Part shown: positions 1 through 64,000 of the stretch, one piece after another
Position numbering within the stretch: the first letter of the stretch is position 1
Layout of the letters: each line of letters opens with the position of its first letter
From: Todiramphus chloris collaris
Lineage: Eukaryota; Chordata; Aves; Coraciiformes; Alcedinidae
DNA: 64,000 nucleotides
Direction: 5' to 3'
NCBI GenBank assembly: GCA_025345505.1
Contig: JANVCC010000073.1
Coordinates: 40,657 to 104,656 of the forward strand
Translations under genes and position numbers: made by a program
Notes under the pieces: model-generated
The model's database searches: none
Told to the model about the DNA's origin: nothing
What the model saw: the letters and a program-made list of their open reading frames with translations, nothing else

Positions 1-722
1 TTGCTGAAACATGGACATACAGCCTGTCTTGATCTCTACAACTTGCCACACCTCCAGGTCTTTGGGGATGTCAGAAGTGGGGGCAGGGGCAGGGGTTTCC
101 CCCTGCACAGGGCTGGCCCCAAAAGCTGATGGCTCCTTCAGCATTCCATTGCTCCTGGATTAGTCCAAGCCCAGGATGGTGCAGCAGCAGAATCACCCCT
201 TGGTCATGTCATCATGGGCACCTGCCAGGCTGCTCCCCTGCCCACTTTGCCCATGTCACACTTGGCCTTTTGGTGGCTTAAATTAGCCAGCGCATGCAGC
301 CTGCTGTGGGTCAGGTTTCTCCTTTAGGCCAGGCTGGGTCTCCAGCTCCTGAACAAAAAGCTCTATGCCCAAAGGGTTGCAGCACAAGGGAATGAGCACA
401 CAGAGCTCTCAGGACACCCTCCCCTCACACTCAGCCCTGCTAATCAGGTCCATCCTATACAGATCAGAGCCTCTGCCTGTCCCTGGGGTGACTGTACAAT
501 GACAGAGCTTCATCCCTTTTAGAATAGCCCTGAACAACCCTGCCTGCCACCCTGGCTCCCCTTAGCAGGAGTAGCTTTACCAGGCCCAGGAATGGGTGAC
601 AGAGCCCTTATCAGCCAGGCAGAGAGCAGCAGGGCAGGATAGCAGCATCTACAAGCAGAAGTGCCAGGTAACAGGACAAACCGTTCTGCACCCCCTTTGC
701 TGCAGAAGGGAGCCCAGCTCAC
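1..722 (-). other. PHKA1 intron 14, left end of window
   Basis: This begins just after a GTGAGC donor that reads leftward from 722. I looked for the next exon, which in the family starts with a CNNRMKLSGRP-like motif, and did not find it here, so it lies outside the window. No other exon or repeat is recognisable. Confidence 0.7.
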
Positions 723-3700
723 CCAGACGGGCATAGATGTGACTGAGGATGCGAGCAGGTTGCACTCTGATGGGGTAGACGTCCGCCACAGTCTCCACAT
801 CAATGTCCTCCTTTCTCAGTACAGCCTTGATCCCCTCTGTCTCTGCCAGGATGCACACTGCGGAGGGAAGAGGACAGAGGCACAAGGGTGTGACTGCACT
901 GCCCCTGGCCTCTGGGGACACATGTAAGGTGCCGTGTCATGTAGAGACAGCTGTCTGGAGTCCCTTTGGGAATGAGTTCCCACTGCACAGGTCTGCCCTA
1001 CTCCTCCTAACACTCTCTATACCCAAGCCTTCACCGCTGAGCTGCAGGACAGTTTTCAACCCTTCTGCAGAGGAGGGTGCAGCAGGTGATGTTTCCCTGG
1101 AGTGACACAGGGTGGAGGGGAAGGACTTGCACCCCAGGCTACACCCACCTTGACAGGGCTGAGATCTAGCTGCATCAGTAGCCACCCAGCAAAGAGAGCT
1201 ACCCCAGAGCCACCCCCATGAACTCCACATGGGGAGAGTCCCCAGGCATGCCAGACACAGGGATTTTGGACCAGGCCCTTTCCCTCACCTTGGACCACCA
1301 CATCGGGCTTGGGGACAGTTGCAAACCGGCGGTTGAGTGGATCTATTTCACCAGGAGCGAGAAACCCCTGAGGAAAGAGAGGTATGAAAAGATGAACATT
1401 TCACGGGCAGGGTAGCACAGATGATGCCTATGGACAACCCACCTTTAAAACATCCTAGGGTATGGAGGTGACAACTTCCCCATGATAGGTGGCTCGGGGT
1501 GGTGGCATTTGCCCTTTCAGAACTCAGAGCCTGGCCTTACAGCCCTTCCCAGCACCAGGGGTGACCCTACCTCGGCCATCAGGCAGCCCAGGATGTAGAG
1601 GGATTGCCCCCACATGAGTGGCAGCTTGCCCATGGGTATCCTGTCCACAGTGTGGGGGTTCCTGTACTCCTCATCCGCCTGCAAGACAAGCCAGAAGGCC
1701 AGGAAGAGATCCACAGACACAGGGTGTTGAAAGAAGCATCGTCATTGCATTTTGAAGGCCAGCAGTTTAAGGCTTAAAAAGCCTAAGAAAGCATAGAGGG
1801 TCCAAAACATCCTGGCTACGCTCCTCCCCTCTACTTGTGATTGCCCCAGGCACCCACATCAGGCAACAGATCAGCTGCTCAGACCTCCTTTGGGTTCCCA
1901 ACACCAGGCCATCCCACAGGAACAACTGACAAGCCCCAGGAGCACTGGATGATGCTCTTAGATCCTGATGAGATCATCTCTTCTGTACCATCTGGGTACC
2001 AGGAGGCCATTGCTCTCAGCCCAGGCCCACACAAACACCCTCACCACTGAATGGGAGCTCAGAGCAACCTCCCAGGCCCAGGTCCACATGTCCCGAGCTC
2101 TCAGAGGACTCTGACTCCAGGCCAGCAGACTGTCAGCAAGCACCCTTCTGTACACAGGCAAGAAATTCTTTGGGGAAAAAAGCAGTTTATCCAATGGGGC
2201 TTTTTAACAGCTCCGTGACACACTTTTTTTCACGCGGGGCTTTCATGCACTACATGTGCTGCTTAACTAACAATGTGGGTTAATAATCAGTTAAAAATTT
2301 ATTATCTGGTAATGAGACATTTCCACTCCTGCAGCTCAGGACCCCTCACCTTATCCGGTGGGACACTGTACAGCTCTGGCATCAGATGCACCCCATTCTT
2401 CCCCTTAATGAGAATCCCCTCAAGGGCTTCCCGGTACTCCTGCACCTGAGGATAGAGAGGGGATCTGCTTCGAGTTGTGCCTCCCTGAATTCTTCCCCTG
2501 CATGCCACCTTTGCCAGAGACTTCTTTCCACCAGCCCAGCAGGTCCCACCTCCCTTACCTGCTCCATGTTTCCAATGAAAATCCCATCAATGATCAAGTA
2601 GGCCCAGAAGAGAGGCCACTCGCACTCAATGTTCTCAAACAGCTTTAGCTCAGCAGGTTCGTAGTACAGGCGGTTGGGGTCCTGCAGCGACATGACAACA
2701 AGGCAGGTGGTCAGTGGCAGGATCTCCTTAAACTGACAGGGCTCCTACTCCCCCCCCCCCCGAGACCCTAGCCTCAAATGCTGTCCCCATCCTCTGCAGA
2801 TAATGGCCAAGACATAGTCAAAAAAAGCAGTTTCACCTCCAGGCTATGTCCTTTCCATCAGACATCCCCTCACAAGCCCCCTGCAGTGATGCCAAAGGGA
2901 CTCACCCTTCCTGGGCAAAGGGAGACTTCCCAGTCCCCAGAAGAGTATCCCAGAGGCTTGTACAACAGCCCAACATCCCCCTTGCTGCACTGGGGACAGC
3001 TGCATCCCCTTCACCTTGCCTGCTCTGCCCCAGGCCCTCAGCACCTGCCTCCTCCAGAATCACCAGGCTGGGTCCAGCTGGGTGTGAGGGCTTGCACTGG
3101 TTGTGCAGGGTCCCTCCTGCCACTTGGTGTGACTGCAAGCCTGACACGAGGGACGTGGTACAGACAGAAAGCTGCCTTTGCTGAATCCTCCCACCCCAGA
3201 TGTGCACCACATCTATCCTGGTTCTGTGGTTCTCAGATGCAACTGCCTCTAATAAAATTTTCCTCTTTTCCCTCCCGAGAGCAGCAGAAGCCTCCACTCG
3301 CTCCGCTGAGAGACCAGTGTGGCAGCACACACGCTGCCTGCTGCACCAGCAGAGGCTGAAGCAGCTTTGTGACCTCCAGTGCCGCCGCAGAGCTGAGGCC
3401 ATCACAGAGGAGCACTGCACGTTCCACTCCACAGGCCTCTGGCCCTCCCTTGGGGACCCTGCATCCCTGGCAGAGCCAGGGGAAAAAGCCCACCTTGGCA
3501 GGCCTCCCACATGGGGCAGTGGTTCTGTCCTTCCTCAGCCTAAAAAGGCACACATCACCAGGTCCCAGGATGGAGGCAAAGCCAGGCTTTGCCCATCTGC
3601 TATGGGCTTGGGTGGGAGTTACTGCCTCTGCAATGGGCTCTGGCATTTTGGGAAGCCTTACCCAGACCCACGGCAGTGCCTGTGGCTACTCAGAGTTCTC

Positions 3701-6700
3701 ATCTTCCCCGTGCTCCCCAGACTGACATTCAAGTTCTGGTAGGGCTGGGGACACTTACCTCTTTGGGGGTCCTGTATCCATCCCGGAGGAAGCGGCAGCA
3801 GCCGTAGCGCCCCTGCAAGGGAGAGAAAGAGGTGCTGCGCAGGAGGCATAGTGTGAGATACCTTGTACCTTCAATGAAGAAGCACAGGGTGGGTCTACTC
3901 CGACCAAATACCCCTTTAACTCAATCACCCCGTGCTCAGGCACCACAATCACAGCCTACAGTCACAGTGCACAGGACTGTTTATTTGCACACCCCTGACA
4001 CAGGTCACGGAGACTGGGAGAGGACATGTCCCAGCACCCCGCCCCCCCAGCATGTTTTTGTGAAGAAATACACTAAAACAGTTTGGACTCAGCTGTTTCC
4101 CAGGAAGAGTGAGACAAGGGCAGAGCTGCTCACCTGCAGCTTCGTGATGATCTCTTGCTTGGTAATTTCCACCAGCTCACTGTCCTCCACAGCAAATGCC
4201 GGGTAGGAGATGATAGAAAGCACACTGGCATCCACTTCCTTGGATGTGGAGGCCCTGGGCAGCATCGAGTGGAGGATGGACTGGGTGAAGGGGGAGGAGG
4301 GGTGGTTAGGCTGCCAGGCTGGGCATCATTCACACTGCAACCCCAGCAGATCACAGTTCATTCTGTAATGGTGTAAAGCCCATACAGGTCTCACCTGGCA
4401 GTGCTGGACCTCATCTGACAGCACCCGTATCACCGACTGTGGGCCTCCCTTTGCTCCAAAGAGATCTAGCTCATCCAGTGCCTCCAGGGCAGCCTGCAAG
4501 CAGGATGAGACTCAAAACAGCGAGTCCTCCACCGCACTGGTCATCTGTGTAAGCCAGCCCCTCTGTGTAATGCACTGCCCAAATTTAAACAAGTTTAAGT
4601 CCTGCTGTGGCTGCAAAGCACCCCTGGTCAGAATATGACCACATCTCCAAAGCCACAGCTAGTAAGACATCAATAGAGCCCTGGACATTTCTGCCACACA
4701 CTCCAGCTAATTTCTCACTCCTGGTTCGGGCAAAACTGAGGCAAGAGGGGCAGAATTTTATCCCACAAGGAGAGAGTCTTATACACAAGGAGAAAGGTGC
4801 TCCTGGAGAGGAAGACTACTGTTCAAAATGCACATCCTTCCCTGTAAAAAAGCATCCCAGGGCCACCACTGCCCCCCAGGATGTGCCCAGCACCTCTCCC
4901 CATCTCACCTTGGCCATGCCAATGGAGCTAGCATTCAATTCCGTGATGCCCTGGTTCGTCTTGTCCCCACGCTCCCATATCCCGAAGTCCTGCGCAGAAG
5001 CAGTGGCTTGTAAGAGCAGGCAGCATTTCACAGCACACCCAGGTGGCCTTTGAATCCCACCCATGGGTGGTGCACCCAGCAGGCACCATGGGACTCTGCC
5101 CACCAGGGCTCAGGAGAGACTCACAGCTGCCCTTAGACACCAGCCCACCATGTGCACCCCCAGGGCTTGCTCCCCTTCCCCAGCGCAGGCTACCCACCGC
5201 TGTTTTGTAGGCTGCTTCAATGTAGAACACGAGGTTCTGGATAAAGTTAACTTCATCCAGGCTGTGAATTATGTGGAGGCCTGAAGGAGGAGGAATTTAC
5301 ATTAGTTGTTCCAAGTCCACACACATCCCTAAGAAGGGACTGCAGGAACCCAGACTGGACCCCTCCTCCTCACTGCATGCCTGCCCCATGGAAGCCATGT
5401 CCTGGCTGGTTCCCACCTCCTCTCTCGCACCCTGTGGCAGCTCTGGGGCTTCAGGCCCAGGAGCTTTTAAGAGATGGGTATCAAGGGGCATAAATCCACC
5501 TCTGGTGCTGTGAGCATAAGAAAACAGGGAGGCCATCACAGCAGCCTGGCACCCAGGAAGCTGTACCCAAACTGAGAACATAAAGAGCCATGGAGATCAA
5601 CATGGTCAAAGTTCCAACGGCAGCCCTCAACAGCATCACCTGAGGCTGTCATTTGTGCCAGCATGAGCAGGTAGAGGGAGGTGGCATCCATCTGGAGGTG
5701 ACCCCACTCAGTGTCTCCCACCACAGTGGCGCAGGTGCGGGTGTTGTACTTGGCATGCAGGCAGTCCCTGGTGCTCTGGCTGTACTTGAATGCCTCCACC
5801 TTGTCCACCTTGAGAAGGTCAAGGAGATGCAGGGGTTCATCAAATGCTGTATCCGGAGAGATATGGCAGCCCCAGAGCCAAGGGCTGCCCCATGCCATCG
5901 GCCCAGCATGCGAAGCCATGCCTGGCAGGGCAGAAATCCTGCAGCAAGTGCGATGAGAGCCTCCACGCACCGAGGTGGTCAGTAAAGGCTCGCATGGCAC
6001 CCTAGCGCAGGGCTGCAGCCATGGACAGCCCACAACCACAGGTGCACCATATGAACAGAAAAGGGTCACCCCAAATGCCCTCAGGGAGAAGAGCTGCAGA
6101 GTCTCAGCATCAACCAGGCCACAAGACAGGGAACAGCTGGCAAAGGCTCCACTGGCCACCAGCCTGCAGCACTGGCAGTTCCATCACAACAAGGACAGAT
6201 GCCAAGTTAGAGCTTATTCTGAGACTTCCTGGAAGTGGGCCTGGAAGGCTGGTGAGAGACGGCACAGCTAGGACGGACAGTGTTTGGGGCACAGCTGGGC
6301 TTTGAGGAGACCACTTGATTTTCAGAGGTACTGCCCAGTCCCTACCTGTCTCATCATGCACTGGAGGAGCCCCCGCATCAGCTTCACCACGCTCTGCAGG
6401 AACAAGGAAAACAGCCGTGTTAATCCCCACGCAGCCAGGAGAAGCCCTGACTCAGGATCAGCTGGCCACTGACCTTTGTGGGGCTCTGGCATTTGTAATC
6501 AGAGCCTGTGCTCACATTGCCATGGCCCCTGCTCACAAGGCGACAGCAGAGGGAAGCAAGATTTCTTGGCCAGCCAGCAAGGCCAAGCTGCTGGTGGGGG
6601 GGATGGCATAGCTGCAGGACTCAGCTCCCCAGCTCCTGGGTGAAGGGCTGTATCCCCAGGTCACCCCAGAGCCATAGAGCGGGACCCTCCAGCTGGGCTC

Positions 6701-7317
6701 CAGTGGGCTCTGACACCCTGTTCGGCTGCCCCCTGCACCTGGGGCAGCCCTGTCCCCACCCTCACTGCAAAGCCCCCACAGCATCTCGGCCCCAGAGCAG
6801 GGCCCTGACAAAGGCAAATCAGACAGGAGGCGGAGAGCGGGACCCCACTACCGTCGGCTGGACGGGGGTGGCCGCCACGGGCCCTCCCTGTCCCGAGGCT
6901 CCCTCCTACCTGCTCCAGCTCGTAGGCCTTGGCCTTGTCCTCGTCGCGGTCGGCATTCTTGCGGTAGGCCAGGCCCAGCCCCCAGACGGCCAGGATGCTG
7001 TAGACGTTGTCCCGGACCCAGGCATCCCGGTGGTCGGCGCTGGCTGGGAGCAGGCCCGTCACCGCGTCCTGCGGAGGGGACACACCGTGGGGCCGCGGCC
7101 CCCCTCCCAGTTAGCTCCGCCTGAGCCGGCCCGCGGGGTCAGATGGCGGCTCCCCAGGCCACGGGGCCCGCCGGGCACCCTGGGGCCCGCGGTGAGGCCG
7201 GTTCCGCGCCCCCACCGCCCCTCCCGGCAGGCCCCGCACCTGGTGCCGGAGGATGGTCTGCTGCACCAGGCGCGCGTAGCCGTCCAGCCGCACGCCCGAG
7301 TTGCTCCGGCTGCGCAT
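723..7317 (-). CDS. PHKA1: Phosphorylase b kinase regulatory subunit alpha (PHKA1), first 14 coding exons
   Basis: The alpha subunit regulates the (alpha beta gamma delta)4 phosphorylase kinase that activates glycogen phosphorylase in cytosol. Coding exons, 5' to 3' on the minus strand: 7240-7317, 6910-7068, 6346-6393, 5640-5808, 5198-5280, 4909-4989, 4395-4493, 4134-4280, 3759-3812, 2559-2681, 2350-2445, 1571-1678, 1289-1367, 723-857. All have GT-AG boundaries and together give about 486 residues in frame, roughly 40% of the usual 1,220 or so. The protein starts [20 protein letters not shown], and this part is the glucoamylase-like (GH15-type) N-terminal domain. PHKA1 is preferred over PHKA2 because diagnostic stretches ([39 protein letters not shown]) follow PHKA1 as I remember it. 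The start is the family's canonical methionine in a CpG island. The calmodulin-binding and C-terminal regions lie beyond the left edge. Paralogue identity is from recalled sequence, not a search. Confidence 0.96.
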
Positions 7318-7640
7318 GGCGGCGGCGAGACCGGGCAGACGCTGCAGGCACCAGGCACCGGCACTGCGGGGAGCGGAGGGGACCGCCCCGCCCCGTGTCC
7401 TGCCTCCGCCCCGCCCCGAGGGCGACACCGCCCGCTCGCTGCCGCCCGCTCGCTGCCCTGAGCGCCGCGGCACTGCCCGAGCCGCGGCCCTGCCTGCGAT
7501 GCCTTGCGCTCCCCGCCGGCGGCGCCGGATCCGGCGCGCGGGGCGCTTGCTGCCGAGCGGGCGGGACGCGCTGCCGGGGCTGGCGGCGCCCCCTCCCGGG
7601 CGGAAGCCACGCAGCACTGCGGGAGGACCCCGGGCCACGC
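7080..7640 (-). promoter_or_regulatory. CpG island promoter of PHKA1
   Basis: Dense CpG and GC-box-like sequence covers exon 1 of PHKA1 and continues about 300 bp upstream of its ATG (minus-strand ATG at 7315-7317). No TATA box is visible. Several long open frames on both strands here follow from the lack of A/T-rich stop codons and I do not treat them as genes. Confidence 0.7.
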
Positions 7641-8232
7641 GTGTGTGTGTGCGGGCGGACGGACACGCACGTTGGTGGGGGGTTTTACAGACGCACACAG
7701 AGACGCGCGCTCTAGTGTGTGCGTACAGACGGACGGGCACGCAGACATGCGTGCCGGTGTGAGTGCATGACAGACACACAGACGGGCATAGGGACAGACA
7801 CATGGACGAGAGCATAGGCGTGGACGTACAGACACAGGGTCACGGCCACGCACACACACGGGTAATGCGTGCACACGTGCACACACCTACCTGCATGCAC
7901 ACACGTGTGTACACACCTGTGCATATGTGCACTTGCACTTCCATGTGTACACAGTACACGTACACACATGGCACATACAGGCACAGACATACACACTCAG
8001 AGTTGGGAATACGTGCACATGCATATATATGTACAGCCACATGTATACACACATATACATATACACACGCACATCTATACATGCATAGACATACATGCAC
8101 ACAGACACACGCATACACTTCCTATGCACATATATAACCACATGCACACACACACACACATGTAATGCACACATAGGCACAGGCATGTATAGGCACTGGC
8201 AGATGTGTGCCTACACACAGATGCTCACACAC
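7641..8232. repeat. AC/GT-rich alternating purine-pyrimidine low-complexity tract
   Basis: About 600 bp of imperfect CA/CACG/CATA dinucleotide-type sequence lies between PHKA1 and the LEAP2-like gene. It has scattered pure (AC)n runs, for example near 8146-8160. Alternating purine-pyrimidine sequence can adopt Z-DNA. No coding signal is seen; the open frames here encode only His/Thr/Val/Cys periodicity. Confidence 0.85.
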
Positions 8233-8480
8233 ACAGTGCTCTGGCAGCATGTCTGTGCAGTGGGCTCCTGAGAACATCAGTGCCCTCACCCTGGGGACCC
8301 CTTTGGGCAGCTGGGGGCCAAGTGGGTGCTATGGTGGACTCAGCAGCCAGCAGGCAAGAGGCAGGAGCCCATGGGTGCCACATGCCACCCTGGGCACATG
8401 TGGCCCTGGCACCCATGAGTCCTGTCTTCGCAGAGGGGGCAGGGGCAGTGAGTGACCGAACATGGGCAGGGGGCAGTGGG
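8233..8480. other. Intergenic sequence between the AC-rich tract and the LEAP2-like 3' end
   Basis: I see no gene, repeat family or conserved motif in this short stretch. It lies just beyond the polyadenylation signal of the LEAP2-like gene. Confidence 0.5.
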
Positions 8481-8486
8481 TTTATT
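8481..8486 (-). terminator. Polyadenylation signal of the LEAP2-like gene
   Basis: AATAAA on the minus strand, 180 bp downstream of the reconstructed LEAP2-like stop codon. Its position supports a real short 3' UTR for that gene. Confidence 0.6.
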
Positions 8487-8665
8487 GCCTGCATGAAGCA
8501 TCAGGAGCAGCTGAACTGTGGCATTGCCCCAGGGGGACAGGCAGTACAGTCCTTCTGCAGCCCAGCCCTGTTCCAGTGGTCCTGTCCCAGCAGTGGGCGC
8601 ATGGTGCATCCCAGTCTCTGGTGGTCCCAGTGCAGAGTGGGCTTTCCTGGTGTTGCGGGTGGCTC

Positions 8666-9514
8666 TCAGCACTCGTACTGTGGTGGGGCACAGCGTCCAG
8701 CCCTGTGGGGCAGAGCAGGCCTGAGTACTGTGCCAGGGGCCCTGGAAGGGCAGCATCACCCACCCAGGGGCCCTTGAAGGGCAGCATCCCCCACCCAGGG
8801 GCACCTGGGGTGGGGGGAAAAGCTGCGTTCTGCTGGGGCTCAGCCATGGAGGGTGGCTAGGTTGTGGGCACGAGGCCTGGGGGACACCAGGACTGAGGGA
8901 CACCGGGACTGGGGTGCATGGGAGGTCTCTGGGCTGAGAGGAGGGTGTTGAGGGTGTCTCAGGCTGGAGAACTCTCAAAGCTGAGGAGGATGGTGGGTTC
9001 AGGGTACTTGTGAGGCCCCATGGTTAAGGATGTTGGGGTACATGGGGTGTTCCCAGGGCTGGAGATACTCTGGGGATTGAGATATTTGCAGGGTCCCAGG
9101 GACACAGGCTAGGCTGGGCAGGGGGTGACACAGGGGATGGGCAGGGGTCCCCACTCACCTGCAGGCCCTGGTGACGCACTCGAGGCTGTGACGGCAGTGG
9201 GCACCCAGGGGTCTGCTCCCCACCATCCTCCAGAAGGGTGTCATGCGGGGCAGCCGGGAGGACACATGCCCCTCTGTCCCCTGGGGCTCCTGCAGCACCC
9301 AGAGGGGTGGATGGGTTGAGGAGGGTGGTGCTAAGCCCCCCAGCCCCCAATGCCCAACCCCCATGCCTGGACCCACCTGGAGGGAGCTGGGGAGAAGCAA
9401 GAGGAGGGAGAGGAGCAGTGCCAGGCTGGTGGTGGTGCCCGGGGGGGCAGGGAGAGCCCCACTGGCTCTGCCATCTCGACCAGTGCCTGGCGCAACAGGG
9501 GCTGCGGCTGCCAT
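8666..9514 (-). CDS. LEAP2-like secreted cysteine-rich peptide precursor, three exons
   Basis: Exons on the minus strand: 9377-9514, 9159-9289, 8666-8702, with GTGGGT and GTGAGT donors, CAG acceptors, and phases 0 and 2. They encode 101 residues. Residues 30-46 form a leucine-rich signal core after an unusually long 29-residue N-region. A propeptide ends in RLPR, a furin-type site, and the mature 40-residue peptide starts MTPFWRMVGSRPLGAHC. Its cysteine spacing, C-x5-C-x4-C-x4-C, equals that of LEAP2 (liver-expressed antimicrobial peptide 2), and so does the length. LEAP2 is a liver and gut hormone that antagonises the ghrelin receptor through its N-terminus, and it has weak antimicrobial activity. 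This copy ends with an extra fifth cysteine. The gene lies between PHKA1 and BMP15, whereas canonical LEAP2 lies beside GDF9. Function is inferred from family; the gene model is seen directly. Confidence 0.85.
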
Positions 9515-9600
9515 GGTGCCACTGACTCCGGCTGTCTGGTGCCTCCGCAGGACACTGCTCCTCCCGGGTCACAGCGCTGCACAAATATTTGAGTGGCCCT
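9515..9600 (-). promoter_or_regulatory. Putative proximal promoter of the LEAP2-like gene
   Basis: The minus strand carries an A/T-rich CAAATATTTG element at about 9581-9591, roughly 70 bp upstream of the ATG, in otherwise GC-rich sequence. It could serve as a weak TATA element. This is inference from position only. Confidence 0.3.
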
Positions 9601-11582
9601 AGGTGGCAGGACAGCCCCTTGTCACCCCCCCACACATGCACACCCTGGCTGGGGGCTGCCAGCGCCTCTGCAGGGTGTTCACAGGGCACACATGAGTCAC
9701 CCAGTGCCTGGACATCACTGTCTGCCTCCAGCTACAGCCCACGGCAGGGTTCCTGGATGGCAGCTGCACTCCACAGCTGGGTGAGCTCCACCCCTGCTGC
9801 CCCTGTGCTTTGCACAGCCCAGATTTGCCCCAGTGCTGCTACAGCATATGTGGAAGGTCATCTCCTCCCTGCCACCCTGGAGGATAAGGAGTGCAAGGTG
9901 GCAGTGCCCCCTTGGAATAGTGTTACACCCCATGATCTCCTGCAGATGGGCAGCAGGTGGGTTACTGAGTGGGGACCCAGTGGAGACAGAGCAAAGCCCC
10001 ACCGTGGGGTCTAGGGAGGCAGACGTGCACTGGCTGTCCTGAGAGAGAGCAAGTGGCCAGTGCAGCCCGCAGCGCAGGCAACAGCCTCACAGGCAAGAAG
10101 CCTGCCAGAGCGCAGGGTGGGGGCATGTCCAAAAAGCCACAGCTCCTGGTGCTTCCCACAGAGCTGGCACCGATGGGATGCCAGGCTGTGCCTGAAGAGT
10201 TTGCATGGCTCTGGGACCCACAAGAAAAGCCATCCACTGAGGTGGCTCAGGCCAAGAGGCCCTGCACCTGCCACTTGGCTTTGTCCTGGGAGCCCCAGCG
10301 CTGACACGGGCACAGTGCCAGGGTCATCTGGGGACAGCAGCTCTTTCCCTGAACAGGAAAGGCTCTTTCCCTGTGACAGATCCTACCCCACTATTAGTTC
10401 AGAGAAGACCACGCTGCTGGGACAGCCCCCTGGCACCTGGGGATAACCTGGGAAAGGGTCCCACCCAGTGGCCACAAGACCCCAGTGGCCATCAGACCCC
10501 TCCAGCATGGTGTTTATGAGGACAGAGGGCGGGGACAGACAAAACCCAGTGATGATCCATCTCTGGGCATCCAGCAGCTCCAAGAGGTACCCACAGCAAG
10601 CTGGGGTGCAGGTCTTTGCCACGGGCAGCACCAAGCACTGGCATCTAGAGGTGCCCAGAGCTGGGAGTGTGCCCAGCTCCCGTGCCTTTCATCATCACTT
10701 GCCTGGATGAGTCAACAGTGCATGCTTAATGATTGACAAGGGAAAATCTTCCCCCTAGGGTCAGGTCTGCAAGCTTCCAAAAAAGAAGACATTACCTTTG
10801 CCACAGCCTCCTGGCAGAGGTGACTAAGGTGGAGCAAGCTGGGGACAAGGGGCAGAAGATGAGCCCAGGTGGCTCCATGCTCTGACAGGATAAAGGACAA
10901 CTTTTGGTGCTGGTGGGCAAGGGAACAGTGGGGGCTGTCAGTACCCTGCCCCACAGCAAATGTCTGCCGGCAGGAAGGAGTTCTGAAACATCCCTATGGA
11001 GCTTGGACCAGCAATAACAGATGGGGCTAGGGGCTAAGCAAGACATGAGCCACTGACAAGAGCCACGAGTTGAGGATGCAGTGGAAGTACCCAGCTAGCA
11101 GTGCCACCAAGCACTGGGGACAATAATTATAGCTGCTACCCAGGTCTCACTGCTCAGTGGAGGGGAACTTTGCCCCAGCTTTGTAAATACAGGTCATTGT
11201 ACTCAGCAACAGGCAGGTTTGCCTGCATTGGCTCCCATCGTCCCCAGGGAGCTGCCCTGTAGAGAGGGATGTTGTATAAGAGGGATGTGGGGCATCTCTT
11301 GTCCCCAGCCCCTCTGAGGGAACTGCCTGCAGCTACATCTGGAGCCCTTGCCCCAGGGTAGGTCTACGCTCCAGGGGAAGCTTATTCTCCCAGCTCCTGC
11401 TTGAACCATCTGGGATTTACCCCTGCACATAGCAGGGAGCATCCCCTACCCCCTTATTCCTGTGCAAGCAAAAGGGTGGCTGCACAGCAACACAATCTAC
11501 AACAGCCTGTCCTGGGCATGCACACTACACACTGGGGACAGAGCAAGAACAAGCCAAGATGGTCTCTAGCAAAATCCATCAA
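9601..11582. other. Intergenic region between the LEAP2-like gene and BMP15
   Basis: About 2 kb without a recognisable exon or repeat family on either strand. I looked for UQCRQ, which sits between LEAP2 and GDF9 on human 5q31, and saw no trace. Open frames here lack splice-consistent extensions and recognisable motifs. Confidence 0.6.
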
Positions 11583-11592
11583 TTTATTTATT
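11583..11592 (-). terminator. Candidate polyadenylation signals of BMP15
   Basis: Two overlapping AATAAA hexamers on the minus strand lie about 885 bp downstream of the BMP15 stop. Nothing closer matches, so a 3' UTR of about 0.9 kb is likely. The assignment is by position. Confidence 0.5.
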
Positions 11593-12475
11593 TACACAGT
11601 CAGCAATAAATAGAGGAAAACCAGGCAGCAGGGGTGCTAGGAGTGGGGAAAAAAACCCTCTATGAATGAGGACAGGCCATGAGCCCAGCAGAGCCCAAGC
11701 CCTGTGGGACAGCAAGGGTGCAAGAAGGGCAGACACACCATGACAGGCATCTGACCTCTGGGACAGGGGGAGACCCAAGTCCTGTTGGAGGGCAAGCCAA
11801 GGAAGTGAAGGACAGGGGTGGCAGGGGAAGCAGCAGGCAGAGCACAGTGCAGGCAGCTGCCTCACCCTCAGCACTGGGAACAGGGCTGGCAGCTCAGGTC
11901 CCTCCAGTTTTCACAGCCCCAGAGCAGAACTGCATGGAAGGAGAGGGGCTTTTGGCCCACCCCTAGCCCAATTCCCAGCCCAGTGAGATGCCACTGCAGC
12001 CGGAACTAGACAGGATGGGGTGCACATGAGCTGGGAAGGAATCCCATGGGCAGGGTTGCACCAGGTACTAACAGCACCGGCTTGGTGCCAAGCACAGGGA
12101 CACCTCAACTGCTTGCCCTCCTTGCCCTGGATCCACCAGGAGACCCCCAGCCACCTCCTAGGTTCTTTGTACTCCAGTCCAGGGACCCAGCTTTCATCTA
12201 GGAGCATAGGGCCAAGCCCTCCTGCTCCCCAAAAAGCAGGCAGCAGTTACGTGGCTGCAGGAAAGACAAATGCCACACCACAACTGCCCCAGCACAGGCT
12301 CCTGCCTATAAAAACCTACAATTTACATAAAACTGCCATTGTAAAACCTTCCTGCAGAGCAGTACCACACAGGGAGGGGGGATGAACCTGCCCCAGGCAG
12401 AGCAAGACAAACCCTAAAGTCCAGATCCAGCAGGGACAGGCAGAGCCCAGGGGTGACGTGCTGGGGCAGTGGGCA

Positions 12476-14104
12476 TTACCGGCAGGTGCAGGACTCCGCG
12501 ATCATGTTCTCATACTCCTTGTAGAGGATGCCACCGTCACGCTCAATCATAAGGACACTGATGGGGCTGTAGCGGTAGGGAACACAGGAGGGCCAGGGCA
12601 CATTGGCATCCACCAGCTGATGGACAAAGCTCTGCACCACGGCGTGGTTGGGCGCATGGTAGTCATAGCGGAGCAGGTGGGGACAGGCACCCTTGCAGTA
12701 GCGTGGGTTGTAGCGGTGGGGAGCAATGATCCAGTGGTCCCAGCCCAGTTGGGCGAAGCTGACAGGAAAGGATCGCAAGGAGCAGTCGCTCTTCTCTCCT
12801 TCCTGCTCCCGCAGGTATCCAGGCAGGTCATGGGCCAGCGTTCCTGTGTCACGACGGTGCCGGTGGGGCTCTGTCACTGGAAGTGCCAACCCAGCCTGGG
12901 TGTCATTGAGGTAGAGGAGGAGGAAGGGGTGGCTGGGGGCCACTGGAGCATCACGGCCACCCATCCGACCGGCTCGCACACAGATGTGCTGCAGCGCCAG
13001 GCTCCCTGCACTGCCGTTCCCCTGCACCAGGTAAGGGGTGACATCTGCTTCAGCCCAGCCATGGTGCGGGTGGGTGGCAGGGCTGAGCAGCACCCCAGGT
13101 GCCTCACTGGTGGCTGCCAGCTCCAGGGTGCAGAGGAGGTGACCGTGGGCCAGTGTCAAGCTAGGCAGGTAGACCACAGTGGCTCGGAGGAGGTGCTCGG
13201 TCTCAGACTGGCCCTCCAGGTGGTAGGTGAGTGGCTGCACATACCAGCGACCTGTGGGGATGCAGCAGTCAGTGCCCCCTTAGTACAGCACAGCCTTTGC
13301 CCAGAGTGCTACCACATCCCCACACAATGCAGTGGAGCCCATGGCATCACAAGCCTCAAAGCTCATGACCACCAGGAGCCTCAGCAAACAGTAGCCATTG
13401 CCATCAACAACACCTTGCCAGCAGGGTGAAGGGCAAAGAGTGGCTAGGACAGTTACTACCCTCTTCAGGAATGGGCTGGAGCATGGCGAACCCCTCATCG
13501 TCTCCAAGGTAGACGCCACCGGGCACCACTGGCCTGGCACAGCATCAGGCGCAATGGGGAGAAGGGCACACAGGGCCATTGATGCTCTTGCCCATCTCAC
13601 CCCTGGGGCAGGGAGAGCATGGGCTCCCTGCCAAGGGGAAGCCCGCAGGGCACAGGATGTGCCAGCCCTGGTTGGGACACTGTAAGGAGGGAGAAGGAAG
13701 CAGGCAGTGACACCCCAGGGTTCAAGCCCACCCTGCCACCTCCGCTAAACCCCCATACTACCCTTGGTGCCCACCTGCTCCTTACCTGCCCAGGGTGGAC
13801 CACCGTGGGAACTGGCCTGGACCAGGCGGACAGTGTTGGTGCCCAGGGTGCGACCATGGCGAGGCCGCCCTTCACGGTCGGCAGCATGCCTGTACAGGTT
13901 CAGCATGTAGCGCAGGGGCTGCCCGCTTGCCAACCCTGCTTGCCAGCCCTGGCTGCCTGGTGCCCGCACTTGCAGGGCCTGCAGGAGTGGCAGAGGGGGG
14001 ATGGCAGGCAAGGAGCCAGGGGGCAACGAGGTCTGGTCTGCAGCCCAGGAAAGGGGCAGAGCAAGGAGGAGGAGGAGGCTGGTGAGGGGATGGAGCCAAG
14101 CCAT
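12476..14104 (-). CDS. BMP15: Bone morphogenetic protein 15 precursor (BMP15)
   Basis: BMP15 is an oocyte-secreted TGF-beta ligand that acts with its paralogue GDF9 on granulosa cells. It has two exons, as usual for the family: 13786-14104 (signal peptide and first part of the propeptide) and 12476-13251, joined in phase 1 by a 534-bp intron. The 364-residue precursor starts MAWLHPLTSLLLLLALPLSW. A furin site RHRR precedes the mature domain of about 125 residues. The mature domain has six cysteines, including CKGAC and the terminal CTCR; it lacks the cysteine used for the interchain disulfide in most TGF-beta ligands, as is normal for BMP15 and GDF9. Diagnostic motifs are WDHWIIAPHRYNPRYCKG, PISVLMIERDGGILYKEYE and MIAESCTCR. 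Human BMP15 has 392 residues. The position beside SHROOM4 matches human. The intron holds a 52-bp copy of SHROOM4 sequence. Confidence 0.97.
13473..13524 (+). pseudogene. 52-bp copy of the SHROOM4 exon 1/intron 1 junction inside the BMP15 intron
   Basis: This segment matches 17561-17612 at 49 of 52 bases. It covers the codons for [12 protein letters not shown], the AAG|GTAGAC donor, and 16 bases of intron. Homology stops abruptly on both sides with no target-site duplication that I can see. It is on the plus strand, antisense to BMP15 and in the same orientation as SHROOM4, about 4.1 kb upstream of the original. Because intron sequence was copied too, it arose from DNA, not mRNA. A good acceptor (TTACTACCCTCTTCAG) ends at 13468, so 13469-13508 could be a 40-nt exon with the correct phase for SHROOM4 exon 2. 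Expression is unknown. Confidence 0.85.
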
Positions 14105-14560
14105 GATAGGTGTGGGGAAGATGGATGAGCAGGGCAAGGTGGGTCTGGCTGGCAGCAGGATTAGGGGGAGCCTGCAGTCATGCTTTGCCCACCTGGACAG
14201 GCAGAGCTGGTCACAGGCACCAGCAAAAGAGGACCCCAGGGTGCTGCCAGCTGCTTCAGATTCACAGAGAAACAGAAAGGTAGGGGTTTTCTATACCAAA
14301 AAAGGTGCAAATTCCAGACTAAAACCCAGACCAGAGGCAAAGACAGACAGGAGCCTGGCTACAGCAACTGTAAAAGTTCCGGGGCTCAGGGAGTGAAGGG
14401 AGAGCGAAGGGGGAGCAAAGAGAGGTGGGGGTAATGAAGTGGGGAAAGACCAGCTCGCTCAGCCCACCTGCTCCTGGCCAGCCTCCTCCTGCAGAGTGAG
14501 CAATCTCAGCCCCGGGGCCCGTTTTAAAGGCATGGCCCCAATCAAGGTTTAAAGGGCCAG
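14105..14560 (-). promoter_or_regulatory. BMP15 upstream region
   Basis: On the minus strand there is a TTTAAAA box at 14522-14528 with an ATTGG (inverted CCAAT) motif just upstream of it, about 420-440 bp before the ATG. A TAATCC motif, of the OTX/PITX/GSC type, is at 14158-14163, 54 bp before the ATG. Either marks a plausible oocyte promoter, but the transcription start cannot be fixed from sequence. Confidence 0.3.
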
Positions 14561-16394
14561 GAGCTACTGGGTCCCAGGGTAGGGGGGCTGAAGCTCTGCA
14601 GGGTGTTCTGCTGCTGCAGGAGCCCCTCCAAATACCCTCCTCTCCCCATGTAGACCTCTGTCAGGAGGAGCAGTGCTTTTGTGCCCAGAGCAGGCACAGG
14701 GCCTTGGGGTCTGCTCCCAGACTGGCCTGCGGCACAGCCAAGCTGCCCAGTGCCTCACTTTCCCCAGCTGAAAGGTGGGCATCAAGCCCAGAGGCCATGG
14801 CATTGAGGCATGTGGGTGGGCAGAGCGATCCAGAGCCCAGCGGTGCTGAGTGAAGCTGGGTCAGACGGTGGTACCCACGCTGCGGGCATCACCACGCATC
14901 ATGCATCACTGCCTGCAGCTTCATTGGGCTTGGCCATCTCAGCTCCAAGGTCTTTCTGCCAGCACCTGTACAAGGCTGAGGGCTTGCCAGGGTGATGCCC
15001 ATCCTCTTGCTGCACAGGTCATTTGAGGCATTGCCCTTACAGTGGGCATTGCCCCCCAGCCTCAGTGCTGCTCTGTGACTCTGCGGTGCCTGAGGCTGGT
15101 TCTGTGGGTGCACCACAGAACAGGGTGTGGGCAGCCACGGCCCATGCCCCCAGCAGACTGGCTGGCATGGTGGCCAGCCCCGTAGGACACTGCTGCTCTA
15201 CTGCCAGGATGGAGGGGTCCAGGGCGGGTGGACACTCTGGTTGGGAACCACAAATGCAGGCATAAGAACATGGGGGAGATGGATAGTATGTTGGTGCCTG
15301 GCTTGCCCTGGGTTCTGCCCACCCTTCCCAGTGCCAGCACGGGACAGCAGTAAGGGCTGGGAGGGCTGTGGGGAGTGTGCCAGTGTTGGGGGTGGGATGT
15401 GGTGCTTAATGGGGTGTGAGGCCACATGATGAGCCAGGGAGCAGAGCCCTCACGCCTGGCTGGGCAGTCCTGGTTACTCATTTGGGAAAGGGCACAGGGG
15501 CAGCCGAGCCTGGTGGAGGCTGGGAAAAGTTTAGGTATGGCAGGAGCTGGCCATGAGTGGGGGGCACAGCAAAGGGGGCAGTAAGGCCACAGGGAAGGGC
15601 AGGAGATTTGGGCCAGGGGAGGACAGGTTGAGGCCGAGTGAGTGGGATTGTGCATCAATGCCAGGTGGGCTCCAGCATCACAAACAACCCAGGTACCATC
15701 CCATTCCCATGCCCTGGGACCCCCTGGCACAAGGACAGGACACATGCCTTGGGCTGCCTGAAGCTGGGCTCAGCAGGGTTCAAGGCAGGAGCCGGTGGAC
15801 AGAGGCTGCCAGGAAAAAATAGAGGGACCCTTCCTGCGCCAGAGCCATGCAGCCCCAAGGGGGTAGCTCGTCAGCCCGGCAGAGCAAGCCCCAGCCCAGC
15901 CCGCAAGCGACGGGCCGAGGGCGGTGCTGTCAGGGCAGAGCTTTCCGGGCTGTCTGGGAAGGAGATGAGTAAGACCCGGGGCCCCCGGCGGGAAGGGGAG
16001 GAGCGGGACTCCTGGGGTGCCCCGGGAACCAGCGCTGATCCACTACCACCGTCCCCAGCTGCCACCCTCTGCCTCCTTCCCCTGCCTCAGTTTTCCCCAA
16101 GGGTCATGGCAGCCCCACCTGTGCCTGTCAGGGGAAGGCAGAGGTGAAGCACGGCCACGCTGCCACGATTGCCTGGGGTGCCCAGCAGGACAGGGTGGGG
16201 GCCACAATGGGCAGGCCAGACAGGAGCCAGCAGCGCGTGCTTGCCCGCAGGCAGCGGGGTTCAGGGCGCCAGCACTGTTGCTGGGGCGGGGTGGCCCAGG
16301 GAGCCTGGGGGCCTGCAGTGGGTGCTGCATCATCCCGCTGCCACCCGAGCAGGAGTCCCCCACACCCATGTGAGCGCAGCCGAACTGTCAGCTG
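14561..16394. other. Intergenic region between BMP15 and SHROOM4, unique part
   Basis: I find no exon, RNA gene or named repeat here. The two genes are divergent, so this stretch and the repeat next to it separate their promoters. Long open frames (for example plus-strand 15638-16147) show no family motif or codon periodicity and look accidental. Confidence 0.55.
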
Positions 16395-17290
16395 CACTGT
16401 GCCTCCTTGCTGGGCTGAGCTGTGCCAGGCTGAGCTGTGCCAAGCTCAGCTGTGCTGCAGGCTGAGCTGTCCCTAAAGGTGCTAGTCCCTGGCTGCACCA
16501 TATTGTGCTGGGCCAAACTGGGTTGTGCTGTGCCAAACCATGCCAGGCCAAGCTAAGACAGGCCAGGCCACACTGGGCTGAGCCAAACCATGCCAGCCTT
16601 GCCTGTCCTTGTCAACACAAGCTGAACTGCACTGAGCGAAACCGGGCCAGGCAAGTGGAGACAAATTAGATCAAGCTTCTGGACTACCCAGATGAGCTGC
16701 ACTTAACCATGTTGAGCCGAGCTATGCTGGGCCAGCCAACCCATGCTGTCCCCCTTGCCATCCCTCTTGCAGAGCTGTGCCAAACTGTGCCAAGCTGTGC
16801 TGTGCCATGCTGAGCTCTGCCAGCCTTCCATGTCATGTCATGTCATGTCATGTCATGTCATGTCATGTCATGTCATGTCATGATGGGGTAAGCTGGACTG
16901 AGTTGAACCATGCTGGCTGGGCCATGCCAAGCTGAGCCAAGCAACTCAGTGCAGGTCCCTGGGCCAAACCACACTGTGCCAAGCCAGCACAACTGTGCTG
17001 GCCTGAGAAGCACGGTGCTATGCTGGGCCATTGTGTTCTGAACCATGCCATGAGCTGAGCTGTGCAAAGCTGTGCCATGAGCTGTGCTGAGCCATGCCAT
17101 GCCGTGCTGAGCTGAGTCGTGCTGAGCTGAGCCATGGTTGTGCTGAACTGGGCTGACCCATGCCAGACTGTGTTAAGTTGTGCCATGCTATGCCTAGCTG
17201 TACTGGGGGGCTAACCACTAGCTGCGGTGGGCTGAGGCACGTTGTGCCGTGCTGTGCCGCGCTTAGCCAAGCCAAGCCGAGTTGTGTTGT
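16395..17290. repeat. Degenerate GCTGAGCTGTGCCA-type tandem repeat upstream of SHROOM4
   Basis: About 900 bp built from short, diverged units of the kind GCTGAGCTGTGCCA, GCCATGCTGAGC and AGCTGTGCCAAGC, with irregular spacing. It is interrupted by a clean pentanucleotide array. The strand is skewed to TGCC/AGCT words. It ends about 180 bp before the SHROOM4 start codon. Open frames repeating Leu-Ser-Cys-Ala or Met-Ala-Gln are by-products of the repeat. Confidence 0.8.
16830..16882. repeat. (TGTCA)n microsatellite, about 10 perfect copies
   Basis: TGTCA is repeated without error from about 16831 to 16880, nested in the degenerate repeat upstream of SHROOM4. Perfection suggests recent expansion and likely length polymorphism. 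Confidence 0.95.
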
Positions 17291-18300
17291 GCCGTGCCGA
17301 TCCGACCGCCGCCGTCCCCCCGCGCCTCATTGGCGGCGGCGGAGCAGTCCCGGTGCGGGCCGGCCCCGCCCCGCCGCTCGGATCCGCGCCGCTCAGCCCG
17401 GGCGGGCAGGCGGGGTATCACTTCCTCCGCTGTGCGGGGTCGGGTCGGGCGGGATGGGGCGGTAGCGGCCATGGAGCGGGTCGGGGGCCGGCCCGGCGCC
17501 CCTCAATACGTGCATGTGCAGCTGCAGGGGGGCGCGCCCTGGGGCTTCACGCTGCGCGGCGGGCTGGAGCACGGCGAACCCCTCATCGTTTCCAAGGTAG
17601 ACGCCTCCGGGCGCGGTCTCGCGTGGGCTTCGCGGCGTCCCCCCGCGAGGGGCCCCCGGCCCGTGGCGGGCGTGGGGGGGGGGGAGGGGGGACACGACAC
17701 CCGATGCGCGGTGGCGCTGGGGGCGTGGGGAACCCCGGTCTTGGGGTCGCGTGTCCCGGTGCGGCGGGGCGGGGCCGTGGCGGTCACCCGTACCCGCGCC
17801 TGCCGCGACCTGCCACTCCGAGCCGCGAGGGAGAGTGGGAGCGGGCACCGTGGGGTCCGAGGGCGGCGGAGGGACAGCCCAGGCCCGGCGGCAGGAAGAA
17901 ATTCCTCCGGCACATCCGTTGGGCTGGCGGCGGGGCGGCCCCCTCGCGTCCCCCGCGTCCAGTCGTGCGGGGCGCTGTCGAGGGGCGGGGGGTCCGCCTC
18001 CCTTCGTGTGCCCACCCGTGGCCACCCCCGGGGCCGGGCTCTGCGGGGACGTTGGTGGCCACGGTAGGGGGAACTGGAGTCCGCCCTGTCTGGTCACAGC
18101 TTCCTCAGAACGCCTGAGCAAGGCCGTGCCCGGGACGTGGAGCTGGTGTCGGGGTGCGGTGCCGAATGGGACGGGCTCAGGGCTCGGCGCCCGCTCTCCC
18201 GCGGTCGGGAAAGTGCGGCCCGATGGCCGCGACGTCCTGCCGCGCAGGGGCTCACCGATTCCAGTGGCCCCACCAGGGGATCGCCCTCCCGGGAAACCCG
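17290..18300 (+). promoter_or_regulatory. CpG island promoter of SHROOM4
   Basis: Very GC- and CpG-rich sequence starts abruptly at the end of the degenerate repeat, spans SHROOM4 exon 1, and runs well into intron 1. No TATA box is seen before the ATG at 17471. A CpG-island type start within about 150 bp of the ATG is likely. Confidence 0.7.
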
Positions 18301-21300
18301 CTGGGAGACGGGCAGCAGCCGGGGGTTCCCCAGCACCCCGTGCCCCCGCGGAGTCCGGCTGATCCCCTGTCATCGGGCGGCTTGGCTTGGCTGCCCGCCC
18401 GCCCGGTGCCAGCGTCTCGCTGGGGCCAGGGTGCTGGCGGGCCAGTCTGTGCCGCCGCCCCGGGCTGCCTCCCTGCCCCGAGCCCCCCCGGGCCCACCAC
18501 GCCCTGCGCCGGGACGCGGACAAGCGTGGTCTGGCTGGGGGAGCTGGAAAAGTGGCTCTGGTCCCTGCCCTGCGTCCCGGGGTGGCACCGCCGGCGGGCG
18601 GGAGACGGGGCCCTGCTGGGGGCCGGGGAGGCCGCTCCCCGTTCCCCTACTCGCTGCCGGGTCTCGGGGCGGTGGGTCTGCCGGTCGCTGGAGGAGAGGA
18701 TGGGGTGGGGGACCAGGGGATGTCCCGCACTGCTGTTGAGAATGGATGGGGGGGGTTGTCCTTGCGGGCCGGGGGGTGCCGGCCCCCGCGCTCCCGCGGC
18801 CCGGCCGCCGCCGCGTGTGCTCTGCAGACAAAGGGGGCTTGTTCCAGCGCTCTGTGCATTCAGGGGAGGGTCCCCCGAGGCGCCCGCTTCGCCGCCGCGG
18901 CCGGCGATGTGTGTGCGTGCCGTGCCGTACCGCTCCGGCCCGTGCACGGAGGGGGCAGCCCTTGCCTGCGGTGCAGGGGGGCCTGAGCTCCGAGCCCCGT
19001 CCGGAAAGAGGAGGGGGGGTCCTGCTGCTCAACGAGACAGTCTGGCCTCTGAGCCCATGCCAGGCAGGATCCCTTCCTGTGACAGAGTCCCGTGGTGGAG
19101 GGCTGTTATTGGGCACTGGGCCCTTGACGGGGCTGCTGAGCAACTTGCGGCACAGACCCTGCTGGGCATGTTGGCGGCAAGGAAGGAAGTCTGTGTGGGA
19201 CAGGGGGACACATCTCAGGCACCACCGTGGCTGTGACTCCTTTTAACACAAGTCTTTCGTGGGGCAGGCAAGATATTCCTGTGGGTCCCACCATTAGGGC
19301 TCAGAGTGAACACCAGGGTTGGTGTCAGGGAAGCGCCCAGGGCTGGCCCTGACCAGGCAGGGCAGCAGGCAGCCGGGTTTGGCTGCCAGCACAGAGTTCA
19401 CTGGTGGCAAAGGCAGAACAAGGGGCTGTTTGTGCCAGATTTAGCTCCTGGTAAGCGATGCCAGCGCTGAGCCATGTCTGTCCTAGCTCATGGGGTGGCC
19501 CAGATGTGGGTGCAGCTCTGGTGATGTCCTGCACTAGAGGAGACACCCGTCGCTACTGACTCAGTGCCATGGCCGTGGCAGGCAGGACACAGTGGGCATG
19601 CAGCTGGGCAGAGGACTGGAGTAAAGGGAGCAGCCTTCCCTGCCTGCCTGCTCTGACAGAGCTGCCCAGTGGTGAGCAGCAGCATGGCAGGGGTTAAACC
19701 AGGGCACTCCAGACAGTGCATGGTGGAGCCCTTGCAGGCAGATGGTCCCTGTGCCAGGAAGGCAGCCCCACAGCTGACCCCTGGGAGGGCAGTGCCCAGC
19801 CTGGGCATCAGGCTGTGTCCAGCCTGAGCATGCCATTGCAATCCCCAGGTCCCTGAAAAAATGGGAGAGTTGTGGGGCACTTGGCACAGCCATGCCAGGC
19901 AGAGCCATGGGGCAGTGCTGGGCTATGCAGGAGGCCTATCTGCATCTGCCTGGCTCCCCAGGTGCTATGTAGCCCATGGGCGGGCAGGATGCCCCCTGAG
20001 CCCTCCCTGGCATCTGCTCTGGGAAGAGGTGCCAGGGGCACATGTATGGCCTGCTGCAGAGCCATGTGTGCCCCCCAGCATTGGGGCCTGGTTGCTGCCC
20101 AGGCTGGGCTGCAGAGATGGCTCTGCTGGCAGAGCTTGTTTCTCTTCTGGGATGGGAATGCCAGGGCAAAGTGATGAACCCATGGGCAGGGTGGGCATAG
20201 GAGCCCCAGCATGGGGCCAGACCAGCTCTGCCTGTAACCCTGTGGGCAGAGGGCAGATGTAGGGTCCAGCCAGGTAAGGCTCCATATCCATGCTGGGCAT
20301 GGGGGCGTGGGGCACCCCAGGTCCTGCTCCATATGTCTGCATGCCCCATGCCAATGCCACCACGCAGCCCAGCAGCCGGACTCGCTTGTGAGCCCTGTTG
20401 TGTGAGGGGCTGGTCATGGCAGTCCCTGGCCATCAGGAACAGCAGGATGGGAAGAAATCAGTGCCAGCACCAGACACTCTGCTTGCCCTGGGTGGGCAGT
20501 GTTGATCCCAGGGCTGTCTGTGATACCCCTTCCTGCTGAGCAGAGGGGACGGGGCTGAGGCCCCTCCATGTTGGTACCATCATGGCCCTATGTCCTCCAA
20601 GCTGCAGCGGTACTGGGTACCAGGCTCGTTTCAGCTGTGGGTGCCAGGATGGGGTAGATGCATGCCAGGGCCGGGCATAGCTCTGTGCTTCCCCTGCTGT
20701 TGGCTCCCCTGGGTGCACATGGCATGATGGTATCTTTCGAGCACTGAAACAACTGCAGGTGCCCAGGCAGGGCCTACATGGTGATGGGAGCAGCGGCGGG
20801 GTGCTGGCATCCACGCCAGACAAAGGGCCCTTGTGCTGCCCATGCCTGCGGGGGAATCTGCTGGGATGGGACATTTTTGTCCCCCCCGCCCGCCAATGCC
20901 CTTTCCTGTCTCAGAAATTCATGTGACTGGGGCAGGGTGGTAGCCCAGTGCCACAGATCCCTCTGCAGTGCGCAGGGTGCAGGCACCCCCTTTCTGAAGG
21001 CTCTTTCTCCCTGGCACCTGGTGCCAGCGGCACACCCCCTGACGCCCCTCTCTGTCCTCCAGGTGGAGGATGGGGGCAAGGCTGCACTGTCCCGACGACT
21101 GCAGCCAGGTGACGAGCTGGTGAACATCAGCGGGACGCCACTGTACGGGTCCCGCCAGGAGGCCCTCATCCTTATCAAGGGCTCGTATCGCACCCTGAAG
21201 ATGATCGTCCGCAGGTCAGCAGCGTTGTGGGTGGAGTGGGCAGGGTGGGCAGTGGTGGCAGGGGCATCACCTGCACAGGGCACAGGCAGGAGTCTGGTGC

Positions 21301-24300
21301 TGCCCCTGTCTCCAGCCTGGAGGTGCCCCATGCTAGGATGAGGTGGGTGCCAGCACCCCATGATGTGGGGGGGTTCCTCAGACCGGTGTGCCGCCAGCAG
21401 AGCCAGGGCAGTGGGTGGGCTCGACACCCCCTTGCTGGGCGGTATCCTCCGTTGTGGCCGCTCCTCTCCCTTCCTGCCTGCCCGCCTGCCTGCTGCCTGC
21501 CTGGGGAAGGAAGGAGAGGCAGGGCCAGGCCCTGCAGTTGTGTGTCCCCTCCGACCCACATCCACTCCCCGGCTGCATCCTGACTGGGCTTCAGCTCCAG
21601 CGGCACGCAGGGGCAGGGGCGACGCAGGGTGCTGCCCACGGGCAGGGGGTGCCATGGGGCTGTGCCAGCGCTCAGCATCATCCATGGTGAGTTTGGGGGC
21701 TCTGGGTGGGGAGGGGCCCCTGTGCTGGCCTCACAGCTCATCTCTGCCACCCTCCCTGCCCACCTGGCGGACGCTGGGGCACACTGGGCACTTGCAGGGG
21801 TACAGGAGGTGGTATCTGCCCACAGTGCAGTGGCACTGGATGCTGCTTATGTGCACTGAAGGGACTGGAGGCGAACAAGGGGTGGGACAGACAGAGCCTG
21901 GCACAGGATTCCTTCAGGGTCGCAACATGGCTGGTGCTTGCTGCAGATGCTGAGGGACTGAGGAACAAGGGAGGAATATCAGGCTTGCAGTGGGGACACA
22001 GAAGTAGCCCCAGCGTCCCTTGGCATGCCCACAGAATTGGTCCAGTCCTGGCAGGGACCCCTCACCCTGCTGGAGCATTGTCCATGGGCTGCGCAGGGTC
22101 CACGTCCTTGGTCCTCTGTTGATGCTGGCAGTGGGAATGCCACAGGCGGGGGAGCCCTGGCAGTGGGGGGAACCATGGGATCCCGCTGCCTGGTACTGGG
22201 GTGCTGGCAGGGCTGGACCCTTCTCGACGCCATTGCCTTTGGGCGGGCGCTGGCCTGAGGGGGACAGGAAGCCCCGAAGGAAGTGACTTCAGCCCCGGTT
22301 CCTCGGCCCGGCTTCCTCCCCATTCTTGTCCTCTCCCACTGTTGCTCTTGGCAGGAGGAGTGTGCCCGTCCTCCGGCCCCATTCCTGGCACATGGCCAAG
22401 CTCACCGAAAGCCGCCCAGACGCCCCCGCCATGCAATGCCCCGCTGACGCCTTCAGCCTCTCCTGGCCTTCAGGGTGTGATGTCAGGTGAGACTCCTGAC
22501 CCACCCCCGGGGGCACCCTTGGCATCGCACAAGGGGAGAGGGTGGACAGGGCACCCACTGGGGTTGGGGTGGGGAGGTGTGGGATTGTTTGTTTGCCCCA
22601 CGCCACTGTCGGGCATCCCCCAACATCCTGCTGCTGCTCTGCCCTTTCCCCTCCCTGTTTACTCCTGGCTCCCGGCAGGAAGGGGTGGTGGCTCCGCTGG
22701 AGCCGGCCAGGAGCTGCTGAGTCTTGGTGCCCCCCCTGCCAGAGCAGGCAGGGCCTGAACAGTCGGAGCCACACACGGCCCGTGTCCCTCTGCCCATTCC
22801 CCCTGCCAGTGCCAGGGCAGCCTTGGTGCTGCCCCCAAACCCGGAGGTGAAGGGTAGGTCGGGGCTATGCCAGGCTGTGCCCCCCTATGCCTTGGGGAAG
22901 CGTATGTCGTGGGAGGGTGTTGGCTCCCTGGGACCTCGTGTCCATCACCGGGGCTGGCAGGGAGCTGGGCAGGGGTGGCAGGCGCCCCTAATGCTGGCAT
23001 GGGGCCGGGCGGCAGCGAGCTGTCCCTGCAGTGGAACCCGCTGTCCCGGCACTGCAGCACTGACCGGAGCAGCTCCATCGGGAGCATGGAGAGCCTGGAC
23101 CAGCCTGGCCAGGCCTACTATGAAGGGGACCCCTCACCCGTTGACCAGGGCATGTACCACAGCAAGCGGGACTCGGCCTACAGCTCCTTCTCCGCCAGCT
23201 CCATCACCTCTGACTGCGCCCTCTCCCTCCGCCCCGAGGAGGCCATTTCTGTTGACTCTGGCCTACAAGGCCCCTGCAAGCCCCCCGACGGGCGCTACCT
23301 GACCACGGGGGCTGAGCCACCTGCCAGCCGGCACACTGAGACCTGGCGGGTGCCCATGCCCCCCCAGCCCCCTGTCAGGAGGGACAGCCTGCGGGCATCC
23401 CCGGCTGCTGGTGGGGACAGGCGCCGGGTGTCAGTGTCAGCGGACATGCTGCACGCAAAGGGCCGGTGGATCTCTGACACCATCCTCTGCCAGCGGGACA
23501 GGGAGGCAGAGGCGGCGGTCAGGAGGATGCCGGCACCATACCCCACGAATGACCGTCTCTCTGCCAACCAGTATTACATGCTGAGCTCCCACACCGACCG
23601 GTGCCCAACTGAGCCACTCCTGGGGGAGAGCACGGAGCTTGGCAACCGGCTGCACCTGGACGGTGGTCTGCAGCAAGTGCCGGATACTCTGGCAGCAGGG
23701 GACAACCCACTGCTGAGCCCCCTCAAGGGCCATGCGCCACACCGGCACAGTGCCCCCGAGCAGCTGCTGGCCTCCCAGCTCCGCTCCCTCCAGGTGGGCA
23801 CGGGCAGTGGGCGAGCCTCACCGGCCCCTGATGGGCACCGCTGGACTCTCTCTCCCCTGCACCCTGATGGCAGCAGACCGGGGGTTGCCCAGGATTCCCC
23901 GCTCTGCCCAGAGCCGTGTGGCCGCCTGCCTCCCTGCCGCTGCTGCCCTGAGCCACAGCGAGCCTGTGAACAGGATGTGCGGGGGGCCAGCCCGGCGTGT
24001 GGCACTGAGGGTCCAGTGGAGGAGGAGAGCCGGGTGGGTGGCCGGCGGGCTGGGGGTCCACCCCACCGCTCTGCTCAGATGCGCCGCCGCAGCGACCGCT
24101 TCGCCACCAGCCTGCGCAACGAGATCCAGCGGCGCAAGGCCCAGCTACAGAAGAGCCGGGGTCCCTGTGCCCCACTGCCTGGTGAGGAGCCGGTGGAGGA
24201 GGCAGAGGAGCCCCCTGAGGGCAGTGTGCCAGTGGAGGGACCCCGCACCCCGGCTGAGCACCTCAGCCCTGCACCGAGCGACGATGGCAGGAACCCTGGC

Positions 24301-27300
24301 CGCTCCGGGGATGGGGGCATCCCCACCCCTGACCCACTGTCAGTCCCCAAAGGGTCACTGTCCCCTGAGCAGGGGCTGCGTGTGGGCCGGGGCCGCTGGC
24401 GCTGGTCCCCAGAGCGCAAGCTGCAGCCGCAGTGCTCACCCAGCCCTGGTGAGCTGGAGGGCTACGTCCAGGGGCCAGCTGCACCCAGCTCCCCGCCACG
24501 GGACATCGATGAGGCTGTCCTGCTCCCCTTTGCCGACCGCCGCCGGTTCTTCGAGGAGAGCAGCCGTCCAGTGCCACCCCGGCATGGCAAGCCCCCAGCG
24601 GGTGATCCCAGTGCCTTCCAGCCCCCTGTCCCCGAGCGTCGGGACCCTCGCCGCCTCTCCGTGGACCAGCCCTACGGCCCCCCGTCACCCAGCCGCCCCG
24701 GCTCTGCCAGCCCGTACGGCGAGTGCTGTCGGGAGCAGCCTCCGTGCTACAAGTCGCTGGGGAGGCCAGGGGAGCTGGAGTACCTGCGAGGTTTCTCCTA
24801 CCCCTATGGCGTTCCCCTGCGCCCTGAGTCCTGCCGCTACTGCGGGGGGGACCTGTGCCCCCCACCGCTGCCCCGCGGCCATGCCTGCCACTGCCACCCC
24901 CAGTCCTGGGCACGCTACCCTGACTGCTGCTGCCCAGCCCCTCGCCCTGGGCGGGAGGAGAACGACGCTTGGCCCCCTCGGAGAGCTTTCGCCCCGGTGA
25001 GTGAGAGCCCTGAGAATGTGCTGGGGAGCAGCACTGGTGCCACTGCACACCCCTGGAGCATGACCCTGGCTTGGGGTGGGGGGTACTGTTCCCATGGGGG
25101 ATCCTGCAGACCCTCTCCCTGCATGCCTACTGTTACTGGATGGCTGTGGGTTGGGGTGTGCTGGGGTGGGGATGCTGACCCTGCTTTCATGCTCCCTCTT
25201 GTTCCCCCACTCAGGAATTTCCTCTGGGTGAGTGGGAACCACCGGCAATCACCAGAAAATCCAGCCAGTCCATCAGGTGAGCCCATGCCGGGTGTTGGGA
25301 TGTGCATACCACTTGGTGGAGACCTCTGCCAGCGGGTTGAGGGGACCACTGTGGTTTTGGTTGGTGATGTACAAAGCACCTCCCTTAATGCCCTGGCCGT
25401 AGCCATGCTGTGACCTGCAAAGCAGAGATGTGTGCCACCTTGGACAAGCAGGCCCAGGGGTGTGAGGAGGTGCCCATAATGGGGGGGGGGGGGGGGGCAG
25501 AGCTGCTCTGTACCCATCCCTGGGGTGTTGGGGGCATCTCTGGGTGGCTGTGCCTGGTGCAGGAGCACTGGGAGACCCCAGGCTTTCCCCAGCAGCAGGG
25601 CTGGGTGACTCCAGCTGGGGAAACTGAGGCAGGGGTGGGCATGAGCTGCTGGGAGGGTGACTGGGAGGGTGACTGTCTGGGGGGAGGTGGGTGCCCCCTT
25701 CTCTCTCCAGTGAGCTCTCCCACTACCAACTGGGCTTCCCAAGGCTTGGCTCCTTCCACCCCTGCTTTGAGAATGCTGAGACAGAGTGGCCACCCTGCTA
25801 CCGGGCCACATCCACGCACGACCTCTCGTGGGATGGCGGCCGCATGGCCCACTCCCCTGAGAGTCCCCCGGACTCCTTACACCGCCCACTGCGGAGCAGA
25901 GCTTTCTCCGAGAGCCACCTCAACCTGGAGCCTGCCAGTCCCCGGGGCCGCAACCAAAGGGACCTTCTCCGTGCCAAGCTGGACCCTCCTGGTGTCCCCA
26001 AAAAGAAGGGCCCCCCACCTCCCCGCCCACCTCCCCCCAACTGGGAGAAGTACAGGCAGCGCCGGACTTCACAGCACCTGCCAGATGGTTCCAGGCACAG
26101 CTCTGCCTTCACTGCCGCCCCGGCACCTACCCGGAGCATCGCTGAGGCTGTGCGCGAGCGGTCGCAGAGCCTCACCAGTGAGCAGGGGGGCAGGTCCCGG
26201 GGGCATGCCGCTCGCCCCCCTGCCCTGCCACGAGCCTGGCCTCGACCTGAGCCCCCTGGATCGCTCTGCAGGACGCCTGAGCCTGATGCTGGCAGTGCTG
26301 AGATTTGCAGGCAAGTGCTGCCACGGTGCATGGGTAGGAAAGGGCTTTGGATATAGCCTGGGCATGGGGTGGCTTTTGGGGCCATTTGGCACTTTGAACC
26401 CTGTGTTGGAGCATCCCAATCCACCTCATGGTGCGGGATTTTTTTGGGGGATGGGGTTGTCCCTGACATCTTTCCCTGGGGTGGGCACAGCCCTGCATGT
26501 CCCCATCCCTCACAGGTGGGCAGGGGAGTTGACATGGATGCCCCTGGACTGGTGTTGGCAGGGCGGTGGCGACCGGGGAGGAGCGACTGAAGATGAAACA
26601 CCCCTGGGAAGTGGAGGAGCAGCCCCAAAGGCTCAGTCGAAATGAAGAACGGGGCTGGGCTGGTTCCCATGGGGTGGGTGAGTGTTCCCTGCCCCTGCGT
26701 GGTGGCTCTGGCCCTGCCAACCCAGAAGCGCCCAAGCCCAGTGCTGGAGCAGTGGAGGACATGAGCTGCCAGGGGGGCCCGCCCCAGCCCTGCCGCATGG
26801 ACTCGGAGGAGCTGCTGTGGGACGTGGCGGGCAGGGACCACTCCCTGGCTGGCATTCTGGCCCCTTCAGCCCCCCTCAGCCCCACCACTGAGGTGATGGG
26901 GGAGCTGATGGTGGCAGGGGAGCAGCAGGCCTGGCAAGAGCGTTTCCAGCAGGACTGGTGCCTGGAGGCTCTGGTGCAGGAAAGGTAGGGCTGGTGCAGG
27001 AGTGGGACACCATGCTGAGTCCCGGCTGCACCCCGCTGCCCCCAGTGCTGAGCCCCTGTCCCCACAGGCAGGGCTTCGAGCCCATCTCACCGCCCCCCAC
27101 AAGCATGGCCAGCTCCACTTCCTACTCGGTGTATTACGGTGTGGCAGCGGGCAAAGCTGCCACACTTGGCATGGTGAAGGAGGTGCCAGAGGTAATGGAG
27201 GGGAGCTTGGAGGATGAGGAGGAGGAAGTGGACCGTGAACTGGTGGAAAAGAAGGTAAAACGGGCACTGCTAGGCATGATGCCCTTGGGGTTCCTCACTG

Positions 27301-28495
27301 CCATTGCCAGGTGTTTTGCAGGGACCAGGGGCATTGCTGGATGCTTGCAGGGTCTGGGGCATCAAGGGAGCTAGGGGCATTGCCAGATGCTCATGGGGAC
27401 CAGGGACATCACTGGGTGCTTGAAGGGACCAGAGGCATTTCTGCATGCTTGCAGGAGCTGCTGGGACATTGACAGATGCCTGTGAGGACCAAGGGCATTG
27501 TCGGGTGCTTGCAGGACCTGGGAGTGTCACTGGATGCTTACAGGGACCAAGGGCATCACCAGGTTCTCATGGGAACCAGGGGCATTGCTTGGTGCTTGCA
27601 GGAACTGGGACATTCTCTGGTGCTTGCAGGGACTGGAGGCATCGCTGGATGCTCATGGGAACTGGGGGCATTGCTGTATGCTCGCGGGGTCCAAGACCGA
27701 CAGATGCTCTCAGGGACTGGGGACATTGCTGATAGCTCATGGGAACCAGGAGCATCACCTGATGCTTCTGCTCTATGGGACCCTGTATAGCATGGCACCC
27801 CTGCGCTTGTGTGCCAGTCTCCTGGTCCCACCAGGGAGTGGCCCCACTTGCCCCTGACTCCTTCCCTCTGTCAGCTGCAGCTTATCGAGAGCCTGAGTCG
27901 TAAGCTGGCGGTGCTGCGGGAGGCACAGCGTGGACTGCAGGAGGACATCAGCGCCAATGGGGCACTGGGCGAGGACGTGGCCACCCGCCTGCAAGCCCTC
28001 TGCACTCCAGGGGAGTTTGACAAGTACCGCCTCTTCGTGGGCGACCTGGACAAGGTGGTCAACCTCCTGCTGTCCCTCTCAGGGCGGCTGGCCCGGGTGG
28101 AGAGTGCCCTGGGCAGCCTGGGGCCGCATGCCTCTGCTGAGGACAAGGTGGGCATGGGGCAGGGGGGCACCCGCAGGGCATCAGGGTGTGGGGCCCCCTG
28201 CCAATGCTCCCTGTCTTGCCCACAGGTGGCCCTGCGGGAGAAGCAGCGGCTGCTGGTGGCACAGCTGGAGGACGCCAAGGAGCTGAAGGAGCACGTGGGG
28301 CGGCGGGAAGAGGCGGTGGGCGCCATGGTGGCACGATACCTTCCCACTGAGCACCTCCAGGACTACCAGCACTTTGTCAAGATGAAGTCGGCCCTCATCG
28401 CTGAGCAGCGGGAGCTGGAGGAGAAGATCAAGCTAGGCCAGGAGCAGCTCCGTTGCCTGCGCGAGAGCCTCGGCCAGGCCCCCAAGGGCTGCTAG
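17471..28495 (+). CDS. SHROOM4: Shroom family member 4 (SHROOM4), actin/ROCK scaffold
   Basis: Shroom proteins place Rho kinase and myosin II on F-actin. Ten coding exons: 17471-17596, 21063-21214, 22355-22486, 23016-24996, 25215-25276, 25711-26310, 26562-26984, 27068-27254, 27875-28147, 28226-28495. Total 1,401 residues (human about 1,490). Exons 1-2 encode the PDZ domain (residues about 8-91; [20 protein letters not shown]). Exon 4 carries ASD1 near residue 490 ([19 protein letters not shown]). Exons 8-10 give ASD2 from about residue 1,220, the ROCK-binding coiled-coil module ([20 protein letters not shown] and [20 protein letters not shown]). The start follows the family's N-terminus. Uncertain points: the exon 4 acceptor lacks a good pyrimidine tract, and the exon 6/7 intron is GC-AG. 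All phases close. Human Glu-rich repeats before ASD2 are reduced to a short acidic run. Confidence 0.93.
25481..25497. repeat. Poly-G homopolymer in SHROOM4 intron 5
   Basis: Seventeen consecutive G on the plus strand. It is a likely site of sequencing or assembly length error and has no coding consequence. Confidence 0.9.
27280..27785. repeat. Minisatellite of about 30-bp units in SHROOM4 intron 8
   Basis: Roughly 16-17 diverged copies of a 28-30 bp unit of the form GGGCATTGCTGGATGCTTGC followed by AGGGACCAG fill most of the intron between the exon ending at 27254 and the ASD2 exon at 27875. The unit length keeps several frames open, which explains repetitive open frames here. They are intronic. 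Confidence 0.88.
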
Positions 28496-29800
28496 CCTGC
28501 TGCCCAGCCTCCCTGCAGGACCCTGGCCTTGGCCTCTCAGCTTGCTGCCAAAGCAGATGCAGTCCCCTGGGGGCTCTCTGCGTCTGTCCATCTGTCCAGC
28601 CCCTGCCTTTTTATTTATTTTTCCAGTTTACCAAGCAGGGGAGGGCATGCCAGTTCAGGTGCTGGAAGGGGAGGTCATGCCACAGAGCTGCCCTGGACTC
28701 TGTGTCCATCCAGCACCCTGTGGCCCAGCAGGATCAGATGGACAGATCCTGCCACACCCCCCTATTCTTTCTGTGCCCATGGGCCTCCCTCCATCTTGTC
28801 CTGGACACCAGTGCCTGTCCCACAGCTGATGCTGCACCGTGTGCCTTAAAACAACTCCCCTGGCTGCCCTGTAGCATCCCCTTGTAGTGCCTGGAAGGGT
28901 TAAACCACCCTCGCCTTCCATCACCTCTGTTTGTCCAGCTCTGTCCATCTGTCCGGTGGGAATTTCAGCCCCCGGCATCCTCTTCCTCTCCATTGTGTCC
29001 AAAACAATGGCCCTAGCCAGTGGGTCCTTAACCCGCTCCCTGCTGTCCTGAGGCACTGCGGGGGGCCAAGGTGGGTGCTGGTGGATGCTGTGCACCTCTC
29101 TCCTGGGGGACACTGTTGTGGGTGCCTCTCAGATGGTGCCCTGCCAGGGTATTGGGTGCTAGGAGCAGAAGACCAAGGGATGTGGGTGCCCGCTGCCACC
29201 GATGCTGTGGTCGTGGGAACCACTTGGTCTCATCCAGCCCCTGCGTGCAGCCTCTGCTCCAACAGTGGGAGGGATTCATAGAGGAAAAACCACCCTAAGG
29301 ACAAAGCGGGGTACCCATCCTGCAGCAGCCCCAAGTAGCACTTAGACCTCACCCTGGGTCACCCTTGCTGCCCTGCAGTCCATCTGTCCCCATGGGATGT
29401 CCAGGTCCCTTGATGCTGATTTTGCACAGGGTATTCATGCAACTGGCAGCAGCTTGGGGTGGGGGAAAGCCTTTTGGGGTGGCAGGCTGGGCCCCAGCCC
29501 CTTTGAGGGTGGCCAAAGCCATGAAGCCCCACCCCAGGGTGTGGGCAGCACCCAGGCCTGCCCACTCAGAACCACAGTAGCCCCTCTGCGTGGCTGCTCC
29601 CCAAGTGGGCCTCCTCCAGCCCGTTGAACACTATTCCCCACACTTCCCTGTCCCTACCCTCAGACAGTGCCTGGCAGGAGTGGGGTCCCTACATCTCAGC
29701 CACGCCAGGTTCCTGTCCAAGGACACTCCAGGACCAAAGACTGCACTCCCTGTGGGCTGGGGGTCTTGCTTCTCTCAGAGGGTCTGACAGCCCTCAGCAG
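28496..29800 (+). other. SHROOM4 3' UTR and downstream sequence
   Basis: Sequence after the SHROOM4 stop. A TTATTTATT nonamer, an AU-rich mRNA-instability motif, sits at 28611-28619. I see no canonical AATAAA in the first 1.3 kb, so the transcript end is not fixed. No further exon is recognised. Confidence 0.45.
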
Positions 29801-30420
29801 GCCACCGTGGCAGGGAGTGTGCCCGTGCCTCTGTGTCTCACACTAAAGGAGCAGCAGCAGCTGTTCAACTGGTCACGGGGTATCGTGTGGTTTGTCGGGG
29901 CTGGTGGGTGCCCGCCGCGCGGGGGGATGCTCTGGGTGGGGTGAGACAAGGCCCTGGCAAGCTCTTGGGACCGAAATGCACCGTGGCACTGCAGGCTCCT
30001 GGGGTGCAGCCGTGGGCGGGGGGAGCCTCTGCACCCAGTGCCACTGGGCTGGGTCAGGGTGGAGGGCAGTGCCTGGACCACTCACCTGGGGGCGCGGCGG
30101 TTGGGTTGTCGTGTTGTCCCTGTCACAGCCAGGTCATCGCTGCCGGAGCTCTTGGGGTGGCACCGGAGAGGGGGTGGCCCGGGACGGGTGGCAGTGCCCA
30201 GGGGGCTGGCGGAGTGCTGCTGCTGCCCTGTCTCCGGGTGCCCTGGTTCACCCCAGCACAGCAGGGTGGCGCGGGCAGGCACGACCACAGTCCGCTTGCC
30301 TTCCGCAGGGCCTCTGCGTGCCCGCCGAGCGCGGCGGAGCGGGGCTCGGGCGCCTCCCTGACCCTGCGGGGCCCCCGCTCTGGGGCGGGTGGTGCAGGGC
30401 AGCGCTGGCCGCTGGGTGGC
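29801..30420. other. Intergenic sequence between SHROOM4 and DGKK
   Basis: No exon, repeat family or motif is recognised. GC rises toward the GT/GC-rich tract that follows. Confidence 0.5.
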
Positions 30421-31080
30421 GCCAGCGCGCGAGGGAGCACACGCGCGCGGGGAGGGGACGGGAGCGCGCGGTCGCGCAGGCGGGTGCGCGAGCCCAGGTG
30501 TGGGTGTGGGCGCGTGCACACGCGTGCGGGCGCGCCCGGGCGCGCGCAGGTGGGTGCGTGCCCATGCGTTGGATTGTGCGCACACATGTCGGAGCGCGCG
30601 CACGTGTGCCGGAGAGCGTGCGCATGTATGTGGTCACAGAAACTGTGCGAGCCCAGTCACCTGCTGATGTGCATGTGTGCGCAGGCATGTTTGCGGATGT
30701 GCGTGAGCACACGCCAGCGCAAATGCCTGCACACCCGCAGGAGCATGCAGGTGTGTGGCCGTGTCAGGGAATACGGGAGCATGCACGTCAGCGTGCGTAG
30801 GTGAACCCGTGCACGCATGGCTGAATGCATGCACACACGTGTGAGCACACACAGGGGAACACCTGCACTCACACAGGTGAACACATGCACACGCACAGGT
30901 GAGAACGCATGTGCACACATGTGAGCACACATGCACACACAGGTGAGTATGTGCTGTGCGTGTCAGCACACGTGCACAGGGAGGAGCACAGCCCTATGCT
31001 GGGGAGTACGAGCACCAGTGTCAAGTGAATGCACATGCAGGTGAACACACACGTGGGTGAACGTGTCCATGTATGTGTGA
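30420..31080. repeat. GT/GC-rich alternating purine-pyrimidine tract between SHROOM4 and DGKK
   Basis: Starts as GCGCGC/GTGCGC-rich sequence (30420-30640) and grades into imperfect GTGTGC/ACACATGC sequence. It resembles the tract at 7641-8232 on the opposite strand. Such sequence favours Z-DNA. No gene signal is seen. Confidence 0.8.
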
Positions 31081-31442
31081 TGCTCTCACTGCTGCGGGTG
31101 AGGACCATGGACCCAGGGCACAGGGGCATGGCTGGGTGCTAGGTAGCGAGGCCCTCAGTGCCTGCACTGGTTGTGGCCATGGGGTAAGGGGTCCTGGGGA
31201 TCCCTGCATGGCACCCCGGGCCAGTGGGCACATGGTAGCATGCAGGGCTCCTGGGTCTCACAGAGGTTCAGGTAGGACCCAGACAGGATGGGGGAGCCCC
31301 TGTCTCTGCCATCTGTCTCCCGATTGCTATAGTGTCTCTATTTTACAGGTCCCTGGTCCATCCCCATGTATCCCACACTCCTCATCCTGTGGGACCAAGA
31401 ACCGAGGGAGGATCAGGATGTGGGAAGTAGTTGATGCTTCAG
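31081..31442. other. Intergenic sequence between the GT-rich tract and the CR1 fragment
   Basis: I see no gene or recognisable repeat in these 360 bp. Confidence 0.5.
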
Positions 31443-31910
31443 TGAGAGACAGCTTCTCTGGGCAACCTGTTCCTGTGTCTCATCACCTTCATCAAAAAGG
31501 ATTTCCTCTTTATGTCTAGACTAAATCTACCCTTGTTCAATTTAAAACTGTTGCTCCTTGTCCTGTTGCCACGCGGCCTGGTACAAAGTCTCTCTCCATC
31601 TTTCTTTATATGTATCAAAAGGCCACCAGAAGGTCTCCCTGCAGCCTTCTCTTGTCCAGATTGAACAACTCCAGCTCTCTCAGCCTGGCCTCGCAGCAGA
31701 GGGGATCTAGCCCTCGCATCATTGCTGTGGCTCCCCTGGGTGAGCTCCAACAGGTCCATGTCCTTTGTGCTGGAGGCCTCAGAACTGGACTCAGTGCTCC
31801 AGAGGGGTCTCACCAAAGCTGAGCAAAGGGGCAGAACCCTCTCTGTCCACCTGCTGGGACGTACCCAGGACACGGTTGGCTTTTTTGGGCTGCGAGCACA
31901 TGTTGCTTGC
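31443..31910 (-). mobile_element. CR1 LINE 3' fragment
   Basis: A 5'-truncated chicken repeat 1 element, sense on the minus strand. On the plus strand it reads as the familiar reverse complement: CTTCTCTGGGCAACCTGTTC, then CTAAATCTACCC, CTCCTTGTCCTGTTGCCAC, CAACAGGTCCATGTCCTT, and GGTTGGC followed by TTTTGGGCTGCGAGC. The extreme 3' terminus with its short tandem repeat is missing. An open frame on the minus strand reflects the element and not a host gene. Divergence from the remembered consensus suggests an old insertion. CR1 is the dominant LINE of birds and other sauropsids and supports the assignment of the host. Confidence 0.9.
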
Positions 31911-31924
31911 TCGTACAGTTTTCA

Positions 31925-32175
31925 TGTGTGGAGGCAGCAGTGCGTGTGCTCACCCATGCCCCTGCACGCCCGTGCATGTGTGGCCACATGCACATACAAT
32001 CACATGGAGATGGTGCGTGTGCTGGCCCACACCCAGGGTGTGCACGCCTGCGCGCTCGTGGGCACGTGCACACGTATGTGCACAGCAGCAGTGCATGTGC
32101 TCTTCCGTGCCCGTGCCTGCCCATGCCCGCGGGGGCGGTACACACGTATGTGCACGGCGGCGGTGCGGGTGCCCG
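31925..32175. repeat. GT/CA-rich alternating tract beside the CR1 fragment
   Basis: Imperfect GTGTG/CACATG/GTGCAC sequence continues after the LINE fragment up to the CpG island, as if the CR1 had inserted into a longer tract now seen at 30420-31080 and here. Confidence 0.6.
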
Positions 32176-32760
32176 CCGTGCCCGCGTGCTCGGGGCCGTG
32201 CGTGGGCCGCCCGTGCCGCGGTGCGCAGCAGCCCCGCCGCGCCGAGCAGGCCGGGGCTTGCGGCGCAGGGGCAGGGCCGGGGCTCCTGCAGAGGCACATC
32301 CCGGCGGGGCCGCGCCGAGGGCCAGGGGGGCTGCGGGGCGAGGGCCGCAGGAAGAGCGACCTTACAGAAGCGGCGGCGGCGGCGGCTCGGGGCGTGCAAG
32401 GTGTGTGCGGGGGGGGGCCGCTCCACCTCCCGGCTCCGGGCGTGCTGCGGGATGCTCGGCGGAGACCCGGCACCGGCAGCTGGGGGGGTGTGGTGTGCTG
32501 TGCTGTGCTGTGCTGTGCTGTGTGTGTGTGTGTGTGCGAGGCCCGCAGCGAGGGGGGGGCTGCGGCCAGGAGGGGGGGACGGTAGCACTGCGGTGTCCTC
32601 GCTTCCCCCCTCCCCTTCCCCCCTACCCCCCCAAACGCTTGTTGCTGCGCGGGGAGAAGGCAGCACGTTTGCCGGCAGCCGCGGGGGAGGCGACGCGTGG
32701 GCCGGTGGGACCGCGTGGGTCCGGTGCCGGTGCCGTGGGATGTCCCCTGGCACCCCCGGC
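32150..32760 (+). promoter_or_regulatory. CpG island, probable DGKK promoter and 5' non-coding exon
   Basis: Dense CpG with a (GGC)n run at about 32370-32390 is followed by a donor-like AAG|GTGTGTGC at about 32400. A splice acceptor ending at 33397 precedes the exon holding the DGKK start codon at 33445. A non-coding first exon in this island spliced to 33398 fits. A (TGTGC)n/(TG)n microsatellite lies at about 32488-32537. The exon limits are inference. Confidence 0.5.
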
Positions 32761-33397
32761 CCGGCATCCCTCCAGCTGGACAGGCTCGTTCACCCAGGTG
32801 GGTACCCCGTAGCCCGCCAGCTGCCCCCGGGGCGGGCAGGGATGGTGAAGAGATGGCTTCCCCGGCATGCGGGGAGTCCCACAGCCCACTCCCCCGCCCC
32901 TCCCCATCCCTCCCCTCCACACCCGCAGCCACCTGCTTGGGTCTGGCGACCCCCGTTTTGGGTCCGCTGGATGCTCCCATCCCTTCCTGACCGCCTGAGC
33001 AAGGCGGGTGGCAGGAGGCAGCTGCTGCTTTTCATGGACATCCCCCCCCCAGCCACCAAGGGCGGCCCAGCACCCTGGGTATGGGCATTGGAGAGGGGAG
33101 CTGGGGCACAGGCTACGTCAAAGGAGGTGCACCCCAATGCCAGTGCACAGGGTGGCCACAGTCTCCCGTGATGAAGCAAGAAGTGGTGAGGAAGAGTTGG
33201 GACACCAAAAACAAGGCAAGGAAGGAAAACTTTTACCTGCAAGGAAGCTACCCTGTGTGGTGTTCCTGGGTGAGGAAGCACTGTCTCCTCTGATTTCCAG
33301 GATTGCACCTCCCAGCTGGCTGAACCATAGAGGGTGAGGGGCCATGCATCTCCTTTCAGGGCTCTTCCTCCACTCCTGTGTATCCTTGTCCTCCCAG

Positions 33398-36300
33398 GGC
33401 TGTCACAGGAGGCAGTGGAGCCCTGAGCCAAGACGGGTGGAAAGATGGCTGAGAAGCTGGTGCCTGGGGACCTGTTCCTGAGGAAGACCCGGGAATCAGT
33501 GTCATCCCTGGACTCAGACAAGCTGGCACCCATCTCACCTGAAGCGGGTGGCGAGGAGTCATCCGACAGCGAGGGCGAGCAAGAGGACAGTTCCCACAAG
33601 CTCATCCGGAAGGTGTCCACCTCGGGGCAGATGAGGAGCAAGGTCAGGGATATGGGGGCCTGGGGCAAGGGGCTGGCTGGTGCTTGTGGTCCTTGCTGAG
33701 AATGGGGTGGGGACTGTTCACCCACTCTGGGCTGTAAATCAGTGCCAGGTACTTGCTGCTTGCAGGCTCAACCCAGCCAGTGCCTGGGGCAGTGCCAGGA
33801 GGGGTCTGGCCCCCTGTGCCCTGCAGAAGAGCACATGGTAAAGGTGCATATCCACAGTGGCAGGGTCAGCATTGGTCCCATGTGGCTATGGAGCATGGAT
33901 TTTTCCTCAAGAGTTGGGGTCAGGTTCTTTCCCATACCTGGACCACCCTCCCCAGTTGCATTCATCCCATGTTCCTGTTCCATGGTTTCTACTTACCCGC
34001 CCTTGGGGAGAGGGGACTTTTTCAGGAAAGCTTTGCCCCATGGCCGCTCTGGGGTGAGATTTAGGGTCATCAAAGTGCTGTAGGCTCCTGGGATCCCACA
34101 CCCCACTGCAGGAACTGCACATGCAGGGCCTGGTGGGTGGCAAAATAGAGTCAGTTGTTCCTGGTGCCCCAGATTAATTCATCTGTCCCGGTTTCCCCAC
34201 ACACCCTGTGTCTGCAGCCTTCCCTAGATCCGGTTCCCGTGGTGGTTTGCTGGGTGGATGAGGACACATTTGAGGTCGGATACCACACTCTTTTGCCTCC
34301 TGGCCGTTGGCCTGAGAGCGGCTTGTGTGTGTGTGTGTGCAGCTTGCTCAGAGGAAGCTATTTTGGTAGGACCCACAAAAATGCAGAGTGTGATGCTTTC
34401 TTGACAAACAGGAGCAGGTGAATGTAGGGATCCTCAGTGGGGACAGTGAAATGTCCAGGCACCTTCTGTCTGAAACACAGGGAGAAATAACCTGGGCTGA
34501 ATGGCTAGGTGGGAAGCAGGAAGAGAAGGTGGTTTGGGGGGGGCATTTTGGGGAGGGGGATGTGAGCATGACGCAGAGAGAATGCTCTGGGTAATGTGCT
34601 GGGTGAACGGTCCCTTTGCATCCACCTCTCGGCTGTGGGAAAGGGGTGGTGGGGTGGGGTGAGTCAAGGCAGTGCCTGCAGTGCTGCTGGGCACGCAGGG
34701 GCTGCTGCGCTGTAGGGGGGACCCTTGCTCTGGATCCATGCCAGAAATCCCCTGCAGCTGGCTTCCATCCCCAGCCCCCTCTCAGTGGAGATTTGATGGC
34801 TGTGCCACCCCATGGAAGGGGGACAGCTGAGAAAACACTGTGTGGGGTCTGCAATTGCAAAGCAAGGGGGTACCCTGAGCTCTGATGTTGGGTGCTGCAG
34901 GCACAGAGGGAGGCAGCGGGGATGTGGTGGTGTGCTGGCTGTGGTGATAGCTTGAGGCTGCTCAGGGCTGGGACAAGCTCCCCTCCCACTGGCCCAGGCC
35001 TGACTACTGTGCCAAGCCTGGTGCACTGGCATGAGGGTGCCAAAGGCCATTTGCCATGGGGTGTGGAAGTTGCACTTTCCACACCCAGCACAGGAGACAG
35101 TTCTGGGACAGACAGAACTGGGGGAGCTCTTGCCAAGTCCCTCTGACTGCTCAAGGACTGTGCCTCAATTTCCACTTCTCTGGAGCAGGCTGGTACCTCC
35201 TCTGCCTGCTCTGGCCTGTCTGCCAGGTGGGTGCCATGGGCTGTGCCAGGATGCAGGGTGCTGCGTGGGGGGCATTGTGGGAAGCCAAGCTGATGGGTAG
35301 GGTCCCGGTGATGCTTGTTGCTGTGTGTGAGAGTCCTCAGCACCCTCCTGGAGGGGTGGCAGCAGCCGCTGGATTTTGCCATGTGACATTTGCTGTGCTG
35401 GAGGAGTTTGCTGTTCTGTGGAGCACAGGGGATATTACAGTGAGTCGTCAATGCCAGGAACCCTGAGAGAAAAGGGGTGAATGTCTGGGCAGTGCCCATG
35501 TCCTGAAGCAGCATCACAGGGACACCAACACACCCTGAGCCCCCAGCCCAGGTGTCAGAACACGTCTGTGACATCACCTGGTCCGGCCTTGCCGGCTGAC
35601 GGGCTACGCGTGAGGAAGGCTGAGCTGCCGGCTCCCTGCCTGCTGCGGCTGCTGCCCGCATCCTACCCAGCATCGGCAATTAGCCATGCAGGAGGTGATG
35701 CCGCCCAGTGTGCCGGGGAGGCGGGCAGCGTGATGGATGGGCAGGCAGAAAGGATGTGGCTGGGTTAATGGCCCCTGGAGCTGGGAGACAGGAGAGACAG
35801 TGAGAGCTGGGCAGGACTGGTGCTGGAGGGGGCTGTGCATGTATCCCTCCCCCAAACCTAAGCATTTTCAGTATCAGGGTTCAGTGTTTTCCCTGAGAAT
35901 TCCTTTGCCTTGTTCCAGATGGGCAGGGCCATGCTTGTCAGCCTGACTCTGCCGGATGGTCTTCTTCCTTCCCTATGAAATTGAGAACTTTGGGATATGA
36001 TTGCTGCTGCCACCCAGGTCAGGCTGTCCCTGGCTCATAGCTGTGCCATGGCACACGTGCCACAGCCATGGCAGGCACCTTTCCAAACTGCTTCAACACC
36101 CTTGTGGGGTTGGGATGGGGGGAAACTTTGCCTGCACCCCAGAGACTGGGGCAGGTGCCTAATTAGCACACAGTTAATGAGGGACAGTTTTGTGCCAGGG
36201 CTGCAGCTCCCATGAGATAACCAGGTTAGCAGCAGGAGGGGCAGACTGGCCTGGTTTTTGGACATTGGTGGTGCTGGAGGGGGTCTGTAGGATCCTGTCA

Positions 36301-39300
36301 TGGTGGGGGCTGGCAAGGGTTGGGACGCCCACCCCACTGTTCGCTCACACTGCCTGGGGTGACCCTGGTTCCTGGCGATGGGGGTGAGTAGCTTCCCCCA
36401 TGCCAGGGTGTTGTCCAGCCCCATGGGGACAGGAGCAGGTGAGGATCATTTTGAGATACGCTGAATCCTTCCTAATGGCTGCTCCCCATTCCCAGTGCCC
36501 TCCCCCCATTGCCCATTCCCCCATCCCCTCCTCAAGCCTCCCCATCAATCATGTCTCCTCACTCCACACCCCCAGATTGGCTTTCTCCGGGCTGTAATTG
36601 CGGGGCACCCTGTGGGGTGCTTTGTGCAGCTTCAGCACAGAGGCGGCGAGGCCATTGTGCTTGGTGACAATGACAGCTGCCAGGCACAGGTGCCCCCGCC
36701 AGGCTGAATGGCCCCAGGATGGATGGGGTCTTGCTGCCGCCCCCTCTTCCTCCTCCTCACCACGGCCAGGGGCTGCTTGTTGCCTGTGCCAGGTTTTGGG
36801 AGCACAAGGGCAGAGTGGGAGGGGAATGCTGTGCTCTGGCACTGGTGCCCTTGGGGCTGGGCATGGAGGGGAGATGCGGAAGGAGGGGGCACTGGCTCTG
36901 GGGTACACCAAGACATTTGAGGTGCTGGCAGACAGGAGTGTCAGGGAGCGCATCCTGCCTGCGTAGGCTGGGCGTTCGGCTCCCAGCACTGCCTCGGCAC
37001 AGGCTCTCCCAGCAGCTGAGCGGAGGTGGGGAACGATCCAGCATCTCTGCTCGCTTCAGCTCCGACTGCAAGGAGCTGCAGGGAGTGACTGGTCCTGGGA
37101 CGCTTGCATTGAAGTCAGGGGGCTCAGGCACCAAGGGGGACATGGGGGAGTATGCATTCCAGGGATAGGAGCATTTTCCATGGGGTGGGTACAATGGGCA
37201 CAGACATGGCAGGCAGGGGCATGGCTTGTCTGACAGAAAGGAGGATCATGTTCCCAGATTCCTGATGCTGTGGTACATCGCAGTTGCTTGGTGGGGCTAA
37301 GGGACTCACCACCATTCTCCTGAGGGGCTTGGGAGCTCAGTGGGTTTATTGATATCCAGAGAAAGTGGTGCTCCTGGTCCTTGATGGAAGCACTGGGCAC
37401 CCTGCAGGTTCCCTAGGGATGGCATGAGTGGTGCCTGTGGGTGTAGGGGTGTTGGGGCAGCTGCTGGGGACATGATAAAGCAGTGCTGCAGAGCCAGGCA
37501 GCGGGGAGGGCTGCCCACCAAGGGCAAGGTCCTGACAAAAACTTAAGGAAAGCAAGGTAGGGCCCCTGGGGCTAGGCCTGGAAACCTCCTTCCTGCAGCA
37601 GAAGGGTGGCATGTGGCTCCCTGGCAGTGCATCCTCCTGTCTTGGCACTGGTGAGGGACTGGAGTGTCTCGTATGGGAGGAGGCTGGGGGAGATGAGACC
37701 ATTCAGCCTGGAGGGGATGCTGGGCCCAGGGGGCTCCTCAGTGATGTAGATAAGTATTTGAAGGGGAGGGTGAAGCAAAGAGGGAACTGGGCTCTTTTGA
37801 TTGGTGTCTGCTGTTGGGACAATGGGCACAGGTGAAAAAAATCGTAAACTGCATCGTAACACAAGAAAACGCTTTTTGCACTGTGAGCTTGGTCAAATGC
37901 TGCCACAGACTCAGAACTCACGGGTTGAATATGTCCATGGTCCTGGGCAGCTCCAGGTGATCCCCCCTGGGCTCCATGCCCAGAGCTCCCCACCAGACCC
38001 AGCCATGCCATGGCTAGCCAGCACCAAAGCCCATCTCCCCTCTGCCTGGGCCCCGCAATGCTCCCAGCCTGGTGGCACCTGACTTGACAGGGGCTGACAG
38101 GGGGACTGGTTGGTCACTGAGTCACCCCCCGTGGTGGGACCATAGTGCAGGTTCCAGTGATGCTGCTTGGCGCTGTGCCTGCTGAGGAGGCTGCAGCAGG
38201 GCAGGGGAGACTGGGCTTGCTCTCATTCATCAGGACTCGCTGAGCTGCTGCCTGGGGTGTAAAGATAGCCCCAGTGTCGCCAGCCGGATGTTTGTGAGGT
38301 TTCTAAGATGTGCTGCCCTCTCCCCGCTAACATTTTCCATTATGCAAGCAGCAGTCTCACCCATCAACAGCTGGGCAGGGTGGGAGAACTGCAGCGGTGC
38401 CTGCTGGTGCCTGGGCATGAAGGGCTAGGAGGGACTGGCACAGGGTCGGCTAGTGTGGGGTGCCTGCTGGCGGGACGCTCGGGTACTGATGTGGCTCTAG
38501 ATAGGGAAGCACGAGTTCATTTCTAAAGTGCAGCTGGAGGTCGCGACTGCAGGAGGATGAGGTGTATGGGGGATTGTCCTTCTTCTGGGGGCTTCTTCCT
38601 TCATTCCTCTGCCCATTAATCCTCCATCCCCTCAATGGTCTGAGCGGTGCTTTGTGGTACTGTGTAATGACATGTCAGGAATGGTGCTGGAATCTGCTTT
38701 CAGGGATCCCCCCAACCATTGGAAAGGGGGATCTGCGGTCTTGCAATGGCAGCAGGTTACATCCTCAGGGAGTGTGGATGCGGCTGAGGCTGCAGGGCTG
38801 TGGCAGCCCCAGGCACTGAGCCCCCCAAGCTGCCAGCTCCCGGAAGAGCTCTGCCATATCGCAAAGCCTGATAAGGGTTCCAACTGACTGCAGCCCACAG
38901 GGTGTCCAGCAGATGCTGGCAGTCCTGCAGCCGGGCTGTGTGCAAGGCTGTTGGCTCTCCCCTGCTGTCCTGGCACCCGCCAGCTTGGGAGGGGATGAGC
39001 TCAGACCCATCCGGACCCTGGCACGTGCCTGGCAGGCTGCTGCGTTTGGAGGAGGGCGGCTGCCTGGGATGTTGCTGGTGCAATGCAGGTCGGTGTGCTG
39101 GCGGGTGTTGGGTCCCCTCTCCTCCTCCCCAGGCATCGTGTCACCACAGGGCCAAGCAGATCCCATTAGGAGCGGCGTAGGGCTGCAAGCCAGGTGGGCA
39201 GCCAGTGTGGTGCCCACCAGCCATATGTGCCAGCATTCCCGAGTAACAGCCTTCCTGGCTCTTCTCCAGCAGCTCCTTTTCTGTCCAAGCTGGTCCCAGC

Positions 39301-42300
39301 AGGAGAACTGTCCCGCCGCATCTGTGGCCAAACCCAACTGTGCTACAGGCTCTTCCCCAGAATGGCAGTGGCAGAGCTGGGAGAAGCAGGGTGGGGGTTC
39401 AAAGCAGCATCCCGGGGCTCTGCTTTAGTGCTGACGGAAGACCTGGCATTTTGGGCTGCGCCTTAGCCTGGAAGAAGTCCTGCTGATGTGCAGTCCCAGA
39501 GGGAGGTGAGCTCCCCTGGGCTGTGCTTCAAGCCCCCTTGCCTCTGCTAAGCACACAGCCAGCCTGCAGCACGATGGCCCCTGGGGACCAGCCCAGTCCT
39601 GATGGGGAGCATTGCCAGTGGCCGGCCATCCTTGCAGGGCTACTTTTATCTGCATCCCCTCTGAGGCCCCCAGTGCCATGTGCCCTCCACCAGCTGTGGC
39701 TGAGCCAGTGGTGGCAGTTTCTCTTCAGACCATGGGTGGGTTTGTTCTTGCCTTCACCTCCTCACCCCATGTCTCTGGGACCCTTGGTGCCTGGCACATC
39801 CCAGGGGGTGCTGAGCTTCATGGATGGGAGAGAGCGGGGAGGGTGCCCGAGATGGGGCAGGGGAGGGCTGTGGCAGATCCCCGCAGAGGGAAGCCAGCCT
39901 TGGACTGGTGGCTGGCTAGGTTGTACATCGCTCTGGGCATTGTCATGCTGTGACATGGTGGGGACAGAGCCGGCACTGGCTTTGCTGTGGCTCCCTGCAG
40001 CGCTGGCTGGGGCTCACCAGCCATAAAATCTGTGGTGGGGGAGAGTGGAGGGGGCTGGGTTCAAGGTGTGGGTGGCACACCACACTCGTGGCTGTGCAGC
40101 GTCCAGCACAGAGCTTCTATCCCAGCATCAGTGGCTCAGTGTCCTCGAAGGCTCTCTGAAGGGAAGAGGCAGCCCCTATGCTGTGCTGCAGGAGCATGGG
40201 TCCTGCTCCTAGGAGCTATAGGGTACCTAATAGCCACTTGCTAAAGGGGATTGTCTTATTATGGTGGCCCTGGAGCCCTGGCTAGGACTGCAGGGAGCCA
40301 GCATGGCAGCGGTGATGCCACCCTGGCATGTCCTGCCCGCTGCTCACCCCGAGTGCTGGCCTTCATCTTCACCGCCCCTTTCCTGTTTGCGAAGGGGAAA
40401 TGACGGGCTTGCTCAACGCTGCCCGCTGCAGCACAGTTTTCCACCTCGTGGCCTGGTCTACTCGTGGCTTTGGACATCAGGTCTCCTAGTGTCCCTTAGT
40501 GCCAAAAGCAGGGGTCCAAAACTGCTGAGCCACTGGAGACCTGCTCCTGCACAAGGTGGCACTGGGTGCTTCTGTCTGAGGCCCATGGCCAAAAAATCAT
40601 GTATGTGTGGGTGTCTCACTCCAGTGAGACCCCCAAACAGCTGGCACCCCAGGCAGAGTGCTGGCAGCTGTGTCGCCATCCCCGGAATGGCTGGGACTCT
40701 GGCATCCTGGTGCCAGGCGATGCTCTGTTGCTGCTGGCTGACAGAAGTTCCTGCTGTAGCGCAGCTGGGGGTGTTTCCTTTCCAGGCCCTCCCAGGAGGG
40801 GATGCTGTCCCCTCGGGCAGCCTTCTTGGCTGTATGCTGCCACCCACCTGGAGCCAGGCACAGCTGAGTGCCTGTGCCATGCTGCAGCACTGGCCTCAGC
40901 CCCTGCTGTGATTCCCTTGAGCCACTGTCACAGACCTGCCTTTTCTCCCTTCTCATCATCACATTCTGCTCTTCACAATCATGGGCTCCCTCCTGCTGCT
41001 CCTCACTATCACATGCTGCCTGTCCTTTGCAGCGTAGCAATGATTGCAGCAAGCTCAGAACCTGTTCCTGTGTCCTCCCCATGCAAACAGGTGTGGAAGT
41101 GGCCTTTGTGGCTGGATCCCACCTGGCCGTGGTAGAACCCTGCCCTGTCCCCTCCTGATGTAGGGCCGGGACTGCTAGGGTGCATGGTTTGTATGTGGAT
41201 TTGGGGGTCGCAGATGGACCCCCCTGAAAGCTGCTCTCCCCTTGCTGGCTGTGTTCCAGCCTGGGCTCAGGGCAGCTCTGGGCTCACCCTCTCCTCTGTG
41301 TGCTCTCTCAGCTGAGAGGCTGGGGAGGGGATGTGGTGGGTCCTGGCACTGGGGGAGCCAGAGCTGTTTGAACCTGCACCAGCACTCACAGGCAGCATGG
41401 GGACAACCTCAGCTAAATCCTGCATCGGTCCTGGAGGGTAAAGCACTGGGACCGATAAAGGCTTAAAAGGTCCCTCGCCAAAGTTGGGGCTGCAAGGTGA
41501 AAGAGAGACAGGGACATCCTGGTGCATGCCCTGGGGGGCTCAGGCATGGGTCAGGTGTCTGGCGGGGGTTGAGTCTCAGGAAGCACCTCAGGTGAGATTT
41601 TGGCTTCTTTGTGACCTTGGGGGGCTCCTGCTACTCCTGGTGCTCTGGCCATGTGGTTCAGAGCTGTAGGGCAGTGGGTTAACGCTGAGGATGGGGGCTG
41701 GTGTGTTTGCAGGCTGGCGGGCGCCTGGATGCCACCTCTCACAGCACACCGGCTGGGCACAGGGGTGTGGGGCTCCGGGGCCGTGGCTCTCGCGTGATGC
41801 CCTCAGTGCCCAGTGCTAATGCGCTGTTAAATGTGCCTTGTCGTTGTGCACCGGGATCTGATAGAACCGCTGTTGCGGCTAATTGCAGAGGAGCAGCTGA
41901 ATGGGGCTGCCGGCGGTGTTTAAAGAAGATACAATCAAAGATTAGGCAGTGCCAGAGCATCTCTGCCACCCTGCTCAGCACAGGCTCGTTGCAAACACTA
42001 ATTAATTGAGCCTTGTAAACACTGCTGTGAGGAGGGTAAATATTGGCAGGTGCTGTGGATTGGAGAGGGCAGAGGACGAGCGGCCAGGCTGCAGGAATAT
42101 TCTGTGCTGCAAGGGAATGCTCTGCCTGCTGCGGGCTGCCCTCAGCCCCAGGTTGTCCCCACTGGGAGCTGTGGGGGCCAGGGATGTCTGGTTGCATCCT
42201 GGGCATTTGCTCCCCAACCCAGTAAAGAGGCTGGGGCTGCAGTGCCTGGGTAATACCACCTCCAGGGTGCAGTCCTGGTGGCTCTGGGGCATCAATTTCC

Positions 42301-45300
42301 CCTTCAAGGGAGCTCTCCTGGCCCCAGCCTCTGCTCTTGACTTCCAAGGAGCTGCAGCAGGTCGGGGCTCTCCCAGGTGCTGCTTGGGTGTTGAGGAAAC
42401 GACTGTTAGTGGTGGCTCTGCACCGCTGGAGACCCTCAGTCACCAGCACCACTGTGCCCAGCAGCATCCTCCTAACTCACATAAGGTGCCCAATGCCCAC
42501 GGTGCGGTGGGTGAGGGTTGTATGTTTACTCTGCAACATACAACGCAGTGCGAACCCCAGAATGTCCCATTTGTGCTCTGGGCACCACTTAGCTCCTGGA
42601 GACCCAGGGACTGGTGTCTCTGGAGGGGGACAGGGTGGATTTGGGGGTCCTGGGGGCTGCAGATCTCATGATCCTGTGGTCTGTGCAGAAAAGCGTGAAG
42701 GAGGGGCTGTTGCTGAAGCAGACAAGCTCCTTCCAGAGGTGGAAGAGACGGTACTTCAAGCTGCGGGGCAGGACACTCTATTATGCCAAGGATGCCAAGG
42801 TAGGCCTGGGGAGGGCCTTTCCAGAATGTTTAGTTGGGGGCAGTTGAGCCTGCAAGCCTGGGGAGGAGCCCGAAGTCCCTGCCTGGTGGACTGAGGCTCC
42901 GGTTTCTCCCTGCAGTCCCTGATCTTTGATGAGGTGGACCTGTCCGATGCCAGTGTGGCTGAGACCAGCACCAAGAACATCAACAACAGTTTCACAGTGA
43001 GTGAGGTGCAGGGATACCCGCTGTGCCCCTCCACCTCCGCACCTCTCAGGGAGGCACTGCAGTCCCCGTCCCCCCGCTAAAGCTGTGGCCTCGTGCTGCT
43101 GGAGGTGGTGGTGTGCCAGGGTTTGCTGGAGACTGGCTGGCCGCATTGTGGCCTTGCAAGGGGACGTGGGGATGGTGGCTGTTGCAGGTGATCACACCTT
43201 TCCGGAAACTCATCCTATGTGCGGAGAACCGAAAGGAGATGGAGGACTGGATCAGTGCCCTGAAATCTGTCCAGAAGTGGGAGATCCATGAGGTGACGTG
43301 GGCTGCACGGGTGCTCATTTGCCAGTGGGTGCTCATCTGTGAGTGGGTGCCCATCTGCAAGTGGGTACTCCTCAGAAGCCAGGGGAGCCTTTGGCTGCCG
43401 AAGCTGCCCTTGGGTGCAGCCCCGATGGGAGGATGGGAGCTGGGAGTGGGGCTGGGGTGACTCAGGGGGGCTAGGAGGGAGGGACTGCTAGCTGGGGGGT
43501 CCCAGGGGACTGACAGGTCAGGGCTGTGCCCCTCGGCAGGCCACACAATTCAACATGGAGCACTTCTCGGGCATGCATAACTGGTACGCTTGCTCCCATG
43601 CCCGCCCCACCTTCTGCAACGTGTGCCGCGAAGCCCTCCCAGGCGTCACCTCCCATGGCCTCTCTTGCGAAGGTCAGTGCTGGGGGACTGGGGCTGGGGC
43701 TGGGGCAGGGAGCTCCCTCCAAGGCTGGCCCGGAGCAGGAGGGTGCGGGGTGATGCCCACTGGCTGCTCTCACCAGCCGTGGAGGGGTTGGGGACCAGGG
43801 CTTCACATACCATGGGGACTGTCCCTACTTCTCACTGGCTCCCCACTGCGCAGTCTGCAAGTTCAAGGCACACAAGCGCTGTGCTGTCAGAGCCACCAAC
43901 AACTGCAAGTGGACAACTCTGGCCTCCATCGGCACTGAAATCATTGAGGATGAGGATGGGGTAAGCAGGGGAGTCCCCATGGGGGACCCTGATGGGACAG
44001 AGCCACTGCAGAGCTGGCCATGCTGTGCCCTAGTCAGGATCAGGGGGGAGCCTGGCACCTAGCTCCCCTGCCCTGCATGGCTTCCGGGCTTGGCTCTGCG
44101 GGGACATGGCCTGGGGACAACTCCTCCATCACCTGCCATCAGGATCCCTTATTGCCCTGACAAATGGGGCCACCCCAAAGTGTTTGGTGGGGACACCCCT
44201 GCCCTGACCCACCCCACATGCTGGTGGCTGCAAGGGGCCAGAAGGCAGAGCCAAGAGGGCATGGGAAGGGTGCTGGGGCTGCCTTGCCCTACACTGGGGC
44301 ATCAACCCTTGATGACGTCTTCCGTGGTGCCTGGGGAAGGGAGTAGACTGTGTTGCTGTCTCTCAGGCATGTGTGCTGTTAGCAACTGCCCCTCTCCGCA
44401 GGTGGCCATGCCCCACCAGTGGCTGGAGGGAAACCTGCCTGTCAGTGCACGCTGTGCCGTCTGCGACCGGGCCTGTGGCAGCGTCCGGAGGCTGCAGGAC
44501 TGGCGGTGTCTCTGGTGCAAAGCCATTGTAAGGATCTGTCCGTCCCTGTCCCCCTCACTGCCACCCGGACAGCACTGCCCCTCCTGGGTGCATTCTGGGG
44601 AAGCTGAGGCTGGGGCTTTTGGCGCTGCATCCTTTAGCTTTGCTTATGCGCGTGTTCCCCTGTCTCCAGGTTCACAGTGCCTGCAAGGAACTCTTTGGCA
44701 AGAGGTGCCCCCTGGGCCAGTACAAAGTGTCCATCATCCCGCCTACTGCCTTGAACAGCATTGATTCGGACGGTGAGTCCTGGAAGGGACGTGGGGCTGG
44801 GTTGTGGGTGAGGGGTACAGGCTGTTTGGGACAGGTTCCTCTGCAGGCTTTGACTTGTGGCACTGTTCCCACTTTCCTGCGAGGCACCAGTAAGACTGCC
44901 AGAGTCAACACCCACCCTGCTGCACCCTCAGCTGAGGGCTGCTTGTTTGTCGCCTGGTGCTCTGCCTCAGGGCTGTGGCCGTGCCACGCTCGGGGGTCAC
45001 GCTTCTTCCTGGACTGTGGCTTCAGTTGTTCCCGCCAAGCTGCCTCTCATGGCGGCCCTGGTCACAGCCTCTGGATCTGGCACCGGCCCTGAGCTCCTGG
45101 CATGGGGTGCCCCTGCTGCCCCCAGTGGTTCAGCACCTCGCGGGGCAGGATGAGGGCCTTACCTCAGTTACTTCTCAGCGTCTGAACCTCTGCTGTTTTC
45201 TCGGTAGCGCAGAGCACAGCTTTCCCCCGGCACGGGTGGCAGCAGGGTGCTGAGGGAGAAGCACTGCGCAGCTTGGTGCCCCCCGTGCTGCCATCTCCTG

Positions 45301-48300
45301 CACGCTCTCCGGGGGGGCCCAGCTGTCCTCCACCGGGCAAAGTCTGTTCTTCTTCTCCGGATATTTCTTTCCTCCTTCTTTAATGATTTTTGCCGCTCAG
45401 CTCAGCTGGTGGCTCATCTGCTTCTCGTTACTCATCGAGATGCTGTCAGGGTAACCATCACGCGGCTTCTCCTCCGGCTTCAGAGACGCGGCTGCTTGCG
45501 GCCAGGCCCCCGGTAGCCTCTCTGCCCCGTGCCTCTCACAGTGGCCTGGTCAACCGAGGCCGGCACGGCTGTGGGGCTGGCAGCTGTGGGTGCTGCAAAG
45601 CCCATCTGGGCTCTGCTCCCTCAGGGAGTAGCCCGGTGAAGCCTCAGCCCTCTCCTCCCGCCGCGCTTTCCCCGCTGGCGCAGGGTGCCACTGGCAGCGG
45701 GCTCAGTTCCTCGGCAGCAGCCCACGCTCTGACTCAGCGGCCCCCGCCTGGTGTTTTGCTTTGCGGATCCGCTCCGCTTACTGGGGTGGGAGCAGAGGTT
45801 GAGCAGCAATGAGGCTGCGGGGATGCTGCTCCCAGTGTGGTCGAGGCACTGGGGCTCCTGGTCGCACCCCGTGGGGCTCTGGGTGTGGTGGCTGTGGGGC
45901 CAGCAAGGGCTGGTGCTTTCCCTGCCACAGCATCGCCAGGTCTGCCAAGGGAAGGAGCCAGTGGACACTGAAGGAGCCGTGGCCAGGGCGACTGGGGTGG
46001 CCAAGATGCGGCTGAAGCAGGAGTGGGCTTTGGGCCAGCGATCGATGCTCCTCTGCCTCAGGCACATTTCCTTCCCTATCTCATTTCTTTAAAAGCATGG
46101 TGCTGGCTGCCAAGACTCCTGAGGCTTCTGTGTCATTTACACCCACCCCACCAGAGCCCTGGTAGGAGCAGACAACAGAGCTGGGGGTGACATCTGGGGT
46201 GGTCATGCTGGCTTCCAGTGCCACCCCTGGGAGCACCTCCAGATGGGAGTGTGCTCCGTTCCCATGTGGTTTTGCTGGGTCAGTCCCAGCTGGGCTGTTG
46301 GCACAGCAAAGGAACCTACCCTCCTGTGTGCCCACCACCGCTGCCCTTTTTGGAATGGCAGGCCAGGGACACGAGTCAGCTGATGATACTTTGTGCCTGC
46401 AGGGACAGTGATGGAGCAGGAACCTAACCTGGCTCTGCCCCTGTGCCAGCCATGCCCATCCCCATTCCCATCCCACACCATCCCCACTGCCAGATCTTAC
46501 TCTTTCTTCCACCCCTCACTATCCTCTGGGCACCCTGGTCGCTGTCCCTCCTTCCTGTCCCCAGCACCCTGCAGGGTGGGCACAGGACAGTCGATGTCCA
46601 CGCAGCCTCTGCTCTTCTAAGATGTCTCCATCAGTGTCCTCAGGGTTGGGAGCTGAGGATGAGGGCTCATGTGCTTGTGCTTGCCACAGGTTTCTGGAAG
46701 GCCACCTGCCCGTCGACCTGCTCCAGCCCTCTCCTGGCCTTTGTCAACTCCAAGAGTGGGGACAATCAGGGTGTCAAGTTTCTGCGCAAGTTCAAGCAGT
46801 TCCTCAACCCGGCCCAAGTCTTTGACCTCATGAACGGGGGCCCACACCTGGGGTCAGTGCTGGCCATGTGCAGTAAGTGCAGGGCCTGAGGTGGCCCTGG
46901 TGGGGTCCTGGCACAGCCCCCAGCCCCTCTCTCCTGTCCCCACCCCAGACTGCGCCTCTTCCAGAAGTTCTCCACCTTCCGGATCCTGGTGTGTGGGGGG
47001 GACGGCAGCGTGGGCTGGGTGCTCTCTGAGATCGACGCCCTTGGGCTCCACAAGCAAGTGAGCATGAGTGCCTGGCATCTCTGTCATGGTCTGGCACTGT
47101 CCCCAGTGCCAGCACCCTCTGCAGCTGGGAGCCCCCTGCATACCCTGGGGTGCTGAAAGCGATAGGCACAGCAGGATTGAGGGTGTCATGATGCCCTTGG
47201 GGGCTGCTCTGAGCCCCCTCCCCCATCCCTCCCCCACAGTGCCAGCTGGGTGTCCTGCCCCTGGGGACCGGCAATGACCTGGCACGGGTGCTGGGCTGGG
47301 GCAGCCTTTGCGATGACGACACCCAGCTGCTGCAGATCCTGGAGAAGCTGGAAAGGGCCACCACCAAGATGCTGGACCGGTGAGTGTGGCATGAGGCATG
47401 TGCCTCTCTGCTTCCCCAGCCTTGTCGCATCTCTGGCAGCTGGTCCTTGTCCCCTGGCCATGTGTCCCTGTGCTGGGGTGGCAGGAGATGGCAGGCGGCC
47501 GTGATCTCTGCTTGGCAGGTGGAGCGTACTGACCTACGAGGCCCCCAAGCAGTCCCCCCAAGCCCTGAAGGAGGAGAATGGGGACTCCAACATCCAGGTG
47601 GGCACCACTGGGGACTGAGGACTTGAGATGGGGGAGGGCACTCTGGGGGGGGGCAGGTTCCTATTCACCCCATCAGCTGAGGTAGGGGCACACAGGATGG
47701 GATTGCACAGGGAGTGGTCATGCTGGGGGTCCTTGGGGACTGGGGCTGTGAGGGTCCAGCAGCCGACTGTGCAATGCAATGAGTCTGGCAGGTCTCAGCC
47801 TGGCATGTTCACTTGGGATCAAGCAGCAGGGTGAGGTGATGCTGACTGTGTAGGACTCTTCCGTGTGTGCTCCTCAACACCTTCCCTTGGTTTTCTTCCA
47901 GCTGTGGCCGAGCATCCCCTCTGCCCGGCAGTACGGGCATGGCCACCTGTGGGGTGGGGGGAACAGGCTGAGGAGAGCTGTCCATCCCTGCTCCAGGGTT
48001 GGCTGGGAAAGACTCCATCCTGGAGCGGGGCACCTGGCAGGGTGTTACGGCTCCATCTGTCCTCCCTTGTCCCCATGCAGGCCCAGATCTCCCACTACGC
48101 TGACTCTGTTGCCTTCCACCTGGCCAAGATCTTGGAGTCAGACAAGCACTCAGTGGTGATCTCCTCTGCGAAGTAAGGAGGGGGCTGGTGATGGGGGTGC
48201 TGGCACCCCACCGACACCTGGGCACGTGTTCCCGGGGTGCTGAGCCCCCCAGGCCAGGCTGTCCCCTGTCTGGGCAGCAGTAACTGCTGGCTGTGCTGGT

Positions 48301-51300
48301 GCCTGGCAGCTAAACCTGGCACTGCCCCTTGGGTGCAGGGGGTGTTATCCCAGCAGCCCCCCCGGCTGGCAGCTGTGCCCAGCTGTCCACACCATGCCCC
48401 CTCCACCTGCTTGCTGCTTCCCTTGGCAGGTTCCTCTGTGGCACTGTCAATGACTTTGTGGCTGAAGTCGGCCAGGCTTACAAGAGGGCAACGGAGAACA
48501 AGCAAGAGGCTGAGCTGATGGCACGGAAGGTGGGTTGCAGGGGAGCTGGAGGTCTGGGGCTTGCTGGGTGGCACAGCCATGGGCAGTGGAGTACCTGGCA
48601 GGGCCTGCTCTGGTGGACTGAGCCCTTGCTGTACGTGCAGCAGGGTGTGCAGTGCTTGAGGTGCCCAGGCACTCAGGATGTCCTGATAAGCATGGCAAAA
48701 AGGAGGTGCCCTTGTGCTTGGGATGCCCAGGCAAGGGCAGGGTGCCCTGGCAAGCACCCAGCACTTGGCAGGGGCAGCAGCTTGTGCCAGGGTGCAGAGT
48801 GTGGGGGTGTCCTGCAGTGCGCCATGCTGAACGAGAAACTGGACTCACTGGTGCGGGAGCTGAATGAGGAAGCTCAGGCCATCGTGGTCCCTGAGGGAAT
48901 GGCACAGGCCACCGCTGCTGATGCCAAGGACCAGGAGAAGGGTGGCAGCTTCAACCCTAGCCCCGTGCCTCGCATCTTCAAATCCAAGGAGCAGCTCATG
49001 CTGCGTGCAAACAGCCTGAAGAAAGCCCTGCGGCAAATCATTGAGCAGGCAGAGAAAGGTGAGGGGGTGGTGGGGGCTGGCAGCTTTTGTGGCGCTGCTG
49101 CAGCCTGGCATGGGCTGATGCTGGACCTGTGCCTTGGTTTCCCCATCCGAATCCTTAGGATGTCAGCAGTGATGGGTAATCCAAGGGCATCAGCCCTTCT
49201 CTGCTTCTAGGCCTGGCTGAGGGAGATCCCCAACGCAGGGCAGAGGTGCCACCCTGGGCCCTGTCTGGCAAAAGCTGACAAGGCTGACACATGGAGGGGG
49301 CACAGGCCATGGGGCTACCCCAGCTTATCATCATGTCCCTCTTTGTATCCAGCTGTAGATGAGCAGAACAAGCAGACACAAGCCTACCGTGTCAGTGTGG
49401 GCCCCAGCAGGAAGGACAGCTCAGAGGAGCTCAACAAGGAGGAAGAGAAGCTCGGTAAGAAGCCACTGGGGCACTTCGCTTTTTGGGGTTCAGGCATGGT
49501 ATGAGCTGTGGGAGGGGCTCAGGTAAGAGCCAGTTCAGCAGGTGCCTCATCTCTCCCTGGGCAGGCTCCCGGCAGGAGACAGTGACCTCGGCATCTTCCT
49601 CCATCATCCTACACCGGCCAGATACCTTTGGCAGCTTGCAGTTCCCTGAAGATCCCAGCACCCTGTGAGTCCGGGGTTCTTTCTGCCCATCACAGAGTGG
49701 GAGAAGAACTGGGACCACATTGCCTCTTGGAGATGGCTGCTGGTGCATCCTCTGCCCACCAGTGTGGCATCCCTGGTGCCCAGCCCTCCCTGGCCTGGCA
49801 GTACCCCCATGTGCCTGGTGCAGGATCTCTTGCTGCCAGACCCTTGTCCAGCACAGCCAGGTCCTGGGTGTGCCATGGGTGTCCCCACCGTGTGGGCCAA
49901 GAGGGCTCCAGTCATCCCTGCTGGCTTGGGTCAGGCTTCCCTGTGCCAGCCCTTCCAGGAGCTCACACCACAGCTCCAGTGGGTTTTATACCCCGTCCCT
50001 TGGTGCCAGCCCAGTCATTGCCCACGTGCAGCTGCCTTCCAACCTGCCTGCCCTGTCTGCTGCTTTCAGCCGCTTCTCAGAGAAGTGCGTCATGAATAAC
50101 TACTTTGGCATCGGCCTGGATGCAAAGATCTCCCTGGAGTTCAACAACAAACGGGATGAGCACCCCAAGAAGTGCAGGTTGGCTGAAACCCCCCAGATTA
50201 TCCTGGGAAAAAACATGTACCCCCCTTGTCTTACCACTGCCCTCACCAGGGGGGACTGTCTGGAGGGAGCCATGGGGTTGGCTCAGGGCTGCCACACCTG
50301 GCTTGGGACCCCTTTCTGCAGCAGGTTTTCCACCTGCACCCAGTGCTGCAGTGCTGGGATGAGCAGCCATGGGTGGGCAGGAGATTACAAACATCCCTGG
50401 GAAGGATGATGCTGCCCCTCTCACCTGTCCCGCTTTGCCCTGCAGCAGCCGCACCAAGAACATGATGTGGTACGGGGTGCTGGGCACGAAGGAGCTCCTG
50501 CAGCGCACCTACAAGAACCTGGAGCAGCGCGTGCAGCTGGAGGTATGGGGCTGGGGGGAACAGGGACAGGGCAGGGGGGCAGTGACACAGTGGCCCCCCA
50601 GGCTCAGCCCTCTCTTTCAGTGCGACGGTGTGCCCATCTCACTGCCCAGCCTGCAGGGCATCGCTGTCCTCAACATCCCCAGCTACGCTGGGGGCATCAA
50701 CTTTTGGGGAGGCACCAAGGAGGACAGTGTGAGTGCTGGCGCTGCAGAGAGGGGGGCACCTCATCCTTCCCCCAGTCCCAGGGAAACCGGGAGCCCTTGG
50801 GCAGGGGCCTGGGGTGTCCCAACTGTGGGCAGACATGGGGGAAGAAAGCTGGGTCCCAAAACAAACCTGGTTTGGGGGTTGTGCTTGTACTGGTCCTCTG
50901 CAGAACTTTGGGGCTCCATCTTTTGATGACAAGAAGCTGGAGGTGGTGGCTGTCTTCGGCAGCATCCAGATGGCTGTGTCACGGGTCATCAACCTCCAGC
51001 ACCATCGCATTGCACAGGTAGGGGAAAGGGACCCTGTGCTGGAAAGCTGTTGGGGTACCTGCAGGTCTGGGGCAGCTCAACTGAGCCCCTGGGCACTGGC
51101 ACCCACAAGAGTGGCTGAAAGCAGCCAGCTGCGATGCCAACCCTGCTCTGTCTGCCCCACAGTGCCGTGTGGTGAAAATCACCATCCGGGGGGATGAGGG
51201 CGTCCCCGTTCAGGTAGATGGAGAAGCCTGGATCCAGCCCCCAGGCATCATCAAGATCCAGCACAAGAACCGAGCCCAGATGCTGACGCGGGACCGGGTG

Positions 51301-53552
51301 AGCTTGAGGTTTCACAGCCCTTGCCATGGGGCCGTGCTGGGGTACTGGGAGGTGTGACAGGCCGGGAGGGCATCTCTGTCCCCCACAGGCATTTGAAAGC
51401 ACCCTCAAGTCCTGGGAGGACAAGCAGAAGGGGGAGAGCTACCGAGCAGCTGCCCGGCCACGGCTCAGCTCCCAGCAGTCCATGGAGTACCTGACGGAGG
51501 AGGAGAGCAGCCTCCTGCAGCACGTCTCGCAGGTCGCCGAGACTCTCATTGCCAGGTCAGGCTGCGGGAGGGCAGGGGGGGGACACACGTGCTAGGCATG
51601 GGAGCTTCGCTGTGGCCTCCCAGAGCTATAGGGGTCTCCCTGCACCGTGGTGCCCATCCAGCCCAGGGGAGCCCCGGCAGCTCCAGCTCCTCTCACCCCC
51701 AGGATCCACGAGGCAGCCAAGGCTCATAAAGCCATGGAGCAGGAGCTGGCACACGCTGTCAACACCAGCTCCCTGGCGCTGAGTGAAGCCCTCTCCAACA
51801 AAGCTGCTGGCACCTCAGAGGTGAGCTAGGGGTGCAAAGCAACCTTCACTCATCTGCCCCCAGGCCCTGCCACTTAAGGGGTCACCCCTCCCCACCCCAC
51901 AGTTTCTCAGCAGGAATGCAGCTGTGGAAGTGGTGCTGAGCATCAAGGAGCTGTATGCTGAGACCAGGACATTCCTGGAAGGGAAGGCGGTGAGTGGGGG
52001 GCTGGAGAGCACCCCAAGCTCCCCAGTAGAAGGGTCGATGCCCTCAGCCAGCACCTCTGGGGGTGGCAGCAGGGCTGGGGACGGTCCCTGTCCCCCGCAG
52101 CTGGACTCGCCGCAGGAGGAGGAGGCACTGCATGGCCCCCTTAGCGTGCTCGGGCAGGAGCTGCAGAGGCTGCTGGACATCCACTGGCTGGGGCCCATTG
52201 CCCACGCTCCTGAGGAGGTAGGTGCACAGGGACTGGGAGGGGGCAAAGCCCACGGGGTAGCCCCAGGTGGGCTGTAGCACCCCACTCAGCCTAACTTCTC
52301 CCAGGAAAGCACCAGCAGCGCAAACAAGGGCAGCTTCAAGCTTCGCCTCAACATCCCCAAGCCCAGGAAGGAGAAGGACAAGGTGCAGAAGCAGAGGACC
52401 AACAGCGTGCTCCCAGGTAAAGTGGGTAGTGTGCCAAGGTGGGAGGCAGGTACAGACCCCACCAGTAGGGACCCCCACATGCTGACCTATCTCTTGGCCT
52501 CCTGTCCTGGGCCTGCTGTGGAAGAACTCAGGGACAGGGCATGTCCTGGCTGCATGGGGATGTCACCATCAACAGCCCGTTATAGTTTAATTTTTCTGCT
52601 AAGGGGCGTACAGAGCCCCCCAGCCCTATAACCATTGCAAGGGGGAGAAGGGGGCTATGGTACACCTCAGGCCCTCAGGTAAGTCCCTAGCCAAGAGCTA
52701 GGGGGGCCTTGCAAAGTGTGAGAAGCTCAGATGCTCCATCAGTATGCTAAGGAGAGGAGAAACCTCTTCAGCATGAGATTGCTGTGGCATCTGGCCCTGA
52801 CAGAGCTGGGGGTGGGCAAGATGCTGGCTGCTGCCACCACCACTGCCCAGGGCTGCCTGCTGCTGAATCCAGCTGCCTCTGCAGAGGCCCCATCCACCTC
52901 TGTGGTTTTCCTCCCTGATAGCGGACAAGTGGGGCTCTGAGGAGGTGGCAGCTTGGCTGGAAGCACTCGGTTTAGGGGAGTACAGAGAGATTTTTGTCCG
53001 GCATGACATCCAGGGGTCTGAGTTGATCCTGCTGGAGCGGAGAGACCTGAAGGTACGTCCCCCCCTTGTGTCCCCTGAAGGACCACCAGCCCTGGGGAGC
53101 ATGATGTCCTCCCTCCCTCCCTGGGGGCAAAGGCAGGTGCTGTCTCTGCACCCAGTCCCAGCCCCGCAGGGCTGAGCTTGGGCCACTTGCTTGGCTTGCA
53201 GAGGGGGGGTGGTAGGAGGGGAGGAAAGGGACTGGCCCTGTCCCGTGGTTGCAAGGTTCTGCCTGCCTGCCCAAAGCACCATGCCCTCTCCTGCACTCAG
53301 GCCTGGGGACATGACTGCAAGACACCTGGGGACTGCTAGCAAGGACCCTGCTCCAGGAAGCAGAGCAGGGGGAGCCAGGCTCTGCAGCCTCAGCCTCCAG
53401 CCTGTGGCTTCCCTGCCAGCCAGAGCAGAGGGCTGGCCCCAGGCAAGCACATCAGCTCCCTTCTCTCCTTCCTGCAGGACCTGGGGATCACCAAAGTGGG
53501 CCACATGAAGAGAATTCTTCAGGCCATTAAGGAGCTCAGCAACCCACCATAG
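33398..53552 (+). CDS. DGKK: Type II diacylglycerol kinase, DGKK by synteny; ATG at 33445
   Basis: Converts diacylglycerol to phosphatidic acid. 29 coding exons (33445-33642; 42689-42799; 42916-42996; 43188-43292; 43540-43672; 43854-43960; 44402-44527; 44670-44772; 46690-46852; 46949-47057; 47240-47379; 47519-47597; 48081-48172; 48430-48529; 48818-49058; 49353-49454; 49565-49664; 50070-50177; 50446-50542; 50621-50728; 50904-51017; 51163-51297; 51389-51555; 51703-51820; 51903-51989; 52101-52217; 52305-52416; 52922-53052; 53478-53552) close to 1,152 residues. Order: PH (about 67-165), two C1 zinc fingers ([27 protein letters not shown]), split catalytic domain with GGDGSVGW near 390 and [15 protein letters not shown], accessory half (about 697-880), C-terminal SAM (about 1,087-1,150). 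The SAM excludes types without one; DGKD and DGKH are the alternatives by sequence, and the SHROOM4-CCNB3 position favours DGKK. The long Glu-Pro-Ala-Pro repeat of human DGKK is absent. Confidence 0.9.
33643..42688 (+). other. DGKK intron 1 (9 kb), no additional gene seen
   Basis: The largest intron in the window. I read both strands for exons or repeats and found no recognisable gene. A 443-codon open frame on the minus strand (34348-35679) has no family motif, ordinary signal or codon pattern. Several A/T-richer islands in the GC-rich background (around 36150-36180, 37790-37930, 38240-38360, 41810-42060) may be regulatory. Confidence 0.6.
41810..42060. promoter_or_regulatory. Candidate conserved enhancer in DGKK intron 1
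   Basis: A 250-bp block stands out from its GC-rich surroundings. It contains TGTTAAATGT, GCTAATTGCAG, ACAATCAAAG (TCF/LEF or SOX-like), AACACTAATTAATTGAG (paired homeodomain half-sites) and TTGTAAACA (forkhead). Dense developmental factor motifs in a large first intron are typical of conserved enhancers. Conservation itself cannot be judged from one sequence. Confidence 0.35.
44773..46689 (+). other. DGKK intron 8, second largest intron
   Basis: No exon is seen. An A/T- and pyrimidine-rich stretch at about 45340-45480 differs from its surroundings and may be regulatory. The rest is unremarkable GC-rich sequence. Confidence 0.5.
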
Positions 53553-54141
53553 GCCAGCAGGGGGGCAGCCCCCAGCCCCCATGCTGGGTGCTGCCCCACG
53601 GGACCAGGCAGGAGTCCAGGTCCCCACCATGCCCTAGCTGTGTGGAGCCCTCCTGCTTGCCTTGCTTTGTCCGTTTGTCCCCTGGTGTCCCTGGAACTGC
53701 TGCTTCTCCCCGAGCCTGTGGGGCTGGAAACACTAACAGGGTGGTCTAGCCCCTTCGGCAAGACGGTGTGACCCCCAGTCCAGCCCAGGGTGGGGTCACT
53801 ACAGGAGCCTGGGCTGCCCTCTGTGTGCCCCTGCTGGGGCCAAAGCTAAGATTCCCCCTTCCCCACCTGGGTATTTAAGCTGTGTAAATACTTGGAGGAA
53901 AGATACTTGCTGCTGCTTGTATAGTGTCATTCTTAGGGGGGTGGCAAGGGACATGGGGAGGGTGATGGGGACCTGACCCATTCCAGCCTTCAACCCTCAG
54001 CTTCCTGCCCGCTCCCCATCACATAGCCAGCTCTGCTCTCACCCCAGCACAGCGAACCACTGCTCAGGGGCTCAGCATTATCTCCACCACCACCCCCTCC
54101 CTGTCCCAACAGCCAGCACCAGCATGTAAGACAAACAGCAT
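53553..54141. other. DGKK 3' UTR facing the CCNB3 3' end
   Basis: The two genes converge within about 0.6 kb. I find no canonical AATAAA for DGKK on the plus strand in this interval, so its transcript either uses a variant signal or overlaps the CCNB3 3' UTR. No other feature is seen. Confidence 0.5.
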
Positions 54142-54147
54142 TTTATT
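54142..54147 (-). terminator. Polyadenylation signal of CCNB3
   Basis: AATAAA on the minus strand, 131 bp after the CCNB3 stop codon. The short 3' UTR between them includes a T-run/C-run at about 54165-54188. Confidence 0.7.
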
Positions 54148-54277
54148 AACAGCTCCACATGAGGTTTTTTTTTTCCCCCCCCCCCCCTTCATTTAAAATT
54201 GCTAATTTTTTTTATGTACATGGTGCTCCCCTGCCAGAGAGGGCCTCGCTATTTACAGGCTATTTACAGAGACAGGG

Positions 54278-57200
54278 CTAACAGCTCTTCAGCTTCTCCT
54301 CCAGCTTGAGCATGTCCATGGGGGCGATTTTAGCAACCTCAAAGAAGGCCCTGGAAAGAACCATGCTGGCTTAGAGCTCAGCCACAGCCCTGACACCCAC
54401 CCACCAGGGCTCCCAGCTCTCTCCAGCACCCAAGGGTGTGTACTGGTGGCACTGCCCTCTGTGGAGGGGGCAGGGCCAAAGCAGAGCCCAGAGATGCTCA
54501 CCTCTGTGAGTACTTGGTGCGCACGGCCTTCAGCTTGTCCCGGGGCTGGTATGTGAGCAGGAAGTTAAGCCTCTTCACCAGGGGATGCAGGTCCTGGGAG
54601 CAGTACCCACTGTAGTACTCCAGTGTGGGGGTCTGCACAGGGACAGCAGGGATAAGCTGAGTCCTCTCAGTGACAGTAGAGCCATCATCTTCCCCTCCAA
54701 CCCACCAAATCTGAGCATGATCCAAGAGCACACCAGTCCATCCATTCCTGCACCCCCACCATGGTGCCTCTCAGGGTACCTCAGGAAGGGGCCAGCAGGT
54801 TGAGCAGGTGCCTACCCAGCCACCGAGGTTCTTCATGGTGAGTGCAAGCAGCAGGCAGCTGGCAGCCAGCTTTGAGGGGCTCTCCCGGGCGTAGTCGTAC
54901 TCCTGCAGGGTCATCTCGCAGAGGAAGCGCGCCAGCGTCAGCGTCTCCATGCTGGCTCGGGCACACTGCAGCCAGGCACGCACAGAAATGCTCAGCCTTT
55001 TGAGCAATGCTGCTCCACCCTCAACTTTTGTGTTCTGGAGTGCTGCCCTTGCGGGCACATACCCCACACTCCCAGCCCACCACAGACCAGCATCCCTGTA
55101 GTAGGGACCCAGTCAAACCCTCCCTGCTGCCAGTTGAGATCCCAGGACCCTGGGAGTACACATCACCATCCCAGGGAGCCCACAACAGGGGTGCCTGGAG
55201 GCACCTCAACACCAGCCCACCCTCCTGCTGTGCCCACCTTGGCAAAGCGTCGCAGGAACCGGTATGGGATGGGAATGTTGATGTCAAACTTGAGGGTGTT
55301 GAGAATGCTCATCTCCATCGCAATGAGCTCTTCCCGCTTGTAGGCATCATCGCAGATGTAGATGAAGTCATCCACGCACGGTGTGCTCCGCTCCTGCTGG
55401 GGCACAGCTGCTCAGCACCTTAATAGGGGCTCATCCTGGCAACACTCAGGAAATCCTACTGGTCTGCAGGCCTTGTAAGAGCTCGTGCCCTCCCAGATAT
55501 GGAAGGGCTGTTAACAGCATCCAGAAGGGCTTGTGTGCTGTCTCTCCTACCCTAGCCCGAACTCCAAGCTTAGCTCTAACTCCAAGCCTGCTTGCATGAG
55601 CTGAACTCAGGTGTCCTGGTGGTCTCTGCAGAGCAAAGAGGAGCCAGGTCTCCAGCAACAATAAGACAGGATCCAGCCTATGGGGACTGCATTTGCAGCT
55701 CTTGGGATAGGAAGGGCTAACCTGAGGACAGACACCACCGCAGCAGCTCTCAGGGCAGTAGCCTGGCACTGTAGGAACCTGGCCTTCTCCAATAATCCAT
55801 GGTGACCAGAGAGGAACAGCCACCTCTGCCCCAACTCCCCAGCACAAAGCAAAAGGACTCACCTCAAATTTGGAGGCAATGAGGATGGCAGTGGAGCCGA
55901 TGAGCTGCAGCTTGTCCCTCACGCTTACTACCTCCACCAGGTAGTGGTCCACCAGCTTCACAGCCAGGTAAAGTGTCTCATGGTTCAGCTCAAAGTTCTC
56001 CTGCAGAGATGGGGGGAGGGCAGGAGGGAGTGTGAGGCAGAAGCTGACTCTTCTGGCACCCTCAGGCTCCCTCTCAGGGGTCACAGGTGCTCCCAGGGCC
56101 AGGTTCAGAGAGAGGGGTGCAGGCTCATCACCAGCCTAGCAAGGGGGAAGATCAGCTCTGCACTGGGGGCACTCACAAGAGTCTACTGAAGTCCCACGCA
56201 CTGAAGGCAGGGTGGCAGCTGCTCTGCAGAAGGCCGTGCCTTCTCCCCATGCCCACATACCTGCACCTCCACCATCCAGTCAACCAGGATGGCACGCATG
56301 TCCTCGCTGATGTCTGTCTGCTTCTTCATGTAGTCAGGGAGCAAGAATTTCTCCTGCCAAGGTACCACCTATTAGGGACTTACTGGACACCACCACCTTC
56401 AAACGATCTCCCTCCCACTCTATGCAGGCTCCTGCCAAGCACCCAGAGCCTCTGGGCAGCAGGTGGCCCTGCCCACAGGGTCACCCCTTCCCCAGACATG
56501 GCTGCCACCCCCTGGCCTGGTGTCACCCACCTCCCTTTCCCGCATGTATTCGAAGATCTCCTTGGCATACTCCGCATTGGCATAGGGGTCACCGAGGTGC
56601 TCCTTGTCTATGTCCTCCACAGCTGGTACCTGGTGGGATGAAAGACACAGTGATAAAAGGGAGGCTCTGTGGGTGCTGGTTACCTCTTTAGAACCAGGCT
56701 GTTGTGCCTCTGCACCCCCTTCCCATCTGCACCCATCACCCTGCAGCCCCTGCCTCATGCTTTCCCACGGGAGACCTTTTGAAGAAAGAAGGTGGGGGAG
56801 TTTACCCCCCTTCCCAGCCTCCCATCATGCTGGCCTGGGTATCCCTGAGGTCCAAAATGCTACCTGGTGCCCCAGTATTGCCAGTAGCAGCCATAGATCA
56901 GCACCACCTGGACAAAACTGGGGGCCAGGCTACAGCTCAGGCTCCCTGCCCTCTCCTCAGGGGACTTTGGTACCTGCACAGGCACCAGCTCCTTAGGCAC
57001 ATGGTCCTTCTTGGGCTCTGCAGGAGTCTCTGTCGGGGGAGTTTTCTTCATTGACCTGGACAGGACAAGAATGTAAATCAATCAGCCAGGAGATGTGGCC
57101 TCCTGCCAGAAAAGAGGTCCTCCAGATCCCCTTGCTGCTTCAAGAAAGGGCTAAACCACCCCTAAAAATCCCTACAGGGACTCTTAAAGTCATTTAAATC

Positions 57201-58125
57201 GGAAAAGACCTTTAAGATGATCAAGTACAACCACTAACCCAGCACTGCCAAGTACACCACTAAACCATGTCCACAAGTGCCACATCTATGTGACTTAAAT
57301 ATCTCCAGGGATGGTGACTCCACCACATCCCTGGGCAGCCTGTTCAAGGGCTTGACAATTCTTTTAGTGAAGAATTTTTTCCTAATATCCAACACAAACC
57401 TCCCCTGGCACAACCTGAAGCTGTTTTATCTACTGTCTGCTCTCCCCTTCTGTGTCATGGTCTCTATCACCCAAAGGAAGCCCCCACCACTGCTTGTCCT
57501 TTCCCATGGTATGTTTGCAAATGCTGGCCCTGCAGCATTTCCCCTGCCCCAGTCCCTGTCCCCATCTCCCCTAGCAACTCACTTTTTTAGGTTGATCTCA
57601 TTGTTCTTGGCCACCTCCGGGGCACCATGGGCTCTCTGTGCCTTGTGTGGTGCCACTTTCACAGCCTCCTTCTTCCCTGCCACCACCTGGTTCTTGTGAG
57701 CCTGTTTGAGTCAGAATGGGAGTATACAGAAATATGCACAGACCTCTCCTCCTGCTGACAGGGCAGGAGACACCCCACACTTCCCATGCTGAAAGGGATA
57801 TCCAGCTCTACCCTCATGGGGCGCTCACAGAGAGTGGTGAAGACCCCACTCCTTCAAAAGCACTCACATTGGTGATGTCCCCAAATGCTGACCTCTTCTT
57901 GGGCCCACCCTGGGGTGAGGATGGAGACCTCTTGGCCTGAGAGCTCTCCACCTGCAACAGAGGCTGTTAGAAGGTGGGACATCAGCTGCCCCACAGGATC
58001 CCCTCACACCCCTTGCCCAGTTCAGCACTCACTTTTTCAGGGTTGGCATTCTCTGCAGCAGGGCCCACCTTGCCCACTCGGGGCTGCTTGGTGCTCAGCA
58101 TCTTGGCATTGCGTGGCAACGGCAT
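54278..58125 (-). CDS. CCNB3: Cyclin B3 (CCNB3)
   Basis: B-type cyclin that activates CDK1 and promotes anaphase, notably in female meiosis I. Exons 5' to 3' on the minus strand: 58033-58125, 57868-57951, 57583-57701, 56974-57055, 56531-56629, 56261-56353, 55863-56000, 55238-55393, 54816-54965, 54502-54632, 54278-54350. Together they encode 405 residues, close to the 403 of chicken cyclin B3 and far shorter than the mammalian protein, which gained a large extra exon. Residues 50-59, KRSAFGDITN, match the cyclin B3 destruction-box region. The first cyclin fold starts near residue 155 (MRAILVDWMVEVQENFELNH), with the ERSTPCVDDFIYICDDAY and PIPYRFLRRFAK motifs following. The second fold runs to the end (KLAASCLLLALTMKN). 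Intron 3 holds a CR1 fragment. The start is preceded by a 5' UTR joined to a non-coding exon at about 58739. Confidence 0.97.
57190..57445 (-). mobile_element. CR1 LINE 3'-end fragment in CCNB3 intron 3
   Basis: On the plus strand it reads as the reverse complement of a CR1 3' end: GGAAAAGACCTTTAAGATGA, then CACTGCCAAGT, CACTAAACCATGTCC, CCTCCAGGGATGGTGACTCC (approximate), CCTAATATCCAACA and CCTCCCCTGGC. Sense is the minus strand, the same as CCNB3. It is 5'-truncated and diverged, hence an old insertion. It does not touch any exon. Confidence 0.88.
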
Positions 58126-58649
58126 CCTGTCCCTTGGCCTCTATGAGCAAGCTAGGAGGAGAGAGAGCTTGATACAGGCAGCTGCCCAGCCCAGAGGCAC
58201 CCTCAAGGGCTGGGGGCAGAGCCACGGGGCACTCACCCCTCCTGACAAAGCCCAGCCCCCTCCCCGAGCACAGCAGGTGGAGGGTGCGGATCTGGCCAGG
58301 GGTGCAGGGAAGAGCCGGTGTGCTCCAGCCAGGGGTGAGGCACGGAGCCCCACCACCCCGACCAAAAGCACCCTGCTGGGAGCAGGAGGCGGGCAAGCTC
58401 CCAGCTCCTCACACCCTGGAGAAGGATGTAAGAGCTCCCACTGCCTTATCTCCCCCGCCCCCCCAAGAACAGGGGTACCTCCGTACTCCGGGGGAAGCAG
58501 GAGCACAGGACACGGGTCTGCACCCGTGGCCCTGGGGAACGGGGCTGTAAGGGGGAACGCGAACCCTGGGGGACAGGCAGCCTCAAGGGTGTAGGGGCTA
58601 ACCCTTCAGGGGCCGCACTCGGCAGCCATCCCCCCGCACCCCCCAGGCC

Positions 58650-58728
58650 CAGGGCTGCTCGGGGGTCCCAGGGCTGCTCGGGGGTCCCAGGGCTGCTCGG
58701 GGGTCCCAGGGCTGCTCGGGGGCCCGTG
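58650..58728. repeat. 19-bp tandem repeat, four copies, in CCNB3 5' intron
   Basis: AGGGCTGCTCGGGGGTCCC is repeated almost perfectly four times immediately downstream of the non-coding exon's donor. Near identity suggests recent expansion. Confidence 0.9.
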
Positions 58729-58738
58729 CCCCGCTCAC

Positions 58739-58800
58739 CTGCAGACGCTCCGCCGCTGGCCGCGCCGCTTTTGAAAGTAGCAGCTCGGCAGCGGCCGGCC
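58739..58800 (-). other. CCNB3 non-coding first exon (approximate 5' limit)
   Basis: A CTGCAG|GTGAGC donor at 58738/58739 on the minus strand splices well to the acceptor CTCATAG ending at 58141, 16 bp before the CCNB3 ATG. The 5' limit is set near the promoter motifs and is approximate. Confidence 0.5.
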
Positions 58801-58990
58801 AGCACTGGCCGAGCGTCGCCCAATCGGGGTGCGGGGCGGGGCCAGGCGTCGGCCAATCGGCGGGCGGCCCGGGATGCGGTTGCTATGGGGCAGGGCTGCA
58901 GGTTTAAAATTCAGCCCCGGCGACCAATAGCAGGGCGGGCCTGGCGTTGTGGGCGGGGCCGGCCGGCCGGCCGAAGCGGCCGCTGATTGG
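58770..58990 (-). promoter_or_regulatory. CCNB3 G2/M-type promoter with CCAAT boxes and a CHR-like element
   Basis: CCAAT motifs read on the plus strand at 58820-58824, 58853-58857 and 58924-58928, and ATTGG at 58986-58990. The first two are exactly 33 bp apart, a spacing known for NF-Y in mitotic promoters. A TTTGAA (CHR-like) hexamer is at 58770-58775 on the gene-proximal side. This is the arrangement of DREAM/MuvB-controlled late cell-cycle genes. Motifs are seen; regulation is inferred. Confidence 0.6.
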
Positions 58991-59040
58991 TGGGGCGTGC
59001 TGCCGTTTAACTCGGCCCCGCTGGGGCCGGCGGGGGAGTT

Positions 59041-59319
59041 ATGGCGGCCGGCGGATCGGGCCTGGTGCTGCGGCGCGCGCGGCCTCCGCCACCTCCTGCG
59101 GGGCGCCTGAGCCCCGGGGGAGCAGCCCCGGCTCTGCCGACCCCGTGCGGGGACCTGGAGCGACCTCCGCAGGCCTCTGGGTCCGGGGCCGCGCCCCTGG
59201 CCTGCTGCCCGCCCCCTCGGCGTACAGCCGGCCCTGGGGTCACCCCGTTCGTCCCCCCGGGCACCGCGGCTGCCGCTTCAGTAACGCCCGTGCCAGAGCT
59301 GGCCGTGGCAAGGGCCTAG
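59041..59319 (+). CDS. Hypothetical 92-residue Ala/Pro-rich open frame, divergent from CCNB3
   Basis: An ATG with a purine-poor but G-following context (GTTATGGCG) opens a 92-codon frame rich in Ala, Pro, Arg and Gly, about 240 bp from the CCNB3 start region and on the other strand. It lies in the same CpG island. No domain or known motif is visible. It may be the start of a divergent non-coding transcript or chance. A donor-like CA|GTAACG occurs at 59280/59281, but I find no convincing downstream exon. Confidence 0.15.
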   Translation: MAAGGSGLVLRRARPPPPPAGRLSPGGAAPALPTPCGDLERPPQASGSGAAPLACCPPPRRTAGPGVTPFVPPGTAAAASVTPVPELAVARA

Positions 59320-60614
59320 GCGAGGAGGGGCAGCGGTAGCTGCCGGAGGCCAGCAGCAGCCCTGCTTGCAGCCCCGTGTTGCACCCCGTGCCCATCGCCT
59401 GAGCTCAGCCTGGGGCTGCCTGGCTGGACTGAGGGGAGCAAAAGGTGTCTCCGAAGGCAGGAGCTGCCCTGTGTGTGCAGGGTGGTGGTTGCTGGGCAGC
59501 CCCTGACCTGTTCTAGTGCTGTGGTCCCAGAGGCTTTGGGGATGCTCTGAACTGATCTCGGTTCCCTTGGGGGTCAGCACAGTGTGCCACCCATCGAGCA
59601 GAGGTTCCTTCCCCGCTCCAGCACTGTGCCAAGATTCAGTCTCAAAGGGGCTCCTCCAGTTGAGTAGCTTGGCAAAGCTCGGTGATCTCTGCGCTTGCCT
59701 CTCCTTGTGCATCTTGGGGCAGCACGTACACAGGCCAAAAACATGTGGATGCGTAGTCACCAGGCAGAGCTGGGACACATCTCGCCACCAATGGAAACAG
59801 TGCAGTGGCCTGTGGGATGAGATCTTCCTCCAAAACGCCCCATCCCAGTCTGCCTGTGGCTCCGCAGGGGCTTGGGCGAACTGCCCACTTTGGGATGGTT
59901 CTGTGTTTGCCTGTGGCAGGGGGAAGCCAGCTTTTCCAGTCCCTGCAGTACTGCCGTGCTGGTGCTCAGCAGGAAGATGCTGATGTTTTTCTGGAGGCCT
60001 TTGGGAGGCCCAGCCCTGCTGCAGAGGCTCAGCCTTGCACCACACCTGCCAAAATGTCTCTTGCTGCACCAGGCCACATGCCTCATATGTGGTGGTGGAT
60101 GGAAAAACAGACCCTGCTGTGAGCAGCTCGAGAAATTTGGGACTTGGACTGTCCTGACGGTGAGAATATCTGGGTCACTGCTTCCATCCAGCCCCTTCCC
60201 ACAGCACTATGGAGCCTGTGCTGCCTTTGGGTGCTGGAGCAGATCCCAGACCCAGCCTGGCTCCCTGGCACCACAGCCCCTCTGCGTGGCATCTGGGGAT
60301 ATTTGCCCCAGAGCTGCTTACCAGACAGAGAGCCTCAGGCTCAAGAGAAGAAGCAAGGGCAGGGAAACACTGTTCATGGGATCCACCTGGATTGCTTTCA
60401 CACTCTTTCCCTTCTCCATGCTAAAACCTTGTCCTTTTGTGTGCTTAAAACAGGCTCAACTTGCTGCTCCCCATGGCCCAGCGCCAGAAACACTGGTGGG
60501 AGGCAAGGAGCTGATCTGCACAGGGAGGGCTGAGCTTTGATGCTTCCTTTTTCCTCCCTTCTTGCTATTACTGACAGAGGTCAGGGAGAGACGTTGTGCC
60601 TATGAGCTGTTGCA
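59320..60614. other. Intergenic sequence between CCNB3 and the EVA1C-like gene
   Basis: No exon or repeat family is recognised on either strand. Open frames up to about 260 codons show no motif. Confidence 0.5.
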
Positions 60615-60620
60615 TTTATT
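60615..60620 (-). terminator. Polyadenylation signal of the EVA1C-like gene
   Basis: AATAAA on the minus strand about 650 bp after the EVA1C-like stop codon; the nearest canonical signal in that direction that I found. Confidence 0.5.
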
Positions 60621-61273
60621 CACTGGAAAAAAGCCCCACAAAGTTAACCCCCAGGCTCTTCTGACAGTGGGGGAAGCATGATGGGAAGCACAGAGCAGTG
60701 CAGGGTGTCAAAGCTCCTGAATGCCTGCAGGGAGGTGGCAGCCAGTGCCACACCGAGTTGCCGGCAGCCCCAGGGGGACAGCTCCCTTGGTGGGGACAAG
60801 GGCTGCGCTGGGTGATGCTCATGGCACTCTGCTGCCTCCTCCCCACGTCCTGCCTGTTTCTGCATGTCCACTGCATGTCCCAAGTGCTGGGGGGAGTCTG
60901 CAGCACCCAAGAAGAAATGGGAGGAAAAAGCCTGGAAAGGCTGAGGGTGGGCTCAGCGTGGTTGAGCAGGGTTAAGTACTAGAGCCATCTGATGTTAGAT
61001 TAGGATTAGTGGTATGTTTGTGGCAAAGGGGCCAACAGCTCCACAAGCCATCCTGTGGATCCTCATCACATCCAGGGTCTGCATCTTACCCCCAGGTTAG
61101 AGGTTTCCAGGATGGTGGAGCAGTGGGCTGATGGCCACTCTGGGGCTGTTGTGGCCCTGCTGCCACTTGGGATGCCCACTCACCCCAAGAAGCCCAAACT
61201 CTTTGTGTCTCTCTGATGCTGGATCCCACTTATCCTCAGTGCCTGCTGCTCTCCAGACATTTTCTTCCAGTTC

Positions 61274-63783
61274 TTATTTGGTGGCCGATTTGATCTTGTG
61301 GATGGCGTATGGGCTGGAATCCTTGGGCATCCATATTTCCTCCCCGCTGTGGCCCTGGTGTTCCACTGCTCCCTCCATGGCTGCTGTCAGCTCAGGGCCA
61401 AAGATGCTGTCGGTGGCCCGGTATGTGCGGGTGAGGCGGCGGAAGGAGGAGTCTGAGGAGCTGTCATCAGGAAGGTCTTCATCGTGCTCATCCTGCAGCT
61501 TGGTCCTGCTCAGCTCTGAGCTGCTCCCCAGCTCTGGGTCTTTGAGAGCCTCCCCCACCTCCTGGAGAAAGGTTGTTTTGGGGCTGATGATGCACAGCAA
61601 GAGCATGAGGCCTCCTGAGACCCCACAAAGAAAGTACAGGCCAACTTTCTCTGGGACACCTGAGGGGTGAAGAGCAAAGAGAGACACCAGGGTACAAACT
61701 GCCTCTGCAGTCTGTAGGGTACCAGTGCCTGGAAACCCCCCTCTGCCAGGCAGGTGGGAGGAAGAGAAGGGGAGCAAGGATGTCCTCAGCACCTGGGCTG
61801 TAGTAGCAGGACAGACCCTGCCCCAGTGGTTACAGAAGCATTACCCAGAGCCTCACCAGCACCCAGCAGTGTCCCGAAACACCCTTTTCCCATAGGAAAC
61901 CCCTACTGGGATGCAAGGTAGGCAGTGCAGGGGGAGGAATCATCTTGTCTGGTATTTAAATGAGTGATTTCCCCCAGTAAGGGAAATTTTTGCCTGCAGA
62001 GAGGTGCTCTCCATCAGTGCCCCTGTGGACAGGGCAGGAAGAAAGGAGACCGAGTGGGTAATTCAGCCAGTCAGAGAAGGAAGCTCTGTGGGCAGGACTG
62101 CAGCAGCACCACAACTGCTGATTCTGTGGGACCTCAGGGTTGTTCAGCCTCCAAGCTCCCACCCTATGTACCCACCCCTCCAACCCAGCATGGGCACTTA
62201 GTGCCCTCCTCCCTCATGTGCCTGCCAACCCTGCTGGAGGGGTATGGCTGCCTCTGAGCCAGGCCCTGGGCTGTGTGAGGGCTGTCATGGGACCTGAGCC
62301 ACACTCCCAAGCCTGTCCTTCTCCCCCACGTGTTGCCTAAGAGGCAGGGAGGGCACGTACCCCAAAGGTGGGCAAAAGCTGCCAGAGAGCTAGTAAAAAT
62401 CATCCGGTCTTCCCGGAGCCTGGAGAACCTGGGCCCTTTGTACCAGCCACCTGCAGCAAACAAGGGGATGCGGGCTAAGACACGAGGTGCTGCCCGTGCC
62501 CTGCTGCCCGGCTGCCCACGGGGATGTTCCCCTGAGGGTCCTCCTCTGCCTTGCTCCCAGCAGACCACATCTCTCCAGCCCCTCAGGCATTGGTACCGAC
62601 CAATGGGTGGCTTCAGTCATGGGAGAGCCGTGCTGGGATGGAGCTGCAGGGCGTGTGCCAGCGATGGGTACCGTGGCTGCAGACAGGCCATGGAAGGGGT
62701 GGTTTACCCAGGCACAGATACAATGCAGCACCACTTTTGCTGTAGCATTACCCCACATTACCATGCATGTAGTCCGAGAGCAGGAAGGGGTCTGAGGTGT
62801 CAGGGCCCACCTCTTCTAGCAGCTGCTTGGGCACTGAAAGGAGAGCACACACTGAGCGTCACCACCCTGCTTGTCCCCAGCAGCCTCCTGCCTCCCCAGG
62901 GAGCTCTGTGGCCCTGCCTGCATGGCACGAGGTGGCACAGCAGGGGCTCAGTAAGTGGCCCCATGCCCCCAGTCCCCAGGTGGCTCTCACCACAGGTGTA
63001 GGAGACTCGCAGCTGTTTCTTTATGCCAGGGAGGCATGGGTCCCCGAAGGTGGCCTTGTCAGCAGTCACGGTGCAGTTCCCTTTGCGGTGGCACTTCTTG
63101 GAGACCCTCTGCAGGGCATCTGGAGCCAAGCACTCTATAAAGACATGGGGCATGGACTTGTGGGCAGACCTGCCTGCCAAGTGCCAACCAGCTGAGGCCA
63201 AGGGGCACAGGTACAGCCCGGTGGCAAACTTGTGCCATACACTCTGTGTGGATGACAGCCCCATTTCTGGCTCGAATTGTTCTGATGTACCTATATGGGG
63301 TCCCTCAGTGTTTGGGGCATCGCATTCCGGTTTGGCCCGCAGGAATCGTCCATAATTTGCAGAATAAATGGCCAGGATGGATTTTGGTCGACACTGAAGC
63401 TTCAGCTTGTTGTTCTCACACACAGTCTTGACCCGATGGTTCCCTGGGGAATGACACCGCAGAGCATCCCACTGCATCCCAGATCACCTGCGGCCCCCTC
63501 CTCCCATAGCCCGGCCAAGAGCCTGAGAGCTGCCAGGGGCAGGGCTGGAGGGGGGCCATGGGGTCTGGGAGCAGCTCGGCTCCCCTCTCTGCCCCTTCCT
63601 GAGCCGCCAAGGCCAGAGAAGAGCCCACGCAGCGTCGCCCAGACCCCGCTCCGCCTCACCTGGCCGGCACTTGTAGGAGGCAATGAGGTACTTGTGTGTC
63701 CCGGGGCACGGGTCTGGCCCGAAGACTCGGCTGTGCACGGAGAACTGGCACCACTGCTGGTCCTGGCACTCGGACAGCAGCTT
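61274..63783 (-). CDS. EVA1C-like transmembrane lectin (SUEL domains), 3' part of gene
   Basis: EVA-1 proteins are single-pass membrane proteins with rhamnose-binding (SUEL-type) lectin domains; C. elegans EVA-1 is a Slit co-receptor and EVA1C binds heparin-like glycans. Exons on the minus strand: 63660-63783, 63291-63443, 62991-63134, 62762-62833, 62361-62450, 61274-61659, all in phase 1 after the first. They give 323 residues: the second half of lectin domain 1 (VFGPDPCPGTHKYLIASYKC), all of lectin domain 2 (TVCENNKLKLQC to GDPCLPGIKKQLRVSYTC), a linker (VPKQLLEEV), a membrane segment (VGLYFLCGVSGGLMLLLCII) and an acidic cytoplasmic tail with EEIWM near the end, aligning with EIWM of EVA1C. 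The first lectin half and signal peptide lie beyond the right edge. Human EVA1C is on 21q22, so this is probably a paralogue. It could be called EVA1C if the canonical copy is absent. Confidence 0.88.
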
Positions 63784-63789
63784 CTGGAG

Positions 63790-64000
63790 AGCAGAGCGGG
63801 GCAGGCGGGGGATGGGGCGGGGTCCCGAGGCACGGCACAGGTCTGCCGGGACCTGCGCGTGCGCGCGCGCCGACACCGCGCCGCGCCACACGCGCGCAAC
63901 ACCCGCGCGGGCGCGCGCACGGTCCCGGTCCCGTGGCCTGGCGCCCGCGCGGCTCCGTGCAGTGCGCACGAGCCGCCACGCGATGGGGACGCGGGCTCGC
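63790..64000. other. CpG-rich sequence at the right edge
   Basis: Extreme GC with GCGCGC runs lies upstream of the first EVA1C-like exon seen. It could be intronic or part of a promoter island; the missing 5' exons were not found in it. Open minus-strand frames running through the acceptor at 63784 are not supported as coding. Confidence 0.4.

Follow-up and report, generated by a model that had tools for sequence, protein, structure and literature searches.

The peptide LEAP2 naturally blocks the ghrelin receptor GHSR, and the reviews consulted treat it as a single gene in mammals and birds. According to one of these, residues 1-14 of the mature peptide hold the GHSR interaction, with residues 1-8 as key determinants and residues 1-12 required for full binding (PMC11722547). 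An antimicrobial effect of LEAP-2 requires concentrations far above physiological ones, according to a 2025 review (PMC11767564). The same review counts a single LEAP-2 in mammals and three in teleosts, and its account of birds covers the chicken gene. Fish are on record as carrying several LEAP2 genes per genome, as in teleost LEAP-2A, -2B, and -2C and the sturgeon LEAP2 isoforms (PMC11767564, PMC11722547).

The window, a stretch of 64,000 nucleotides from Todiramphus chloris collaris (assembly GCA_025345505.1, contig JANVCC010000073.1, here C54, positions 40,657 to 104,656), carries a LEAP2 gene beside a TGF-beta gene of the GDF9/BMP15 type. This gene, designated LEAP2B, is a real, intact, and conserved second LEAP2 gene. 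It lies on the minus strand at 9514-8666, as do all features listed for it here, and encodes by hand splicing a LEAP-2 precursor of 101 residues in three exons, a count that refers to coding exons read from genomic DNA. An earlier note on this DNA had claimed exons of 138, 131, and 37 bp with correct splice sites, and joining them indeed yields one open 306-nt frame that ends in TGA, with donors GTGGGT and GTGAGT and AG acceptors. Coding exon 1 (9377-9514; 46 codons, phase 0 at its end) provides the start codon, an unusually long N-region, and a leucine-rich, hydrophobic segment that is a putative signal peptide, as read by eye; homologous N-termini occur in relatives. Intron 1 (9290-9376, 87 bp, GT-AG) is in frame and stop-free over 29 codons. 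Coding exon 2 (9159-9289, phase 2 at its end) contains the end of the propeptide with the RLPR site and the start of the mature peptide at 9244, and it is followed by intron 2 (8703-9158, 456 bp, GT-AG). Coding exon 3 (8666-8702, 37 bp), whose first residue is split across the intron, supplies the C-terminus ...AGRCAPPQYEC, including a fifth cysteine, and the TGA; bird and turtle relatives end in this C-terminus as well. Both the RLPR site and the 40-residue mature peptide starting with MTPFWR, which the same note had read from the DNA, are present in the translation, and 180 nt after the stop codon the poly(A) signal AATAAA (8481-8486) begins at 8486.

LEAP-2 is the sole Pfam family matched by LEAP2B. 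The precursor matches PF07359 at 1.2e-15 and the 40-residue mature peptide at 1.2e-12, while the score of 57.6 bits stands against a curated cut-off of 27. Among solved structures, a search at E up to 1 matched human LEAP2 (2l1q) alone, at 2.6e-11; the alignment covers mature residues 1-34, and its four cysteines are spaced identically. The similarity to LEAP2 is far beyond chance. Canonical LEAP2, as represented by the human peptide and the copy on contig C94 of the same genome, shares with LEAP2B the Pfam family, an RxxR site, the MTPFWR start, a 40-residue mature peptide, and the spacing of four cysteines, C-5-C-4-C-4-C. The exact LEAP2 cysteine spacing claimed earlier therefore holds for these four, but the description was incomplete, as a fifth cysteine is present at the C-terminus. 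Further differences from canonical LEAP2 are M7, G9, H16, and L21 in place of G7, S9, S16, and S21, and a longer region before the hydrophobic signal segment.

LEAP2B is proposed with high confidence to be a second LEAP2, most likely a working one, that constitutes the BMP15-linked ohnologue of the family and would give rise to a secreted, RLPR-cleaved, GHSR-blocking, and membrane-active peptide. We infer expression, secretion, cleavage, and antimicrobial activity. By homology, the precursor is most likely secreted, and a furin-type protease would cut after RLPR to free the 40-residue peptide. Two disulfides would form among the four canonical cysteines, with the pairing taken from human LEAP2. 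The free hydrophobic MTPFWR N-terminus would block GHSR as LEAP2 does, and the net charge of about +4 (6 R, 2 E, 2 H) would also give membrane activity against bacteria; antimicrobial activity in vitro is likely for any such cationic peptide. The leftover C-terminal cysteine of birds and turtles may allow the peptide to dimerize covalently or to become attached to some other thiol.

GHSR antagonism by LEAP2B is given about even chances on the present analysis. The GHSR-contacting N-terminus had been described as kept. Residues 1-6 do match LEAP2, and V8 and P12 are likewise retained; however, residue 7 is changed from G to M, which falls within the key 1-8 binding segment, and residues 9-10 from SL to GS. 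These changes at residues 7, 9, and 10, together with the new C-terminus, lend weight to the reading that the peptide is real but no longer part of the ghrelin axis, serving chiefly as an antimicrobial or acting through a different receptor, as does the killing of bacteria by LEAP-2A, -2B, and -2C of trout and grass carp reported in PMC9986249. This departure is a credible possibility, if the less probable one, since all eight aligned type B precursors (type B being the LEAP2B side of the family) have MTPFWR and P12 unchanged, and since coelacanth LEAP2 antagonizes its own GHSR and human LEAP2 is equally efficient on the fish receptor, according to a review (PMC11722547).

The position of LEAP2B within the family becomes apparent from the rest of the genome. 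A LEAP-2 profile search that covered the whole 1.17-Gb assembly returned, at E up to 0.001, two matches: one on contig C94 at 3568848 (94 bits) and the window gene (47.2 bits). The C94 gene lies about 8 kb from GDF9, with UQCRQ and an AFF-type gene also nearby, and upon hand splicing it yields a 77-residue canonical precursor. Its separate presence supports the suggestion that the window gene is an additional family member and rules out the option that this is the genome's sole LEAP2, relocated. A comparison with the GDF9-side copy, which the earlier note had recommended, reveals equal intron positions and phases (0, then 2), three coding exons, and a last coding exon of 37 bp in both genes, while intron lengths are 414 + 813 in the C94 gene vs 87 + 456 in LEAP2B. 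The two mature peptides are identical at 21 of 39 aligned residues.

While canonical LEAP2 neighbors GDF9, LEAP2B neighbors a TGF-beta gene whose C-terminal part (12479-13279, minus strand; PF00019, 4.5e-31) is found about 3 kb upstream on the same strand. Its ORF is 37% identical to the GDF9-like ORF on C94 (E 2.5e-43), and the solved structures closest to it are those of GDF5. We take these two genes to be BMP15 (window) and GDF9 (C94), names that were recognized from sequence and are supported by the neighbors. The third member of the block is a SHROOM gene with its ASD2 domain at 27878-28471 on the plus strand (PF08687, 1.5e-71), by its position presumably SHROOM4. On C94 the order is SHROOM ASD2 (-, 3515-3518 kb), the GDF9-type ORF (+, 3559-3560 kb), UQCRQ (+, 3563 kb), LEAP2 (+, 3568-3570 kb), and the AFF-type gene (-, 3589-3604 kb). 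Read on its minus strand, the window has SHROOM (-, 28.5-27.9 kb), BMP15 (+, 13.3-12.5 kb), and LEAP2B (+, 9.5-8.7 kb), such that the order and relative orientation of SHROOM, GDF9/BMP15, and LEAP2 agree between the two contigs. SHROOM matches occur at four places in the genome and AFF matches likewise, with one of each on C94 and on C54. The AFF match of C54 is about 8.7-8.9 Mb from LEAP2B, leaving a tight block of three genes, and no second UQCRQ match was obtained in the genome search. The linkage of LEAP2B with BMP15 was seen in this one genome.

The matching order and orientation of the block, together with the common intron positions and phases, point to an ancient block duplication, which most likely belongs to the early vertebrate whole-genome duplications; LEAP2B is thus most likely the BMP15-linked ohnologue of the GDF9-linked LEAP2. 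ORFs of at least 25 residues were compared by blastp between 90 kb of C94, a part that does not reach the SHROOM stretch, and 134 kb of C54. Among the best 40 lines, one is the GDF9/BMP15 pair and another joins the two LEAP2 genes, while 38 resemble interspersed repeats on inspection by eye and were set aside. Ten further ORFs were scanned against families and nine matched, SHROOM ASD2 included. Above the family cut-offs are two cyclin matches, phosphorylase kinase, ribosomal S4e, and the accessory domain of diacylglycerol kinase, and below them are histone deacetylase, FAM176, and a glutathione-transferase-type domain. This gene content presumably corresponds to the neighborhood of the human Xp11.22 and Xq13 genes (RPS4X, HDAC8, PHKA1, SHROOM4, BMP15, DGKK, CCNB3).

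An unrooted tree of mature peptides (40 columns) separates the family into two types. Its 38 rows are 31 selected from 156 database proteins, the two from the present genome, and five from publications, and they divide with 100/100 support into 18 type A rows, mammals included, and the other 20. Amphibians and amniotes are represented on each side of this split: the mustache toad LEAP2 and a frog peptide (P0156) group with A, while the spiny frog LEAP2 is placed outside A, with B and fish. Between the 18 A and 17 B rows, six alignment columns (8, 11, 18, 23, 37, 43) have no residue in common, as counted over the commonest residues of each column. Three fish peptides from the literature (Acrossocheilus LEAP2A, Amphiprion, and Boleophthalmus) do not show the commonest A residues at columns 8, 12, 18, 21, 23, and 37 and lack the A-type G7, S16, D19, S21, and L35; at column 11, a single one of them shares the S of type A. 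Like most B rows, all three carry K11 (column 13) and Y16 (column 18). They differ from LEAP2B in starting with MTPLWR rather than MTPFWR and in having no fifth cysteine. The best tree puts the fish rows outside type A, but the tree that joins them to A is worse by 0.05 log units (AU p 0.421), so a firm placement of fish LEAP2 with type B failed. The B-like residues could be the ancestral state, and a role of fish LEAP2A as the counterpart of LEAP2B is, at this AU p value, a lead suggested by the peptides, not a result.

It is improbable that LEAP2 was instead copied beside BMP15 more recently, within tetrapods, with a coincidental likeness of the neighbors. An unrooted tree and the AU p value for the fish rows with type A make a post-fish split possible on sequence alone, but the copy adjoins both a GDF9 paralogue and a paralogous SHROOM in matching order and orientation, a place where a lone copy would have had to land by chance. 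Moreover, with amphibians and amniotes on both sides of the tree, the two types must, if the tree is correct, have separated no later than in the ancestor that these groups share. For the ancient ohnologue, a loss of the BMP15-side LEAP2 in mammals is presumed from the single mammalian LEAP-2 of the 2025 review and from the named type B matches, among which there are no mammals.

Searching with the LEAP2B protein at E up to 1 gave 21 proteins, all of which recurred among the 36 that an eight-sequence profile found at E up to 0.01 from the best 8000 candidates scored. As the earlier note had proposed to search birds, turtles, and crocodilians, it is of relevance that open-frame relatives are found in many birds, in turtles, and in an alligator: owls, golden eagle, crane, parrots, ostrich, emu, kiwi, tinamou, turtles, and Chinese alligator. 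More distant profile matches are from two caecilians, two newts, the bearded dragon, and the frog noted above. Both LEAP2 types are recorded in Grus americana, Aquila chrysaetos, Dromaius novaehollandiae, Nothoprocta perdicaria, and Amazona collaria in addition to the present genome. No chicken, duck, or passerine protein is among the named rows of the 36 profile matches, which come from a predicted-protein collection; gene loss in these birds is not claimed, because absence from such a collection does not demonstrate it. The guess that the gene is possibly unannotated was wrong for the relatives. Sequence identifies entries already labelled LEAP2-like (Grus, Struthio, Dromaius, Alligator) or LEAP2 (Aquila, Emydura, Carettochelys) as the same gene, although they bear names alone, without linkage, paralogy, or function as far as is visible.

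The mature peptide of LEAP2B is identical at 39 of 40 residues to those of Bubo, Aquila, and Grus each, with 44-47 of 61 identities in the prepro part. Across ten complete relatives, the mature part retains 31-39 of 40 residues (27 of 40 in the alligator) and the prepro part 19-47 of 41-61. Because the mature part matches more closely than the prepro part across relatives, conservation is concentrated on the secreted peptide. A decaying, non-expressed copy that is open by chance is very unlikely, for even though a budgerigar protein has no cleavage-site arginine and many database models of the relatives are partial, the frame is intact with correct splice sites, the mature peptide is conserved to the extent given above and better than its own propeptide, and RxxR is retained in 10 of the 10 complete relatives compared. 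The budgerigar protein (Melopsittacus undulatus, P0021) reads RLPL at the RLPR site and begins its mature part with MTPIWR rather than MTPFWR, deviations that may reflect gene decay in that lineage or a poor gene model.

The fifth cysteine is a recurrent trait of the bird and turtle proteins. Those database proteins with a complete third exon have a terminal cysteine in 10 of 10 cases (nine species), in addition to the window peptide; 19 other entries that end at exon 2, or whose end is mispredicted (P0016, P0019, P0152), were left out of this count. A C-terminal serine is present instead in the one crocodilian, two caecilians, two newts, and the bearded dragon. Since five cysteines cannot all pair in one chain, the peptide is expected to dimerize, to form a thiol adduct, or to keep a free thiol. 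Five cysteines are also observed in two type A sequences, those of the softshell turtle Pelodiscus sinensis (P0107) and the mustache toad Leptobrachium liui, with the fifth at other positions. An odd cysteine is therefore not unique to type B, and what is special to the type B residue is its conserved end position.

A more far-reaching reading combines these features. It holds that two LEAP2 genes have existed since early jawed vertebrates, that mammals retained the GDF9-linked one alone, and that the BMP15-linked one persists in birds, turtles, crocodilians, amphibians, and fish, being the gene studied as "LEAP2" in several fish and the spiny frog, with the bird and turtle peptide acting as a second GHSR ligand of birds in the form of a covalent dimer or thiol-attached species formed via the C-terminal cysteine. 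As a whole this reading is unlikely. If true, much of the fish-to-mammal comparison of LEAP2 would set paralogues, not orthologues, side by side, and LEAP2B raises a checkable doubt over which vertebrate LEAP2 genes truly correspond to human LEAP2.

For birds and reptiles, the open-licence texts and listings consulted yielded no account of a second LEAP2 or of one linked to BMP15; the two papers there that mention both LEAP2 and BMP15 are, by their listings, unrelated. A study of ghrelin loss in passerines treats LEAP2 as one gene (PMC11919490). What is already known is that databases name relatives LEAP2 or LEAP2-like; what is new is the identity of the gene as the BMP15-side partner of LEAP2 and the conserved extra cysteine. 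Birds may thus possess two LEAP2 peptides vs one in mammals, and, as the receptor-binding end is nearly unchanged, appetite studies in birds and reptiles that measure canonical LEAP2 alone may miss part of the system. The question of a second peptide is worth testing because chickens eat less under ghrelin, while true passerines are reported to lack the ghrelin gene (PMC12950399 and PMC11919490).

Several minor observations concern the surroundings of the gene and the assembly. A search for the MTPFWR codon pattern with a CGN arginine led to two places that hold no LEAP2 gene: at L001 the sequence is unrelated after six codons, and L002 (C618:1659466-1662482) is inside a 3.4-Mb contig that is bacterial-looking at the one 3-kb place read, with dense frames that resemble by eye histidine-biosynthesis and hslV genes. 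Contig C618 is probably a contaminant in the bird assembly. The equivalent of LEAP2B intron 1 is retained in eight database proteins (P0004-P0009, P0012, and P0143), a count biased by the fact that such models are found because the frame is open; its retention would merely lengthen the propeptide. The 5′ flank of LEAP2B (9515-9640, minus strand, boundaries approximate) resembles upstream sequence that is read as protein in an eagle gene model (P0011) and in P0143. By a count made by eye, one of its frames agrees with P0143 in 28 of 32 conceptually translated residues; this frame is out of phase with the start codon in the window. The flank contains the A/T-rich CAAATATTTGTG, a possible core promoter or liver-factor site of TATA- or FOXA-like character. 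Just downstream of LEAP2B, a long degenerate GT/CA-rich repeat stretch occupies 7645-8240 and comprises 12 overlapping copies of a 40-nt unit at an identity of at least 60%.
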